A stretch of 64,000 nucleotides of DNA from Solobacterium sp. (GTDB lineage: Bacteria > Bacillota_I > Bacilli_A > Erysipelotrichales > Erysipelotrichaceae), in NCBI GenBank assembly GCA_017512555.1, contig JAFWFE010000036.1, forward strand, positions 1 through 64,000. Reading direction: 5' to 3'. Of the stretch, positions 1-64,000 are shown one piece after another. The position numbers and the translations under genes were made by a program. Under the pieces are notes generated by a model. It saw nothing but the letters and a program-made list of their open reading frames with translations, had not been told where the DNA came from and made no database searches. Each line of letters begins with the position of its first letter. The first letter of the stretch is position 1.

Positions 1-21
1 CAGATAAGTAATCACTACTAC

Positions 22-49
22 AGCGGTATGCACGAAGCTGCCGCTTTTT
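22..49 (+). terminator. Rho-independent terminator of an upstream gene
   Basis: AGCGG (22-26) can pair with CCGCT (41-45), followed by a run of T to position 49. It most likely ends a gene lying to the left of the window. The stem is short, so confidence is moderate. Confidence 0.5.
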
Positions 50-181
50 CTATGACCGGTACGTAGATCACATAGATTGCGATATAATAAATCTGTTCAG
101 GAACATATATGGTGTCAGAGAATAACACTGTCATGTTTTATGCATAGGCAGTACGATACAATCATTCCGGAGGTGGAAAGT

Positions 182-1669
182 ATGAACCAGATCAGATGTC
201 CTCATTGCGGAGAAGTATTTACGATTGATGAAACCAACTATAACTCTATCGTCAAGCAAATCCGTGATCATGAATTTAACGAAGAATTGCAAAGACGTGA
301 GAATGATCTTCGTGAGAAGATGAACGCACAGTTTGAAGTAGTGCAGTCAGGCAACCAACAGAAAGCCAATGAACGCATGGCAGCCGCAGAAAGGGAATTC
401 ACGCAGGTATTTGTGAAGAAAGATGCGGAGATCAGTGAACTGACACAACAGATTGCGGTCCTCCGCGAACAACTCGCCCATGCGCAGACCGAAAAAGAGA
501 GCGCGGTGAAGGAAACGATTGCCCTCAAGGAAAACGAAGTGGTCATGACCCTGAATGAATACAAGGAAAAGATCGCAAAGCTGGAAAATGATCTCTCAGC
601 CAGAGACCAGGAAGCCAAGGCACAGCTGGCCGTAGAGATGGAGAAAAAGAACGCGGATATTGCGCTTCTCAACAACCAGTTAAATGCCAAGGAAACAGAA
701 AAACAACTCGCTGTACAGAAAGCCATCAGTGACCTGAAAGCAGAAAAAGATACGGAAATCCAGAAATACAGAAGCCAGCTGGACAATCTCCGCAGTGAAT
801 CCGCACTGAAGGAAGACAACATGCGCAGTCACTACGAAGAGATGATCAGTTCCCGTGATCTGGAGATTGCCAACCAGAAAGAACTGGTAAAGCAGTATAA
901 AGACTTCAAGGCCAGACAATCCACAAAGATGGTAGGGGAATCCCTGGAACAACACTGTTCCTATGAATTTAACAAGTACAGGATGACCATGTTCCCGAAA
1001 GCATACTTCGAGAAGGACAACGATATCCGTACAGGATCAAAAGGGGACTTCATCTTCCGTGATTATGATGAGGACGGCACCGAGATCATCTCCATCATGT
1101 TTGAGATGAAGAACGAGAATGAAACGACTGCCACCAAGCACAAAAACGAAGACTTCTTCCGTGAACTCGATAAAGACAGAAACGAGAAGAACTGTGAATA
1201 CGCGGTTCTGGTATCCATGCTTGAAGCAGACAGTGATCTCTACAACGAAGGAATCGTGGATGTCTCTTACCGTTATCCGAAGATGTATGTGGTACGTCCG
1301 CAGTTCTTTATCCCGATCATCTCCATTCTGAACAACGCTGCCAAGAACGCTACATCGTATAAGAAGATGTACCTGGCAGAAAGAAACAATAACCTGGATA
1401 TCAAGAACTTTGAAGATAATATGTTAGCCTTCAAGGATGCCTTCAGTAAGAACTATGAACTTGCGTCCAGAAAGTTCCAGACAGCCATTGAAGAGATTGA
1501 CAAGACCATTGATCACCTGCAGAAAACCAAAGACGCTCTGTTATCCTCTGATCGGAATCTTCGTCTTGCCAACAACAAGGCACAGGATCTGTCCATCAAA
1601 AAACTGACAAGAAATGCCCCATCAGTCGCTGCCAAGTTCGAAGAGATAAAAAAAGAGAAAGATCAGTGA
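182..1669 (+). CDS. DUF2130 domain protein, coiled-coil plus possible nuclease-like core
   Basis: Protein of 495 residues. The start at 182 is chosen because CCGGAGGTGG lies just upstream; an in-frame ATG at 77 would overlap the likely -10 (TATAAT, 83-88). The N-terminus has a CPHCG zinc-knuckle half site. Residues about 25-265 are charged, Ala/Glu/Lys/Gln rich and look like a long coiled coil. The conserved DUF2130 region follows (about 270-430), and a helical tail closes the protein. Within that region GD (D289) is followed by FEMK (E308, K310), a D-x(n)-E-x-K pattern compatible with a PD-(D/E)XK nuclease fold. The family is widespread in bacteria with no established function. The family assignment is firm; the nuclease idea is inference. 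Confidence 0.85.
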   Translation: MNQIRCPHCGEVFTIDETNYNSIVKQIRDHEFNEELQRRENDLREKMNAQFEVVQSGNQQKANERMAAAEREFTQVFVKKDAEISELTQQIAVLREQLAHAQTEKESAVKETIALKENEVVMTLNEYKEKIAKLENDLSARDQEAKAQLAVEMEKKNADIALLNNQLNAKETEKQLAVQKAISDLKAEKDTEIQKYRSQLDNLRSESALKEDNMRSHYEEMISSRDLEIANQKELVKQYKDFKARQSTKMVGESLEQHCSYEFNKYRMTMFPKAYFEKDNDIRTGSKGDFIFRDYDEDGTEIISIMFEMKNENETTATKHKNEDFFRELDKDRNEKNCEYAVLVSMLEADSDLYNEGIVDVSYRYPKMYVVRPQFFIPIISILNNAAKNATSYKKMYLAERNNNLDIKNFEDNMLAFKDAFSKNYELASRKFQTAIEEIDKTIDHLQKTKDALLSSDRNLRLANNKAQDLSIKKLTRNAPSVAAKFEEIKKEKDQ

Positions 1670-1670
1670 T

Positions 1671-2306
1671 CTATCTCCGCATACGCATCTTCTGATTCAT
1701 AATACGCAAACCTGTGCCGATCAGCCAGGTGAAACCGACGATCACACAGAGAATCAGGATGCCAACCGGAATACCCCAGCTGAAGAAGTGATACCAGTCA
1801 TTAGAGTGATGTACGCCTGTACCGTTCACGATAATATTTGACAGATATCCCACACCGTAAAGTAACAGGGGAATCAAGGTATACAGCGTATCTGTGCCGG
1901 TATATTCCTCCTGTTCCAGGAACAGGAATTCCCACAGAGCGATCAGGGGAATCAACAGATGCATCCACAGATTGGCGCCGACATACATCATCGGATATCC
2001 CAATAAAGGTCCTAAAAATACCAGAACAACCAGGAAGGTTACCATAACACCAATCATTGCGACATATTTCAGCCGCAGTAAGGTATGTGTGATCTTCCTG
2101 GTTTTATATGCGTATACGTAGTAGGCGGACGCGAAGCCAACCAGTAAATTGGATAGTACTGTAAAGTATTTCAGACTGCGCAGACCTGTAGCCGCAAAAT
2201 TCCCGTTACGGCTGCCGAAAACCATACTGAGCCAGGAACCGAATACAGCGACAGTAAGTACAATATTCACGATTTCGCGCACAAGGGCATTTGTTCTTCC
2301 GTTCAT
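1671..2306 (-). CDS. Pr6Pr/AIG1-like six-helix membrane protein
   Basis: A 211-residue protein with about six hydrophobic helices. It carries FTVLSNLL near the second helix and WMHLLIPLIALWEF around the fourth, a Thr and His arrangement resembling the Pr6Pr/FAR-17a/AIG1 family, whose animal members hydrolyse fatty-acid esters using conserved Thr and His. A bacterial role is unknown. No Shine-Dalgarno precedes the ATG; TACAAT sits at 2313-2318, exactly six bases before the start, so the mRNA is predicted leaderless. The gene is tail-to-tail with the DUF2130 gene, one base apart, with no visible terminator between them. Confidence 0.75.
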   Translation of the reverse strand: MNGRTNALVREIVNIVLTVAVFGSWLSMVFGSRNGNFAATGLRSLKYFTVLSNLLVGFASAYYVYAYKTRKITHTLLRLKYVAMIGVMVTFLVVLVFLGPLLGYPMMYVGANLWMHLLIPLIALWEFLFLEQEEYTGTDTLYTLIPLLLYGVGYLSNIIVNGTGVHHSNDWYHFFSWGIPVGILILCVIVGFTWLIGTGLRIMNQKMRMRR

Positions 2307-2342
2307 ACTCTTATTGTATACGAAAATAATCTCCTGTTTGAA

Positions 2343-3404
2343 CTATTTGCGAAGTGAGTACCAGTCAATATATGCCCGGAATGCGGAAGGCAACGCAAGA
2401 TCCTGCAGTTCATGCAAATCAGCGGATATCCACGGTGAAGAGAGTGTGTGTTCAGGCTCTTCAATCCATACCTCATAGGCTTTCATCTTCCACTCCAGAT
2501 GACTGAATACGTGTACGGCATCCGGCAGGGGATGGATCTTCATGACATGGTAATTCATACTTTCCACACGGGCGATGATCTCTTTCTTGCCGCAATGCTT
2601 ATCAATACCGGGAAACTCATACAAACCCGCAAGCAATCCTGTATCCGGACGCTTCTTGAGCAGAAAGTGATCTCCGTTACGGATCACCAGGATCGTTCTC
2701 TCGAGAATCTTACGCTTTTTCAGTGAACTGCGGTAAGGGATTTCTCCTGTCGTCTGTTCACGGCAGGCTGTACAAGAAGAACGGAGGGGACATTGTTCAC
2801 ACTTCGGCATACCTTTTGGCAGACATAATACTTCCCCGATCTCCATCAATCCCTGGTTCAGGGAAGAATACGGCAGTTCTTCCTCATAAACCGGTAAAAG
2901 CAGATCACGGATCTGATTGATGGTTTTCTCCTGACGTATATCTTCGCGGATACCGTAATATCTGGCCAGCACACGTAGCACATTCCCGTCAATGGCAGGA
3001 CAGGGGAGATGATACGCAATGGACGCAATTGCACCGGCTGTATACGTCCCGATTCCCGGTAAGCCAAGCAATCTCTTATAATCTGCGGGAAGTACGCCGT
3101 TCTCGTGTTCACACAGATATTCCGCGCATTTCCGCAGGTTTCTGGCACGGTTGTAATAGCCGAGACCTTCCCATAACCGCATAAGTTTATCTTCCGGACA
3201 TTCCGCAAGACTGCGGATATCCGGAAGTTCCGCCATAAACCTCAGATATTTCTCCCGTACGGCCTCAATGCGTGTCTGCTGTAACATGATCTCTGAGATC
3301 CATACATCATAAGGATCCCCGGTATCACGCCATGGTAAATCTCTTTTATTCTGCTCATACCAGCGGATCACATCTTCCGCGTTATCTCTGGTAAATACAC
3401 TCAT
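2343..3404 (-). CDS. mutY: A/G-specific adenine glycosylase MutY
   Basis: Removes adenine mispaired with 8-oxoguanine in base excision repair. The 353-residue length is normal. The N-terminal catalytic domain has SEIMLQQT with the catalytic Glu. The helix-hairpin-helix LLGLPGIGTYTAGAI follows, then DGNVLRVLAR with the catalytic Asp. The iron-sulfur ligands are C-x7-C-x2-C-x5-C around CLPKGMPKCEQC; the spacing has one residue more than the usual x6 of E. coli MutY. A C-terminal NUDIX-like domain (ERTILVIRNGDHFLLKKR) recognises 8-oxoG. The start has no ribosome binding site: TAGAAT (3411-3416) lies six bases before ATG, predicting a leaderless transcript. The next gene on this strand begins 36 bases downstream and has its own -10. 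Confidence 0.96.
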   Translation of the reverse strand: MSVFTRDNAEDVIRWYEQNKRDLPWRDTGDPYDVWISEIMLQQTRIEAVREKYLRFMAELPDIRSLAECPEDKLMRLWEGLGYYNRARNLRKCAEYLCEHENGVLPADYKRLLGLPGIGTYTAGAIASIAYHLPCPAIDGNVLRVLARYYGIREDIRQEKTINQIRDLLLPVYEEELPYSSLNQGLMEIGEVLCLPKGMPKCEQCPLRSSCTACREQTTGEIPYRSSLKKRKILERTILVIRNGDHFLLKKRPDTGLLAGLYEFPGIDKHCGKKEIIARVESMNYHVMKIHPLPDAVHVFSHLEWKMKAYEVWIEEPEHTLSSPWISADLHELQDLALPSAFRAYIDWYSLRK

Positions 3405-3433
3405 ATTCCCATTCTAATACAAATCCCGGAGAA

Positions 3434-3458
3434 AGAAAAAAAGTGGTTTTCACCACTT
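3434..3458 (-). terminator. Terminator of the GH1 gene
   Basis: Read on the minus strand, AAGTGGT (3458-3452) and ACCACTT (3447-3441) form a stem with a GAAA loop, followed by a T run (plus-strand A at 3435-3440). It lies just after the stop codon of the GH1 gene. Confidence 0.8.
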
Positions 3459-3466
3459 TCTTAAGC

Positions 3467-7381
<3,915 letters not shown>

Positions 7382-7398
7382 ACTTAACGAAAAAAACG

Positions 7399-7439
7399 GA
7401 CTGTATTCTGAACTGTGTTTCGGAATACAGTCTTTTTTT
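7399..7439 (+). terminator. Strong rho-independent terminator after the MBL-M32 fusion gene
   Basis: GACTGTATTC (7399-7408) pairs perfectly with GAATACAGTC (7423-7432), followed by seven T residues. It separates the fusion gene from the LacI/sugar-transport locus. Confidence 0.92.
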
Positions 7440-7452
7440 ATTCGAAACAGGG

Positions 7453-7615
7453 TGGATAAGCGCTTGCAAATCTTAAGCAACCTTAAACGATTACGCGTTA
7501 TTTTCTGTAAAATATCTTTAAAAACATGGGAAAAATCGCAAAAATACTAAATTTTACAAAAAAGTAAACGTTTTCGTAAAAAGGGTATTGACATATTTCT
7601 AAAAAGAGTTATTGT
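7453..7615 (+). promoter_or_regulatory. Promoter and operator region of the LacI/sugar ABC locus
   Basis: A good promoter is visible: TTGACA (7588-7593), 16-base spacer, TATTGT (7610-7615). Just upstream, TAAACGTTTTC (7565-7575) is a LacI/CcpA-type palindromic core, and near 7455-7469 the sequence ATAAGCGCTTGCAA matches the 3' two-thirds of a cre consensus. These suggest autoregulation by the LacI protein plus carbon catabolite control. The operator assignments are by pattern only. Confidence 0.6.
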
Positions 7616-7660
7616 TGAATTACGAAATCGATTGAGTAAAGTTTTAGAAAGAGGTCCGTT

Positions 7661-8662
7661 ATGGTTTCAATGAAAGAAATCGCGCAGAAATGCGGGGTCT
7701 CTGTCGCAACAGTTTCCAAAGCACTGAATGACAAGGATGACATCGCGGAATCCACAAAGGAAATGATCCGCAAAGTCGCAGACGAGATGGGTTTCATGGC
7801 AAACGCTTCAGCCCGCGCTCTCAAGACGAACAGAACCTACAACATCGGCGTACTGTTCACCAATGATGACGCAGGTCTGGCACACGATTACTTCTCGATC
7901 ATCCTGAACAGTTTCAAGGTAGCTGCGGAAGAAGAGGGATATGACATCACATTTGTCAATCACAAGATTGCCGGCAGAGAATCAACATATCTGAAACATT
8001 GTGAATACCGCAATTTCGATGGCGTCGCAATTATTCTGGCTGATTTCAAGGATCCTGAGATCATCGAACTGGCCGAGTCCAAGTTACCCGCTGTATGCAT
8101 CGACTACGAGTATTACAACTGCAGTTCCGTCGTCTCTGACAACACCAAGGGATTGCTCGACATCGTCAGGTATGCAGGCAGCATGGGACATCGCAAGATC
8201 GCCTATATCCACGGTGAACTCACGGATGTGACAAAAAACCGTCTGATGGGATTCTACGACGGGTGCCGCGAACAGGGAATAACCGTAGATCCTTCCTATG
8301 TACTCCAGAGTAATTATCACGATATTGAACAGTGCTCTGAATGTACAAGAAAACTGCTGCAGCTGGAAGACAGACCGACATGTATCATCTGTCCGGATGA
8401 TTACTCGGCAATGGGATGTCTGAGAGTACTTGCACAGGAAGGACTGTCGGTCCCCGAAGACATGTCTGTCATCGGTTATGACGGAATCAACATGGCAATG
8501 ATCAACGGCATGACCACATACATGCAGGACAGCATCGGTCTTGGAAGAATCGCATTCAGAAAACTTGCCGATAAGATCGACCATCCGGAAATACCCGCAG
8601 AACACAGCGTAGTATTCGGAAAGTTCATCGTAGGCAGAACAGTAGCAAAAATCGGAGATTAA
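7661..8662 (+). CDS. LacI family transcriptional regulator
   Basis: A 333-residue repressor. The N-terminal helix-turn-helix reads MKEIAQKCGVSVATVSKALN, followed by the hinge helix NASARALK and a periplasmic-binding-protein-like sugar domain (from IGVLFTNDDAG; VIGYDGINMA near the end). It most likely controls the adjoining ABC importer in response to a sugar; the ligand cannot be read from the sequence. The start is preceded by AAAGAGGT. It lies 45 bases before the binding-protein gene, with only a small hairpin (ACCGC/GCGGT, 8662-8675) between, so cotranscription is likely. Confidence 0.93.
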   Translation: MVSMKEIAQKCGVSVATVSKALNDKDDIAESTKEMIRKVADEMGFMANASARALKTNRTYNIGVLFTNDDAGLAHDYFSIILNSFKVAAEEEGYDITFVNHKIAGRESTYLKHCEYRNFDGVAIILADFKDPEIIELAESKLPAVCIDYEYYNCSSVVSDNTKGLLDIVRYAGSMGHRKIAYIHGELTDVTKNRLMGFYDGCREQGITVDPSYVLQSNYHDIEQCSECTRKLLQLEDRPTCIICPDDYSAMGCLRVLAQEGLSVPEDMSVIGYDGINMAMINGMTTYMQDSIGLGRIAFRKLADKIDHPEIPAEHSVVFGKFIVGRTVAKIGD

Positions 8663-8707
8663 CCGCAGGTGCGGTAAAAAACTTAAAAGCAGATAGGAGG
8701 ATAAATC

Positions 8708-10054
8708 ATGAAAAAGCTATTAAGTATCTCACTGGCATTATTGATGGGTCTTACAGCTGTAGGCTGCAGCAACAGCACACCGTCAAACAGCGCTTCCCCG
8801 GCTCCGGCAGAAGGCGGAGAAGGTAAAGTATTGAATGTCTGGACCTGGAACACAGAATTCTGGGGATTCTTAGGCAAATACTATGCTGACGAAGTCGTTG
8901 ACGAATATACACTGAAGAAGGGTGATGTAACGATCAAGCGTACAACTTATCCTTCTGATGACGGCGCATACCAGAACGCATTGGACGAAGCTCTGCTGAA
9001 CCAGGCAACTGCTGCAGATGACGACAAAATCGACCTGTTCCTTGCGGAAGCTGACTACATCGTTAAATATACGAACTCTGACGCAACCATGGATGTCAAA
9101 TCCATCGGTGTCACAGATTTCTCCAATACATACCAGTACACAGTACAGGCTGCTTCTGATGCCAAAGGCACAGTCAAGGGTGTATCCTTCCAGTGCTGCC
9201 CGGCTGCTCTGATCTACAGACGTTCCATCGCTCAGGATGTCATCGGAACAGATGATCCGGCTGCTGTACAGGCTGCTGTCGCTGACTGGGACAAGTTCAA
9301 CCAGGTTGCTGCGGATGCCAAAGATAAAGGCTATTACATGATTGCTACAACAAATGCTACCTATCGTGTATACTCCAACAACACAACATCCCCTTGGGTA
9401 AAAGACAACAAGCTCAGCATTGATCCGAACATTGAAAAGTGGATGGATCAGTCCGAAGAATTCGTCAAGAACGGTTATACAGCATACACATCCAATATCT
9501 GGGGTGATGAAGCTACATCTGAAATGTTCGGCTCCGGTAAGACAATGTGCTACTTCGGTCCGGCATGGTACTTCAACTTCTCTATGACAAACGCTCAGGA
9601 TAAGGAAAAAGGATGCTTCGGTGACTGGGCAATCTGCCAGGGTCCTCAGCCATTCTTCTGGGGCGGCACATGGATGCTCGCTGCAACAGGTACAGATAAC
9701 CCTGAAATGGTTGCAGATATTATGAACACATTCATCAACAACGAAGAAGTATGTGAAGGTCTCGTTAAGAACGAAGCACAGTTCTCCAACAACCAGAAGA
9801 TCAACAACAAGTATGCATCTGATCCGACATTCGGTAACGAATTCCTCGGCGGTCAGAACGATACAGCAATCTTCGCTGAACTCGCCAAGAACATCAAGTT
9901 CCAGAATGTTACTCAGTATGACCAGCTCTGCAACGAAGGTCTGCAGAAGTACTTCACAGAATTCCTGGACGGCGAAGTAGCAACCAGAGAAGATGCGATC
10001 AATAACTTCAAAGACTTCATCAAGAATAAATATCCCAGCATCACTGTAGAATAA
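8708..10054 (+). CDS. Extracellular sugar-binding lipoprotein (ABC importer)
   Basis: A 448-residue family 1-type solute-binding protein. A lipoprotein signal (MKKLLSISLALLMGL, then lipobox TAVGC) anchors it outside the cytoplasmic membrane. A Ser/Pro/Ala-rich linker and the binding fold starting VLNVWTWNTEFWGF follow. WGGTWMLAATG and several Trp/Tyr residues fit carbohydrate binding. AGGAGG with ideal spacing precedes ATG. It is first of the transport genes and is followed by two stable hairpins, an arrangement that often allows more binding protein than permease to be made. Specificity is not determinable; no glycosidase is linked. Confidence 0.92.
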   Translation: MKKLLSISLALLMGLTAVGCSNSTPSNSASPAPAEGGEGKVLNVWTWNTEFWGFLGKYYADEVVDEYTLKKGDVTIKRTTYPSDDGAYQNALDEALLNQATAADDDKIDLFLAEADYIVKYTNSDATMDVKSIGVTDFSNTYQYTVQAASDAKGTVKGVSFQCCPAALIYRRSIAQDVIGTDDPAAVQAAVADWDKFNQVAADAKDKGYYMIATTNATYRVYSNNTTSPWVKDNKLSIDPNIEKWMDQSEEFVKNGYTAYTSNIWGDEATSEMFGSGKTMCYFGPAWYFNFSMTNAQDKEKGCFGDWAICQGPQPFFWGGTWMLAATGTDNPEMVADIMNTFINNEEVCEGLVKNEAQFSNNQKINNKYASDPTFGNEFLGGQNDTAIFAELAKNIKFQNVTQYDQLCNEGLQKYFTEFLDGEVATREDAINNFKDFIKNKYPSITVE

Positions 10055-10065
10055 TTCATGGTTAG

Positions 10066-10107
10066 TTTGCTGTGGCGGGATGCACCTAAAACCTGCCACA
10101 GCTTTTT
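10066..10107 (+). terminator. Partial terminator or mRNA-stabilising hairpin inside the ABC operon
   Basis: GCTGTGGCGGG (10069-10079) pairs with CCTGCCACAGC (10092-10102) with one G-U, followed by five T residues. It lies between the binding-protein and permease genes. Such elements either stabilise the upstream message or terminate part of the transcripts. Confidence 0.75.
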
Positions 10108-10136
10108 AAATAAGTAGTTCAGGTTTACTTATTTAA
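10106..10136 (+). repeat. Perfect AT-rich inverted repeat next to the permease ribosome binding site
   Basis: TTAAATAAGTA (10106-10116) and TACTTATTTAA (10126-10136) are perfect inverted repeats of 11 bases with a nine-base loop. The repeat ends just before AAGGAG of the first permease gene, so the hairpin could affect its translation. It directly follows the GC-rich hairpin at 10069-10102. Confidence 0.8.
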
Positions 10137-10150
10137 GAAGGAGACGATAT

Positions 10151-11080
10151 ATGAGTGTAAAAAAAGTATCCGGTAATAAATCTGTATCCTATGCCAGATA
10201 TGGATATCTGTTTATCCTGCCGTTCTTTGTGGTATATGCGATCTTCACACTGTATCCGCAGATGCTGACAATCTATAACAGCTTCTTCGAATACTATCGT
10301 GACGGTCTTACCATTGTCGGCCCGAATTTCGTCGGAATGAAGAACTATGTAGCTCTGTTTACAAAGAATTCTTCCGGCTATATTCCGCTGTTTAAATTCC
10401 TCGGCAATACGGTCTGGCTGTGGCTGCTCGGTGCCGTACCGCAGTTCGTCATCGCAATGATGCTGGCGATCTTCTTTACCAGTACACGTCTGAATATCCG
10501 CGGTCAGCAGTTCTTTAAAACCGTGATTTACATGCCGAACCTGATCATGGCTTCTGCTTTCTCCATGTTGTTCTTCGCCTTGTTCTCACAGGTAGGACCA
10601 ATCAATCAGCTTCTGGTTGAAATGGGAGTGATCGACAAAGCCTTCAACTTCCTGGGCGTACGTGTTACGGTACAATCCCTGATTGCTCTGATGAACTTCC
10701 TGATGTGGTTCGGTAATACAACGATCCTTCTGATGGCAGGTATCCAGGGAATCGATGAGAGTTTGTTTGAATCCGCCAGACTGGACGGATCCAACGCTAC
10801 CCAGGTATTCTTCAACATTACGATGCCGCTGTTAATGCCGATCTTCATCTATGTACTGATCACATCCATGATCGGCGGTATCCAGATGTTCGATGTTCCT
10901 CAGGTATTGACCAACGGTATCGGTACCCCGAACAATACATCCATGACCTTGATCATGTACCTGAACAACTTCCTCGGTACATCCAAGAACTATGGCATGG
11001 CCGGTGCCGTATCCGTACTGCTGTTCATCATCACAGCCATCCTGTCAACCTTTGTCTTTAAGACAATTAATAAGAAATAG
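10151..11080 (+). CDS. Sugar ABC transporter permease (MalF-like)
   Basis: A 309-residue membrane protein with about six helices, first at residues 15-35. The EAA loop reads ESARLDGSNATQVFFNITMP, the cytoplasmic contact with the ATPase. It belongs to the MalFG-type binding-protein-dependent permeases, and forms the channel with the next gene product. AGAAGGAGA precedes the start. The gene is followed after 12 bases by its partner. Confidence 0.93.
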   Translation: MSVKKVSGNKSVSYARYGYLFILPFFVVYAIFTLYPQMLTIYNSFFEYYRDGLTIVGPNFVGMKNYVALFTKNSSGYIPLFKFLGNTVWLWLLGAVPQFVIAMMLAIFFTSTRLNIRGQQFFKTVIYMPNLIMASAFSMLFFALFSQVGPINQLLVEMGVIDKAFNFLGVRVTVQSLIALMNFLMWFGNTTILLMAGIQGIDESLFESARLDGSNATQVFFNITMPLLMPIFIYVLITSMIGGIQMFDVPQVLTNGIGTPNNTSMTLIMYLNNFLGTSKNYGMAGAVSVLLFIITAILSTFVFKTINKK

Positions 11081-11092
11081 GGGGAGAATACG

Positions 11093-11956
11093 ATGTCGAA
11101 AGATATTAATAAATCTGCCAGAATCAAGCTTCTGATCTCAAGAATCGTAGTCTACGGTATTCTGATCTTCCTGGCATTCCTGTGCTTGTTCTTCTTCTAT
11201 CTGATGATTATTAACTCCACCAGATCCAATGCCCAGCTGAAAACCGGATTTACGGTAATTCCGGGAGGACATATGCTTGAGAACTTCATCAATGCCTGGA
11301 ATGATGGTTCCATCAATATCCCGGTAGGAATGAAGAACAGCTTCATCGTATCCTCGATGTGTGCTGTACTGACCACATACTTCTCCGCGCTGACAGCTTA
11401 CGGAACGTATGTCTATGACTTCAAATACAAGAGTCTGGTACATATCTTCATCCTGGCGATCATGATGATTCCTGCCCAGGTCAGCGCTGTAGGCTTCATC
11501 CAGTTAGCTTATAAGTATAACCTGACCAATAAGCTGTGGATGCTGATCATCCCGAGTATCGCAGCACCGTCTGTATACTTCTACATGCGTCAGTATCTGG
11601 AAGCGACACTTCCTCTGGAAATGGTGGAAGCAGCGAGAATTGACGGCTCCAGCGAGTTCAGAATCTTCAATACGATCGTACTTCCGATCATGAAACCGGC
11701 GGTTGCGGTACAGATGATCTTCTCCTTTGTGGGATCCTGGAACAATTACTTTATGCCGGCATTACTGCTGAATAAAGCAGAAAAGAAAACGGTTCCGATC
11801 ATGATCGCGCAGTTAAGAAGCGCAGACTATTCCAAGTTTGACATGGGTAAAGTATATATGTTGATGCTGATGGCAATTCTTCCGGTAATGGTGATTTATA
11901 TCATTCTTTCCAAATCCATTATCAAGGGAGTGACATCCGGCAGTGTGAAAGGCTAG
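11093..11956 (+). CDS. Sugar ABC transporter permease (MalG-like)
   Basis: A 287-residue protein with six predicted helices and the EAA loop VEAARIDGSSEFRIFNTIVL. It pairs with the preceding MalF-like subunit. The ribosome binding site GGGGGAGA is visible. The C-terminal IIKGVTSGSVKG is the typical end of MalG-type carbohydrate permeases (usually ...GAVKG). The next gene starts six bases after its stop. Confidence 0.93.
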   Translation: MSKDINKSARIKLLISRIVVYGILIFLAFLCLFFFYLMIINSTRSNAQLKTGFTVIPGGHMLENFINAWNDGSINIPVGMKNSFIVSSMCAVLTTYFSALTAYGTYVYDFKYKSLVHIFILAIMMIPAQVSAVGFIQLAYKYNLTNKLWMLIIPSIAAPSVYFYMRQYLEATLPLEMVEAARIDGSSEFRIFNTIVLPIMKPAVAVQMIFSFVGSWNNYFMPALLLNKAEKKTVPIMIAQLRSADYSKFDMGKVYMLMLMAILPVMVIYIILSKSIIKGVTSGSVKG

Positions 11957-11962
11957 GGGAAT

Positions 11963-13147
11963 ATGGCAGAAGTAACATTAAAGAATGTAAAGAAAGTTTA
12001 TCCGTTCAGAGAAACAGATAAACCGAAGAAAAAAGGTTTATTTAAGAAAACTGTTGAAGAACCGGTAAGAAGAAATAACCTGGAACGTACAGCCGATGGT
12101 GTTGTGGCCGTACAGGAATTCAATCTGGATATCAAGGATAAGGAGTTTATCGTTCTGGTCGGACCTTCCGGATGCGGTAAATCTACAACCCTGCGTATGG
12201 TTGCCGGTCTGGAAGAGATTACCAGCGGTGAACTGTACATTGACGGTAAACTGGTAAATTCCGTAGAACCGAAAGACAGAGATATCGCCATGGTCTTCCA
12301 GAACTATGCGTTATATCCGCATATGTCGGTATATGACAATATCGCATATTCTCTGAAGATCAAGAACACACCGAAAGATGTGATTGATAAAAAAGTCAGA
12401 GAAGCCGCAGAGATCCTCGATATTACCGATTATCTGCAGCGTAAGCCGAAGGCATTATCCGGCGGTCAGAGACAGCGTGTAGCCATCGGCAGAGCGATCG
12501 TACGTAATCCGAAGGTATTACTGATGGATGAACCTCTGAGTAACCTGGACGCGAAATTACGTAACCAGATGCGTTCTGAAATCATCAAGTTAAGAAAACG
12601 TATCGACACAACGTTTATCTATGTCACCCATGACCAGACCGAAGCGATGACCCTCGGTGACCGTATCGTCGTCATGAAAGACGGCTTTATCCAGCAGATC
12701 GGCACACCGCAGGAAGTCTTCGATCATCCCCGCAATGTCTTCGTTGCCGGCTTCATCGGTACACCGCAGATGAACTTCTTTGACGGGGAACTGATCCTCA
12801 AAGACGGCAAGTACTATGTACATACCAAGGGGATTACCGTTGAACTATCCGCAGAAAAGCAGAAGAGACTGCGTGAACATAACGTACAGCCGCAGGAGAT
12901 CACCCTGGGTGTACGTCCGGAACATCTGATTCTCTCTGACGAAGGTATTGAAGGTACCGTAGACGTATCTGAGTTGATGGGTTCTTCCCGTCATCTGCAC
13001 CTGAATGCGGATGGCAAGGACATCATCGTGATTGCGCCTACAGACGAAGCTGACGAAAGCTTCAACGGTAAGACAGTACACCTGTCCTTCCTTGGAAAAT
13101 CCGCGCATATCTTCTCGAGAACAGACGAGACAAACCTGGAGTACTAA
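11963..13147 (+). CDS. MsmK/UgpC-type sugar ABC ATPase with an N-terminal insertion
   Basis: A 394-residue ATPase that energises the importer. Walker [12 protein letters not shown]-loop [10 protein letters not shown], signature [14 protein letters not shown], Walker [13 protein letters not shown] and the switch His in THDQTEAMT are all present, with a C-terminal TOBE/OB domain ([14 protein letters not shown]). Between strand 1 (VKKVYP) and VVAVQEFNL there is a basic insertion of about 30 residues ([15 protein letters not shown] and on) that the second ATPase in this window lacks. Last gene of the operon, followed by a terminator at 13178. Confidence 0.93.
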
Positions 13148-13177
13148 TTCATTAAGTTTTCCTTTCTATAGTGAAAG

Positions 13178-13222
13178 AAGCGTATCCATGATTGGTGGGA
13201 GGATCATGTTATACGCTTTTTT
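13178..13222 (+). terminator. Terminator of the LacI/ABC operon
   Basis: AAGCGTAT (13178-13185) pairs with ATACGCTT (13211-13218); CATGAT and ATCATG extend the stem internally. A T run follows. Confidence 0.85.
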
Positions 13223-13228
13223 CATATG

Positions 13229-13249
13229 AAAAAAGCGGTTTGACCGCTT
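13229..13249 (-). terminator. Terminator of the DegV gene
   Basis: On the minus strand AAGCGGT (13249-13243), a short loop and ACCGCTT (13239-13233) are followed by T residues. The hairpin overlaps the stop codon of the DegV gene. Confidence 0.75.
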
Positions 13250-14132
13250 ATAGAATTCTCTTTTTCCCGTGGTAGGCGACAGCGATGAATCCGGGACCGA
13301 CATGCGCCGCAATGACCGGACCAAGTGTCATGATCGGGATATCCACATCTTTTAGCTGCGGATAGGTATCCTGCAGATCCTGACGGAATTTTACGGCATC
13401 CTCGTAGTCATCAGCTTCAATGATCGTGATGTCATCTCCGGTATAGCAGTCGGCGAGATCATCCTTGCATGATAAGATCAGTTCATGAAGACATCTCTTA
13501 CGTCCCCGGATCTTATTGAAGGCAATCAGCTTGCCGTCATTACAGACATACAGAAGGGGCTTGATACTCAGCAGGGAACCAACGATTGCGGAAGCGTTGG
13601 ACAATCTGCCGCCTCTGCGCAGCCACTGCAGATCATCCACCATGAAACGATGGATAAACTCCAGCTTATGTTCTTCACCCCAGGCAGCGACTTCCTCAAA
13701 CGTTGCTCCTGCTTCCTTGCGGTTCACCAGCTGACGTACAAGAAGATTCAAACCTGCGGTAATACAGTATGAATCGATGAAGTGAATTCTGCGTTCCGGA
13801 AATTCCCGGCATACCTCTTCGATCGCGCTTTCCGCATTGACGATGGAATTGGAAATCGCACGGGACATATCGGTAAAGATAATATCCTTGCCTTGTTCAA
13901 GAAGATTCTTAAAGAACTCATAATACGCATATTCAGAAATCTGCGAGGTATTCGGCATCTTGCCTTCCCGCATGGCTTTAAACAACAATCTCTTGGTATC
14001 TTCCGTACAGTCGTCAATATATACCTGACCGTCAAGAGTAAATGTATAGGAAATCACCGGAATATGATGTTCCTCAAGATACTCTTTCGGCAGATCGGCA
14101 GTAGAAGATGTTGCAATAATGTAGTCACTCAT
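13248..14132 (-). CDS. DegV family fatty-acid-binding protein
   Basis: A 294-residue two-domain DegV protein. Family members bind a fatty acid and act as FakB subunits that hand fatty acids to the kinase FakA. Visible are IIATSSTADLP at the N-terminus, the NTSQIS segment lining the lipid pocket, HFIDSYCITAGLNLLV, and DLQWLRRGGRLS with the conserved Arg-Gly-Gly. A fakA partner is not in the window. AAGGAG precedes the start, and the promoter is clear (TTTACA, 17 bases, TATAAT; 14155-14183). Confidence 0.92.
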   Translation of the reverse strand: MSDYIIATSSTADLPKEYLEEHHIPVISYTFTLDGQVYIDDCTEDTKRLLFKAMREGKMPNTSQISEYAYYEFFKNLLEQGKDIIFTDMSRAISNSIVNAESAIEEVCREFPERRIHFIDSYCITAGLNLLVRQLVNRKEAGATFEEVAAWGEEHKLEFIHRFMVDDLQWLRRGGRLSNASAIVGSLLSIKPLLYVCNDGKLIAFNKIRGRKRCLHELILSCKDDLADCYTGDDITIIEADDYEDAVKFRQDLQDTYPQLKDVDIPIMTLGPVIAAHVGPGFIAVAYHGKKRIL

Positions 14133-14154
14133 AGATTACTCCTTGCACGTCGGT

Positions 14155-14183
14155 ATTATATCGAGGTTTTCAGAGATTGTAAA
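14155..14183 (-). promoter_or_regulatory. Promoter of the DegV gene
   Basis: On the minus strand TTTACA (14183-14178), a 17-base spacer and TATAAT (14160-14155). This leadered promoter contrasts with the leaderless tgt start nearby. Confidence 0.75.
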
Positions 14184-14187
14184 ACAC

Positions 14188-15357
<1,170 letters not shown>

Positions 15358-15359
15358 CT

Positions 15360-15815
15360 ATGAGATCATGTGTTATTAAAATCCATAACCTTCCTGAGAC
15401 AAATGAACCTGTCCATCACATCACGGTCAAACCCATAGGACTGTTGATCGGCATCATTATCCTGGGACTGGTATTTATCATACGTTATCCTTACTTTGTG
15501 GCGGCCGGATTCAGTCTGATCATGCTGGCAACCTTTGCGCTTCTGGTCATGCCGGACAGGACCCTGATCACCTTCACGAAAGAATACATGATTCTGTATA
15601 ATCTTACGGATCGCACCTCCTGTACCATGATCTACTGGGAAGATATCGTCAACTGGCAGTATGAACGCCATATGCGGAATGACCAGCTGGTGGTGAACCT
15701 GGTGAACGGGACTTCCGAGTTCATGGATGTCTACTCCAAGAGATCTGTTGCCAGGTATCTCGAACAATATGCTCCGGGAAAGGAAAAGCACCAGATAGGG
15801 GTGGGACAAGGCTGA
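15360..15815 (+). CDS. Small membrane protein with two N-terminal helices
   Basis: A 151-residue protein I do not recognise. Two hydrophobic segments (about residues 26-42 and 46-63) precede a soluble C-terminal region of alternating strands (LITFTKEYMILYN, CTMIYWEDIVNWQYE) that could be a PH-like or similar small beta domain facing the cytoplasm; this is speculation. Predicted leaderless (TATAAT then six bases then ATG). Its TGA overlaps the ATG of the exonuclease gene by one base, so the two are translationally coupled. Confidence 0.7.
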   Translation: MRSCVIKIHNLPETNEPVHHITVKPIGLLIGIIILGLVFIIRYPYFVAAGFSLIMLATFALLVMPDRTLITFTKEYMILYNLTDRTSCTMIYWEDIVNWQYERHMRNDQLVVNLVNGTSEFMDVYSKRSVARYLEQYAPGKEKHQIGVGQG

Positions 15816-16372
15816 TGATCGTTACCGCAATTGATTTTGAAACGGCAAACAGGCATCCTGCGAGTGTATGCGCATTAGGTGCAGCGGTTCTGGAGTACGG
15901 CTCCATTGAGGAGAAAATCTCAACCTTGATCTGTCCGGAAAAGAATGTCGGATGGTTCAGCCGGCAGAATATCGCTGTCCATGGAATATACCCGGAAGAT
16001 GTGAAGGACGCGCCGACCTTCCCGGAGGTATACCGGACCTTGAAGCCGTATCTGGAGAATGGTCTGGTGGCAGCGCACAATGCCCGTTTTGATATGGCAT
16101 GTCTGAAGGAAGCCTGTCTGAACTGCGGGATTCCTTTACCGACATTCCGTTATTTTGATACCGTGGAATTAGCCAGGAGGGTATTTCCTCACCTGGAACA
16201 TCATCGTCTTAATGATGTGTGCGAACATCTGGGATTTGACCTGGATCATCATAAAGCGGACAGTGATGCCATGGGGTGTCTGATGATCGTAGTACAGGCA
16301 ATGAATCTTACCGGGGTCTATGATCCGGAAGAGATGTTATCCCAGTGCAATACAAGAATCTATGAGTTTTAG
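15815..16372 (+). CDS. DnaQ-like 3'-5' exonuclease (DEDDh)
   Basis: A 185-residue stand-alone exonuclease domain. The DEDDh residues are visible: AIDFETA (Asp, Glu), AAHNARFDM (Asp) and HHKADSDAMGC (His, Asp). Proteins like this act as proofreading or RNase T-like exonucleases on DNA or RNA ends; which applies here is unknown. The start overlaps the previous stop. Confidence 0.9.
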   Translation: MIVTAIDFETANRHPASVCALGAAVLEYGSIEEKISTLICPEKNVGWFSRQNIAVHGIYPEDVKDAPTFPEVYRTLKPYLENGLVAAHNARFDMACLKEACLNCGIPLPTFRYFDTVELARRVFPHLEHHRLNDVCEHLGFDLDHHKADSDAMGCLMIVVQAMNLTGVYDPEEMLSQCNTRIYEF

Positions 16373-16384
16373 GAGGAAGAAACC

Positions 16385-17368
16385 ATGTTGAAGTGCAGAG
16401 AATGTAAAGAGTGCAACGGATATGCGTGCCGGGGAGAGATTCCGGGTGTCGGTGGTAAGGACACCGGGCGTGCATTTATCAACAATGTCGAAGGATTAAA
16501 GAAAGTGAAGATCAACATGGATGTCTGCTTTGAACCGGGTGATGTATCCACCGAAACAGAGATCCTTGGTATGAAGATGTCCATGCCGGTATTCTCTGCG
16601 CCTGTCGCGGGAATAGAGAACAACTACGGCTATGAAATCAGTGAATATGATTATTCCTGCCTGATGCTCAAGGGATGCCGTGATGCCGGTATTCTGGGCT
16701 TTACAGGGGACGGAATCAACCTGGAAGAGTTATTTGTAAAACCAGCGACTGCGATCAGTGATCTCGGCGGTATGGGAATCGCGACGATCAAACCTTGGGT
16801 AAAAGAGGGTGTAGATGCCCGTATTGAGGCTCTGAAAGGTCTGAATGTGGCCATGGCCGCCATGGATGTGGACGCGGCAGGATTGCCGTTGCTGCGGGCA
16901 GGAAAGACACCGGTGGAGACCAAGGGCGTTGAATAGCTCCGCTATATCCGTGAAGCATTGAACAAGAAGTTTATCGTCAAGGGTGTGATGACTGTCCACG
17001 CGGCCGAAACAGCCGTAGCCGCCGGTGCTGATGCTATTGTCGTATCCAACCACGGAGGACGTGTCATGGATGATACACCGGGTACGATTGAAGTCCTTCC
17101 CGAGATCGTCAAGGCAGTAAAGGGAAAGATCACGATCCTCATCGACGGCGGTATCCGCAGCGGCAACGATATCTTCAAGTGTCTGGCGCTGGGGGCTGAC
17201 GGGGTACTGATCGGCAGACCGTTTGCGCTTGCCTGCGTAAAAGGCGGCTCCGAAGGTGTTACAGCACTTGCCGCAAAATACCAGGACCAGCTGAAACAGG
17301 CGATGCTGATGACCGGATGTCATACGATCAAGGACATCACAGAAGAAAAAGTTATCGTTACAAAATAA
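16385..17368 (+). pseudogene. FMN-dependent alpha-hydroxy-acid oxidase, interrupted by one in-frame TAG
   Basis: Both halves lie in the same frame and together make a normal-length protein of about 327 codons. The first (to 16936) has the Cys-rich N-terminus CRECKECNGYACRG and FMN-domain strands up to ...VETKGVE. Then TAG (16934-16936), and the frame continues LRYIREALNKKFIVKGVM, AIVVSNHGGRV with the catalytic His, and ILIDGGIRSGNDIFKCLALGADGVLIGRP binding FMN. The stop falls between VE and LR, where relatives have a charged residue, so a single GAG, CAG or AAG to TAG change explains it. TAG ends other genes here normally (11080, 11956, 24090), so recoding is unlikely. A recent pseudogene or a sequencing error. 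Confidence 0.85.
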
Positions 17369-17409
17369 TGAAAATTGTTTCAGCGATCATGTATGTATTT
17401 ACATCCGAA

Positions 17410-17431
17410 TTGAAATGTCATATAATTTCAA
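17410..17431. promoter_or_regulatory. Inverted repeat over the promoter of the pyrophosphatase-like gene
   Basis: TTGAAAT (17410-17416) and ATTTCAA (17425-17431) are perfect inverted repeats flanking and overlapping TATAAT (17421-17426). It may be an operator; no candidate regulator is adjacent. Confidence 0.4.
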
Positions 17432-17446
17432 CATTCGAGGGTAAAT

Positions 17447-17839
17447 ATGACAGAATTTGAAAACAATGCGTATTTTTGGCAGAAAGTCGACACATTATTT
17501 CTGTCCAGTAATCTGAAGATTGCCAAACACAAGGGAGAAGTCCATCACAAGTTTAAGAACCTGATCTATCCGGTGGAATACGGACATCTGGAAGATACGA
17601 TCTCCACAAGTCCTTCCGGTATATCGGTATATCTCGGTACACAATCCAAATCCAAAGTCACCGGTGTAGTCGTAGCGGCAGATATCCTGATCAAGACGAT
17701 CGATATCAAACTTCTGGTCGGATGTAACGAAGAAGAAACCTATGAAGTACTTCATTTCCTGAATCAGACGGATTTCCAGAAAACGATTCTGATCCATAGG
17801 GGAAATGCGATACCAAGTTGGGGACTGACAGATAACTAA
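17447..17839 (+). CDS. Inorganic pyrophosphatase-like small protein
   Basis: A 130-residue protein resembling the short pyrophosphatase-related family of Bacillota: FWQKVDTLFLSS, HHKFKNLIYPVEYGHLEDT and GISVYLGT. The P-VEYGHL segment resembles the substrate loop of family I pyrophosphatase, but the Asp cluster of the true enzymes (D-x-D-P-x-D) is not evident, so activity is uncertain. A GAGGG motif precedes ATG; TATAAT lies at 17421. Monocistronic, with a terminator at 17849. Confidence 0.7.
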   Translation: MTEFENNAYFWQKVDTLFLSSNLKIAKHKGEVHHKFKNLIYPVEYGHLEDTISTSPSGISVYLGTQSKSKVTGVVVAADILIKTIDIKLLVGCNEEETYEVLHFLNQTDFQKTILIHRGNAIPSWGLTDN

Positions 17840-17848
17840 ACCCGGATA

Positions 17849-17874
17849 ACACCCTGAATAACCAGGGTGTTTTT
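17849..17874 (+). terminator. Terminator of the pyrophosphatase-like gene
   Basis: ACACCCTG (17849-17856) pairs perfectly with CAGGGTGT (17863-17870), followed by T residues. Confidence 0.88.
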
Positions 17875-17888
17875 CTTTGTGAGAACAT

Positions 17889-17912
17889 AAAAAAGTGACG
17901 GTTACTGTCACT
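17889..17912 (-). terminator. Terminator of the four-gene yggS operon
   Basis: On the minus strand AGTGAC (17912-17907) pairs with GTCACT (17899-17894), followed by six T residues. It lies just after the phospholipase C-like gene. Confidence 0.78.
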
Positions 17913-17923
17913 ATATCTGAAAT

Positions 17924-18784
17924 TCACCTGATTGGTGTACCGTTGAAATCACGGTTGATCTTTTGCAGATCCAGGTTCTCAATCAGTTCCTGTGCATAGC
18001 CGAGAGCGTCGTTATATAACTCCAGGAAAGAACGGTTATCCCGGATATCCTCATATACATACTCGTCGTGATCTTCGTTCATGACCATCAAACCATGTGC
18101 CTGTTTATGATCCAGCATCATACCGCTGGTCGCATGAGAAATCTTTGCGAGACTCTCCAGACGATATAAGAATTTATATTTCATGTTGTTCGGCCTGAGC
18201 AGTTTGGTCAGCTTGGAAACACCGTGAATTGATTCCCGCAGATCCGCAAGCGTCAGATCGATACGGAAGATATCCGCAAACATCTTCCTGTACATGACAG
18301 CCAGGATCATGCCGGTATCTTTGGAGACCTTGACATCGTCAAAGACATGATAATCTTTCACAGACATTCCGTGTTCTTCCATGACCAGGACATCCAGGTC
18401 TGCCTCGCTGTGCACATGCGCTTCATTTACGCTTACCCCGAACATTTCCGCCGTGCGTACAGCCATGGCGTTGATCAGGGGATGCGCTGTGGAATCCAGC
18501 GCGTAATGACATAGAAATCCGTAGTAGTAAGAAGCCAGTTCGGGTACATCTTCCACATAATCCCGGATAAATCCAAGGACTTCCCGTACTTTCTGCACAT
18601 GCATCAGGTTTCCATATTTGTGCAGGGAACCCGGAAGGTAGGAGAACTTGCTGAAAAACAACACATCCGGACCTTGTGAGCCAAGATAAAACAACTGTTT
18701 ATTCGTAATCTTCTTTTTCTGTTCCTCAGGTAGTTGTGCGTAGACATCCCGGGCAAATTCTACATGCGTAGTAGCAGCTGGCAT
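17924..18784 (-). CDS. Zinc-dependent phospholipase C-like protein
   Basis: A 286-residue helical protein of the Zn-dependent phospholipase C/S1-P1 nuclease-like family. Metal-ligand candidates are H7 in ATTHVEFAR, LGSQGPDVLFF (Asp), HYALDSTAHPLI (His, Asp, His) and EAHVHSEADLD. There is no signal peptide, so unlike secreted clostridial phospholipase C it is probably cytoplasmic; such versions are common in Bacillota with no known substrate. Last gene of an operon; its start overlaps the end of the HD gene by one base. Confidence 0.82.
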   Translation of the reverse strand: MPAATTHVEFARDVYAQLPEEQKKKITNKQLFYLGSQGPDVLFFSKFSYLPGSLHKYGNLMHVQKVREVLGFIRDYVEDVPELASYYYGFLCHYALDSTAHPLINAMAVRTAEMFGVSVNEAHVHSEADLDVLVMEEHGMSVKDYHVFDDVKVSKDTGMILAVMYRKMFADIFRIDLTLADLRESIHGVSKLTKLLRPNNMKYKFLYRLESLAKISHATSGMMLDHKQAHGLMVMNEDHDEYVYEDIRDNRSFLELYNDALGYAQELIENLDLQKINRDFNGTPIR

Positions 18785-19326
18785 CAGTTTAATCCTTCCT
18801 CGATCATCTCATAGATCTGTTTCAGTACAGGGTAGATTGCATAGTAAGACTTTGATCCGACCTCGATCCCTGCGCAGTATTTATCCGCGACACTGACAAG
18901 ATATCCTTCCCTTGTTTCCGGACTGGCAGACGTATTCGGCCACATATGCCTCAGGATACAGTCACGCATGATATCCGTAACTTCAAAATACTTCTCCGCG
19001 TTGGTAAATGCCGCAATCGGGTGGATCTCGTTGTGATTCCCCTTGATCGGAGGATTGCTCCGGTAATCATAGAGAAAGAAGTCGTGGAGAAGAGCCCCGC
19101 GGGCAGCTTCCTTATAATTCAGACCCAGTTTCTTTGCCCACAGATACGTATACCAGGAGACATTCAGACAATGCTGGTAGCGGTTGGTATGAAGGTGGTG
19201 TGTAAATTGCTCAAGTTTCCGGAACTCCGGATGATCCGCGATATCCTTGATGATTTCAAGAAACTCCATGGCATCTTCATCGTTCCAGTCCAGAAAATCT
19301 CGTTTTGAACCCAGAATATGTGTCAT
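18784..19326 (-). CDS. HD domain phosphohydrolase
   Basis: A 180-residue HD protein. The metal site is spelled by H53 (RYQHCLNVSWY), the HD pair in ALLHDFFLYDY, and a later Asp in SVADKYCAG. The family hydrolyses phosphate esters of nucleotides or similar substrates. Together with the following phospholipase-like gene it lies directly after an aminotransferase gene with no gap, so it is part of that operon. The substrate is unknown. Confidence 0.88.
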   Translation of the reverse strand: MTHILGSKRDFLDWNDEDAMEFLEIIKDIADHPEFRKLEQFTHHLHTNRYQHCLNVSWYTYLWAKKLGLNYKEAARGALLHDFFLYDYRSNPPIKGNHNEIHPIAAFTNAEKYFEVTDIMRDCILRHMWPNTSASPETREGYLVSVADKYCAGIEVGSKSYYAIYPVLKQIYEMIEEGLN

Positions 19327-20562
19327 TTATCCTAAACCGTTTTCTTCAATCAAAGCTTTCATTTTACCGGCTAATCCTCTGACTTTTCTTACCGGAAGGG
19401 AACAGATACCGATACGGATATCCTTACCCAGTAAAACCGTATAGATATGATGATCCAGGAAGACCTGATGGATCTTCTTTGTGGTTTCCGGATCTTTACC
19501 CTTGATGGTCAGGAAGAATCCCTCTTTGTAAGGATAGATGGGAAGACCACACTCGGCAGCTTCTTTCAGGAAGAGAGAAGAGCGTTCCTTCATCACTTCG
19601 ATATATTCCTGTTTTTCCTGCAGGAATTGTTCTTTATATTCGCTTTCCACCCAGGCAAAGGTCTCCATACCGCTGTTGGAGATATTCGACCAGGCACTGC
19701 GGGCTGTTTTCTCAAATACAGCTTCGGCATCCTGGACATCCCTGAGACGTCTTGCGAGAACGATGGAAGCGCCGCACCGCATGTCGTAGAACGTCAATGT
19801 CTTTGAACAACTGAAGGAGATGATGACCATGACGTTTTCCGAAATCGTATTGAATAACGCCATGTACGCGCGGTTCTCAGGGTTGTAGGCATAATCGATG
19901 TAGGCGATATCATCCAGCAGCACGACCGGTGTTTTTTCAGAAGCTTCGTTGAGAATACCGATCAGTTCTTTCCATTCCTCAACCGTCATACTGTAACCGG
20001 TAGGGTTATGACACGGATCATTCACCAGAATCAGAACCTTGTCCTGGATCTTCTGTACTTTCGCAATCGTCTCACGGATACTGTCCATGTCATAGTGGTC
20101 ATCTTTGAACAGGGAATACCGGGCGATTTTCAGTGAATTCATTTCTGCCATCAACGCATAATTACTCCAGCAGTTATCCGGCAGGATCACGGTTTCACCT
20201 TTCTCCAGGATATTCATCATTGTACTGTTAATGGATCCCGTACCTCCCGGGGTAGCGACGACAGAGTGGGGCAGATCAATCTTGATATCCCCAAAGACCC
20301 AGCGGTATACACTGTTCCTGTAGTTTGCGTTGCCGGCTACTCCTGCCGCATACTTTGCCTTGATGCGGCTGTCCAGATGATCATAGTAGTGATAAACGCT
20401 CTCGTATGCCACAAGCCTGCCGTCTTCACCGTATAACGTACCGATCGTCGCATTGACGACAAGATCCCCGTTGACCTTCATGTCTGCCTGAGCTCGCTGC
20501 GCAATCTCAAATACCGGATCTTTCAATGTATGCGTATCCGCACTTTTTCTGATAAATGCCAT
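19327..20562 (-). CDS. Class I/II PLP-dependent aminotransferase
   Basis: A 411-residue fold-type I aminotransferase, probably for aspartate or aromatic amino acids. NDPCHNPTGYSM holds the conserved Asn-Pro-Thr-Gly loop, DDIAYIDYAY the PLP-binding Asp/Tyr, and ISFSCSKTLTFYDMRCGA the Schiff-base lysine. C-terminal RIGICSLP supplies the substrate carboxylate-binding Arg. GAGG precedes the start. It begins four bases after the yggS stop and abuts the HD gene. Confidence 0.9.
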   Translation of the reverse strand: MAFIRKSADTHTLKDPVFEIAQRAQADMKVNGDLVVNATIGTLYGEDGRLVAYESVYHYYDHLDSRIKAKYAAGVAGNANYRNSVYRWVFGDIKIDLPHSVVATPGGTGSINSTMMNILEKGETVILPDNCWSNYALMAEMNSLKIARYSLFKDDHYDMDSIRETIAKVQKIQDKVLILVNDPCHNPTGYSMTVEEWKELIGILNEASEKTPVVLLDDIAYIDYAYNPENRAYMALFNTISENVMVIISFSCSKTLTFYDMRCGASIVLARRLRDVQDAEAVFEKTARSAWSNISNSGMETFAWVESEYKEQFLQEKQEYIEVMKERSSLFLKEAAECGLPIYPYKEGFFLTIKGKDPETTKKIHQVFLDHHIYTVLLGKDIRIGICSLPVRKVRGLAGKMKALIEENGLG

Positions 20563-20566
20563 ATAA

Positions 20567-21217
20567 CTAATCCTCGAATAAATAACTGCCGATTCTTACA
20601 AGTGTTGAACCATGTTCAAGAGCAATCGGGAAATCATCACTCATTCCCATGGATAAGATTTGAATTTTTTCAGGACCGAAGATCTTCTGCAGGTCAAGAT
20701 ATAAACCATGTCCCTGTTCAAATACGCGGGCAATCACATCCGTATTCTCCGTATGCGGTCCCATGGCCATGATCCCGCGGACATCCAGATGTTCATATTT
20801 CTGACATTCCTGCAGAAAAGATACGGCGTCTTCCGCGCTCAGTCCGGTCTTGTTGGTATCTTCCAGGGCAAGATGAAATTCTGCCAGTACCGGCATGACC
20901 TTTCCGATCCTTGCGCACTCCTTGTCAATTACCTTTGCCAGTTCCAGAGAATCCAGAGACTGGATCATGGACACATAGGGGACGATCAAACGAACTTTAT
21001 TACGCTGCAGGTGGCCGATGAAATGCCAGCGGATATCCTCCGGCAGGTCAGTTTTCGTCAATAATTCCTGCGCGTGATTCTCACCAAAGATTCTTTCTCC
21101 CATAGTGTAATACTGAAGAATATCTTCGCGGGAACGCTTTTTGGAAACAATACACAGTTCTGCCTTACCCTGAATCTTTTGTTTTACAACCTCGTAATGT
21201 TGTTTATTGATTGCCAT
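20567..21217 (-). CDS. yggS: YggS/PLPBP family PLP homeostasis protein
   Basis: A single-domain PLP-binding barrel of 216 residues that buffers pyridoxal phosphate. Visible are LCIVSKKRSREDILQYY with the PLP lysine, GENHAQELL, WHFIGHLQRNKV and ILSMGMSDDFPIAL. The open frame runs to 21307 but the start at 21217 fits the family (MAINKQHYEVV). TGC plus TATAAT (21224-21229) lies six bases before ATG and there is no ribosome binding site, a very clear leaderless start. It heads an operon with a PLP-dependent aminotransferase, a sensible functional pairing. Confidence 0.93.
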   Translation of the reverse strand: MAINKQHYEVVKQKIQGKAELCIVSKKRSREDILQYYTMGERIFGENHAQELLTKTDLPEDIRWHFIGHLQRNKVRLIVPYVSMIQSLDSLELAKVIDKECARIGKVMPVLAEFHLALEDTNKTGLSAEDAVSFLQECQKYEHLDVRGIMAMGPHTENTDVIARVFEQGHGLYLDLQKIFGPEKIQILSMGMSDDFPIALEHGSTLVRIGSYLFED

Positions 21218-21223
21218 ACTAAA

Positions 21224-21248
21224 ATTATAGCATTTCTCGTGGTATAAT
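21224..21248. promoter_or_regulatory. Divergent extended -10 promoters for yggS and the CapA-like gene
   Basis: Minus strand: TGC-TATAAT (21232-21224). Plus strand: TGG-TATAAT (TATAAT 21243-21248), ten bases before ATG at 21259. Neither has a convincing -35. The two start codons are 41 bases apart. Confidence 0.75.
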
Positions 21249-21258
21249 TCGTAATAGG

Positions 21259-22341
21259 ATGAAAAACAAAAGCTTTTGGGACACCAGCGGGAAACTATTG
21301 CTGGCACTTGCTCTGGTAATCGGTATCATCAGTCTGACGATGAATATCATGACTTTTCTTCTGGAAAGACGGAATAACGTACCACAGTATGAACCAAGAC
21401 CACAGGTACCGCAGGAAGAAGTCAGTGTGATCAATGTACTGGCATTAGGCGCTGTAGACTACCATCAGACAGAGTATACAGACTATACTCCGTGTTTTTC
21501 AAATATGCTCCGGATGATCGCCAACCACGATATCTCCGTATACAGCCAGATCACCCAGACCGGTACAGATCTTCCGGAAGATTTCGCAAAGGCAGTGGAA
21601 GTGTCCGGACTGAACAGTGTGGCTCTGGCCAATGCCGGCAGTCTTTCCCACGGGAAGGAGGGTGTAGAGACAACACTTTCCTGCTGGCAGAATACAGGAC
21701 TGCAGGAAGCCGGACTGAATACCGGTACGGATATGCAGAATCTGATCCATGTCTTTGAAAAGAACAATATCTCGGTTGTGTATCTTTCTTATACGGATAT
21801 TCTGGACGATGAACTTCCGGAACAGACAAAATATCTGGTCAACGTCTATGACGAACGTACACCGGAGATCGTCTCCAGAGCGGCATCCCAGGCAGATGTA
21901 GTAATCGTGTCTGTATACTGGGAAGGGGAAGACCGTTCTGCGCCTTCCGCCCGCCAGCAGCAGATTGCCAAGGAACTTGCGGATGCCGGTGCTTCCGTGA
22001 TCATCGGGAATGCCCCGGATGCCATACAGCCGGCAGGGTGGATCGACGATACCCTGATCTTCTACTCGCTGGGAGATCTTCTCAGTGACCGCAGCACGCA
22101 GAGCTTCGGTTTTGCCGGAGCGGTGACCATCACCAAGTCCACATACAAGGACAACAAAAAAATAGAGCTGACCAATCCCCGCGTGGAACTGATCAGCACA
22201 CAATGTTCAGACAATACGATCTGCAGAGTATCTCCGTATAACACAATAACTTCCAACGCAGAGAATACACCGGAATATCAGGAATATGTACGGGTGATCC
22301 AGATGCTGGATGACTCGATCCGGATCGGCGGACTTCAGTAA
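21259..22341 (+). CDS. CapA-like membrane-anchored protein with degenerate metal site
   Basis: A 360-residue protein with one N-terminal membrane helix (about 10-32) and an extracellular CapA/PgsA-type domain. The family framework is readable (VVIVSVYWEGE, ADAGASVIIGNAPDAIQP, LIFYSLGDLL). Where typical members have HWG, GHHPH and SLGN, this protein has YWE, GNAPD and SLGD, so several metal ligands are missing. It may be a non-catalytic relative. The leader is only about four bases; AATAGG before ATG gives a weak ribosome site. Tail-to-tail with folT. Confidence 0.75.
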   Translation: MKNKSFWDTSGKLLLALALVIGIISLTMNIMTFLLERRNNVPQYEPRPQVPQEEVSVINVLALGAVDYHQTEYTDYTPCFSNMLRMIANHDISVYSQITQTGTDLPEDFAKAVEVSGLNSVALANAGSLSHGKEGVETTLSCWQNTGLQEAGLNTGTDMQNLIHVFEKNNISVVYLSYTDILDDELPEQTKYLVNVYDERTPEIVSRAASQADVVIVSVYWEGEDRSAPSARQQQIAKELADAGASVIIGNAPDAIQPAGWIDDTLIFYSLGDLLSDRSTQSFGFAGAVTITKSTYKDNKKIELTNPRVELISTQCSDNTICRVSPYNTITSNAENTPEYQEYVRVIQMLDDSIRIGGLQ

Positions 22342-22347
22342 TTATTC

Positions 22348-22893
22348 TTAAATCAGATGACGTTTCTCCAACGTCGGCATAATGATCTTGAACACGGCAT
22401 ACATGGCGGCAATCTCCACCGGCAGAAGTACCGTGTTTTTTATAATACTCTTGGCGAAGTAGTAGTAGAATCCCTTGGAGAACATCATAGAAGACCAGAG
22501 AGATCCCATCAGTAAATTTACCAGATAATTGACACAGATCTTGGACCCGGCAAGTCTCCAGAGCGTGATCTTCTGCCTGTACAGGAAGAGGGCATAGATC
22601 AGTGAACCGGCCATGGAGGATAATGTATACCCGAAGAAGAACGGTCCTGTCGGATGAATGATAAAGGACAGGATATCGGTAACCATACCGGAAACAACCG
22701 CTGCTACAGGTCCCAGAATACAAGATTCCACAGACACAAAGAGAAATGTGAAAAGGATCCTCAGATTATCGGCTACCGGAATATACCAGTAGGAGACCAC
22801 GATCTTCAAGGCGATCATGGATGCCATAATTGCGAGATACTTGGTTGAGTGGAGTTTTTCTGCTGAAGATGACCAATATTCCTTGCTAAACAT
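22348..22893 (-). CDS. folT: FolT family ECF transporter S component (folate)
   Basis: A 181-residue protein with about six hydrophobic helices, typical of substrate-binding S components that use a shared ECF module (not in the window) to import vitamins. LRILFTFLFVSVESCILGPV and FFFGYTLSSMAGSLIYALF fit the FolT group. The folate assignment is strongly supported by the tetrahydrofolate riboswitch in its leader (22953-23023). The ribosome site AAAGGAGG (22906-22899) is itself part of a predicted sequestering helix. Confidence 0.88.
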   Translation of the reverse strand: MFSKEYWSSSAEKLHSTKYLAIMASMIALKIVVSYWYIPVADNLRILFTFLFVSVESCILGPVAAVVSGMVTDILSFIIHPTGPFFFGYTLSSMAGSLIYALFLYRQKITLWRLAGSKICVNYLVNLLMGSLWSSMMFSKGFYYYFAKSIIKNTVLLPVEIAAMYAVFKIIMPTLEKRHLI

Positions 22894-22939
22894 AAAAGCC
22901 TCCTTTCTCGCCCGTAAATGTGTGAAAAAGGAAGCTTTT
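22894..22939 (-). promoter_or_regulatory. Anti-Shine-Dalgarno expression platform of the THF riboswitch
   Basis: AAAAGCTTCCTTT (22939-22927) pairs over 13 positions, one of them G-U, with AAAGGAGGCTTTT (22906-22894), which contains the ribosome binding site and reaches the base before ATG. A competing local hairpin GTGAAAA/TTTTCAC (within 22942-22922) would free the ribosome site. This indicates translational control. Confidence 0.8.
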
Positions 22940-22952
22940 CACCATTGGGAGA

Positions 22953-23023
22953 GTGCACCACCGCAAGAATACGTTCTTTTCGTCCAAGAGTTCCCAAGAC
23001 TCCAGGCACTTAACGCTATACAC
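22953..23023 (-). ncRNA. Tetrahydrofolate (THF, folT-type) riboswitch aptamer
   Basis: On the minus strand the conserved GCGUUAAGUG (from 23016), GGGA in the next helix, ACGAA, and GCGGUG (22964-22959) appear in the order of the THF riboswitch. Closing helix P1 is GUGUA (23023-23019) with UGCAC (22957-22953). An internal hairpin GGAGU...ACUCUU and a second AAGAA...UUCUU fit the remaining stems. It precedes an ECF folate transporter, the classic target. Confidence 0.88.
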
Positions 23024-23040
23024 CTTGAACAATCATAATC

Positions 23041-23376
23041 TATCAATACTTACGTCATTCGTCAATAATACGAGGATTTTTTCTTTTTTATGACACTTAA
23101 TCCGGAAGAAAAAAAGTCACACGAAATCACATAATTCATCGATAATTCTGCGTAGAAAAAATCATACTATATCCTCAGAAAGATAATTATGGTAATCAGA
23201 ATTTCCCCTCTTCTGAAGACCGTTATATATGAATCCCCTCAAAAAAGAAAAGGCTCTGAAAAGAGCTTTTTCTTACCTCAGACATGACAAGATTGATTGT
23301 ATAAAGCAGATCTTACACTTTATAATATGGAATAAGCAGTAAACAAGACCCTGCGGAAAAGGACTGGTACACGTGT
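23041..23376. other. 336-base AT-rich intergenic region with an orphan hairpin
   Basis: No ORF is convincing. A perfect 13-bp hairpin (23245-23257 with 23262-23274, one G-U, GAAA loop) with A-rich and T-rich arms resembles a bidirectional terminator, but no annotated gene runs into it from either side. A promoter for the HAD gene follows at 23297-23326 (TTGTAT, 18 bases, TATAAT). A small RNA ending at the hairpin is possible. Confidence 0.5.
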
Positions 23377-24090
23377 ATGAAAAAGAATATCCGAAACATC
23401 TTCTTCGATCTGGACGGTACATTATTACCGATGGATCAGGATCAATTTACCAAAGTATATTTTTCATACCTTGCCCAGTCGATGGCTCCGCATGGCTATG
23501 AAGCCAAGAAACTGATTGAATCGATCTGGACCGGTACCAAGGCCATGGTCACCAACGACGGTACGATGACCAACGAAGAACGGTTCTGGACAGTTTTTGA
23601 TCAGATTTACAACAACCAGAGCCGCAAAGACTATGAACTATTTAATCAGTTTTATATCCAGCACTTTGTGAACGCTAAGAGTACCTGCGGGTATAATCCG
23701 AAAGCTGCCGAGACCATCTCCCGTCTGAAAGAGAAGGGTTACCCGGTTATTCTGGCTACGAATCCGATTTTCCCGATGGTCGCAACAGCCCAGAGAATTG
23801 CCTGGGCAGGACTCAATCAGGAAGATTTCGCGTTGGTAACGACGTATGAGAACTCGCATTACTGTAAACCAAATCCCAGGTATTATACGGAAATCTGTGA
23901 GATCCTGGGTCTTGATCCGGAAGAGTGTGTTATGATCGGAAATGATGCGTCAGAAGATCTGGCGGCGGAATTATGCGGTATGGAGGTATTCCTTCTGACG
24001 GATGATCTGATCGACAGTAAGGGTGTTCTATCGAAGAGGGACATTCCTCACGGCAGTTATGATGCGTTGTGGGAGTGGCTTGGCATATAG
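23377..24090 (+). CDS. HAD family hydrolase
   Basis: A 237-residue HAD phosphatase with a helical cap. Motif I is FFDLDGTLLP (nucleophile and acid Asp), motif II VILATNP, motif III lysine in CKPNPRYY, motif IV MIGNDASEDL. Such enzymes dephosphorylate small metabolites; the substrate is not predictable. The promoter lies at 23297-23326 and the terminator at 24097. The ribosome site AAGGA is about 13 bases from ATG, farther than usual. Confidence 0.9.
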   Translation: MKKNIRNIFFDLDGTLLPMDQDQFTKVYFSYLAQSMAPHGYEAKKLIESIWTGTKAMVTNDGTMTNEERFWTVFDQIYNNQSRKDYELFNQFYIQHFVNAKSTCGYNPKAAETISRLKEKGYPVILATNPIFPMVATAQRIAWAGLNQEDFALVTTYENSHYCKPNPRYYTEICEILGLDPEECVMIGNDASEDLAAELCGMEVFLLTDDLIDSKGVLSKRDIPHGSYDALWEWLGI

Positions 24091-24096
24091 TACAGG

Positions 24097-24119
24097 ATCT
24101 CCGTAATCGGAGATTTTTT
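24097..24119 (+). terminator. Terminator of the HAD gene
   Basis: ATCTCCG (24097-24103) and CGGAGAT (24108-24114) with a TAAT loop, followed by T residues. Confidence 0.88.
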
Positions 24120-24143
24120 CTTTCCAAAAGAAAAGGAAAGGAC

Positions 24144-24230
24144 TATAATCTTTATTGTCTTACAGGACATTGTAGTCTGATGACAACAATGCTCTTCTGC
24201 TATGAATGTACTGCAGAAGTTTTTATTTTT
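24144..24230 (+). promoter_or_regulatory. Attenuator-like leader of the NCS2 permease gene
   Basis: A -10 TATAAT (24144-24149) starts a leader of about 100 bases. It contains hairpin CATTGT/ACAATG (24168-24173 with 24186-24191) and then a terminator-like stem CTTCTGC (24194-24200) with GCAGAAG (24213-24219) plus a T-rich tail (24220-24230), before the start codon at 24254. The HAD gene already has its own terminator upstream, so this one probably attenuates the permease. It does not match the purine riboswitch consensus. Confidence 0.6.
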
Positions 24231-24253
24231 TGTAAGACGGAAGGGGATTATAT

Positions 24254-25687
24254 ATGTTTGAAAAATTCTTTAAGCTTGAAGAAAACGGCACAAATGTACG
24301 TACAGAGCTTCTGGCTGGTCTGACTACATTCATGACCATGGCGTACATCATCGCCCTGAACCCGAATCTGCTGACAGGATTTGCGGTAGGTACTCCACTC
24401 TGGAACGGTGTATTCCTGGCTACTTGTCTGGCTTCTGCAGTCGGTACGATTTGTATGGCATTCCTTGCGAACAAACCGTTTGCGATGGCTCCAGGCATGG
24501 GTCTGAACAGCTTCTTTGCGGTTGTTGCAGGAAATATCGTCGCTCTCACCGGCAGAGATTATACCAGCGCATTCCAGGCTGCTCTGTGTATTATCCTGGT
24601 TGAAGGTCTTGTGTTTATCTGCCTCAGTGTTCTCAACATTCGTCAGAAGATCGTTGATTCCATTCCGCTGGGCGTACGTTTGGGTATTGCGCCTTCCATC
24701 GGACTGATGCTGATGAACATCGGCTTTGGCTCCAACGTTGGTATCTACGCGGAAGGTAACGGATATTCCGCACCGTTCTATGTCATGCGTGACTTCTTTG
24801 GCGCTCTTACACCAAGTACGATCAAGAATGGCATGGGTGCAGAATACAGTGTTATGGTTCTTACCGTAATTACCATGTTTGTCGGTCTGTTCACTATTGT
24901 ACTGCTTGCCAAGAAGGGGAAAAAGGCTGCAGTTCTGATCGGTATGCTGGTTGCTTCTGTCGTTTACTGGGCAGGTCAGGCAATCTTCTTCCATACAAAT
25001 CCGTTCGCAAGTCTTACGACAGCTTCCTGGGTACCTCCGTTTGCGGATATGGCCTCCACAACATTATTCAAGTTTGACTTTGAAGGTTTCCTGCAGATCG
25101 GCTGGTTCACAGCGATTACTCTGATCATCACATTCTGTATGATCGATATGTTCGATACGATCGGTACTCTGGTAGGTACAGCTTCCCGTGCCGGTATGAC
25201 CGATGAAAACGGCAATATGCCTCAGATGAAGGAAGCTCTGCTTTCCGATGCTGTCGGTACTGTCTTCGGTGCTGTTACAGGTACATCTACAGTTACGACA
25301 TTCATTGAATCTGCAGCTGGTGTTGAAGCAGGCGGACGTACAGGTCTTACCGCTCTGACCACTGCCGTAATGTTCCTGGCATGTATGTTTATCGCTCCGA
25401 TTGCCGCAATTATTCCTGCAGCAGCGACATCTTCCGCACTGATCTATGTCGGTGTGCTGATGCTTGAAGGTCTGCAGAATGTTGACTTCCGTGATCTGGA
25501 TCAGGTTGTTCCTGTATTCATCATGTTGCTGGCTATGCCGATCTCCGGTTCTATCGGACATGCAATCGGTCTTGCCATGATTGCCTATACGATTATCAAG
25601 GTATTCTCCGGTGAAGCGAAGAATGTATCTGCTCTGACTTATGTCATTGCGGCACTGTTCCTCGTCAAGTTCTTTGCGGTTGTATAA
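24254..25687 (+). CDS. NCS2 family purine permease (AzgA/PbuG type)
   Basis: A 477-residue transporter with 12-14 hydrophobic segments, importing adenine, guanine or hypoxanthine with protons. Family signatures: NVRTELLAGLTTFMTMAYII, the substrate-site APGMGLNSFF, and late FGAVTGTSTVTTFIESAAGV with the conserved Thr-Gly/Glu region. The ribosome site GAAGGGG precedes ATG. It is monocistronic, with a terminator at 25711. Exact base specificity is inferred from the family only. Confidence 0.93.
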   Translation: MFEKFFKLEENGTNVRTELLAGLTTFMTMAYIIALNPNLLTGFAVGTPLWNGVFLATCLASAVGTICMAFLANKPFAMAPGMGLNSFFAVVAGNIVALTGRDYTSAFQAALCIILVEGLVFICLSVLNIRQKIVDSIPLGVRLGIAPSIGLMLMNIGFGSNVGIYAEGNGYSAPFYVMRDFFGALTPSTIKNGMGAEYSVMVLTVITMFVGLFTIVLLAKKGKKAAVLIGMLVASVVYWAGQAIFFHTNPFASLTTASWVPPFADMASTTLFKFDFEGFLQIGWFTAITLIITFCMIDMFDTIGTLVGTASRAGMTDENGNMPQMKEALLSDAVGTVFGAVTGTSTVTTFIESAAGVEAGGRTGLTALTTAVMFLACMFIAPIAAIIPAAATSSALIYVGVLMLEGLQNVDFRDLDQVVPVFIMLLAMPISGSIGHAIGLAMIAYTIIKVFSGEAKNVSALTYVIAALFLVKFFAVV

Positions 25688-25710
25688 ACCAGTATAGACA
25701 AAGTAGTATA

Positions 25711-25738
25711 AAGCCCGTCATTACCGGCGGGCTTTTTT
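25711..25738. terminator. Terminator between the NCS2 and pseudouridine synthase genes
   Basis: AAGCCCG (25711-25717) pairs with CGGGCTT (25728-25734), followed by T residues on the plus strand. The opposite gene ends within it. Confidence 0.85.
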
Positions 25739-26614
25739 CATGAATTCTTTATATTGTTTCTGCGGTGTATCTTCGACAGTATGTTCCTCCAGGGTAAGAG
25801 GATTGCGGAAGGTGATGCGGTCTGCCCAGAGGCACATTCCGGGATAGGTAGTATCCGGTACACCATACAGGGGATCGTTGATGATCGGATGCTTATGGGC
25901 ACTGAGATGGACACGGATCTGGTGTGTTCTTCCGGTATCCAGCGTACAACGTAATAATGCCAGTTCTCCCAAACGTGCCAGGCAGTGTACATGAGTAATG
26001 GCTTCTTTCCCGGTATCGGATATTCGGTATTTTCCGCTGACATGCCTGTCTCTGCCGATAGGATCGGAAAAGGTGAAGTTCTGTCCCGGACGCATCTTTC
26101 CGTGGCATATTGCGAGATATTCCCGGTGAATCTGTTTCTGCATCAGTTGTTTGTCATACCATGCCTGAAACAGGGGTATCTTCACGAATAACATCAATCC
26201 TGTCGTCTCGGTATCCAGACGATGGATAAACCTCACCGGTGCATGGATCCCGTGGTTGATCTGGTAACGGGCAGCCTGCGCGGCTAGAGTATCTGTACGC
26301 TCAAAGCCGTCATGGACAAGCATTCCCGCATCTTTATGTACAATATACACAAAATCATCTTCGTAGAGGACAGGACATTCTTCTTCCGCAGGGGCATAGT
26401 CCACATCCTCACTGTCAATCGGAAGCGTGAGAATATCTCCGGCATGCAGGATGGCAGAGAGATCCCTGACCTGTACACGGTTGATCCGCGCATTCAGGTT
26501 TTTCTGTTTCTTTACGGGAATAGATAAGTTGTTATAGAACTCCTGCAAGGTAATTCCTTCTTCGGCAGGACTTAAGAACACTTCCAGTCTTCCCGGTTTT
26601 ATTTCATAGTTCAT
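25721..26614 (-). CDS. RluA family pseudouridine synthase
   Basis: A 297-residue enzyme converting uridine to pseudouridine in rRNA or tRNA. The catalytic motif is RFIHRLDTETTGLML (Asp); HQIRVHLSAHKHPIINDPLYG is the second conserved block. The N-terminal 80 residues resemble an S4-like region. There is no ribosome binding site: TGT plus TATACT (26621-26626) lies six bases before ATG, predicting a leaderless mRNA. Target position (RluC, RluD or TruC type) cannot be fixed. Confidence 0.92.
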   Translation of the reverse strand: MNYEIKPGRLEVFLSPAEEGITLQEFYNNLSIPVKKQKNLNARINRVQVRDLSAILHAGDILTLPIDSEDVDYAPAEEECPVLYEDDFVYIVHKDAGMLVHDGFERTDTLAAQAARYQINHGIHAPVRFIHRLDTETTGLMLFVKIPLFQAWYDKQLMQKQIHREYLAICHGKMRPGQNFTFSDPIGRDRHVSGKYRISDTGKEAITHVHCLARLGELALLRCTLDTGRTHQIRVHLSAHKHPIINDPLYGVPDTTYPGMCLWADRITFRNPLTLEEHTVEDTPQKQYKEFMKKARR

Positions 26615-26800
26615 GGCATCAGTATAACAGGTATTGTTATTTCAATGACACACAAACGCAGCCTCTTTATCAAAAATGAAATATGACAGGGGTTTGGGTC
26701 TTTGGGATTTCGTCTCTTTTTTTCGTAATTCTTTGATGAGCACATGCGATTACACAGGTTGGTGATACAATAAGTATATTAATTATCAGTGAGGGGTATT

Positions 26801-27910
26801 ATGAAAATCGTATTGGATCATTTGACGAAAAGGTTTCCCAACCGGAATAAGGATGGCGGTTTTGTGACAGCTGTTTCTGATTTTACCTTTGAGATTCCGG
26901 ATGGTAAGCTTGTAGGTCTTCTGGGACCTTCCGGATGCGGAAAGAGTACGATGCTGAATATGATCTGCGGGCTGGAAGTGCCTTCAGAAGGAAGAATATA
27001 CTTTGGCGAAGATGATGTGACAGAGCTTCCTCCGGAGAACCGGGGTGTAGGCATGGTCTTCCAGAGTTACGCTTTATATCCGCATCTGACGGTCATGCAG
27101 AATATTACTTTCCCTTTGGAAAATCTGAAGGGAAAGGATAAACTCACCAAAGAACAGATGAAGGCAAAGGCTCTGGAAGCTGCCAGACTGGTGCAGATCG
27201 AACAATTGATGGAAAGAAAGCCGAGCGAGATGTCCGGCGGTCAGCAGCAGCGTGTTGCGATTGCCCGCGCCTTGGTAAAGAAACCAAGAGTATTACTGCT
27301 GGATGAACCTTTATCCAACCTGGATGCGCGTCTGCGTCTTCAGACCCGTGAAGAAATCCGCCGTATTCAGAAAGAAACCAAAATTACTACGGTATTTGTT
27401 ACCCATGACCAGGAAGAAGCGATGTCTATTTCGGATCTGATCGTGGTCATGAGTGCTGGTGTCCTGCAGCAGATCGGTAAGCCGCAGGAAGTCTACGATG
27501 ATCCGGTAAATCTGTTTGTCGCAAAATTCCTGGGTACTCCCGCAATCAATGTCTTTACCGGGAAGATACGCAACCACCGGTTATTTATCGGTGATGAACC
27601 GGTGATGCATGTTCAAGAAGATGACCGGGAAGTCTATGTCGGTATACGTCCTGAGGGATTTATCCTGGATGAAAACGGACCGTTTACCTGCGCACTGAAC
27701 CGTGTCGAAGTCATGGGCAGGGATACCAGTGTGGTTTCCACACATCCGCTCTGTGAGAATGTTGTTGTACGCTCAATCATCAGTACCGAAGACAAGCCGG
27801 ATCCTGACGCACAGGATGTACACTTCTTCCTGAAGCCTCAGAAAACGCTTCTCTTTGACCGGAATACCCAGGAACGTATTTACTACCATGAAGTACCGGA
27901 GGCTCTATGA
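26801..27910 (+). CDS. MsmK/UgpC-type sugar ABC ATPase (second importer)
   Basis: A 369-residue ATPase with [11 protein letters not shown] (Walker A), FQSYALYPHL (Q-loop), MSGGQQQRVAIARAL (signature), [12 protein letters not shown] (Walker B), THDQEEAMS (switch) and a TOBE domain near VGIRPEGFI. ATG at 26801 is chosen, preceded by GAGGGG; a GTG at 26789 overlaps that site. It lacks the basic N-terminal insertion of the first importer's ATPase. First gene of a four-gene operon; its stop overlaps the next start by four bases. Confidence 0.93.
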   Translation: MKIVLDHLTKRFPNRNKDGGFVTAVSDFTFEIPDGKLVGLLGPSGCGKSTMLNMICGLEVPSEGRIYFGEDDVTELPPENRGVGMVFQSYALYPHLTVMQNITFPLENLKGKDKLTKEQMKAKALEAARLVQIEQLMERKPSEMSGGQQQRVAIARALVKKPRVLLLDEPLSNLDARLRLQTREEIRRIQKETKITTVFVTHDQEEAMSISDLIVVMSAGVLQQIGKPQEVYDDPVNLFVAKFLGTPAINVFTGKIRNHRLFIGDEPVMHVQEDDREVYVGIRPEGFILDENGPFTCALNRVEVMGRDTSVVSTHPLCENVVVRSIISTEDKPDPDAQDVHFFLKPQKTLLFDRNTQERIYYHEVPEAL

Positions 27911-28800
27911 ATACGCGTTCTCTGAAGCCCTGGCTGTATCTTCTGCCGGCAATCCTGTTCCTGACAGCGTTCATGGTTTATCCGCTGTTTGACGTATTTG
28001 TGTATTCTGTAGAAGAGGGGTATAACTTCGCATCGCAGACCTACAGTGGAACAGGTATCTATAATTACTCCTATGTACTTCATGACCAGTACTTCCTGCA
28101 GGCAGTCAAGAATACCTTCATCCTGGTCATTATCACAGTACCGTTATCTACCGGTATCGCTTTACTGATCTCTCTTGGATTAAACTCCCTGCCCAAGTTG
28201 AAGGATCTCTACCAGACGATCTTCTTCCTGCCGTATGTGACGAATACCCTGGCTGTCGGCCTGGTGTTCATGATCCTGTTCAAGAAGACACCGTATTCGG
28301 AAGGATTTGTGAATCTGCTGATCCACTTCTTCGGCGGTGAATCGGTAGACTTTATCGAAGGACCATATTGGGCAAAGATGTTTGTGATGTGTTTCTATAC
28401 GGTGTGGATCGTATTGCCGTTCAAGATCCTGATTCTGACGAGTGCCCTGGCATCGGTGGACCAGGATTTGTACAAGGCTGCCAAAGTCGACGGTACTTCC
28501 AGATTACGTATTTTCTATAAGATTACCTTGCCGATGATCTCACCTATGATCTTCTACCTGATCATCACCGGTTTTATCGGCGCGTTTAAAGCTTACAGTG
28601 ACGTGGTGGCGATTTTCGGTGTGAATCTGAACGCTGCCGGTATGAATACCATCGTGGGATATGTCTATGACATGTTGTACGGAGACAGCGGGGGATATCC
28701 ATCGTTCGCTTCTGCGGCAGCTTTGATCCTGTTCGCCATCGTCCTGACCATCACCTGTATCAACCTGCTGGTCAGTCGGAAGAAAGTTTATTATGACTGA
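27907..28800 (+). CDS. Sugar ABC transporter permease (MalF-like, second importer)
   Basis: A 297-residue membrane protein with six predicted helices. The EAA loop reads YKAAKVDGTSRLRIFYKITLP. It overlaps the ATPase gene by four bases (ATGA), which indicates translational coupling. It makes the channel with the next product. Confidence 0.92.
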   Translation: MNTRSLKPWLYLLPAILFLTAFMVYPLFDVFVYSVEEGYNFASQTYSGTGIYNYSYVLHDQYFLQAVKNTFILVIITVPLSTGIALLISLGLNSLPKLKDLYQTIFFLPYVTNTLAVGLVFMILFKKTPYSEGFVNLLIHFFGGESVDFIEGPYWAKMFVMCFYTVWIVLPFKILILTSALASVDQDLYKAAKVDGTSRLRIFYKITLPMISPMIFYLIITGFIGAFKAYSDVVAIFGVNLNAAGMNTIVGYVYDMLYGDSGGYPSFASAAALILFAIVLTITCINLLVSRKKVYYD

Positions 28801-28810
28801 GGTGCGTAAG

Positions 28811-29689
28811 ATGAGTACGAAGAATACAGATTTCAAAAACATTGAACGCGCCGCAAGAAACCGCGAAAAAACCCGGAAGATCATCACCTATGTCTTACTG
28901 ACGATCTGGGCTTTGATCGTATTATTCCCGTTCTACTGGATGATTCTCACCTCAGTGAAAAGCTACGGCGCATATAACGCGGAATACATTCCGCAGTTAT
29001 ATACGCTGGCTCCGACATTCCAGAACTACGTAGATGCGTTTACGGCAGTTCCGCTGGCAAGATATTTCCTGAATACGATCATCTTTACGGTGATCACTAC
29101 AGGAGTCATGTTGATGGTGACCGTGTTTGCCGCATTCGCGTTTGCCCGTCTGGAATTCCGCGGCAGAAATCTCCTGTTTACGTTATTCCTGGCTTTGATG
29201 ATGATTCCGAATGAATTAGTTATCATCACGAACTTTGTGACGATCACGAATCTCGGTATGCGCAATACGTTTACCGGTCTGATCCTGCCGTCAATTACCT
29301 CAGTATTCTATATCTATCTCCTGAAGGAGAACTTTGAACAGGTACCGGATGAGTTGTATAAGGCAGCCAAGGTTGACGGTACATCTGACCTGAAATATCT
29401 GTTCAAGGTATTGATCCCGATCTGTCAGCCGACAATCGTTACGATTACGATCCTGAAGGTGATCGAATGCTGGAACTCCTATGTCTGGCCGAGATTGATC
29501 ACTGACAGTCCCACATACTTCCTGGTATCCAACGGTATCCAGGAGATCCGTGAGAACGGATTCGGACGTGAGAATATACCGGCGATGATGGCGGCCGTGG
29601 TAGTTATCTCCATTCCTTTGATCGTGCTGTTTCTGATCTTCCATAAGAAGATCATGGAGGGTGTCTCCAGGGGAGGTACGAAGGGATGA
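28811..29689 (+). CDS. Sugar ABC transporter permease (MalG-like, second importer)
   Basis: A 292-residue protein with six helices and EAA loop YKAAKVDGTSDLKYLFKVLIP. The start at 28811 is chosen because GAGGTG lies six bases upstream; an in-frame ATG at 28793 has none. The end KIMEGVSRGGTKG is typical of MalG-type subunits. The stop overlaps the binding-protein start (ATGA). Confidence 0.92.
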   Translation: MSTKNTDFKNIERAARNREKTRKIITYVLLTIWALIVLFPFYWMILTSVKSYGAYNAEYIPQLYTLAPTFQNYVDAFTAVPLARYFLNTIIFTVITTGVMLMVTVFAAFAFARLEFRGRNLLFTLFLALMMIPNELVIITNFVTITNLGMRNTFTGLILPSITSVFYIYLLKENFEQVPDELYKAAKVDGTSDLKYLFKVLIPICQPTIVTITILKVIECWNSYVWPRLITDSPTYFLVSNGIQEIRENGFGRENIPAMMAAVVVISIPLIVLFLIFHKKIMEGVSRGGTKG

Positions 29690-31263
29690 GGATGTTAAAA
29701 CGAGTACTGGTATTCTTCCTGTTCGTATGTATCCTGAGTGGATGTCACGGATCCCGGAATATTGAGACGTTTGCGATTCCTGCGCAGTTTGATGAAAGCC
29801 GTCAGTATGAAATCGTCTTCTGGGCTAAAAACGATACCAACAAGACACAGACAAGGATCTACCAGAAGGCAATTGAAGATTTTGAAAAACTCTATCCGAA
29901 CATCAAGGTGAATATCCGTCTGTATACAGACTACGGAAAGATCTACAACGATGTCATCACCAATATTTCCACGAATACGACACCAAATGTATGTATTACC
30001 TATCCGGATCATATCGCGACGTATATTACCGGCAGTAATGTGGTCGTACCTCTGGATGATCTGTTTGCGGATCCATCCTATGGGTTCGGAGGTTCCCAGC
30101 TGAAGTATGATGGTCCCTCTAGAGAAGAAATGATCGACGGATTTATCGAGGAATGTTTCGTCAAGGATCATTACTATGCAATTCCGTATATGCGCTCTAC
30201 AGAAGCCCTGTATATCAATAAGACTTTTGTGGAGAAGCTCGGTTATACGGTTCCGGATATCGTCACCTGGGATTATATCTGGGAAGTATCCCGGAAAGCT
30301 GCCGAGAAGGATGCGGATGGAACATATAAACTGAACGGACAAAAGGTCATGCTGCCGTTTATCTACAAGTCTACGGATAACATGATGATCCAGATGCTGA
30401 AACAGAAGAATGCCGGTTATTCCACGGCAGAAGGGAAGATCGAGATCTTCAACGATACCACAAGAGAACTATTGTACATGATCTCTGAGAATACCCGGAA
30501 AAACGCATTCTCCACGTTCAAACTCTCAGGATATCCGGCAAACTTCCTCAATGCGGGACAGTGTGTATTCGCGGTGGATTCTACAGCCGGTGCCACATGG
30601 ATGGGTTCCGATGCGCCTCTGATCGATATCGCCGCAGATAAGATCGTACCGTTTGAGACCGTTGTACGGATGATTCCCCAGTTTGATCCGGAGAATCCCC
30701 GGATGATCTCGCAGGGACCATCTCTGTGTATCTTTAACAAGGAAGATACGCAGGAAGTACTGGCATCCTGGTTATTTGCCCAGTATCTGCTGACAAACGA
30801 TACACAGATTGCCTATGCCAAGACCGAAGGATATATCCCGGTAACCAGGAAAGCCCAGGAGTCAAAGGAATATCAGGATTATTTAGCCAGGGCAGGACAG
30901 GACAACAACGAGTATTACGATGTCAAGATCAAAGCCTCGAAACTGATGCTGGACAATATCCCGAATACCTTTGTGACACCGGTATTCAACGGCAGTACAT
31001 CTCTGCGTGACGCTTCCGGACAGATGATTGAAGATGTCACAAAGTCCATCAAGCGTAAACAGACCGTGGATGACGCTTACATCGATAAACTGTTTGAAGA
31101 TGTCACATCATTGTACCGTCTGGATCAGATCAGCACATCCACAGGAAAACGAGATCTCGGTCCGCTTCCTGCTACAGCCAAGGCCTTGTTATACACCCTG
31201 GGTATTACCTGGATCCTGATTATCATTTATGTGCTCCATGAACGATATAAGAAAAAAATGTAG
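29686..31263 (+). CDS. Sugar-binding lipoprotein with a C-terminal membrane helix
   Basis: A 525-residue family 1-type binding protein for the second importer. The N-terminus is a lipoprotein signal (LVFFLFVCILSGC). The binding fold (YEIVFWAKNDTNKTQTRIY...) follows. Unusually, the last 25 residues, ALLYTLGITWILIIIYVLHE then RYKKKM, form a membrane helix with a basic tail, so the protein seems anchored at both ends. ATG overlaps the previous stop. Last gene of the operon; no regulator is adjacent. Confidence 0.88.
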   Translation: MRMLKRVLVFFLFVCILSGCHGSRNIETFAIPAQFDESRQYEIVFWAKNDTNKTQTRIYQKAIEDFEKLYPNIKVNIRLYTDYGKIYNDVITNISTNTTPNVCITYPDHIATYITGSNVVVPLDDLFADPSYGFGGSQLKYDGPSREEMIDGFIEECFVKDHYYAIPYMRSTEALYINKTFVEKLGYTVPDIVTWDYIWEVSRKAAEKDADGTYKLNGQKVMLPFIYKSTDNMMIQMLKQKNAGYSTAEGKIEIFNDTTRELLYMISENTRKNAFSTFKLSGYPANFLNAGQCVFAVDSTAGATWMGSDAPLIDIAADKIVPFETVVRMIPQFDPENPRMISQGPSLCIFNKEDTQEVLASWLFAQYLLTNDTQIAYAKTEGYIPVTRKAQESKEYQDYLARAGQDNNEYYDVKIKASKLMLDNIPNTFVTPVFNGSTSLRDASGQMIEDVTKSIKRKQTVDDAYIDKLFEDVTSLYRLDQISTSTGKRDLGPLPATAKALLYTLGITWILIIIYVLHERYKKKM

Positions 31264-31321
31264 CAATTATTCAAAATGACGTATAATGTTATCGTCTGTT
31301 AAAGGACAAAGGGAGAAAGAA

Positions 31322-32107
31322 ATGAAAAAGTTAAGTAATGTATTGATGGCATCAGTTCTTGTATTCTCTGCAGCTTGTTCTAAACCGGCAAGTAATACAC
31401 CTGCAGCGAGCACAACACCTGAGGCTACTACTGAAGCCACAACAGCCCCGGAAACTCCGGAAGTTGCTGTAATGTCTTATGCCGAATATGACGCGGCAGC
31501 GATTGACGATGAAGTCGTTGTTGAAGCTTATGTACAGGGAAAACAGTCCTGGTGGGACAACAAAGCTACTGTTTATCTTCAGGATGAAGACGGTGCTTAC
31601 TTCCTGTATGAACTCGCCTGCACAGAAGAAGACTATGCGAAACTGACGGAAGGACAGAAGATCCGTGTTCATGGCTTCAAGTCTGAATGGGACGGAGAAG
31701 TGGAAATCGTTGACGGTACATTCGAGATCGTTGACGGTAACTGGGTCGCAGAACCTGTAGATGCTACAGAACTCTGGGGCACTGTAGACATGATTTCCCG
31801 TATGAACCAGAAGGTTGTCTTCAAGGGCGTAACAGTTGAAGAGTATGTCACAAAAGATGGTGAACACACAGGTGCGGCATTCGCATACAAGAATGCGGAA
31901 GAAAAGACCGATGACCTGTATTACCAGGTAACTCTGGGTGATACCACATATGATTTCTGCGTAGAGTATTATCTCTGCAATCAGGATACTGATGTGTACA
32001 AAGCTGTAGAAGCATTACAGCCCGGAGATGTTGTGGATGTGGAAGGATTCCTCTATTGGTATCAGGGACCGAACCTCCATACAACAAAGGTTACACCTGC
32101 TAAATAA
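31322..32107 (+). CDS. Lipoprotein with two OB-fold-like repeats
   Basis: A 261-residue lipoprotein (MKKLSNVLMASVLVFSAAC) of unknown function. After a Thr/Ala/Pro-rich linker come two related segments: DDEVVVEAYVQGKQSWWDNK...VYLQDEDGAYFLYEL...RVHGFKSEWDGEVEI, and ELWGTVDMISRMNQKVVFKGV...DVVDVEGFLYWYQGPN. Both look like the small beta-barrels (OB-like) found in many Bacillota surface proteins. The start at 31322 is set by GGGAGAAAG; TATAAT is at 31282-31287. Terminator at 32119. Confidence 0.8.
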   Translation: MKKLSNVLMASVLVFSAACSKPASNTPAASTTPEATTEATTAPETPEVAVMSYAEYDAAAIDDEVVVEAYVQGKQSWWDNKATVYLQDEDGAYFLYELACTEEDYAKLTEGQKIRVHGFKSEWDGEVEIVDGTFEIVDGNWVAEPVDATELWGTVDMISRMNQKVVFKGVTVEEYVTKDGEHTGAAFAYKNAEEKTDDLYYQVTLGDTTYDFCVEYYLCNQDTDVYKAVEALQPGDVVDVEGFLYWYQGPNLHTTKVTPAK

Positions 32108-32118
32108 CTAACTGACGT

Positions 32119-32153
32119 AAAACTTCTGTTCGTTGACCGGGCAGAAGTTTTAT
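32119..32153 (+). terminator. Terminator of the lipoprotein gene
   Basis: AAAACTTCTG (32119-32128) pairs perfectly with CAGAAGTTTT (32142-32151); T/A-rich tail. Confidence 0.85.
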
Positions 32154-32181
32154 TCATGTCAGAATGATGGGAAAAAGAGAG

Positions 32182-33171
32182 ATGAAGACAATACATGTAG
32201 TGGCTGCGATCATTGTCCATGGCGATCAGGTCTTTGCGACACAGCGGGGTTACGGAGACTGGAAGGATTACTGGGAATTTCCCGGTGGTAAGATCGAAGC
32301 CGGTGAGACCCCGGAAGAAGCTCTGCGCCGGGAGATCCGGGAAGAACTGGATACAGAGATCACTGTCAGAGAAAAACTGACAACTGTAGAATATGATTAC
32401 CCGGAGTTTCACCTGACGATGGAATGTTATCTCGCAGAGGTGAAAGAAGGGAGTCTTGTATTAAAGGAGCATGAGGCTGCCCGCTGGCTCAGAAAGGATG
32501 AACTGGACAGTGTACAGTGGCTTCCGGCAGATCAGACAATGATTGAATTACTGCGTAACAGGAGAAATAGTATGAATACAGCGAAGATGAAATGGACAAG
32601 AGAACCAGAGAATTATCTGGTCCAGCCTGACCGTATAGAGATCACAACCATGCCTCATACAGATCTGTGGCAGCGTACATACTATCATTTCCGTAATGAC
32701 AATGCGCCGGTACTCCAGATAGAAACGGAAAATCAGTACTTCTCCTTTACGGTGAAAACAGATTTTACCGAGAGTCATCATCGGTTTGACCAGTGCGGGA
32801 TTGTCATGTACCTGGATAGTGAAAACTGGCTTAAAGCATCCGTGGAATACGAAAATGAATCATTCCAACATCTGGGTTCTGTCGTCACAAATCACGGATA
32901 TTCCGACTGGGCAACGACCGCAATTCCGGCGGATGTAAAGATGATGTGGTACCGTTTCAGCCGGAGGGAAGATGATTACTGCATTGAGTGTTCACAGGAT
33001 GGTGAGAATTTCACCCAGATGCGTGTCTGCCACATGTGGGAAGGTTCCGGAAAGATCAGCTTTGGTATCTATGCCTGCAGTCCGGAAGATTCTCAATTCA
33101 AGGCTGTATTCACGGAGATGAAGATCACGGAATGTATGTGGAAAGCCCATGATGGTCAGCAGCCGGATTAA
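32182..33171 (+). CDS. NUDIX (MutT-like) hydrolase fused to a DUF1349 domain
   Basis: One frame (330 codons from 32182; in-frame ATGs also at 32164 and 32167) encodes a complete MutT-type NUDIX domain: HVVAAIIVHGDQVFATQR and the Nudix box GGKIEAGETPEEALRREIREEL. At codon 131 a DUF1349 domain begins (MNTAKMKWTREPENY; concanavalin-like, ending FGIYACSPEDSQFKAVFTEMKI). The junction holds AGGAG (32560-32564) seven bases before ATG (32572), so the second domain may also be translated separately. MutT proteins sanitise oxidised nucleotides; DUF1349 proteins are thought to bind carbohydrate. The start site is uncertain because no strong ribosome site is visible. Confidence 0.85.
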   Translation: MKTIHVVAAIIVHGDQVFATQRGYGDWKDYWEFPGGKIEAGETPEEALRREIREELDTEITVREKLTTVEYDYPEFHLTMECYLAEVKEGSLVLKEHEAARWLRKDELDSVQWLPADQTMIELLRNRRNSMNTAKMKWTREPENYLVQPDRIEITTMPHTDLWQRTYYHFRNDNAPVLQIETENQYFSFTVKTDFTESHHRFDQCGIVMYLDSENWLKASVEYENESFQHLGSVVTNHGYSDWATTAIPADVKMMWYRFSRREDDYCIECSQDGENFTQMRVCHMWEGSGKISFGIYACSPEDSQFKAVFTEMKITECMWKAHDGQQPD

Positions 33172-33197
33172 TCTCTGTCTGATCAAGAGGAAAGTGT

Positions 33198-33803
33198 ATG
33201 CTGATATCTGAACTGACAAAAGAAAATCTGACTGACGAAGTCATCGGCAAGGTTTTGTTTACGGGACTGGAAGATACCGGTGAGAAGGTGGATTGTATTA
33301 TCGTTCTGGGAAGTAGAAAAGCATCTGTATACAGAGTGCCGGTTGCCGTAAAGGCATATCAAGATCACCGTTCAGACAAGATCATCATGTGCGGAGGAAA
33401 AGTCCGGGATTTTCCGGAAGGTCCAATGAGTGAAGCACAGAATATGCGTAACTGCGCAGAAAGTCTTGGGGTAAAGAGTGAAGATATTCTCATGGATGAG
33501 TACTCCATGAATACCGTGGAGAATATCCTTCAGGCACTGGTACTGTTACAGCGAAACTTCGGACTGAACCAGGTACACAAAGTGCTGCTGGTTACGGTTT
33601 CGTACCATATGAGAAGAAGTCTCTGTATCGCGGAATACTTGTTTCCTGCACACATTCAGGTAATTCCATGTCCGGCAGAAGATATCCATACCAGGAAAGA
33701 TAACTGGATGAACAACCCTGAAGGAAGAGACAGGGCATTAACTGAGGTAAACAAGATCATTCTGTCGGTGAAGAATGGTCTGTTCCCGGATTTTGAACTA
33801 TAA
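33198..33803 (+). CDS. YdcF family (DUF218) protein
   Basis: A 201-residue protein of the YdcF/ElyC/SanA family: CIIVLGSRKASVYR, IIMCGGKV, MDEYSMNTVENI and LLVTVSYHMRRSL. There is no signal peptide or membrane helix, so it is a cytoplasmic version, unlike SanA/ElyC of enterobacteria. AAGAGGAAAG precedes ATG. It follows the NUDIX fusion by 26 bases and shares the terminator at 33836. Confidence 0.85.
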   Translation: MLISELTKENLTDEVIGKVLFTGLEDTGEKVDCIIVLGSRKASVYRVPVAVKAYQDHRSDKIIMCGGKVRDFPEGPMSEAQNMRNCAESLGVKSEDILMDEYSMNTVENILQALVLLQRNFGLNQVHKVLLVTVSYHMRRSLCIAEYLFPAHIQVIPCPAEDIHTRKDNWMNNPEGRDRALTEVNKIILSVKNGLFPDFEL

Positions 33804-33835
33804 TACCAGTTCATCACAAATCACAGATTGTACAA

Positions 33836-33873
33836 AAAACCGGAGTGTGTGTATATTACAAAGCTCCGGTTTT
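33836..33873. terminator. Bidirectional terminator
   Basis: AAAACCGGAG (33836-33845) and CTCCGGTTTT (33864-33873) form a perfect stem with A and T arms; it serves the YdcF gene and the convergent RlmCD-type gene. Confidence 0.85.
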
Positions 33874-35176
33874 ACATTTTGGATAATACTACAATGGTCT
33901 CGATATGCTGTGTGGAAGGAAATAAATCATAGGGGATGATCGTCAGGATATGATACTTCCGCTTTAACTGATTCAGGTTCTTTGCCAGGGTAGCAGGGTT
34001 GCAGGAAATATAGACGATCCGCTTAGGCATCTTTTCCAGAATTGCCCGCATCATTTCTTCCGATAAGCCGGAACGGGGAGGATCGACAAGCAGACAGCCG
34101 ACATCTTCCTTGATCTCGGTCAGGCCTTTTGCGGCATCCTCACAGATAAAGCGTGCTTTGTCCTGGATACCGTTTTGTTCAGCGTTGTGTCTGGCATATT
34201 CCACTGCTGCCGGGACATTCTCTATGCCGATGATTCTCTTTGCCTTTGAGGCTGCCATCAGAGACATCGCTCCGACACCACAGTACGCTTCCACAAGCAG
34301 ATCACAGGGATCGATCTTACTGACTGCCATGGTGTATAGACGCTCTGCCTGTTCGATATTCAGTTGGAAGAATGCATCCGGAGGAAGATTCAGGGTGATA
34401 CCACAGATCTCTATGGTTATCGACGCAGTACCGTACAATAAACGGGGAACCGAACCGATCGCTGAACGGGTATTCTTCTGCTGGTTGATACTCTGGAAGA
34501 TACCGGTTATTCCGGGCAGGGAAGATAATTCTTTAACCAGTGCTTCAGGAATCGTTTCCTTGCCTGTCACGAGCGTACATTGGGTCTGTTTCTGAATCGT
34601 ACGGATGATCAGGAACCGCAGTCCCTGACGTGTTTTAGACGTATATACGGGATACTTGTGGTGATTCAGGACCGCCAGGATCTGTCTGCGTTTTTCTTCC
34701 AGTTCCGGGGTGTGGATCGGACAATGATCTACCGCGATAAAACGATTGGAATTACGCGCGTACATGCCTGTACAAAGTTTTCCGTCTACCTCTGCGATTG
34801 GAAGTTTGCAGGCACTGCGGTAGCCGTAACTACGTGTATCTCCGTGCATCTTACGGACATGCAGAGACTTGATTCCGGCATATCTGTATAATGTCTCCCG
34901 CAGGATCTCCAGCTTGTTTTCTTCCTGTGCAGAGTGTTCCATGCATAGTAACGGACAACTTCCGCATTCCTGCTGATACGGGCATACGGATTTGATCCTG
35001 TGTTCACTGGATGTAATACGCTTGATCAACTTTGCGTAGGCATAGTTGGGCTTCTGTTCGGTAATTTCGATCTCTGCGGTTTCCCCGGGATAGACATCAT
35101 CACAAAATACCGGTTTTTTCTGCAGAAAACCGATTCCCTCACCATTGATTCCCATTTTCTTGAATTCCAGTTTCAT
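33872..35176 (-). CDS. 23S rRNA (uracil-C5)-methyltransferase, RlmCD/RumA type
   Basis: A 434-residue TrmA/RumA-family enzyme that makes 5-methyluridine in 23S rRNA. An N-terminal TRAM domain (MKLEFKKMGINGEGIGFL) is followed by iron-sulfur cysteines (CPYQQECGSCPLLC), the methylase domain (LVEAYCGVGAMSLMAA), VDPPRSGL, and the catalytic Cys in YISCNPATLAKNL. The end DLFPSTQHIETIVVL is typical. It begins three bases after the DHHW gene, with GAGG before ATG, so it is the last gene of that operon. Confidence 0.93.
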   Translation of the reverse strand: MKLEFKKMGINGEGIGFLQKKPVFCDDVYPGETAEIEITEQKPNYAYAKLIKRITSSEHRIKSVCPYQQECGSCPLLCMEHSAQEENKLEILRETLYRYAGIKSLHVRKMHGDTRSYGYRSACKLPIAEVDGKLCTGMYARNSNRFIAVDHCPIHTPELEEKRRQILAVLNHHKYPVYTSKTRQGLRFLIIRTIQKQTQCTLVTGKETIPEALVKELSSLPGITGIFQSINQQKNTRSAIGSVPRLLYGTASITIEICGITLNLPPDAFFQLNIEQAERLYTMAVSKIDPCDLLVEAYCGVGAMSLMAASKAKRIIGIENVPAAVEYARHNAEQNGIQDKARFICEDAAKGLTEIKEDVGCLLVDPPRSGLSEEMMRAILEKMPKRIVYISCNPATLAKNLNQLKRKYHILTIIPYDLFPSTQHIETIVVLSKM

Positions 35177-35178
35177 GA

Positions 35179-36276
35179 TTACCTCAGGAAAGTCAGATAC
35201 GGATCTTCCGTGAAATTATCCAGGCTGTAGATGAAATAAACATCGGTATCCGGTTCAATCAGTTCAGATACGGGATCCCGGTAATACCGCAGGTCGACCA
35301 TCTCAATCTGTTCATATTCATAAGCGAGATAGGGGACCAGGATATGCGCGTAGGAGTCTTTAATAATCACGGCTTTTTTGTGATTCTTCAGATCTGTCTG
35401 GATCTTGACATAGGGGTGATTCCCATCCAGGTAATACATATACTGGTCTTTTTCCTCTAAACGCTGATCACTGTAGAGAGAATCAGACTCATGGTCATCA
35501 AACTGTACGGTTACCTGGATCTCCGGGTCATGGTGGTAGCGGTATACCGGATCACCATCATGCCAGAAATACCCGGAACGAGAGTATAGTGTACCTTTGA
35601 AATGATCACTGACCTGTTCATAGGTGAACGATTCCGGTTCCTTGTCCAGAACTGTGTGACAGATCTCCTGATAGGCGAGATACGCGCCTTTTTCGTTCCA
35701 GTGATGGTCGGTATGGAAATACAGGTCATCCCGCGCATCCATCACCGATGTAAGGTCAATAAACTTCTGTGTACCTGCCTGGTCTTGTAAATCATGGATC
35801 AGTGCTGTCTGATCCAGATTCCAGGAACCTGCCGGAAGTACTTGTTTTTCCATGTCTGCTGCTGTAGGTACGATCAGGATATTACTCTGATGATCTATGG
35901 AGTCACAGAATTCCGTGATGGATTTCATGTTCTGGTTCAGGATCTTCTCGTTATAGGTCTGGAATCTGCGGATGAGATGTTCCTTCGCAAGATAGACATC
36001 ATTATTCCTGGTTGTGCCGGTAGATAATACAGACAAAGCTTTTAACTCGATCCAGAGATCTCTGCCGATAAAGTGATCACTGAACCATGATTCAAACTGA
36101 TCGTCGAATTTACCTCCGAAGACATTGGAAGGTGACAGGGAAGGGAACTCCGCAAGATACCGGTTCTCGTTCTCCGAGTAAGTCTTCTTCGGCCAGAAAC
36201 AGTTAAAAACCGTAAGTACCACAAGATAACTTACAAAGATCAGGATCGTCAGTTTTTGTATACGTTTTGTCTTCAT
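35179..36276 (-). CDS. DHHW family (AlgX/SGNH-like) extracytoplasmic protein
   Basis: A 365-residue protein with an N-terminal membrane helix (about 9-27) and an extracellular domain. TDHHWNEKGAYLAY is the DHHW signature carrying the catalytic Asp-His of the AlgX/AlgJ SGNH-like family, and VIIKDSYAH holds the Ser. In such pairs the membrane O-acyltransferase and this protein together acetylate an exported polymer. It directly follows the MBOAT gene, one base apart. Confidence 0.88.
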   Translation of the reverse strand: MKTKRIQKLTILIFVSYLVVLTVFNCFWPKKTYSENENRYLAEFPSLSPSNVFGGKFDDQFESWFSDHFIGRDLWIELKALSVLSTGTTRNNDVYLAKEHLIRRFQTYNEKILNQNMKSITEFCDSIDHQSNILIVPTAADMEKQVLPAGSWNLDQTALIHDLQDQAGTQKFIDLTSVMDARDDLYFHTDHHWNEKGAYLAYQEICHTVLDKEPESFTYEQVSDHFKGTLYSRSGYFWHDGDPVYRYHHDPEIQVTVQFDDHESDSLYSDQRLEEKDQYMYYLDGNHPYVKIQTDLKNHKKAVIIKDSYAHILVPYLAYEYEQIEMVDLRYYRDPVSELIEPDTDVYFIYSLDNFTEDPYLTFLR

Positions 36277-36277
36277 A

Positions 36278-37672
36278 TCAGAACCGGAAATATAAGAAAG
36301 GATTGTACGAAGCGTCTACGATGAATGCCGTACAGACAAGCAGACAGAGTACCGCCAGCACCGGCGCAGCCCATGCCAGTTTCTTATTCTGCAGAATATT
36401 CAGTTTATCTTTGAATAACGGTGTGGAAGAGACCGCGCACAATACAAATAACACGATATAATTACGCAGATAATCCAGGGTCAGCCCGTTGAATACCGGG
36501 GCATTTCCGAACATCACACCAAGATAACGCAGACCGGCGGAGAAATCGGTAAACGCGAAGAAGACCCAGGCAATCAGGACAATGAACATGGTATAGATAT
36601 GCGTGATCCAGGCAGGACATTTCTTTAACAGATCCAGCAGGAATAACTTCTCCAGAATCAGGATCACACCGTAAAATACACCCCAGAAGATGAAATTCCA
36701 GGAAGCTCCGTGCCAGAGACCCGTCAGCATCCATACGATCAGAATATTCAGGATCTGCCGTTTCAGACCCTTACGGTTGCCTCCCAGAGGAATGTAGACA
36801 TAATCACGGAACCAGAAGGACAGAGACATATGCCAGCGTCTCCAGAACTCTGTGACAGAGCGGGAGATATACGGATACTGGAAGTTCTCCAGGAAGTCGA
36901 AACCAAGCATTTTCCCAAGACCGATTGCCATGTCAGAGTATCCGCTGAAGTCAAAATAGATCTGGAACGCAAAGGCCAGGATACCAAGCCATGCCAGGAT
37001 AACCGATTGGCTGCCTTGAGGAAGGGCAGAGATCTCATCGTGAATCAGACCAATCTGGTTGGCCAGAAGTACTTTCTTGGCCAGACCACACAGGAAACGC
37101 ATCACACCCTGAAAGAAAGAATCCCGGGTGATCTTCCGCTCATTGAGCTGTTTCGCAATATCGGTATATCGGACGATGGGACCGGCAATCAGCTGCGGGA
37201 ACATCGTCACATAAGCACCGAAGCTGACGATACTCTTCTGGGGATCTGTCTCCTTACGGTACAGATCAATCGGGTAGGACATGGTCTGGAAGGTATAGAA
37301 GCTGATACCGATTGGTAAAGCTAACCGCAACGGATGTATTGCGCGCAGTCCGAGATGATTCAGATTTACCGCAAGAAAATCCCAGTACTTGAAGAAACCA
37401 AGCAATAACAGGTTAAAGATGATACACAAGGTAAGATATCTGCGGGATCTTTTTCTATCCGTATCCCGGTAACGGCTGATAAAGTTACCGAAGATCCAGT
37501 TGATGATGATGGAAAATACCATGATCACCACGTATACCGGTTCACCCCAGCCGTAGAAGAAAAGACTTACAAGTAATAATACGAGATTCCGGAAAGCAAC
37601 CGGAACCAGAAAATAGACCAGTAATACTACCGGCAGATAGGCAAACAGGAACGTCAGACTGCTGAATACCAT
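36278..37672 (-). CDS. MBOAT family membrane O-acyltransferase (AlgI-like)
   Basis: A 464-residue protein with many hydrophobic helices. FFYGWGEPVYV at the start, FQTMSYPIDLYR, and the active-site His in LTGLWHGASWNFIFWG mark the AlgI/DltB-like acyltransferases that pass acyl groups across the membrane to a cell-envelope polymer. First gene of an operon with DHHW and RlmCD genes. TATAAT (37682-37687) lies nine bases before ATG, giving a leader of only a few bases. Confidence 0.92.
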   Translation of the reverse strand: MVFSSLTFLFAYLPVVLLVYFLVPVAFRNLVLLLVSLFFYGWGEPVYVVIMVFSIIINWIFGNFISRYRDTDRKRSRRYLTLCIIFNLLLLGFFKYWDFLAVNLNHLGLRAIHPLRLALPIGISFYTFQTMSYPIDLYRKETDPQKSIVSFGAYVTMFPQLIAGPIVRYTDIAKQLNERKITRDSFFQGVMRFLCGLAKKVLLANQIGLIHDEISALPQGSQSVILAWLGILAFAFQIYFDFSGYSDMAIGLGKMLGFDFLENFQYPYISRSVTEFWRRWHMSLSFWFRDYVYIPLGGNRKGLKRQILNILIVWMLTGLWHGASWNFIFWGVFYGVILILEKLFLLDLLKKCPAWITHIYTMFIVLIAWVFFAFTDFSAGLRYLGVMFGNAPVFNGLTLDYLRNYIVLFVLCAVSSTPLFKDKLNILQNKKLAWAAPVLAVLCLLVCTAFIVDASYNPFLYFRF

Positions 37673-37681
37673 AACTCAATC

Positions 37682-37727
37682 ATTATACAAGAATCTTCTC
37701 TGTTCGTGTGCAATTTCATGGTAATAT
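37682..37727. promoter_or_regulatory. Divergent -10 elements for the MBOAT operon and the RlmI-type gene
   Basis: Minus strand TATAAT at 37687-37682, nine bases before ATG. Plus strand TGG plus TAATAT (37722-37727), seven bases before ATG at 37735. The two start codons are 62 bases apart and no Shine-Dalgarno is obvious on either side. Confidence 0.65.
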
Positions 37728-37734
37728 TACAGGG

Positions 37735-38955
37735 ATGAAAACGAAAAGAAATTTTACCCGCGCAGAAGTCACCAGAAAACAGGAAAAACGGATCCGTGAG
37801 GGTCATCCGTGGATCTATGAAGATGAGATCACGCAGATGGATATACCGGAAGAAAACGGATGTTTTGTGGATGTTTTCAGCAGTAAAGGGACATATCTCG
37901 GCACCGGGATGTACAGTGAACACTCTAAGATACGTATACGTCTGTTAGGTAATAACGCCAATGAACAGTACGATGACGCGTTTTTCCTGCGCCGGCTGAA
38001 GTATGCCGTGGAATACCGCATGGATGTGATGGGAGAGGATTTTGCGAACTGCCGTCTGATCCATGGGGAAGCGGACGGAATGCCGGGAGTAACTGTCGAT
38101 AAATACGGACCGGTACTGGTCAGTGAGATCTCGACGTACGGTATGGATATACGCAAGGATCTGCTGTACCGGGGACTGAAAGACCTGCTGGCAGAGAAGG
38201 GGTATACCGTCAGTGGTATCTATGAACGCAGTGACAGTGAATTACGGACCAAGGAGGGACTGGCCAAGGTAACCGGATGGGTAACGGAATATACGGAAAA
38301 GGAGATCCCGGTACTGGAGATCAATGAAAACGGGATCCTCTACGATGTAGATATTATCAACGGACAGAAAACCGGGTTCTTCCTGGACCAGAAGTATAAC
38401 CGTCTGTCGGTAAGAAAGCTTGCGGCCGGAAAGAATGTGCTGGACTGCTGTACCCATACCGGGTCATTTGCCATCAATGCGGCATACGGCAAGGCTGTGC
38501 AGGTCACAGCCCTGGATGTTTCGGAAACAGCCCTGGAGATGGCGCGTAAGAATGCCTGTAAGAATCATCTGGAAGAGAAGATACACTTTGTCCAGGCAGA
38601 CGTATTTGAGTACCTGGAAGAGTGTCTTCGCAGTCATACACGTTATGATTTTATCGTCCTGGATCCTCCTGCCTTCACTAAGAGCCGCAGTACGGTACGC
38701 AACGCATCTCACGGCTATGAACGGATCAATACGCTGGCCATGCGTATTCTGCCCCGGGGAGGATATCTTGCGACTTGTTCCTGTTCGCATTTTATGAGTA
38801 CGGAAATGTTCCGCGAGATGCTTGCGGAATCTGCCCGCAAAGCCGGTGTAACCATCCACATCATTGAAGAAAATCATGCGTCCCCGGATCATCCGAGACT
38901 GATGAATGTACCCGAAACAGATTACCTGAAATTCTTTTTAATACAGGTAATCTGA
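37735..38955 (+). CDS. RlmI/RlmK-type 23S rRNA (cytosine-C5)-methyltransferase
   Basis: A class I SAM methyltransferase of 406 residues. The N-terminal PUA-like domain has EGHPWIYEDEI; then the EEHD-like central region and the catalytic domain with DCCTHTGSFAINAA, FIVLDPPAFTKSR and TCSCSHFMS (catalytic Cys). The start at 37735 fits the family (MKTKRNFTRAEV); an ATG at 37708 precedes the -10. Predicted leaderless. Exact rRNA position unknown. Confidence 0.9.
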   Translation: MKTKRNFTRAEVTRKQEKRIREGHPWIYEDEITQMDIPEENGCFVDVFSSKGTYLGTGMYSEHSKIRIRLLGNNANEQYDDAFFLRRLKYAVEYRMDVMGEDFANCRLIHGEADGMPGVTVDKYGPVLVSEISTYGMDIRKDLLYRGLKDLLAEKGYTVSGIYERSDSELRTKEGLAKVTGWVTEYTEKEIPVLEINENGILYDVDIINGQKTGFFLDQKYNRLSVRKLAAGKNVLDCCTHTGSFAINAAYGKAVQVTALDVSETALEMARKNACKNHLEEKIHFVQADVFEYLEECLRSHTRYDFIVLDPPAFTKSRSTVRNASHGYERINTLAMRILPRGGYLATCSCSHFMSTEMFREMLAESARKAGVTIHIIEENHASPDHPRLMNVPETDYLKFFLIQVI

Positions 38956-39028
38956 GAAAAAAGTTCAGGATTACGAGAACAGTGATTACCCAAAAAATGT
39001 TATAATTATCTCATAGAGAGGTTATAGC

Positions 39029-39529
39029 ATGTATAAAATAGATGATGTGGTTGTTTACAAACGCACAGTCTGTAGAGTGCAGGACAGAGTGAAGAGCGGC
39101 TTCACCGGCGAAGACTGCTATATCCTTGTCCCGTACAATGATGATACCGGCAGTACCAGAATGCAGGTACCGGTATCCAATAAAGCTGGGCATCTCCGTG
39201 ATCTGATCACCAAGGAAGAACTTCGTGATCTTCTTCGTAATTCAGATAAGATAAAGACGCTTGCGGATAAACAGGCGAATATGAAGAGCCAGTATGTGAC
39301 TCTCCTGAAAAGCGACAGCCTGGATGATTTGATCTGCATCATCAAGACATCGTATCAGCGTAACAAAGTCAGAAGGGAAAACAACAAGAAATTAGCCGCT
39401 ATTGATGGTGAGTATCTGAAAAAAGCAGAAGATTATCTGTTTACGGAAATGTCTGTCGCAACCGGCATGTCCTATGAGGAATGCAGACAATACTTTGCGG
39501 ATGAATTAAACAAACTGGAGAATCAGTAA
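39029..39529 (+). CDS. CarD family transcriptional regulator
   Basis: A 166-residue CarD/CdnL-like protein. The N-terminal RNA-polymerase-interacting Tudor-like domain reads MYKIDDVVVYKRTVCRVQDR...YILVPYNDDTGSTRMQVPV; a helical C-terminal domain follows (QYVTLLKSDSLDDLICIIKTSYQ, then MSVATGMSYEEC). Such proteins bind RNA polymerase beta and stabilise open complexes at promoters. GAGAGG precedes ATG, with TATAAT at about 39001. In a genome apparently rich in extended -10 promoters without good -35 elements, such a factor could matter; that link is inference. Confidence 0.9.
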   Translation: MYKIDDVVVYKRTVCRVQDRVKSGFTGEDCYILVPYNDDTGSTRMQVPVSNKAGHLRDLITKEELRDLLRNSDKIKTLADKQANMKSQYVTLLKSDSLDDLICIIKTSYQRNKVRRENNKKLAAIDGEYLKKAEDYLFTEMSVATGMSYEECRQYFADELNKLENQ

Positions 39530-39530
39530 G

Positions 39531-39553
39531 AAAGATCTGTATAGATCTTTTTG
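39531..39553 (+). terminator. Terminator of the CarD gene
   Basis: AAAGATCT (39531-39538) and AGATCTTT (39543-39550) with a GTAT loop, then T residues. A second palindrome, GTACAGCTGTAC, follows near 39567-39578. Confidence 0.8.
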
Positions 39554-39628
39554 TTTATCAGCGGCTGTACAGCTGTACGGTCTTTTTGTAATTCTGTGAT
39601 AATATAGAGATACAAACGGAGAAATAGT

Positions 39629-40504
39629 ATGACAACGATGCAGAAACTGTTTGAACAGGACAAAGAGAAATTCCTGACAAACATCCAAGATGAACATCAT
39701 CCGGAAGCCCTGGTCAAAGCTCTGGACTCCGAATTAAGCAGAATCCTTTTTCTGTACAATGAAGCAGAAGAAAGTGATCGTGTAAAAGCTGCGGCTTACA
39801 GTATCATGCAGAGTATACGTTCCGGGATCAGTCTGCTGGACTGTATCCGTGATACCAAGGTATATTCCCGGCAGAACCTTCAGAATGACGGTAAACAGAA
39901 AAGGAGATCACCGAAGTTCTTTATCGCGTTGATTGCGGGAATCTTGTGTATCTGCGCAGCTTGTCTGGTCTTGTTTATGTCTGCCGGTACATTGCAGGTT
40001 CCTGTTCAGATGACTGCTGTACTAGGCGTGATTGCGGCAGGGGCGGTATGTCTGTTCCTGGCTGGTGTCTTCCTGAATTCCCGCGGAATTACCCGGAATA
40101 TGCAGTTTGAGGCAGAGGTAATCTATGACCCGCAGAAAATTTATAGAAATGTATTCGGCATGTTGATCACGGTAGATCAGATGCTGGAGAATACGCGGAG
40201 TGAGGAGACGATTGACCGTCGCCATGCCCTGGAAGAGGAGAAGGATAAGATCAACCAGAAGGAACTGAACTTCCTCTGTCAGCTTCTGGAAGATGCCTAT
40301 ACGCATAAAGATACAGACTATGGCAGGGAAACCATCTCTCATATCAAGTATTACCTTCACGGCAGACATATCGATGCTCTTGATTATACGGATGAAGATG
40401 CGGTGTGGTTTGATCTTCTGCCCGGCAGCGGCGGTACACTACGTCCTGCGCTTGCCATGGATGGATTACTGTTGAAGAAAGGACTGGCTTCGGGAGGTAA
40501 ATAA
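39629..40504 (+). CDS. Membrane protein, partner of the Hsp70-like ATPase
   Basis: A 291-residue protein I do not recognise. Residues 1-90 are helical and soluble. Two membrane helices follow (about 96-116 and 128-150: FFIALIAGILCICAACLVLF and VLGVIAAGAVCLFLAGVFL). A second helical soluble region contains a charged coiled-coil stretch (SEETIDRRHALEEEKDKINQ). Both soluble parts probably face the cytoplasm. GGAGAAATAG precedes ATG. Its stop overlaps the Hsp70-like start by one base, indicating that the two are made together and probably interact. Confidence 0.75.
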   Translation: MTTMQKLFEQDKEKFLTNIQDEHHPEALVKALDSELSRILFLYNEAEESDRVKAAAYSIMQSIRSGISLLDCIRDTKVYSRQNLQNDGKQKRRSPKFFIALIAGILCICAACLVLFMSAGTLQVPVQMTAVLGVIAAGAVCLFLAGVFLNSRGITRNMQFEAEVIYDPQKIYRNVFGMLITVDQMLENTRSEETIDRRHALEEEKDKINQKELNFLCQLLEDAYTHKDTDYGRETISHIKYYLHGRHIDALDYTDEDAVWFDLLPGSGGTLRPALAMDGLLLKKGLASGGK

Positions 40505-42435
40505 TGGATCGTTATTTTGGTTTTGACCTTGGTGATGCCGAAAGTGCGGTAGCCCGTCTGAAACGACATGATCAGCTGATTCCGGATATCCTGACTGTAA
40601 GGGATGCGAAGAGCTTTGTGACGGCATATGCGTTACTGCGTGACGGCCAGCTGCTGATCGGTGAAGGCGCCTGTTACAACCCCGATGCTTTGACACGGAA
40701 AATACGATTTAAGAGCCGTTTCCTGAACGATACGGCTTCAGCCAAGGATATCCGCAGTTTTGCGGCAGGAGTACTTGGTGAACTATATCTGAATGGTGAT
40801 CTGATCAAGGGAGAAGACTGTTGTTTCTACGTTGGCTGTCCGGCCGGCTGGGATAAAAACGCCAGAGAAGAATACCGCGGAATCTTTGAAAAGACCGGGT
40901 TTCCGCCGGTAAAAATCATTTCCGAATCCCGTGCTGCCCTGGTCAGCGCCTGCCAGTCCAAGCATCTTCAGGTAGGCTATGATATTCTTTCACGTCCGGT
41001 GCTGGTCATCGATATCGGTTCTTCCACGACAGACTTTGCGTATATCATGGGTGGAAAAGAAGTGGAACTGAAGACGGCGGGGGAGGTTTACCTCGGCGGC
41101 GGAATCATGGATGAGATCCTGCTGGAAGAAGCAATCAGACAATCATCGGATGAAAAGAAGATACGCAAGATCTTTGCGGAGAGTGAAGCGTGGCGGAGCT
41201 ACTGCGAATTCTCTGCCCGCAGGCTCAAAGAAAAGTACTTCTCGGATGAAGAATACTGGCGCGCGAATGACTGTATGCAGACCGTGTCCATACGCTATAC
41301 AAGATTACCGGTACGTTTTGTCCTGCGGATGAACGAGAGAATCGCGGATGCTCTTCTGAACAATCCGGTAGAACGTCTGGAAGGGAAATCCTTCCGTGAG
41401 GTATTCACCGAAAGCCTGATCCAGGTCAGAGACAGTATTACGGAGAAACAACCGGAACTGATTTTCCTGACCGGCGGTGTATCCAAACTTCCGGCGATCC
41501 GTAACTGGTGCCGTGATATCTTCCCGGATTCGGTGATCATCAGCGGCAGTGAACCGGAATTCTCCGTGGCGAGAGGTCTGGCCTACTGCGGAAAGATTGA
41601 CGATGAACTGCGTGAATTCAAGCAGGATATCGAACGTCTAAAGGAATCCAGTGTTGTAGAAAATATCGTCGGCGCAAACATTGATAAGTTGTATCGTGAC
41701 GCGGTGGATACGTTTGTGGAACCGATTCTGGAGAATGTCGCGTTACCGGTGATTGAACGCTGGAGACAGGGCGGAATTGATAAATTATCAGATATTGATC
41801 ATGTGCTGCAGGAAGAAATCGATGCTTACCTGCACATGGAAGATGCCCGCAGATTACTGATGAAACCGGTAGCTTCCTGGCTGAAGACGGTCTCCTTCGC
41901 ACTGGAGGAACATACGATGCCGATCTGTGTACGGCACAATGTACCGTATTCCGCGCTGAGCCTGAATTCTTACTTGAACCTATCGGATATGGAGATCCGT
42001 GTGGATACCAAGGATATCTTTGCGGTGAAGGAGATTACCTGGATGATCGATACGATCGTATCCATTCTGATCGGTTTGTTATGCGGAGGCAGCGGTATCG
42101 CGATGATTGCCAACGGTCTGCCCGGGATTCTTGCCGGCGCTGTGATTTCGCTGTTAGTGCTTGCTCTGGGTAAGGATAAGATGCAGGAAGCAATCCTGAA
42201 CGCGAAGATCCCGCAGCCGGTAAGACATCTGATCCCCAAGTCTTACTTTGAGTCCAGGCTGAACCGGATCGCGGATGAAGTGAAAGAGAGCCTCTATGTC
42301 AATCTGGAGAAAGAAAAGAATGAAGAGATTACTTCCCGGATTGTCAAGGAGATCTCGGAACAGATCGAAGTATGTCTGACCAGGATGGCAGAGGTCGTAG
42401 AGATTCCTCTGGGTGACCGGAATATTTATGATTGA
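40504..42435 (+). CDS. Hsp70-type ATPase fused to a helical region with a membrane hairpin
   Basis: A 643-residue protein. Residues 1 to about 365 are an actin/Hsp70-type nucleotide-binding domain: phosphate 1 FGFDLGDAES (7-16), connect ISESRAALVSA, phosphate 2 VIDIGSSTTDFA (D170), adenosine LTGGVSKLPAIRNW (from 322). There is no peptide-binding domain. Instead, residues about 370-510 are helical and charged, residues about 519-555 form a glycine-rich hydrophobic hairpin (VSILIGLLCGGSGIAMIANG and on), and a further helical segment ends the protein. This order recalls the trunk-paddle-trunk of bacterial dynamins, but no GTPase is present. Coupled to the preceding membrane protein. Confidence 0.85.
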   Translation: MDRYFGFDLGDAESAVARLKRHDQLIPDILTVRDAKSFVTAYALLRDGQLLIGEGACYNPDALTRKIRFKSRFLNDTASAKDIRSFAAGVLGELYLNGDLIKGEDCCFYVGCPAGWDKNAREEYRGIFEKTGFPPVKIISESRAALVSACQSKHLQVGYDILSRPVLVIDIGSSTTDFAYIMGGKEVELKTAGEVYLGGGIMDEILLEEAIRQSSDEKKIRKIFAESEAWRSYCEFSARRLKEKYFSDEEYWRANDCMQTVSIRYTRLPVRFVLRMNERIADALLNNPVERLEGKSFREVFTESLIQVRDSITEKQPELIFLTGGVSKLPAIRNWCRDIFPDSVIISGSEPEFSVARGLAYCGKIDDELREFKQDIERLKESSVVENIVGANIDKLYRDAVDTFVEPILENVALPVIERWRQGGIDKLSDIDHVLQEEIDAYLHMEDARRLLMKPVASWLKTVSFALEEHTMPICVRHNVPYSALSLNSYLNLSDMEIRVDTKDIFAVKEITWMIDTIVSILIGLLCGGSGIAMIANGLPGILAGAVISLLVLALGKDKMQEAILNAKIPQPVRHLIPKSYFESRLNRIADEVKESLYVNLEKEKNEEITSRIVKEISEQIEVCLTRMAEVVEIPLGDRNIYD

Positions 42436-42465
42436 TTATTCTGTAAGTATCTGTAGAATGGATAT

Positions 42466-43020
42466 ATGACATTTCTGGAGATATTTATTATCGGTGTAGG
42501 TCTGGCCATGGATGCCTTTGCGGTATCTTTGTGCAAGGGACTGACTACCGGAAAAGCTACTGTCCGGCAGGGAATTACTGCCGGTCTTTGGTTTGGCGGC
42601 TTCCAGGCGTTGATGCCTCTGATCGGGTATCTTCTCGGCTGTGCCTTCAAGGATGTGATCGCTTCCGTAGATCACTGGATCGCGTTTGTGTTACTGATGT
42701 GGATTGGAATCAACGCAATACGTTCCGCAAGAGAAGAAGAGAGTGTAGATAACCGTTATGACTGGAGAGGGATGCTGCCGCTGGCTGTAGCCACAAGTAT
42801 AGATGCGCTGGCTACCGGTGTCATGTTCTCCTTCATGCAGGTAAAAATAATACCGGCAGTGTCCTGTATCGGGATCACTACCGGAATTCTGTCGTATATC
42901 GGGATTCAGTTCGGAGCTTATCTGGGAGAGAGATTCCAGAAGAGCGCACAGATCTTCGGCGGTCTGGTACTGATCTTTATCGCCTTCAAGATCTTATTTG
43001 AACATCTGGGTATTATCTGA
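42466..43020 (+). CDS. mntP: Manganese efflux pump MntP
   Basis: A 184-residue six-helix exporter of the MntP (DUF204) family with its two repeats: VGLAMDAFAVSLCKG and ATSIDALATGVMFS, whose Asp residues bind the ion. In many bacteria mntP lies behind a yybP-ykoY manganese riboswitch, but only 30 bases separate it from the preceding gene. TAGAAT (42454-42459) lies six bases before ATG, predicting a leaderless mRNA with no riboswitch. It overlaps the convergent SIR2 gene by eight bases. Confidence 0.93.
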   Translation: MTFLEIFIIGVGLAMDAFAVSLCKGLTTGKATVRQGITAGLWFGGFQALMPLIGYLLGCAFKDVIASVDHWIAFVLLMWIGINAIRSAREEESVDNRYDWRGMLPLAVATSIDALATGVMFSFMQVKIIPAVSCIGITTGILSYIGIQFGAYLGERFQKSAQIFGGLVLIFIAFKILFEHLGII

Positions 43021-43738
43021 CGATCAATTTCGGGAATACATCACTGAAGCTGGCTTGTATATGCAGGTCAGCTTTTCTGTCGTACGGAGTAGTACTGCGG
43101 TTGATCAGAACCAGATTGTCACCGCGGAAATAGTTGATCAGACCGGCTGCCGGATATACCACAAGGGATGTTCCCAGGACGATCAGGGTGTCTGCCTCTT
43201 CGATGGTATCAATTGCGCCGGAGAGGACACTCTGGTTCAGAGGTTCCTCGTACAGGACAACATCCGGCTTGATAATAGCTCCGCATTGGTCACAGTGCGG
43301 TACACCTTCCGCGTTGACGATCGTCTCCACCGGGAAGTACTTGCCGCATCTTGTACAGTAGTTGTTCAGCACAGATCCGTGGAGTTCATAGACCTTTTTG
43401 GAACCTGCCAGGGTATGCAGACCGTCAATGTTCTGGGTGATGACACCGGAGCACTTGCCGATCTTTTCCAGGTCTGCCATGAAGCGGTGTACGGCATTGG
43501 GCTTTGCGTCCAGGTATAACATGCGGTCTTTGTAGAAACGATAGAATTCTTCCGGATCATGCACAAAGAAAGAATGGCTGATGATGGTTTCCGGGGGATA
43601 GGCGTATTGCTGGTTATAGAGACCGTCTACACTGCGGAAATCCGGAATACCGCTGTCTGTGCTTACGCCGGCGCCGGTGAAGAATACGATCTTATGACTG
43701 CTGTCTATGATCTGTTGTAATTGCTCGATCTTATCCAT
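43013..43738 (-). CDS. SIR2 family NAD-dependent protein deacylase
   Basis: A 241-residue sirtuin. FFTGAGVSTDSGIPDFRS binds NAD, TQNIDGLH holds the conserved Asn-Asp, YELHGS the catalytic His, and the zinc site is C-x2-C (CTRCG) and C-x2-C (CDQCG). It removes acyl groups from lysines in the cytoplasm. The start overlaps the end of the WYL regulator gene by eight bases, so both are cotranscribed. Confidence 0.95.
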   Translation of the reverse strand: MDKIEQLQQIIDSSHKIVFFTGAGVSTDSGIPDFRSVDGLYNQQYAYPPETIISHSFFVHDPEEFYRFYKDRMLYLDAKPNAVHRFMADLEKIGKCSGVITQNIDGLHTLAGSKKVYELHGSVLNNYCTRCGKYFPVETIVNAEGVPHCDQCGAIIKPDVVLYEEPLNQSVLSGAIDTIEEADTLIVLGTSLVVYPAAGLINYFRGDNLVLINRSTTPYDRKADLHIQASFSDVFPKLIVR

Positions 43739-44708
43739 GGTTATTCTCCTTTGTATAGGTTTCTTTCAGTGTATCTGCTATCTCAAGTATAGCATTGATC
43801 AGGGATTGGGGACGAAGTACTGTTGCCTGACGGTAAAACTGCAGAAGCCAGGCGATCAGGGTTACGGAAGTACCGGTACGGATACTGGCGGTAAAGGATG
43901 AGGAATCTACGGAGTGTATGATCAGATCATTGCCGAACTGGTCAAAGACCTGATTGGCTACCGATAAGTCAAAGCGTACGGTGATGGTTTCAGCTTCTCC
44001 CTTGTACATATGGAAGGCAGAGGTAAGCCAGCGTTCCAGATCAAACGGAACTAGTTCCGGGCGGTCTCCGGTCAGCCGTATGTGATCCATTTTATCGATG
44101 CGGTATGCCGCAAAGTTCTTGTACTTCTCATCGTACATGACAGCGTAGTAACGTCCGTTCTGCATGGTTATGCCATACGGCACCAGGACGTATTTCCGGC
44201 TGTTGTGGCGGTATTTCCGGGTCTTTGTGACAGTGATATCGTAATACTGAAATTCTACCGGGATTCCTTCCTGAACTGCCTGTAACAGTAATTCTATATA
44301 CCCGATCACATGTTCATTCTCACTCTTGTTTTCCAGGAAAGCATCAGCCGGAAGAGACATGCGCTGATGGATACTGAGTTCCGCGAGAATCTTTTCATTT
44401 AGTTCCCGCGTGGTTTTCCGTGACAGGGAAGGGGCAGAATTCAGTGCGTCCGTGATGACATACGCTTCCGCAGGAGTAAGGGAATGTTCCATGTAATAGC
44501 CGCGTTTTGAAGGAAGATATACGATCTGTTTCGAGCTCTGGTTGATGTCTTCGATCATGGTATAGATTGTTCGGCGGTCTGCGGAATACCCGGATTCTTT
44601 CAGATAATCCTGGATATCGTAGATGGATACGGTATGATCCTTGTCTGTGTTTTCCTTCATATACTCCAGAAAAACAAGATTACGGAGAAAATTGTGATCT
44701 TTTTTCAT
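43731..44708 (-). CDS. WYL domain transcriptional regulator
   Basis: A 325-residue regulator. The N-terminal winged helix (IYDIQDYLKESGYSADRRTIYTMIEDI) is followed by a WYL domain (PVEFQYYDITVTKTRKYRHN, VLVPYGITMQNGRYYAVMYDE, AYRIDKMDHI) and a C-terminal WCX-like region. WYL domains sense ligands, often nucleic-acid related. GGAG precedes ATG. An inverted repeat (44721-44738) directly upstream, shared with the divergent membrane-protein gene, is the likely operator. It leads the SIR2 gene. Confidence 0.9.
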   Translation of the reverse strand: MKKDHNFLRNLVFLEYMKENTDKDHTVSIYDIQDYLKESGYSADRRTIYTMIEDINQSSKQIVYLPSKRGYYMEHSLTPAEAYVITDALNSAPSLSRKTTRELNEKILAELSIHQRMSLPADAFLENKSENEHVIGYIELLLQAVQEGIPVEFQYYDITVTKTRKYRHNSRKYVLVPYGITMQNGRYYAVMYDEKYKNFAAYRIDKMDHIRLTGDRPELVPFDLERWLTSAFHMYKGEAETITVRFDLSVANQVFDQFGNDLIIHSVDSSSFTASIRTGTSVTLIAWLLQFYRQATVLRPQSLINAILEIADTLKETYTKENNHG

Positions 44709-44720
44709 ATTTTTATCTCC

Positions 44721-44738
44721 TGTACAAATAATTGTACA
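44721..44738. promoter_or_regulatory. Candidate WYL operator, perfect inverted repeat
   Basis: TGTACAA (44721-44727) and TTGTACA (44732-44738), four-base spacer, in the 81-base divergent region between the WYL gene and the membrane-protein gene. Read on the minus strand TACAAT (44736-44731) could be the -10 of the WYL gene; on the plus strand the repeat lies just upstream of TATGAT (44759-44764). Binding would repress both. Confidence 0.65.
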
Positions 44739-44789
44739 TCACTTTTTTCTCTGCGTACTATGATATGCGTGCTGAAGGGGGAAAAACAT

Positions 44790-45320
44790 ATGACACAGCA
44801 GAATAAATTCATCCTGACGACTACCTTGATCATGCTTGGCTATGCTTATGCCTTTTCCATGTACACCACACCTGCTGTAGTTCTGGGAATATCCGCGGGA
44901 TTCCTGTCCGTACAGGCACATTCTCTGCGTTGTCTGAAGAACCGTCTGTTCTGTATCTTTCTGGACAGCATCGTCATATCACTTCTCTGTCACAGATTAT
45001 CTCTGAGTGAATGTCTGCCGGTACTTCCGTTTCTGGGGCTGGCCAATGTACTGTGCGCGGAAATGTTCTATTTCAGTTCCTTCAAGGTCTTGGATAAAAT
45101 CGTGATGACACTTGGGATGATCATGACAGGGTTTCTTGCCGCAGCGCTGATTCTTCCGGAGAATGTCATGCATTACTTCATGAACGGGCTTCAGGGCACG
45201 AAGGAGATCTGTATCATTATCATGATGATCTTTCTCCCGTACCTGAAAATTTATGCGGAAAAGGTCTTCCGTGCAAGATATTCTCTGAAAGGAATGGTGA
45301 TGAACAGTCATTTGCGTTAG
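44790..45320 (+). CDS. Membrane protein of unknown function, divergent from the WYL regulator
   Basis: A 176-residue, strongly hydrophobic protein with five or six predicted helices and a basic C-terminus (AEKVFRARYSLKGMVMNS). I recognise no family. The start at 44790 is set by GAAGGGGG; the longer frame from 44634 covers the promoter and operator. Its position opposite the WYL gene and their shared inverted repeat suggest it is a WYL target. Confidence 0.7.
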   Translation: MTQQNKFILTTTLIMLGYAYAFSMYTTPAVVLGISAGFLSVQAHSLRCLKNRLFCIFLDSIVISLLCHRLSLSECLPVLPFLGLANVLCAEMFYFSSFKVLDKIVMTLGMIMTGFLAAALILPENVMHYFMNGLQGTKEICIIIMMIFLPYLKIYAEKVFRARYSLKGMVMNSHLR

Positions 45321-45330
45321 AATGAACAGT

Positions 45331-46488
45331 ATGACGAAATGGCTGATCAAAACCTTTGTAAAGAAGGATAAGACGAAATACGGAGAGCTCAGCAGTTATA
45401 CGGGGATTGCGTGTAATATCCTGTTGTTTGTGATCAAAGGTCTGGTTGCGCTGCTGAGCGGCTCCGTATCCATCTTATCTGACGCGTTTAATAATCTTTC
45501 AGATTGTTTATCCAATCTCTTGTCTCTGGCAGGATATAAGGTATCCCGCAAACCGGCAGATCCAGAGCATCCTTTCGGTCACGGCAGGGCGGAATACATT
45601 GTCAGTCTGATTATTGTGGCAGTGATCTTCGTGGTCGGTCTGCAGCTATTGCAGTCCGGTGTACGTAAAATACTGGAACCATCGGAATTGTATATTACAC
45701 CGTGGATGATGGTGATCCTGGTGCTTACGGTGCTGGTGAAACTGTGGATGTACCGGTTTAACCGGGAGTTGTCCGCAAAGACAGGGAATATGATTCTTGC
45801 GGCATCCGCACAGGACAGCCGGAATGATGCCCTGACAACTTCCGGAACGATCCTGGCTTTACTTCTGTCACGTACAGCTGGGAATCTTCCCCTGGATGGT
45901 ATCGCTGCTGTATGTATCGCTTTGTTTATTCTTTATTCCGGTTTTCAGCTGGCAGGAGAGATTGCCGGTCATATTCTGGGAACTCCGATTGATCAGAAAC
46001 AAGCGGAAGAGATCCTGACGATACTGCGTCAGGATCCGCATGTTTACGGCGCGCATGATCTTCTTCTGCATGATTACGGGAACGGGAAGATCCTGGGTTC
46101 TGCTCATATTGAGATACCTGCAGATCTGCCGTTTAAGGATGCGCATAAGATTGCGGATCGTCTGGAGAAAACCATACGTGATCTTCACGGGATTGATCTT
46201 ACGCTTCATATGGATCCGTATGAAGAAGAATCCCAGCACAAGGAAGTCTATGAACTGATTCTGAAAACCCTGCAGGAATACGGGCAGGATATCACTGCTC
46301 ATGACCTGCAGATCTACGGCCCTGCCGGGGAGAGGACAGCGTCCTTTGATGTGCTTCTCCCATATGCGTTGGCAGATAAGCAGGAAGAGATCCGGACCCG
46401 TCTTCAGAGTATATTGACAGAACAGGCTGGAATCGCGCTGATCTCAGTAGTCTTTGATCACTCGTATATCGGGGAGACAGAACGATGA
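45331..46488 (+). CDS. Cation diffusion facilitator (CDF) metal exporter
   Basis: A CDF family transporter of 385 residues. The metal-binding motifs LSDAFNNLSDCLSN and EHPFGHGRAEY are in helices 2 and near 3, with ASAQDSRNDALTT in helix 5. The C-terminal cytoplasmic domain is unusually long (about 170 residues). It exports divalent metals (zinc, manganese or iron). ATG at 45331 follows TAGAAT (45318-45323) by seven bases, so a leaderless start is predicted; an ATG at 45322 lies inside that -10. The stop overlaps the next start. Confidence 0.9.
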   Translation: MTKWLIKTFVKKDKTKYGELSSYTGIACNILLFVIKGLVALLSGSVSILSDAFNNLSDCLSNLLSLAGYKVSRKPADPEHPFGHGRAEYIVSLIIVAVIFVVGLQLLQSGVRKILEPSELYITPWMMVILVLTVLVKLWMYRFNRELSAKTGNMILAASAQDSRNDALTTSGTILALLLSRTAGNLPLDGIAAVCIALFILYSGFQLAGEIAGHILGTPIDQKQAEEILTILRQDPHVYGAHDLLLHDYGNGKILGSAHIEIPADLPFKDAHKIADRLEKTIRDLHGIDLTLHMDPYEEESQHKEVYELILKTLQEYGQDITAHDLQIYGPAGERTASFDVLLPYALADKQEEIRTRLQSILTEQAGIALISVVFDHSYIGETER

Positions 46489-47351
46489 AGATTCGCAGAG
46501 AGTGGTTGCTACTGCTGGCGTCCCTGATCTGGGGTGTTGCGTTTGTGGCCCAGGATGCCGGTATGGAATATATCGGGCCGTATACTTTTGTATGTCTGCG
46601 GAATATTTTGGGTACCTGTACGCTGCTGCTGGTGATTCCGCTTCTGAAACAAAAGGATGAACAGGCAAAGACCTATACACGCAGGGATCTGATCACCGGC
46701 GGTATACTCTGCGGTATCGCGTTATTCTCCGCGAGTATCTTCCAGCAGATCGGCATACAGTATACGACTGTCGGAAAAGCCGGCTTTATCACCGCGTTAT
46801 ATGTCATACTGGTGCCTGTACTATATATCTTCGGCGGTAATAAGGTATCACTGAAGATTTTTCTGTGTGTATTCGTGGCCTTGGCCGGGTTTTATTTTCT
46901 TTGTATGGATGAGCGGATGGTCCTGCAGAAAGGGGATTTCTATGTCCTGGTTTCGGCGGTGTTGTTCGCATTCCATATCCTGATCATTGATCATTTCAGT
47001 CCCCGGACTGACGGGGTAAAACTATCCTGCATGCAGTTCTTTACGGCGTTTGTCCTTGGCTTGTTACCGATGATCTTCCTTGAACATCCGCAGGTGCAGG
47101 ATGTGGTTAATGCGGCAGTACCGCTGTTATACGCAGGTATCTGTTCCAGCGGTATTGCGTATACCTTGCAGATCGTCGGTCAGAAGGGGACAGATCCAAC
47201 GATTGCGACAATGCTGCTGAGTCTGGAATCGGTATTTTCTGTTCTGGCCGGCATGGTACTTCTTCACCAGATGTTATCTCTGCGGGAGATCTTCGGCTGT
47301 GTGTTGATTTTTGCGGCAGTGATTGCGGCGCAATATGAAAAGAAAGAATAA
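46485..47351 (+). CDS. EamA/DMT family transporter
   Basis: A 288-residue drug/metabolite transporter with ten predicted helices in two EamA repeats (LLLASLIWGVAFVAQDAG; second repeat around LLYAGICSSGIAYTLQIVGQ). Substrate unknown. It overlaps the CDF gene by four bases and is the last gene in that unit. Confidence 0.9.
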   Translation: MKIRREWLLLLASLIWGVAFVAQDAGMEYIGPYTFVCLRNILGTCTLLLVIPLLKQKDEQAKTYTRRDLITGGILCGIALFSASIFQQIGIQYTTVGKAGFITALYVILVPVLYIFGGNKVSLKIFLCVFVALAGFYFLCMDERMVLQKGDFYVLVSAVLFAFHILIIDHFSPRTDGVKLSCMQFFTAFVLGLLPMIFLEHPQVQDVVNAAVPLLYAGICSSGIAYTLQIVGQKGTDPTIATMLLSLESVFSVLAGMVLLHQMLSLREIFGCVLIFAAVIAAQYEKKE

Positions 47352-47440
47352 ATATGTATAATAATACATGCGTATAAATACCGTGACAGACCGATATATT
47401 TCTGTAAGCATTATTAACCGCATATAAGGAGGAAATGAAT

Positions 47441-48610
47441 ATGCTTAATTATGTACATTCCATACCGACAAAAATCTATTTCGGAAAAGGTCAGATCAGT
47501 CATCTGGACGAATCTCTGCGTCAGTTTGGGACAAGAGTACTGCTTGCCTACGGCGGCGGATCCATCAAGAAGATCGGATTGTATGATGAAATCATGAAGA
47601 TTCTGAATGACGGCGGCTTTACGGTTGTAGAATGCAGCGGCATTGAACCGAATCCCCGTATTGAATCAGTAGCCAAGGGTGTAACGCTATGCCGTGAAAA
47701 TGATATCGAAGTTGTCCTGGCGGTCGGCGGCGGCAGTACGATTGATTGTTCCAAGGCGATTGCCGCAGGTGTCTACTATGAAGGTGACGATCTGTGGGAG
47801 ATGGTTACGACGAGAGTTGGTCTCCGTAAGGCACTGCCTCTTGTGGATATTCTTACCCTGAGCGCTACAGGTTCTGAATATGACTCCGGAGGTGTCATCA
47901 CCAACATGTCTACCAACGAGAAACTTGGCGCTACATTTACTTTCCCGGCAGTATCTATCTGTGATCCTACCTATACATTCTCGGTATCGAAGTACCAGAC
48001 TGCGGCAGGTTCTGCCGATATTATGAGTCATATCATGGAAGGATATTTCTCGGTAACAGAAGACAGTGAACTGTATGACGGTATTGCGGAGACAGTGCTG
48101 AAATCCGTGATCAGGAATCTTCCGATTGCTTTGGCAGAACCGGATAACTATTCTGCCAGAGCGAATCTGATGGCAAATTCTTCCATCGCCTGCTCAGGAA
48201 TTCCGGAATATGGTAAGCAGTCTACAGGCTGGCCGTGTCATGCCATGGAACATGAATTGTCTGCGTACTATGACATTACTCATGGTGTTGGTCTGGCAAT
48301 CCTCACCCCGCGCTGGATGCGTTATATCCTGAAGAAAGATCCGACATGTGTATGGCGCTTTGTCCGCTTTGCGAAGAATGTCTGGAATCTGGAAGGGGAG
48401 GATGAGCATCAGCTTGCGCAGGCTGGTATTGATGCTCTGGAGAACTTCTTCCGTACTAACGGTATTCCTATGACCCTGACAGAACTGAATATCGGTACCG
48501 AACATATCGAAGACATGGCGAAACATGCCAACCGCGGAGGAAGGCTGTCGAAAGCGTTTGTTCCGCTGGATGTGGAAGATATCGCTGAAATCTACAAGGC
48601 TTGTCTGTAA
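47441..48610 (+). CDS. Iron-containing alcohol dehydrogenase (BdhA/YugJ-like)
   Basis: A 389-residue family III dehydrogenase, most like NAD(P)H-dependent butanol dehydrogenases. NAD binding: AVGGGSTIDCSKAIAAG; SATGSEYDSGGV; the iron ligands are the Asp/His in SADIMSHIMEGYF and His residues in CHAMEHELSAYYDITHGVGLA. It reduces aldehydes to alcohols in fermentation. ATG at 47441 is chosen because AAGGAGG is eight bases upstream (an ATG at 47435 is too close). Terminator at 48617. Confidence 0.94.
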   Translation: MLNYVHSIPTKIYFGKGQISHLDESLRQFGTRVLLAYGGGSIKKIGLYDEIMKILNDGGFTVVECSGIEPNPRIESVAKGVTLCRENDIEVVLAVGGGSTIDCSKAIAAGVYYEGDDLWEMVTTRVGLRKALPLVDILTLSATGSEYDSGGVITNMSTNEKLGATFTFPAVSICDPTYTFSVSKYQTAAGSADIMSHIMEGYFSVTEDSELYDGIAETVLKSVIRNLPIALAEPDNYSARANLMANSSIACSGIPEYGKQSTGWPCHAMEHELSAYYDITHGVGLAILTPRWMRYILKKDPTCVWRFVRFAKNVWNLEGEDEHQLAQAGIDALENFFRTNGIPMTLTELNIGTEHIEDMAKHANRGGRLSKAFVPLDVEDIAEIYKACL

Positions 48611-48616
48611 AAGAAG

Positions 48617-48642
48617 AAAACTCAGCTTGCGCTGAGTTTTTT
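48617..48642. terminator. Bidirectional terminator between adh and htpG
   Basis: AAAACTCAGC (48617-48626), loop TTGC, GCTGAGTTTT (48631-48640) and further T residues; A-rich on the other side, so it can serve both convergent genes. Confidence 0.85.
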
Positions 48643-50539
48643 AGTGGTTCGCTTCAATCATCAGTTCGGCGATCTTACGTGCGTAACTGATTGGATCTTC
48701 AATGGTCAGACCTTCAATCAGGCATGCCTGATCATACAGGATATTGGCATATTCTTTCAGTTTGTCCGGGTCTTTCTGGTAGATCGTACGCAGTGTGCGG
48801 AATAATTCGTGATCCGGATTGAGTTCCAGGATCTTTACGGCTTTGATCATTCCTCGGTTCTGAGGATCCTGAGAGAGAATCATCTCCATTTCGATGGACA
48901 TGCCTTCATCAGCGACCAGAATCGCCGGATCTTCTTTCAGACGGGAAGATAACCGGACTTCCCGTACTTTATCCCCAAGGGCTTCTTTCATCGCCCCAAG
49001 CATATCCTGGTTTTCCTTTGCCTTTTCTTCTCTTTCTTTCTTCTCTTCTTCACCGTCCAGGTCCAGATCTCCCTTGTTTACGGAACGGAAGTTCTTGCCC
49101 TCATAACCCTGCATCATCGAGATGACAAACTCATCGATCTTATCCGTGAAGTATAAGACTTCGTAGTTCTTGTCCCTGAGCTTGGCGAGGGAAGGCATAC
49201 GTTCGATCTCTGCGACCGTATCTCCGGACGCGTAATAGATCTCTTTCTGGCTCTCCGGCATACGTTCCGTGTACTCCTTCAGAGTGACGTATTTACCTTC
49301 GGCTGAGGATCTGTACATCAGCAGGTCTTGTAATTTGGACGCGCTGGTACCGAAAGACTTGTAGATGTCATATTTGATCGTGGAGGCGAAGATCTCGAAG
49401 AATTGTTCGTATTTCTCACGTTCGTTCTTCAGCATGTCTTCCAGGGCGTTGTGGATCTTTTTCTCCAGGGAGGAGGCCAGAGCACGTACCTGGCGATCCT
49501 GCTGGAGGATCTCTCTGGAGATATTCAGATTCAGGTCATCACTGTCTACCAGACCGTTGATGAACCGGTAACACTCCGGCAGAAGATCTTTTGCGTGGTC
49601 CATGATGAATACACCTTTGGAGTATAACTGCAGACCATATTCATAATCCGTATTATAGAAGTTATACGGAGCCTGGGAAGGAATAAACAACAGGGCAGTA
49701 TAGTTCAGATTACCCTCAACATTTGTGTGAATTACCTTCAGAGGTTCTTTCCAATCATTGAATTTCCCCTGATAGAATTCGTTATACTCTTCCTCCGTGA
49801 TCTTCTTCTTATTCTTCTTCCAGATCGGAATCATGGAGTTCAGGGTTTCTTTTTCCTTGGTCAGGATTGATTTATTCTCATCTGTAGGATCCGGAATACT
49901 CTTTTCGACATCCATTTGGATAGGATAACGTACATAGTCAGAGTACTTCTTTACCAGGGAACGTATCGTACTTTCTTCCAGGTATTTGCCGTACTTTTCC
50001 TCTTCGGTATCTTCTTTCAGTTCCAGGGTGATCGTAGTGCCGACAGTTGTACGTTCACTTGGTGTGATCGTGTATCCGTCTTCGCCGCTGCTTACCCAGG
50101 TGTATGCCTGGTCACCAAGGGCGGAGAGGGTATCGACCGTGATTTTCTTTGCGACAATGAATCCGGAATAGAAGCCTACACCGAATTGACCGATAATATC
50201 GATATTCTTGGGTGATTTCTCCAGTTGTTCACGGAATTCGGCAGAACCGCTCTTGGCAATCGTGCCGAGATTCTTTTCCAGTTCTTCCTGGGTCATACCG
50301 ATACCGGTATCACTGATTGTCAGTGTACGGTTTACGATATCCGGAATGATCTCAATCTGCAGGTCTTTCTGGGAAACCTTGGAGACCTGTCCGGTCAGAG
50401 ATAAATAATAACGTTTATCCAGAGCATCGCTGGCATTAGATATCAGCTCACGCAGGAATATATCAGAATTTGTATAAATTGAGTTGATCATCAGCTCCAG
50501 CAGACGTTTGGATTCAGTCTTGAATTGTTTCTTTGCCAT
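48641..50539 (-). CDS. htpG: Molecular chaperone HtpG (Hsp90)
   Basis: A 632-residue bacterial Hsp90. ATPase motifs: ELISNASDALDK, DTGIGMTQEELEKNLGTIAKSG and GQFGVGFYSGFIV; the middle domain carries NLNISREILQQDR with the catalytic Arg. The C-terminal dimerisation domain is present. The start at 50539 is fixed by AAAGGAGG and by the family (MAKKQFKTESKRLL). It sits behind a CIRCE element, so HrcA control is predicted, unlike Bacillus subtilis htpG. Confidence 0.96.
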   Translation of the reverse strand: MAKKQFKTESKRLLELMINSIYTNSDIFLRELISNASDALDKRYYLSLTGQVSKVSQKDLQIEIIPDIVNRTLTISDTGIGMTQEELEKNLGTIAKSGSAEFREQLEKSPKNIDIIGQFGVGFYSGFIVAKKITVDTLSALGDQAYTWVSSGEDGYTITPSERTTVGTTITLELKEDTEEEKYGKYLEESTIRSLVKKYSDYVRYPIQMDVEKSIPDPTDENKSILTKEKETLNSMIPIWKKNKKKITEEEYNEFYQGKFNDWKEPLKVIHTNVEGNLNYTALLFIPSQAPYNFYNTDYEYGLQLYSKGVFIMDHAKDLLPECYRFINGLVDSDDLNLNISREILQQDRQVRALASSLEKKIHNALEDMLKNEREKYEQFFEIFASTIKYDIYKSFGTSASKLQDLLMYRSSAEGKYVTLKEYTERMPESQKEIYYASGDTVAEIERMPSLAKLRDKNYEVLYFTDKIDEFVISMMQGYEGKNFRSVNKGDLDLDGEEEKKEREEKAKENQDMLGAMKEALGDKVREVRLSSRLKEDPAILVADEGMSIEMEMILSQDPQNRGMIKAVKILELNPDHELFRTLRTIYQKDPDKLKEYANILYDQACLIEGLTIEDPISYARKIAELMIEANH

Positions 50540-50550
50540 AGCATCCTCCT

Positions 50551-50577
50551 TTAGCACTCTTATTAGCTGACTGCTAA
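50551..50577. promoter_or_regulatory. CIRCE element (HrcA operator) of htpG
   Basis: TTAGCACTC (50551-50559), nine bases, GACTGCTAA (50569-50577). This is the TTAGCACTC-N9-GAGTGCTAA consensus with one mismatch. It lies directly downstream of the htpG -10 and overlaps the transcript start region, the normal CIRCE position. Confidence 0.9.
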
Positions 50578-50607
50578 AATATACCACCAAACCAGGGGTT
50601 TATGCAA
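50578..50607 (-). promoter_or_regulatory. htpG promoter
   Basis: Minus strand TTGCAT (50607-50602), 18-base spacer ending in TGG, and TATATT (50583-50578). Confidence 0.75.
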
Positions 50608-50801
50608 GCCCGCAATAAAAATAAAGTCAATCTGTAAAAAACAAAATTTTTTTTATTGTTTAAATATAAACTACTTTTCATCAGGTGAAGAATGATTAAA
50701 ATATAAAAGTGTAGGGTATATAGATAGAAAGTGGGTGAATCGCTATAAATAAGAAGGTACGGTTTGACAAAGATGATGAACTAGGAGCGATTCGGTCACG
50801 A

Positions 50802-51122
50802 TTGAAAAAGCTTCGTAAAAATGCCGGATATACACAGGCAAAAATGGGGGATATCATCGGTGTCAGCGCGCAGACGATTTCCGGATATGAAAACGGGGCA
50901 ATTATCCCCGGTCCTGAAGTTTTGTTGAGTTATGCGGAAGTATTCCAGGTAGACAGTAATTACCTGCTTGAAGGTATTGAAGAATCCAGTGAAGCAGATA
51001 CGTTATCTCTGCGGAAAAACGAAAAGGAACTGATTCTGGCGTTCCGCCGTTGTCCGAACTGGAAAAAGAACGCTGTCTTATCTCTGATTCTGGACCGTTA
51101 TTACGAAATAGATAAGAAATAG
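50802..51122 (+). CDS. XRE family HTH regulator, start codon uncertain
   Basis: An XRE/Cro-type DNA-binding domain (YTQAKMGDIIGVSAQTISGY, ENGAIIPGPEVLLSYAEVF, VDSNYLLEGI) with a short C-terminal extension. The only standard start is TTG at 50802, but it has no well-spaced ribosome site and would cut helix 1. The frame stays open upstream to 50739 and encodes NKKVRFDKDDELGAIRSRL, the normal beginning of such domains, with only ATA or ATC available as starts near 50739-50745 after GTGGGTG. The real start may therefore be a rare codon, about 19 residues earlier. Confidence 0.75.
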   Translation: MKKLRKNAGYTQAKMGDIIGVSAQTISGYENGAIIPGPEVLLSYAEVFQVDSNYLLEGIEESSEADTLSLRKNEKELILAFRRCPNWKKNAVLSLILDRYYEIDKK

Positions 51123-51147
51123 ATCATGCCGGATACAGTGACAAAGG

Positions 51148-51927
51148 TCACTGTTTTTCTTTCTGGTATATACGGAGAATAAACTGGGCGGTGATCTTCA
51201 CGGTCTGTATGTCTTCCAGCTTCTGTGTGGCGCGAAGAGATGTACGGTACGCATAGGGAGTCATGCGGAACAGGTTCTGTAACTGTTCACGGTCAGCGGT
51301 GAAGATCTGTTCGATCGTGTATTCTTCTTTCAGAGACATGGTTGTGCCGAGAGGAGACACAACATTTTTATATGGTTTCTCATATAGCAGGGATTTCATC
51401 TCAAACAGATGATCCGGACCCGGAGAAACGAAGATATAATGCCCGTTATCCTTCAGTATGCGTTCAACTTCGGACAATGCCGGCGGGGCGAAACAGGTGA
51501 GCGCAAGATCTGCGCAGTGATCTGCAAGCGGAAGATGGAAGATGGACGCGAGGATATACCGGGTGGAGTGATCGTGTCTGGAAGCGTAGATCAGGGCATC
51601 TTTGGACAGATCAAAGCCGTATTTCCTCTGCGCGCATAACGAAGAGGTGTAGTAGCCTTCGCCACATCCCAGATCTGCCAGAACTTCCGGAGAATACTTC
51701 TGCGATAACCGGGTCAATTCCTCTTTCAGAAAGGCATAGGCACCGCTATGGAGAAACGCGGTTCTGGCATTGACCATGAGCTTATTGTCACCCTGATCCG
51801 TACGCTGGCTGATCTGCAGATTCAGATAACCGCTGCGGGCATAATCAAAAGAATGACCATGTATACACACGGCACGGCGGTCTTCCCTGGTCAACACTTC
51901 ATGACATACCGGACAAAGTAGTTCCAT
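51148..51927 (-). CDS. RlmA family 23S rRNA (guanine-N1)-methyltransferase
   Basis: A 259-residue SAM methyltransferase of the RlmA(I)/TlrB group methylating G745 or G748 of 23S rRNA. The N-terminal zinc finger is LLCPVCHEVL with AVCIHGHSFDYARSGYLNL; the SAM motif is VLADLGCGEGYYTS, and LTCFAPPALSEVERIL is conserved. TGC plus TATACT (51934-51939) lies six bases before ATG, a clear leaderless start. It is divergent from the TetR regulator. Confidence 0.92.
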   Translation of the reverse strand: MELLCPVCHEVLTREDRRAVCIHGHSFDYARSGYLNLQISQRTDQGDNKLMVNARTAFLHSGAYAFLKEELTRLSQKYSPEVLADLGCGEGYYTSSLCAQRKYGFDLSKDALIYASRHDHSTRYILASIFHLPLADHCADLALTCFAPPALSEVERILKDNGHYIFVSPGPDHLFEMKSLLYEKPYKNVVSPLGTTMSLKEEYTIEQIFTADREQLQNLFRMTPYAYRTSLRATQKLEDIQTVKITAQFILRIYQKEKQ

Positions 51928-51933
51928 GACTAC

Positions 51934-51979
51934 AGTATAGCATTCTTTTATTGACCGACGGTCAGTCAGTGTGTATAGT
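51934..51979. promoter_or_regulatory. Divergent promoters with a TetR-type operator
   Basis: Plus strand: TTGACC (51951-51956), 17-base spacer, TATAGT (51974-51979). The 13-bp palindrome TGACCGACGGTCA (51952-51964) overlaps this -35, and an extra GTCAGT half repeats follow. Minus strand: TGC-TATACT (51942-51934) for rlmA. The palindrome is the likely TetR autoregulatory site and may also affect rlmA. Confidence 0.78.
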
Positions 51980-51995
51980 AGAGATGGAGGTTGTT

Positions 51996-52565
51996 ATGCG
52001 TGAAAACAAAGATACGGCGGAAAGACGTGAAGAATTTGTTGAGGCAGCAGAGAAACTGTTCAAGGAGAACGGTGTCGTAGAGACAACGATCAATGCGATC
52101 GTCAAGGAATTGGATGTTGCCAAGGGCTTATTCTATTACTATTTCCAGTCAAAAGATGATGTGATCGATGCGATCTCGGAGAAATACAATCAATCCTTCC
52201 GGAAAGCCCTGCAGAGAGCGATGCACAACGATGATTATGATGAACGTCTGGAACAGTATCTGGAGAGTGTGATCGTTTCTTTTAAGACCATGTGGAATAA
52301 TCTGCATGGGGAGAGTGAAGATATCGATCTGTCGATTCTGGCAACCAGAACGATGGAAGAGGCGAAGGAAACCGCGTCTTCGCTACTCAGAGATCTGCTT
52401 GAGGAAGGAAATGCCAGCAGTATTCTGGATATCCATTATCCGAAATACTATGCGGAAATGATCATCAGCGGGATCGCTGACCTGATCGGCAGGAATGACG
52501 CGGACATGGATGAAATACGGAAGATGATCCGTGATCTGATCGAAAGATCAAGAAAGGAGAAATAG
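51996..52565 (+). CDS. TetR/AcrR family regulator
   Basis: A 189-residue repressor with the N-terminal helix-turn-helix EAAEKLFKENGVVETTINAI then ELDVAKGLFYYYFQSKDDVIDAI and a helical ligand domain. The start at 51996 follows GATGGAGG. An operator palindrome overlaps the promoter -35. It leads a small coiled-coil gene two bases downstream. Confidence 0.92.
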   Translation: MRENKDTAERREEFVEAAEKLFKENGVVETTINAIVKELDVAKGLFYYYFQSKDDVIDAISEKYNQSFRKALQRAMHNDDYDERLEQYLESVIVSFKTMWNNLHGESEDIDLSILATRTMEEAKETASSLLRDLLEEGNASSILDIHYPKYYAEMIISGIADLIGRNDADMDEIRKMIRDLIERSRKEK

Positions 52566-52567
52566 AA

Positions 52568-52909
52568 ATGTCAGAACTCAATAAATATGCAGAAGAAGTA
52601 AAGAAAATCGTTACAAATCAGGTTAATAAAGCTGCTAAATTACTGGCAGAAAACAACCGGGATATTACCGAAGTCCTGCGTAAGGAAAGAAAGAAACTGG
52701 AAATACGTTCCCAGATTGGACAGCACCAGAGACAGGTAGCCAAGGCTTACGAACGTATCGGACAGGCTTACTACGAACATGAGGAACAGGGAAAATCCAT
52801 GGATTATATCAAGGATGTCATGGACCTGCTCAGATCTAACCTGAAGGTGATCAATCTGTTAAATGAACAGTTAAAACAACTGGAGCCGGAAGATACATCA
52901 GCGAAATAA
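52568..52909 (+). CDS. Small helical coiled-coil protein in the TetR operon
   Basis: A 113-residue, almost wholly helical, charged protein that I do not recognise. It has no membrane segment. AAAGGAG precedes ATG, two bases after the TetR stop, so it is probably part of the regulated unit. Confidence 0.72.
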   Translation: MSELNKYAEEVKKIVTNQVNKAAKLLAENNRDITEVLRKERKKLEIRSQIGQHQRQVAKAYERIGQAYYEHEEQGKSMDYIKDVMDLLRSNLKVINLLNEQLKQLEPEDTSAK

Positions 52910-52926
52910 TGTGCTAGAATGCAGAT

Positions 52927-53685
52927 ATGAGATCTGTGTTGATTACCGGAGGTTCGGAAGGTATCGGGCTTGAACTGGCACGGCTTTTTGTACAGGATAA
53001 CACAAGGGTGATCCTGGCTGCCCGCAATGAAGAAAGACTGGCGGAAGTCAAGCGTCAGCTGGAATCCTGCGGCAGGGGAGAGGTCCTTGTGTTTTCTGCG
53101 GATCTGACGGTTCCCGAAGAGCGTCAGGCGCTGTACGAAGCTGTAAAGGACCTGGATATCGATGTGCTGGTCAACAACGCAGGTATCGGATTTGCCGGAC
53201 CGGTATGGCATACCGGGATCGAGGATGATCTGCGTCTGATTCGTCTGAACGATGAAGCAGTGGTGCATCTGTGCAAGTTATTTGTCAGTGATATGATCGC
53301 CCGCAGAGAGGGGATGATCATCAATATGGCATCTACCGGGGCATTCCAGCCGGGACCGTATATTGCGTCATATTATGCCTCAAAAGCATTTGTGGTGAAC
53401 TATACGGAGGCACTTGCGTATGAGACCAGATCTTATGGACTCAAAGTCCACGCGTACTGTCCGGGTCCGGTAGATACAGCCTTTTATCCGAAATCCAAAG
53501 GGGTAAAACCACCATTTGCGGTGACCCCTGTGAAGGCTGCGGAATACCTGTATACACATCTCAATGACCGCAGGGTGGTACTTGTACCCGGAGTAGTAAA
53601 TAAAATGATGCGGATCATGCCGAAGTGGATCAAAGTTCCGGTATTGGCAGAAATGAAAAGAAGTAACGGAGGATGGAAAAAATGA
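52927..53685 (+). CDS. Short-chain dehydrogenase/reductase
   Basis: A 252-residue classical SDR. Cofactor motif LITGGSEGIGLELA, LVNNAGIGFAGP, and the catalytic Tyr-x3-Lys in ASYYASKAFV with upstream Ser in MASTGAFQ. Most like the DltE-type SDRs; substrate unknown. TGC plus TAGAAT (52915-52920) lies six bases before ATG with no ribosome site, predicting a leaderless mRNA. The last codons overlap the MscS gene. Confidence 0.92.
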   Translation: MRSVLITGGSEGIGLELARLFVQDNTRVILAARNEERLAEVKRQLESCGRGEVLVFSADLTVPEERQALYEAVKDLDIDVLVNNAGIGFAGPVWHTGIEDDLRLIRLNDEAVVHLCKLFVSDMIARREGMIINMASTGAFQPGPYIASYYASKAFVVNYTEALAYETRSYGLKVHAYCPGPVDTAFYPKSKGVKPPFAVTPVKAAEYLYTHLNDRRVVLVPGVVNKMMRIMPKWIKVPVLAEMKRSNGGWKK

Positions 53686-54479
53686 TTACGATGGCTTCGA
53701 TTTCTACGATTATTACAACTGTTTGTGTCAATCTTGTCAAAGCATTGCTTGTTTATCTTGTGGGTAAGTGGATCATCGGAAAACTGATCTCCATGCTTGA
53801 AAAAAGCGCAGGTTTCGGCAAGATGGATCCTACGGTCAGAAAGTTTGCGCTTTCTCTGATCAAGATCGTCTTCTATGTACTGATCGTGATCACGATCATC
53901 AATATTCTCGGTGTACCGATGGCTTCGGTTGTTACAGTACTGGCGTCTGCCGGTGTGGCAATCGGTATGGCTATGCAGGGTTCCCTGAGTAATCTTGCCG
54001 GCGGAATCATGCTGATGATCTTCCGCCCGTTTAAAGCCGGAGATTATGTTCAGGCTGCGGGAAATGAAGGTGTAGTCAAGGAGATCCAGCCGTTCTATAC
54101 CGTACTTACTACAGTGGATAATCGTACGATTACCATTCCCAACGGATCATTGATGAACTCCAATGTCGTTAACTTCTCACAGGAAGAGAACCGCCGTGTA
54201 GACCTTACCTTCAGCTGTGCCAAAGGGGAAGACATTGAAAAAGTATGCGGTATCATGAAAGATGTCATGAATGCGCATGCCAAGGTTCTCCAGGATCCGG
54301 CGCCGTTTGCCAGACTCAGCGGAGGCACCAGCGATAGTATGCAGTTCACGGTAAGAGCGTGGACGAAGTCTGCGGATTACTGGGATGTCTTCTTTGATCT
54401 CAGTGAATCCATTACGGCTGCCCTGGGTGCTGCAGGTGTACAGGCACCGGCGGTCAGAGTCATTACCGAAACGAAGTAA
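53682..54479 (+). CDS. MscS family mechanosensitive channel
   Basis: A 265-residue MscS channel with three N-terminal helices. The pore helix reads VLASAGVAIGMAMQGSLSNLAGG and leads to the beta domain FRPFKAGDYVQAAGNEGVV and VDNRTITIPNGSL. It relieves osmotic pressure. ATG at 53682 is eight bases after GGAGGA; an ATG at 53673 overlaps that site. It overlaps the SDR gene by four bases. Terminator at 54486. Confidence 0.93.
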   Translation: MITMASISTIITTVCVNLVKALLVYLVGKWIIGKLISMLEKSAGFGKMDPTVRKFALSLIKIVFYVLIVITIINILGVPMASVVTVLASAGVAIGMAMQGSLSNLAGGIMLMIFRPFKAGDYVQAAGNEGVVKEIQPFYTVLTTVDNRTITIPNGSLMNSNVVNFSQEENRRVDLTFSCAKGEDIEKVCGIMKDVMNAHAKVLQDPAPFARLSGGTSDSMQFTVRAWTKSADYWDVFFDLSESITAALGAAGVQAPAVRVITETK

Positions 54480-54485
54480 GAAAAG

Positions 54486-54514
54486 AAGCGATCTTGTGAT
54501 AAGATCGCTTTTAT
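54486..54514. terminator. Terminator between mscS and queH
   Basis: AAGCGATCTT (54486-54495) pairs perfectly with AAGATCGCTT (54501-54510), then TTTATT; the opposite gene ends just inside it. Confidence 0.85.
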
Positions 54515-55191
54515 TGTGCTTTCTCGTTGTTGCGGAGAGAGAAGATACATCCGCAGTAATTCTGGTTGTAGAGATCATATTGAGCCATAATCTCGTTTCT
54601 TCTTAACTGACCATCTTTCTTTTTGAAATCCGAGTAGAAATAACGTACTCCCGGGTATTTCTCAGATAACTGCGCGCCGATCTCATTCAGCTTCTGGCTG
54701 TCTTTCTGACGGGAGATCGTCATCACTGTAGTAAAGTAGTCAAACTGATGTTCCGAAGCATAGGCATACGCGTCATCCATGCGTTTCTCATAGCAAAGAA
54801 AACAACGTTTCCATCCTTCCGGGTCATCTTTTCTCGGTGCCAGCATCTCGGTAAAGGAGGGATTGTCATATGGCGGTATAACCAGTTCCACGGTATCGTC
54901 CCAGGCTTCGTGGATCAGCCGTTTTAATTCGTTCAGACGGCGCTCATACTCACTCTCCGGCCAGATGTTGGAATTACCGTAATACAGCGTAATATCGAAG
55001 AAATCACGCAGATAGGTTACCGGCCATCCTGCGCATACCGCACAGCAGGCATGCATGAGGATCCTGGGTTTCCGATCGGTAAATTCAGTTCTGATCCGTT
55101 CAAGTTCTTCTTCACCCCTGAGATAATAGTTGGGTTTGTTTTCCTGTTTTCTGGCTTTCCAGTAGGCCAGATACTCTTCCCGTTCATTCAT
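54511..55191 (-). CDS. queH: Epoxyqueuosine reductase QueH
   Basis: Reduces epoxyqueuosine to queuosine in tRNA, the last step of the pathway, as a non-homologous replacement of QueG. A 226-residue protein with ILMHACCAVCAGW, CFLCYEKRMD and NYCGCIFS carrying the Cys residues that bind the iron-sulfur cluster and second iron. The start at 55191 (MNEREEYLAYW) overlaps the end of queA by eight bases, consistent with coupling to QueA, which makes its substrate. Confidence 0.95.
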   Translation of the reverse strand: MNEREEYLAYWKARKQENKPNYYLRGEEELERIRTEFTDRKPRILMHACCAVCAGWPVTYLRDFFDITLYYGNSNIWPESEYERRLNELKRLIHEAWDDTVELVIPPYDNPSFTEMLAPRKDDPEGWKRCFLCYEKRMDDAYAYASEHQFDYFTTVMTISRQKDSQKLNEIGAQLSEKYPGVRYFYSDFKKKDGQLRRNEIMAQYDLYNQNYCGCIFSLRNNEKAQ

Positions 55192-56218
55192 TGGTGATAA
55201 ACATACAGTCACCGAAGGAGAAGAAACGATATCTTTCCCTGACTGCCTCCTCATAAGCCTTGAATACCAGTTCCTGCCCGGCAAAGGATGAGATCATCAT
55301 CAGCAGGGTAGATTTCGGGAGATGGAAATTCGTCAACATACAGTCAATGGTATGCCAGGTATAGCCGGGATAGATAAATAATGTGGTTTCTCCGGAACAC
55401 TCCTGAAAAGACCCAAAACGATTCCATACCGATTCCAATGTACGCACGGAAGTTGTCCCGATCGCGATGATCCGGCGTCCTTCCGCTTTTGCCTTGTTCA
55501 GTGTCTCAGCAGCTTCGGCAGACATGAAATATACCTCTTCATGCATGATATGTTCTTCCACATTCTCCGTATCCATTGGACGGAATGTGCCAAGCCCGAC
55601 ATGCAGAGTCACATCCACGATCTGCACGCCTTTCTCTTCCAGAATACGGAATACTTCCGGTGTAAAGTGTAATCCGGCAGTAGGGGCAGCCGCGCTTCCT
55701 TCCACTTTGGCATATACCGTCTGGTAACGTTCGGGATCATCCAGTTTCTCCCGGATATACGGGGGCAGGGGAACCGTGCCCAGCTTGTCCAGAATCTCTG
55801 TAAAGATCCCGTCATAAAGCATCTTCATCCGCCGGATACCACGCTCACCGACAGATACGCACTGTGCCTTCAGAAGACCTTCCCCGAAGTCCACAATCGT
55901 CCCGACCTTCACCGTTCGGGCATTGCCGACAAGACATTCCCAGATATCGTCTTCTTCCTGCCTGAGCAGCAGCAGTTCCACATGCGCCCCGGTCACTTCC
56001 TTGGTCCCGAAAAGCCGTGCAGGGATGACCCTGGTATTATTCCGTACCAGGACATCTCCAGCATGTAAATACTCCGGCAGGTCATAAAAATGCAGGTGCT
56101 CAAGCACACCGGTATTCTTATGCACAACCATCATCCTGCTGGTCTTTCTGTCTTTCAGAGGCGTCTGGGCAATCAGCTCCTGCGGTAATTCATAATCAAA
56201 ATCACTTGTTTTTATCAT
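55184..56218 (-). CDS. queA: S-adenosylmethionine:tRNA ribosyltransferase-isomerase QueA
   Basis: A 344-residue enzyme that transfers and isomerises the ribosyl group of SAM onto preQ1-tRNA. Conserved blocks: DFDYELPQELIAQTPLKDR, SRMMVV, NNTRVIPARLFG, AAPTAGLHFT, LHVGLGTFRPM and TTSVRTLESVW. It lies between a LexA-like regulator and queH, sharing one base with the former. With Tgt at 14188 this gives the late queuosine pathway. Confidence 0.96.
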   Translation of the reverse strand: MIKTSDFDYELPQELIAQTPLKDRKTSRMMVVHKNTGVLEHLHFYDLPEYLHAGDVLVRNNTRVIPARLFGTKEVTGAHVELLLLRQEEDDIWECLVGNARTVKVGTIVDFGEGLLKAQCVSVGERGIRRMKMLYDGIFTEILDKLGTVPLPPYIREKLDDPERYQTVYAKVEGSAAAPTAGLHFTPEVFRILEEKGVQIVDVTLHVGLGTFRPMDTENVEEHIMHEEVYFMSAEAAETLNKAKAEGRRIIAIGTTSVRTLESVWNRFGSFQECSGETTLFIYPGYTWHTIDCMLTNFHLPKSTLLMMISSFAGQELVFKAYEEAVRERYRFFSFGDCMFITNE

Positions 56219-56811
56219 CAGAAATATGTCTTACAGGAAATCACCCGTCCGATGATCTGGACAGGGAGTTCCCGTATCTCCTTCGGCGAAAAATAACGTG
56301 TCTCCACATCGGGATTAGCCGCTTCCAGGATCAATACCCGGTCTTTGCGCAGAACGCGTTTTACGGTGACTTCATCACCGATCAGTACGACACCGATATC
56401 CCCGTTGTTCAATGTACTGCACCTGCGTACCAGAACCAGCGAACCATCCAGAATACCGATACCTTTCATGGAATCCCCGCTGACTTTAAGATAATAGTCA
56501 CCGGCTTTCCGGTCATTCAGAGAAGTTTCTTCCTCTCCGAGATAATTCTCTTCCGCAAACAAATCATACCCGGCTTTGACATACCCAAGTACCGGCAGAC
56601 GTACAGAAATATCCATACCCAACAGTAAAGGCTCAATGTTGTAGCCCACCAGTTCACTGAGCTTGTCCAGGGTATCCTTGCCAACCTTGCGGATCTCTCC
56701 GCTGCTCCAGCGGGTAGCGGTAGAACGGGATACACCTACACGGCGGGCAATCTCACTGTCACTCAGTCCGGTACGTTCCTTGTATTCGCGGATAATCTCT
56801 TTCAGTTCCAT
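56218..56811 (-). CDS. LexA-like (HTH + S24 peptidase) repressor
   Basis: A 197-residue self-cleaving repressor. The N-terminal XRE-type helix-turn-helix is TGLSDSEIARRVGVSRSTAT; the S24 domain has the cleavage site KAG (after VLGYV), nucleophile Ser in VSGDSMKG and Lys in DEVTVKRVL. It probably responds to RecA filaments in DNA damage. The start at 56811 follows TTTACA-17-TATACT with six bases between -10 and ATG, so it is leaderless. It begins the queA-queH operon and is divergent from a small gene carrying a dyad at its promoter. Confidence 0.88.
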   Translation of the reverse strand: MELKEIIREYKERTGLSDSEIARRVGVSRSTATRWSSGEIRKVGKDTLDKLSELVGYNIEPLLLGMDISVRLPVLGYVKAGYDLFAEENYLGEEETSLNDRKAGDYYLKVSGDSMKGIGILDGSLVLVRRCSTLNNGDIGVVLIGDEVTVKRVLRKDRVLILEAANPDVETRYFSPKEIRELPVQIIGRVISCKTYF

Positions 56812-56862
56812 GTACATAGTATAAAAGAAATGCGACAAATTGTAAAACAGTAAAAAACAAAA

Positions 56863-56904
56863 GTTGCGTAATCTATTGAAATATGCAACGTTATCTCCTA
56901 TAAT
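56863..56904 (+). promoter_or_regulatory. Promoter and operator-like dyad of the small gene divergent from the LexA-like gene
   Basis: A strong promoter, TTGAAA (56876-56881), 17 bases, TATAAT (56899-56904). The -35 sits in a dyad: GTTGCGTA (56863-56870) and TATGCAAC (56882-56889), one mismatch, 11-base spacer. It is a plausible binding site for the LexA-like protein. Confidence 0.68.
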
Positions 56905-56934
56905 CACATTGTAAGAGATCACGAAGGAGGGCAC

Positions 56935-57177
56935 ATGGAACGCTATAAACGATATATCGATGTTGAACTTCTTCAGCAGAAAGACGGCAATATCATTCCT
57001 TTGTCTCTGGTATGGAATGACGGCAGAAAGTTTAACATCGATAAGGTGATCAGTAAGGAAAAACGGATTTCTTCTGTCGGGGGATGCGGCATGCGTTTTA
57101 CCTGTCTGATTCAGGGAAAGATGCGTTATCTGTACCTGGAAAAAGATAAATGGTTTATCGAGAGTTACCGGCCGTAG
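56935..57177 (+). CDS. Small basic protein, DUF6504-like
   Basis: An 80-residue protein (YKRYIDVELLQQKDGNI, LVWNDGRKFNIDKVI, GMRFTCLIQGKMRYLYLEKD). The layout resembles DUF6504-type small proteins that are found with error-prone DNA polymerase genes in other bacteria; the similarity is by eye and moderate. AAGGAGGG precedes ATG. Its promoter overlaps the dyad at 56863-56889, so it is probably repressed by the LexA-like protein. No Y-family polymerase is in the window. Confidence 0.7.
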   Translation: MERYKRYIDVELLQQKDGNIIPLSLVWNDGRKFNIDKVISKEKRISSVGGCGMRFTCLIQGKMRYLYLEKDKWFIESYRP

Positions 57178-57215
57178 GTGTTTCTGGTGTACAATAGAGA
57201 CAAGGAGGGGCAGTT

Positions 57216-57779
57216 ATGAACTTCTTGCGTACACCTGTAACATGGATCACGATCCTGATCTGTGTTCTGATATTTATTACGATCCAGCGTCAGCGTGAAA
57301 GTATCCTGGATACCGAGATCATACGGAAGTACAGTCTGATTCCGATCCAGGTGAAGAGAGGGCAGTATTATCGTCTGTTTACCGGGGGATTGATCCATCT
57401 TCAGATCTATCACCTGCTGGTAAACATGTATGCGTTGTATAATCTGGGTTCCCTGATGGAGGTGCAGCTGGGTTCTTTCTGGTTTACTGTGATTCTTGTG
57501 CTGTCGGTCATCTGCGGCAATCTGGCGTGTGTATACTACGGAGATTCAAGGACGATCACAGTAGGTATCAGCGGCGGTCTGTATGGTCTTCTGGCGGCGT
57601 ATATCATTATGCTGCTGCGCTACGGTATACTTACAAATCCGGCGGTATTGTCTTCGGTATTGCGTACGGTGATCATCAATGCGGTGATCATGATGATGCC
57701 GAATGTCTCTGTACTGGGACATCTGGGTGGGGCTGCTGCCGGCGCGATCCTGGCGGTCATCCGTTTCTTTATTTTCTAA
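57216..57779 (+). CDS. Rhomboid family intramembrane serine protease
   Basis: A 187-residue six-helix rhomboid. The catalytic Ser is in GISGGLYGLL (GxSG) and the catalytic His in VLGHLGGAAAGA; the HxxxN of helix 2 is present as HLLVNMYAL. It cleaves membrane proteins within the bilayer. CAAGGAGG precedes ATG; TACAAT is at about 57189. Terminator at 57786. Confidence 0.93.
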   Translation: MNFLRTPVTWITILICVLIFITIQRQRESILDTEIIRKYSLIPIQVKRGQYYRLFTGGLIHLQIYHLLVNMYALYNLGSLMEVQLGSFWFTVILVLSVICGNLACVYYGDSRTITVGISGGLYGLLAAYIIMLLRYGILTNPAVLSSVLRTVIINAVIMMMPNVSVLGHLGGAAAGAILAVIRFFIF

Positions 57780-57785
57780 ACCATG

Positions 57786-57811
57786 ACCGGAGAAATTCTC
57801 CGGTTTATTTC
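57786..57811 (+). terminator. Terminator of the rhomboid gene
   Basis: ACCGGAG (57786-57792) and CTCCGGT (57798-57804) with T-rich tail. Confidence 0.8.
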
Positions 57812-57818
57812 TGACATG

Positions 57819-57851
57819 AAAAAAGCCGCATATCTATGCGGCATGTTTTTT
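57819..57851. terminator. Terminator of the tRNA-Ser gene
   Basis: GCCGCATA (57825-57832) and TATGCGGC (57835-57842), flanked by six A on one side and T residues on the other. On the minus strand it follows the tRNA by about 15 bases. Confidence 0.85.
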
Positions 57852-57856
57852 ACTGA

Positions 57857-57947
57857 TGGCGGAGAGACGGGGATTTGAACCCCGGCGCCCTGTTACAGAC
57901 CTACGAGCTTTCCAAGCCCGCCCCTTCAACCGCTTGGGTATCTCTCC
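57857..57947 (-). tRNA. tRNA-Ser(GGA) with encoded CCA
   Basis: Minus strand: acceptor GGAGAGA (from 57947) pairs with TCTCTCC; D-arm with AAGCGGTTGAAG; anticodon loop TTGGAAA with anticodon GGA; a long variable arm typical of class II serine tRNAs; T-arm GGGGTTCAAATCCCC; discriminator G and encoded CCA (57859-57857). Confidence 0.95.
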
Positions 57948-57991
57948 AGTTCAGTGCTTAAATATAATACCACAAGAATTTTAAATCGCAA

Positions 57992-58615
57992 CTAGGAAGG
58001 TAGATAAAACGATGTATTATCCACAGAAATATGCAGTATTTTTTCACATTCCTCGGCTTTTTGTTCGGCTTTGTCCAGATATTCCTCACATTCCAGATCA
58101 CCGCTGTCTATGCGGTCCGCATAACCCTCAATCGCAGAAATGAAGTAATCATACGCTGAGCGGACATCCGGTTCCACATCAATACCGACCATCAGACAGC
58201 AGCCTACACGGTAGTATACATCCGCTCCGTTCCAGTAATCCTGCCGGTGTTCTACACGGTTCAACGCCTTCAGATAACAAGAATACGCAGTACTTTCGTC
58301 CTTGACCACAACACCCTCAATTCCGGTCCAGTACATATCCCCAAGTCTCCAGAGCGCCTCAATATCCCCGTTTTCGGAAGCGTGCTCAAAACACACCTTG
58401 GCATATTCCAGATTCTGTTCCACGCCGAAACCATAGGCGTAGCAGCACCCAAGCCTGGTCATTGCGTGGACATGTCCCATATCCGCCGCCTTGCGGTAAT
58501 AACGAAAAGCCCGGGCATAGTCTTTATCCCGGCCGAGACCACGGAAGAACGCTTCCCCGAGATCCGCAATCAATTCCGCATCATCCGGTATATCGTAAAC
58601 AGTATTTTCAGCCAT
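57992..58615 (-). CDS. Sel1-like repeat (TPR-type) protein
   Basis: A 207-residue solenoid of Sel1 repeats: DYARAFRYYRKAADMGHVHA, LGCCYAYGFGVEQNLEYAKV, ENGDIEALWRLGDMYWTGI and further weaker copies. No signal peptide, so it is a cytoplasmic scaffold of unknown partner. TATAAT (58623-58628) lies seven bases before ATG without a ribosome site, predicting a leaderless mRNA. Confidence 0.85.
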   Translation of the reverse strand: MAENTVYDIPDDAELIADLGEAFFRGLGRDKDYARAFRYYRKAADMGHVHAMTRLGCCYAYGFGVEQNLEYAKVCFEHASENGDIEALWRLGDMYWTGIEGVVVKDESTAYSCYLKALNRVEHRQDYWNGADVYYRVGCCLMVGIDVEPDVRSAYDYFISAIEGYADRIDSGDLECEEYLDKAEQKAEECEKILHISVDNTSFYLPS

Positions 58616-58696
58616 AATCAGTATTATATATTTTCTTTTAAGGATTGAAAAGAAAATGGATATAGACTGGTGATTCGTGTAAAATAGTAGGTACTT

Positions 58697-60340
58697 ATGG
58701 ACAAGAAACAGACAAAAAGCAGAAAGATAAACACATTACATTTACTCCTGACGATTGCGGCAGTACTGCTGGTGCTCATTCTCCTGGGGCTTGGAATCTA
58801 CTCCTTATCCGGCAAGGATGAACCGGAAGAGACCGTCACTCCGGAACCAACGGAAGAAACCTACGACGCGGAAGAAAATGTGATCGACGTAGTGAAATAC
58901 GCCACAACGATCCTGGAAGAAAGCGAAGATGCCGGACAGGAATACATCGAAAGTACATTATTCCTGGGAGACTCCAATACTGCGCGTTTCCTGAAAGTCG
59001 CGGACAGTACCGGCCATAGTTTTACCACCCGTCAGAATACGATCGGTGTTGTCGGTATGGGCATTGACGCGATCGCTTCTCTGCCATGTATGGACTTCTA
59101 TACCGGAAGATATACCATGCCGCAGGCTGTAAAGATCCTGCAGCCGGAGAGAGTGATCATCACGTTCGGAACCAACAATCTTTCCGGAACCTCTACTGAT
59201 GCGACAAGTTTTATAGAGCGTTATACAAAACAGATCCAGGCTGTGCAGAATGCGTATCCTTCCGTGGATATCATTGTTAATTCCATCCCTCCGGTTGCTC
59301 AGAGAAGAGACTATATCAACGTATCCATGACCCAGATCGATGCCTTCAACAAGGCTATCGTCGAGATGTGTGAGAAGAATGAGTGGAAATACCTGAATTC
59401 TGCCGAAGCACTGAAAGATAAGAAGACCGGCTACGGACAGGCGGAATACTTCGTCTCTGACGGACTGCATCTGTCACAGAAGGGGATTGAAGCTCTGTTC
59501 AAGTATATCCGTTCCCATTCGTATATTACTGATGATGACCGTCCGAAACCTCTGGCATCCATCCCGACTGTCGTCGGTGTACCTGACGGTCTGATCAAGA
59601 TCAACCCTCTGAATGAAAAAGAATTCACCGAAGATGACTATCAGGAAACAGAACCGGAACCCTCACAGGGACCGGATCTGAATACCAAAGACGGATGTAC
59701 GGTTGCGGGGAAATACTGGTATGACAATTCCTGCCATGATGAGCCCAAGGCTACTGCAGATCCGGAAAGCACCAAGGAAGGCTGTAACGCAGCCGGCAAG
59801 TACTGGTATAAGAAACAGTGTATTGCCCAATGCCCGGACGGATATGAACCGGACGGAAAGGGAGGCTGTAAGGTGATTGAAGGAGGCAGCACGGAGCCAA
59901 CACCGACGCCTACCCCGACCCCGACACCGGAACCGACAACAGATCCTACACCGGTACCTCCGACCCCGGCGGAACAGTGCGCGAATAACGGCGGTACGTG
60001 GGACGGCAGCACCTGTGTCTATCCTCCGACACCGGCAGAACAGTGCGCGAATAACGGCGGTACGTGGGATGGAAGCACCTGCGTCTATCCGCCATCTCCG
60101 GCAGAACAATGCGCCAACAACGGCGGCACGTGGGACGGCAGTACCTGTGTCTATCCTCCGTCACCGGCAGAAGAATGCGCAAACAACGGCGGTACATGGG
60201 ACGGCAGCAATTGTGTCTATCCTCCGTCACCGGCAGAAGAGTGCGCGAATAACGGCGGTACGTGGGACGGCAGCTCCTGTGTATACAACACTCCGGATCC
60301 GGGAGGAAACGAAGGCGGAGAAGAAACCCCGGCAGAATAA
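58697..60340 (+). CDS. Cell-surface SGNH hydrolase-like protein with Cys-rich tandem repeats
   Basis: A 547-residue protein. One N-terminal membrane helix (about 14-35) anchors it. Residues about 75-285 are an SGNH/GDSL-type domain: LFLGDSNTARF (Ser block), IITFGTNNLSG (Asn block) and VSDGLHLSQKG (Asp/His block). After two modules (DGCTVAGKYWYDNSC; EGCNAAGKYWYKKQC) and a Pro/Thr-rich linker, five copies of a 22-residue unit with CANNGGTWDGSTC follow (59957-60286). An extracellular lipase/esterase-like or acyl-binding role on the envelope is possible. The -10 is TAAAAT near 58680; the ribosome site is weak. Confidence 0.85.
   Translation: MDKKQTKSRKINTLHLLLTIAAVLLVLILLGLGIYSLSGKDEPEETVTPEPTEETYDAEENVIDVVKYATTILEESEDAGQEYIESTLFLGDSNTARFLKVADSTGHSFTTRQNTIGVVGMGIDAIASLPCMDFYTGRYTMPQAVKILQPERVIITFGTNNLSGTSTDATSFIERYTKQIQAVQNAYPSVDIIVNSIPPVAQRRDYINVSMTQIDAFNKAIVEMCEKNEWKYLNSAEALKDKKTGYGQAEYFVSDGLHLSQKGIEALFKYIRSHSYITDDDRPKPLASIPTVVGVPDGLIKINPLNEKEFTEDDYQETEPEPSQGPDLNTKDGCTVAGKYWYDNSCHDEPKATADPESTKEGCNAAGKYWYKKQCIAQCPDGYEPDGKGGCKVIEGGSTEPTPTPTPTPTPEPTTDPTPVPPTPAEQCANNGGTWDGSTCVYPPTPAEQCANNGGTWDGSTCVYPPSPAEQCANNGGTWDGSTCVYPPSPAEECANNGGTWDGSNCVYPPSPAEECANNGGTWDGSSCVYNTPDPGGNEGGEETPAE
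59957..60286 (+). repeat. Five tandem 66-bp repeats coding Cys-rich modules
   Basis: Units start at 59957, 60023, 60089, 60155 and 60221, each 66 bases (22 codons) in frame: PP(T/S)PAE(Q/E)CANNGG then TWDG(S)(T/N/S)CVY. Silent third-base differences show that they have diverged slightly. Each unit has two Cys, so a disulfide per module is likely. Confidence 0.92.
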
Positions 60341-60343
60341 AGG

Positions 60344-60372
60344 AAAACCTGTGCATAATCTGCACAGGTTTT
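60344..60372 (+). terminator. Terminator of the SGNH gene
   Basis: AAAACCTGTGCA (60344-60355) and TGCACAGGTTTT (60361-60372) with a five-base loop. Confidence 0.88.
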
Positions 60373-60409
60373 GCTATATAATGGAGTTTAGTCAGGAAGG
60401 AATACGATA

Positions 60410-61840
60410 ATGTACGATATAGTGATAATTGGTGCAGGAATTACCGGAACCATGCTTGCCCGTGATCTTTCGCGCTATCGGCTTCATGTTGCCTTGATCG
60501 ACAAGGAGAACGATATTGCGGATGGGGCGACCATGGCGAATTCAGCCATTGTTCATGTGGGCTACGACCCGGAAGATGACACGCTGAAAGCACTTCTGAA
60601 TGTGGAAGGGGCACGCATGTATGAGAAGATCTGTGAGGATCTGGGATGTCACCGCAAGGTCACAGGTGCTTATGTTGCGGCCTGCGGAGAAGTGGAAGAA
60701 AAACACCTGGATATTCTGGCCGACCGTGCCGAAAGACGCGGAATTACATATGAGTGGCTGTCCGGCGATGAAGCCAGGAAAGAAGAAGAAAACCTGAGCG
60801 AACAGGTAACGAAAGTTCTCTCTTTTCCGACGACAGCAGTGATTTATCCCTGGGAAGTTGCGATTGCCTGTGCGGAAGTGGCGGTAACCAACGGTGTGGA
60901 GATCTACCTGAATACCTGCTGTGAAAGGATCACAAAAGAAGAGGATCATTTTGTGATCCATACCAATAACGGTGATTATGAAACACGTTACGTGATCAAC
61001 GCTTCCGGTGTAGGAGCGGAGAAAGTGTACCGCATGGTCTGCGATACTCCGGAATTCAAGATCACCCCAAGACGCGGAGAATACTTTGTTCTGGATCATC
61101 AGGTACATTATGTCAATCATATTATTTTCCCGGTACCAAGCGCGGAAAAGGGTAAAGGTGTGCTGGCTGTACCTACAGTCTTTGGGAATACACTTCTGGG
61201 ACCGAATTCAGACTATGTGGATGATCCGGAGGATACCGGTACTTCCTTTGAAGGTCTGGACTATGTCCGTGCCAATTTAACCAAGACGATGAAGAATGTC
61301 CCGTACCGTTATGTGATCCGTAATTTCGCAGGTCTGCGTCCTTCCAGTTCCTGCCCGGATTTCATCATTGAGGAAGCGAAGACCGTACCTGGATTCATCA
61401 ATGCCGCAAGTATTGAATCTCCGGGACTGGCCAGTGCTCCGGCCGTATCACAGTATATTATTCAGAATATCCTGAAGAAACATCTGGAGCTTACGGAGAA
61501 AGAAAATGTATGTCTGACCAGGGAAAAACCTCTGGCTATGGCAGATCTCACCCCGGAAGAAAAAGCCGAAGCGATCCGTAAGAATCCGTTATACGGAAAG
61601 ATCATCTGCCGCTGTGAACAGATCAGTGAAGGAGAGATTCTGGATTGTATCCATCGTCCGTGCGGAGCCCACACAGTGAAGGGTGTAAAGAAGAGAGTAA
61701 GACCGGGTATGGGGAGATGTCAGGGTGGTTTCTGTGAACCGAGAGTCCTGAATATCCTTGCCCGTGAGTTGAATATATCTCCGACCGAAGTCGTCCTGGA
61801 CGCGAAGAATGCGAAGATATTAGAAAGTGAGAATCGCTGA
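60410..61840 (+). CDS. GlpA-like FAD-dependent oxidoreductase with BFD-type iron-sulfur domain
   Basis: A 476-residue flavoprotein. FAD binding: DIVIIGAGITGTMLARDLSR, and ATMANSAIVHVGYD; the DAO-type substrate domain follows. The C-terminal 90 residues are a BFD-like [2Fe-2S] domain (IICRCEQISEGEI, with CHRPCG-like Cys, GMGRCQGGFC). This matches anaerobic glycerol-3-phosphate dehydrogenase subunit A or a related 2-hydroxyacid oxidase. AGGAAGGA precedes ATG. Its stop overlaps the next start by one base. Confidence 0.9.
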   Translation: MYDIVIIGAGITGTMLARDLSRYRLHVALIDKENDIADGATMANSAIVHVGYDPEDDTLKALLNVEGARMYEKICEDLGCHRKVTGAYVAACGEVEEKHLDILADRAERRGITYEWLSGDEARKEEENLSEQVTKVLSFPTTAVIYPWEVAIACAEVAVTNGVEIYLNTCCERITKEEDHFVIHTNNGDYETRYVINASGVGAEKVYRMVCDTPEFKITPRRGEYFVLDHQVHYVNHIIFPVPSAEKGKGVLAVPTVFGNTLLGPNSDYVDDPEDTGTSFEGLDYVRANLTKTMKNVPYRYVIRNFAGLRPSSSCPDFIIEEAKTVPGFINAASIESPGLASAPAVSQYIIQNILKKHLELTEKENVCLTREKPLAMADLTPEEKAEAIRKNPLYGKIICRCEQISEGEILDCIHRPCGAHTVKGVKKRVRPGMGRCQGGFCEPRVLNILARELNISPTEVVLDAKNAKILESENR

Positions 61841-63102
61841 TGAAAAAGTATCAGGCTGTGATCATCGGCGGCGGAAGCGCGGGGTTATCCGCAGCCGTAA
61901 CGCTGAAAAATCAAGGAATAGAGAATATCCTGGTGATTGAAAAAGATGGTGAACCAGGCGGTATTCTTCAGCAGTGTATTCATAATGGCTTTGGCTTACA
62001 GACATTCAAGGAACAGTTAAGCGGTCCTTCCTACGCGGAGAGATATATCGAACAGGCAGAAGATCTCCATGTGGATATCTTATGCAATACCATGGTCATC
62101 AAACTGAATCCGGATAAGACCATAGAATATGTCAATGCGGAAGAAGGGTATGTCACGATTCTGGCAGACGCGGTAATTCTGGCAGTAGGATGTTACGAGA
62201 GAAGCCGCGGAGCTGTAGAGATACCGGGTGAACGTCCGGCAGGTATATATACTGCAGGCCAGGCACAGAGGTATCTGAATATTGACGGTTATATGGTCGG
62301 CAAGAAAGTGTTTATTCTGGGTTCCGGAGATATCGGCCTGATCATGGCAAGAAGAATGACTCTGGAAGGCGCAAAGGTCTACGGTGTTGCGGAATTGATG
62401 CCGTATTCCAACGGACTGCCAAGAAATATCAAGCAGTGCCTGGAAGACTTCGATATACCGCTTTATCTAAGCCATACGGTAACGAAGATCTTCGGACATG
62501 ACCGTCTGGAAAGAATAGAAGTCAGTCAGGTAGATGAACATCTCAAACCGGTTCCGGGTTCACAGATGTACTTTGATGTGGATACCTTACTGCTCAGTGT
62601 GGGATTGATTCCGGAGAATCATCTGGCAGATGAAGCAGGGATCCTGATGAATCCCCGTACCAAGGGACCAATCGTAGATGATAACTATATGACTTCCGTA
62701 CCGGGAATCTTCGCCTGTGGTAATGGACTCCATGTCCATGATCTGGTGGACTTCGTCAGTATGGAGGCTGCCCGCAGTGCCGCAGGTGCCGTACGTTATC
62801 TGAACAATACACTGAAAGAAGATCACAAGTATGAAGTCTTTGCGGGAGATGGTGTAAACTATGTTGTTCCAGGTCTGGTCAGCGCTTCCTGTGACCACAA
62901 TGTGGAATTCTTCTTCCGTGTCAGACAGAATTTCGAACAGGCGGAAATCGTCATGAAGAGCGGTGATAAAGTCCTGCGTAAACTGAAGAAAAGAAAACTC
63001 ATGCCTTCCGTAATGGAACAGATGGTACTGACCACAAAGATGATCCAGGAACTGGAAGGAGATATCACGATCACCGTGACGGAGGTGTCAGATGGAAAGT
63101 AA
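61840..63102 (+). CDS. GlpB/HcnB-like NAD(P)/FAD-dependent oxidoreductase
   Basis: A 420-residue pyridine-nucleotide-disulfide-type flavoprotein: AVIIGGGSAGLSAAVTLKNQ (FAD), KKVFILGSGDIGLIMARRM (NAD), and GIFACGNGLHVHDLVD (FAD C-terminal). In many Bacillota it forms a complex with the GlpA-like and DUF1667 subunits to pass electrons from the substrate. It overlaps both neighbours. Confidence 0.9.
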   Translation: MKKYQAVIIGGGSAGLSAAVTLKNQGIENILVIEKDGEPGGILQQCIHNGFGLQTFKEQLSGPSYAERYIEQAEDLHVDILCNTMVIKLNPDKTIEYVNAEEGYVTILADAVILAVGCYERSRGAVEIPGERPAGIYTAGQAQRYLNIDGYMVGKKVFILGSGDIGLIMARRMTLEGAKVYGVAELMPYSNGLPRNIKQCLEDFDIPLYLSHTVTKIFGHDRLERIEVSQVDEHLKPVPGSQMYFDVDTLLLSVGLIPENHLADEAGILMNPRTKGPIVDDNYMTSVPGIFACGNGLHVHDLVDFVSMEAARSAAGAVRYLNNTLKEDHKYEVFAGDGVNYVVPGLVSASCDHNVEFFFRVRQNFEQAEIVMKSGDKVLRKLKKRKLMPSVMEQMVLTTKMIQELEGDITITVTEVSDGK

Positions 63103-63457
63103 AGAACTAATCTGTGTCAACTGCCCAATGGGATGCCGTGTCAAGGTAACCATGGAAGGACAAAATATCCTGGAGATCACAGGAAACCAGTGCCCCAGAG
63201 GAAAAGCCTATGCCGAACAGGAAAGTATCTGTCCGATGCGTATCCTGACCACTACGGTTACGGTCAATCACGGTGTGCACCGGGTACTTCCGGTCATTAC
63301 TTCCGCAGAGATCCCTCTGGAAAAGATGGAAGAAGCGATGAAGGCAATCCGGGAAGTAACGGTAGACGCGCCGGTAAAGGTCAACGATGTGATCGTCAAA
63401 GACCTGATTGGTACGGGAGTTGATGTGATCGCTTCCAGATCCATGAACAGAGCGTAA
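63092..63457 (+). CDS. DUF1667 iron-sulfur-type small subunit
   Basis: A 121-residue DUF1667 protein. N-terminal Cys motif CVNCPMGC with a later CPRG and CP give a likely iron-sulfur site, followed by MRILTTTVTV typical of the family. It is the third subunit of the GlpA/GlpB-like complex, overlapping the previous gene by 11 bases, with GGAGGTG before ATG. Confidence 0.9.
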   Translation: MESKELICVNCPMGCRVKVTMEGQNILEITGNQCPRGKAYAEQESICPMRILTTTVTVNHGVHRVLPVITSAEIPLEKMEEAMKAIREVTVDAPVKVNDVIVKDLIGTGVDVIASRSMNRA

Positions 63458-63478
63458 AACAATTCGTGTTTTTACCTG

Positions 63479-63508
63479 CCAGGCCGGTAATGAAACCGGT
63501 CTGGTTTT
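63479..63508 (+). terminator. Terminator of the GlpA/GlpB/DUF1667 operon
   Basis: CCAGGCCGGT (63479-63488) and ACCGGTCTGG (63495-63504), one G-U, then TTTT. Confidence 0.85.
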
Positions 63509-63555
63509 CTCATGAACACAGGATGAGAAATGTACTGCGGGAGGAAAATACAGGT

Positions 63556-64000
63556 ATGAAGAGAACTGAACTGAATTACTATATCTACAACTATGTCAAG
63601 AATGATCTTACGCATGGGGCTTTACTTCTCTGCGGATCTCCAAGCAGCGGGAAAAGCCATTACCTGCGCAGTGATCTGATCCCTTATCTGAAGAATACAC
63701 CGGAAGCTTTTTCCTGTATCACCGTGTCTTTGTACGGACCGAAGGATCTTGCGGAAGTCAGCCGGAATGTATTTCTGGAAAACCGGGCAAAGCTGTTCCG
63801 CCAGAAATCAGAAAAAGCCAGTGTCGGAATGATCATGGCGAAAACCCTGATCAAGAATCTGGCGAAGTTCTACAAGCTGGATCTCACTGCGGATAAAGAA
63901 GACGTTGACAGTTTATACAGTAATGCGGATCTTGCGGAAAAACTGGTCATCTTTGAAGATGCGGATAAATCAGAGATCGATCCAGAAGAACTATTGAAGT
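63556..64000 (+). CDS. P-loop NTPase, N-terminal part (runs off the window)
   Basis: 148 codons are present and the frame is open at the right edge. Walker A is LLCGSPSSGKSHYL (about residues 24-37) and a Walker B-like strand LVIFEDADKSEID occurs near residue 135. The layout resembles large KAP-type or similar AAA/STAND NTPases, some of which belong to defence systems, but the class cannot be fixed without the rest. GGGAGG (63539-63544) is rather far from ATG. Confidence 0.75.
   Translation, partial: MKRTELNYYIYNYVKNDLTHGALLLCGSPSSGKSHYLRSDLIPYLKNTPEAFSCITVSLYGPKDLAEVSRNVFLENRAKLFRQKSEKASVGMIMAKTLIKNLAKFYKLDLTADKEDVDSLYSNADLAEKLVIFEDADKSEIDPEELLK

Follow-up and report, generated by a model that had tools for sequence, protein, structure and literature searches.

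Hsp70 uses its ATP cycle to drive the binding of peptides, and GrpE is its exchange factor, with the GrpE beta-domain being the part that touches the Hsp70 ATPase domain. Among the more specialised members of this group, HscC is believed to operate at the plasma membrane by way of the tail-anchored proteins DjlB and DjlC (PMC8215388). Conflict systems containing HSP70, GrpE and a second Hsp70 without a peptide-binding domain have been described by Kaur et al. (2020; PMC7159879). Among membrane-remodelling GTPases, most dynamins of bacteria occur as pairs in operons (PMC6104087).

The locus analyzed here lies in a stretch of 64,000 nucleotides of Solobacterium sp. DNA (contig JAFWFE010000036.1, positions 1 to 64,000), hereafter referred to as the window, and consists of two open reading frames that, like all features located below, are on the forward strand. 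The first gene of the cassette (39629..40504) encodes P1, a membrane protein of 291 aa, and the second one (40504..42435) encodes P2, an Hsp70-like ATPase of 643 aa. A preliminary description of the sequence had reported that the stop of P1 overlaps the start of P2, and both codons indeed share one base in the sequence TAATG (40502..40506). Neither P1 nor P2 is explained by any annotated family, and no description of the P1-P2 combination was found in the open-access literature. In our opinion there is roughly an even chance that the cassette constitutes a self-contained, membrane-anchored motor of the Hsp70 type equipped with its own membrane-anchored exchange factor.

P2, an Hsp70-type ATPase with a probable membrane hairpin

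The nucleotide-binding domain (NBD) of P2 comprises residues 1-364 (40504..41595), as delimited by superposition on Hsp70 NBDs and by its conserved residues. The Pfam HSP70 family matches only residues 110-365, with an E-value of 2.6e-7 and above the gathering score. At the structural level, the AlphaFold model of P2 (mean pLDDT 81.5) superposes on the NBDs of Ssz1, SSB1, DnaK, BiP and other Hsp70 proteins with Z scores of 28.7-30.9 over about 330 residues. Residues D8, G10, K70, E141, D170, G172, T175 and D177, together with the TGG.S motif (323-327), are invariant in 54/54 P2 sequences, of which 51 belong to the family proper and three are remote relatives. By their position, we take these residues to be the phosphate- and adenosine-binding motifs of Hsp70 and its catalytic lysine, glutamate and threonine, an assignment with which the DnaK alignment is consistent. 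The Hsp70-type nucleotide-binding signatures that had been recognized at first sight are thus borne out by the Pfam match, by Z scores of about 30 and by the invariance of the catalytic residues, and P2 would be expected to hydrolyse ATP.

No substrate-binding beta-sandwich or lid is present in the P2 model, the Pfam HSP70 match stops at residue 365 and residues 365-631 are modelled as helices only, in agreement with the earlier claim that P2 has no peptide-binding domain. The C-terminal 279 aa of the protein have no Pfam match at a meaningful E-value. This part starts with a helical region in the AF2 model (residues 365-510; 41596..42033) that contains an invariant tryptophan, W420, and is followed by a hydrophobic hairpin with a Gly-rich turn, defined by hydropathy (residues 516-558; 42049..42177), and by the C-terminal helices of the AF2 model (residues 579-631; 42238..42396). 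The hairpin had been placed at about residues 519-555, and two hydrophobic windows (19 residues, Kyte-Doolittle of at least 1.6) are found there at 518-536 and 538-556, with two such windows also present in 49/51 P2 homologues. The model of the hairpin itself is of low confidence, with residues 530-543 below a pLDDT of 50.

The best conserved stretch of P2 is its C-terminal tail (residues 625-637; 42376..42414; LTRMAEVVEIPLG), with a median pairwise identity of 85% vs 65% in the NBD. In several superpositions on ATP-state Hsp70 structures the alignment ends with P2 residues 636-637 paired with DnaK 389-391, where the interdomain linker sits, in a part of the model with low confidence. The VVEIPL pattern of the tail resembles the Hsp70 linker in having a hydrophobic run, an acidic residue and PL. 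It is possible, and we consider it only as a lead drawn from the model, that the P2 tail is a relocated Hsp70 linker.

P1, a membrane protein with a possibly GrpE-like domain

P1 has no match at a meaningful E-value to any Pfam, NCBIfam, PADLOC or PHROG family. Its AF2 model is confident (pLDDT 90.6). It begins with a helical domain, after which come a strand, the pair of membrane helices and a second strand; the remainder is made up of a long helix (168-207), two further helices and a small beta-domain with terminal hairpins. The N-terminal helical domain, defined by AF2 and the alignment (residues 4-69; 39638..39835), lacks the J-domain HPD motif in its family consensus. The membrane hairpin, identified by AF2 and hydropathy, is formed by helices 95-118 and 125-150 (39911..40078). 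Under the same window criterion as in P2, hydrophobic windows are found at 97-115 and 131-149, and 47/55 homologues have two of them, which upholds the initial assignment of two membrane helices to this protein. The best conserved part of P1 is its tail (residues 248-291; 40370..40501), which carries the motif FD..P....T[LI].PAL...G.LL[KR][KR]G; the median pairwise identity of the tail/beta-domain is 47% vs 20-30% elsewhere in the protein.

The C-terminal domain of P1 (residues 161-291; 40109..40501) resembles GrpE in shape in VIA-align, with a long helix, two helices and a small beta-domain, a likeness that the preliminary description had not noted. Residues 161-291 superpose on GrpE 1dkg_A (Z 7.3, 131 residues, rmsd 9.3), P1 superposes on GrpE 4ani_A (Z 6.7, 129 residues) and residues 208-291 on 9a81_A (Z 6.8, 84 residues, rmsd 3.4), Z values near 7 being reachable by chance or through common arrangements. 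Three GrpE entries are the only matches listed by VIA that cover the C-terminal beta-domain, in a list where most rows match the membrane hairpin by two helices and in which absence excludes no family. A Foldseek search with the P1 model gave no significant match, and the Pfam GrpE family (PF01025) does not match the P1 of the window. Profile comparison gave no support for sequence homology between P1 and GrpE: against a GrpE profile built from 52 sequences the P1 profile scored 23.5, which is not above the controls, as a higher score was reached with two of the 86 unrelated families. The match in shape was retained because the neighbouring gene encodes precisely the type of ATPase with which GrpE works and because conservation within P1 is highest in the beta-domain. 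On the models, this GrpE-like shape suggests a pair of Hsp70 and exchange factor more directly than a dynamin, and P1 may be the nucleotide-exchange factor of P2.

Linkage and distribution of the gene pair

A scan of bacterial genomes yielded 99 relatives, of which 80 were retained; they come from Erysipelotrichaceae, Lachnospiraceae and other Clostridia. The cassette is carried by both cultured and uncultured bacteria, the former including Lachnospiraceae NK3A20 and Sarcina sp. DSM 11001. The record titles of 62/80 relatives bear RGIG or RUG labels, a count that the heavy sampling of ruminants may bias; we take these labels to denote ruminant gut genome series. In 102/106 loci the gene immediately upstream of P2, in the same orientation, is P1, where the 106 are those with enough upstream DNA, partly non-independent since some species appear twice, and the 102 comprise 97 found by an automatic rule and five in which the P2 open frame simply extends upstream. 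The four unpaired loci correspond to L068, to one remote relative seen twice and to one different system. No P1 is detectable upstream of the P2 of L068 (6001-7908), which has an unrelated membrane gene upstream on the other strand and is the sole case of this kind in the core family. The conservation of the gene pair, one of the checks proposed at the outset, is therefore established and goes far beyond a chance association. Of the two results named there as refuting, a normal Hsp70 substrate domain in the predicted structure and a lack of conserved linkage, neither was obtained. No third conserved gene was found around the cassette in 65 loci, and a larger operon was accordingly rejected. 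P2 sequences share a median identity of 60% and P1 sequences one of 30%; the distance matrices of both proteins correlate with r 0.84 when shared descent is ignored. P1 and P2 are a real unit.

The presence of this unit is patchy. It is found in 41/245 genomes of the family and 5/60 genera and, around the Lachnospiraceae genome G669, in 10/299 genomes of its family and 2/391 of its class, with a few remote occurrences. Two damaged copies were also observed: in L145 (813-2601; G1114:C20) P2 is split in two frames near the boundary between the ATPase domain and the C-terminal part, next to an intact P1, and in G442 (C24, 8825-9097) a second P2 C-terminal fragment (546-636) with an internal stop lies beside a full copy as a decayed duplicate.

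More distant relatives exist in other settings. A conjugative plasmid of the cyanobacterium Calothrix brevissima NIES-22 encodes a full-length relative of P2 with 27% identity over 633 aa, a span that takes in the hairpin region, and a relative of P1 just upstream of it (P1 profile E-value 6.5e-8, residues 1-185). The P1 tail motif follows directly behind this P1 relative in another frame (FDFEPSIDPDSKDYVTLAPALLKGDRLLRRG), so that in the deposited record the last part of the gene does not share the frame of the rest. Sequencing error, decay or frameshifting may account for this frame change (L135, 7997-8886). A more distant pair is present in the Clostridia genome G872 (L147), whose P1-like protein ends in SVYPAVVKDDSIIVKG. 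In the genome G1308 of the Lachnospiraceae family (L148), a remote P2 relative belongs to a larger group of genes that includes one for an AAA+ ATPase. This cluster (L148, 840-12091; G1308:C94) contains two P1-tail-like proteins, the AAA+ ATPase (PF00004, E 5e-28) and a weakly matching SprT-like protein, with two paralogous membrane proteins in its upstream part, and looks like an undescribed Hsp70/AAA+ system.

Insertion of the cassette and its surroundings

In the window, the cassette is flanked on its left by a CarD-like gene (39029..39529) and on its right by a putative MntP-like gene (42466..43020) that starts 30 bases past P2. The CarD-like gene is directly next to MntP in L208-L211. The CarD-like protein is short and matches CarD_C with an E-value of 5e-4, below the cut-off; its adjacency to MntP is conserved in the genus. 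Four further genomes from the genus keep the gene order methyltransferase, CarD, MntP, Sir2, with a CarD-MntP gap of about 65-120 bp. Two of these genomes (G466 and G457) do not have the cassette, and the other two (G512 and G498) carry it elsewhere. From these empty sites in the same genus it follows that the window holds a clean insertion of two genes. In gut bacteria, P1 and P2 have been inserted jointly at several sites that are unrelated to one another. A phage or plasmid origin was considered and rejected: the cassette is absent from the phage records and viral contigs searched, and the sole plasmid match is the Calothrix record.

Upstream of the cassette, a terminator-like hairpin is located 3' of the CarD-like gene (39563..39582), in a region where five such sites were found vs 2.7 expected by chance. 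The hairpin separates the cassette from that gene, and transcription of the two is probably independent. The host genome encodes an ordinary DnaK and an ordinary GrpE elsewhere, and the cassette is therefore an addition and not a replacement.

Alternative readings and proposed mechanism

The preliminary description had seen in these genes an ATP-driven, membrane-associated machine rather than a chaperone, with a trunk and a paddle like those of bacterial dynamins. A membrane ATPase does fit better than a DnaK chaperone, given the Hsp70-type ATPase, the missing substrate domain, the hairpin and the linked membrane partner; the likeness to dynamins does not go beyond the layout. In a dynamin-like remodeller, the Hsp70 domain of P2 would serve as head, its helices as trunk and the hairpin as paddle, with P1 as heterotypic partner. 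The order of parts is the same, from the NTPase head through long helices and a hydrophobic Gly-rich hairpin to the returning helices, and bacterial dynamins are mostly paired in operons in the source cited above. Yet P2 has no GTPase domain, its head being an Hsp70 ATPase, P1 lacks the NTPase domain of the partners in paired dynamins, and the P2 C-terminal part, which Pfam leaves without a meaningful match, scored 18.5 in a profile comparison vs 22.6 for the best unrelated control, a comparison of low power that used only three dynamin-like proteins of Erysipelotrichaceae. Dynamin homology of the P2 C-terminus was searched in Pfam, in PDB sequences and by this profile comparison with three dynamins, with nothing above controls, and we regard a dynamin-like remodeller as unlikely.

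It is similarly improbable that the cassette acts as an accessory system in anti-phage defence or stress conflicts, in which the P2 ATPase would sense or time and the triggered hairpins would perturb the membrane. Such a function would suit its patchy presence (41/245, 10/299 and 2/391 genomes), its movement as a unit, the AAA+ ATPase and other membrane proteins adjoining the remote relative L148 and the precedent of the conflict systems of Kaur et al. (PMC7159879). It agrees less well with the best PADLOC E-values of P2, only 0.024 and 0.035, and the lack of any for P1, with the lack of a conserved defence neighbour, with the absence from the phage records and viral contigs, and with the strong conservation of P2 (median 60%), unusual for a fast arms race. 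The Hsp70 ATPase domain could also belong to a membrane-localised chaperone for membrane proteins with its client site in the helical region, comparable to HscC, thought to act at the plasma membrane via the tail-anchored DjlB and DjlC (PMC8215388). This we hold to be very unlikely, as the P2 model lacks the substrate-binding beta-domain, the P1 consensus lacks HPD and no J-protein neighbour is conserved.

We favor, at the even chance stated above, a membrane-anchored Hsp70-type motor with its own anchored exchange factor. For the cassette, an ATPase fold with conserved catalytic residues, no substrate-binding domain, hairpins, near-constant pairing and movement as two genes were computed. The hairpins of P1 and P2 would both lie in the membrane, and the output would be a force or a change of shape there. 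P2 would bind and hydrolyse ATP through its Hsp70 nucleotide-binding domain, and the opening and closing of this domain would be coupled to the hairpin-bearing helical region without any peptide-binding domain, so that work would be done on or in the membrane. P1, anchored beside P2 by its own hairpin, would contact lobe II of the P2 ATPase domain through its GrpE-like C-terminal domain on the cytosolic side; the ADP release brought about in this way would reset the cycle. More tentatively, and with the chances rather against it, the cassette could represent a scattered and unrecognised class of membrane motors, present in at least Bacillota and Cyanobacteriota, in which an Hsp70 cycle with an anchored exchange factor, freed from peptide binding, drives a membrane hairpin and the EVVEIPL sequence of the P2 tail docks on the ATPase domain in the place of the linker as an allosteric switch. 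If true, membranes would be a possible target of the Hsp70 cycle, much as they are of the GTPase cycle in dynamins, and the cassette constitutes a minimal system of two proteins that is directly testable.

Comparison with known systems

Compared with DnaK and other Hsp70 NBDs (PF00012; structures of SSB1, Ssz1 and DnaK), P2 has in common the fold over about 330 residues and the catalytic residues, at an identity of only 15-19%. The signatures DLG[DH].E[ST] and D.GSST[TL]D replace the usual Hsp70 forms, and P2 has neither a linker directly after the NBD nor a substrate-binding domain. With regard to GrpE (PF01025; 1dkg, 4ani), residues 161-291 of P1 follow a comparable succession from the long helix through shorter helices to the small beta-domain, whereas P1 is probably anchored in the membrane, has an extra N-terminal helical domain and shows a profile-level sequence similarity that is not above controls.

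Like BDLP, LeoABC and DynA (PMC2862293, PMC4159319), P2 presents an NTPase head, helices, a membrane hairpin and helices again, in a two-gene arrangement; unlike them, it is an ATPase of the actin/Hsp70 fold and no GTPase, and a sequence relation is undetectable with the three dynamins compared. HscC with DjlB and DjlC resembles the cassette in joining a specialised Hsp70, believed to be active at the plasma membrane, to a membrane-anchored co-factor, but HscC keeps its substrate-binding domain, uses J-proteins and is thought not to interact with GrpE (PMC8215388). Finally, the GAP1-N2 conflict systems of Firmicutes (Kaur et al., 2020; PMC7159879) have in common with the cassette an Hsp70 domain without peptide-binding domain and a linked exchange factor, putative in the case of P1; the cassette differs from them in having no conserved GAP1-N2, GTPase, FNIII or J-domain neighbour in 65 loci and in the membrane-hairpin region that P2 adds to the ATPase.
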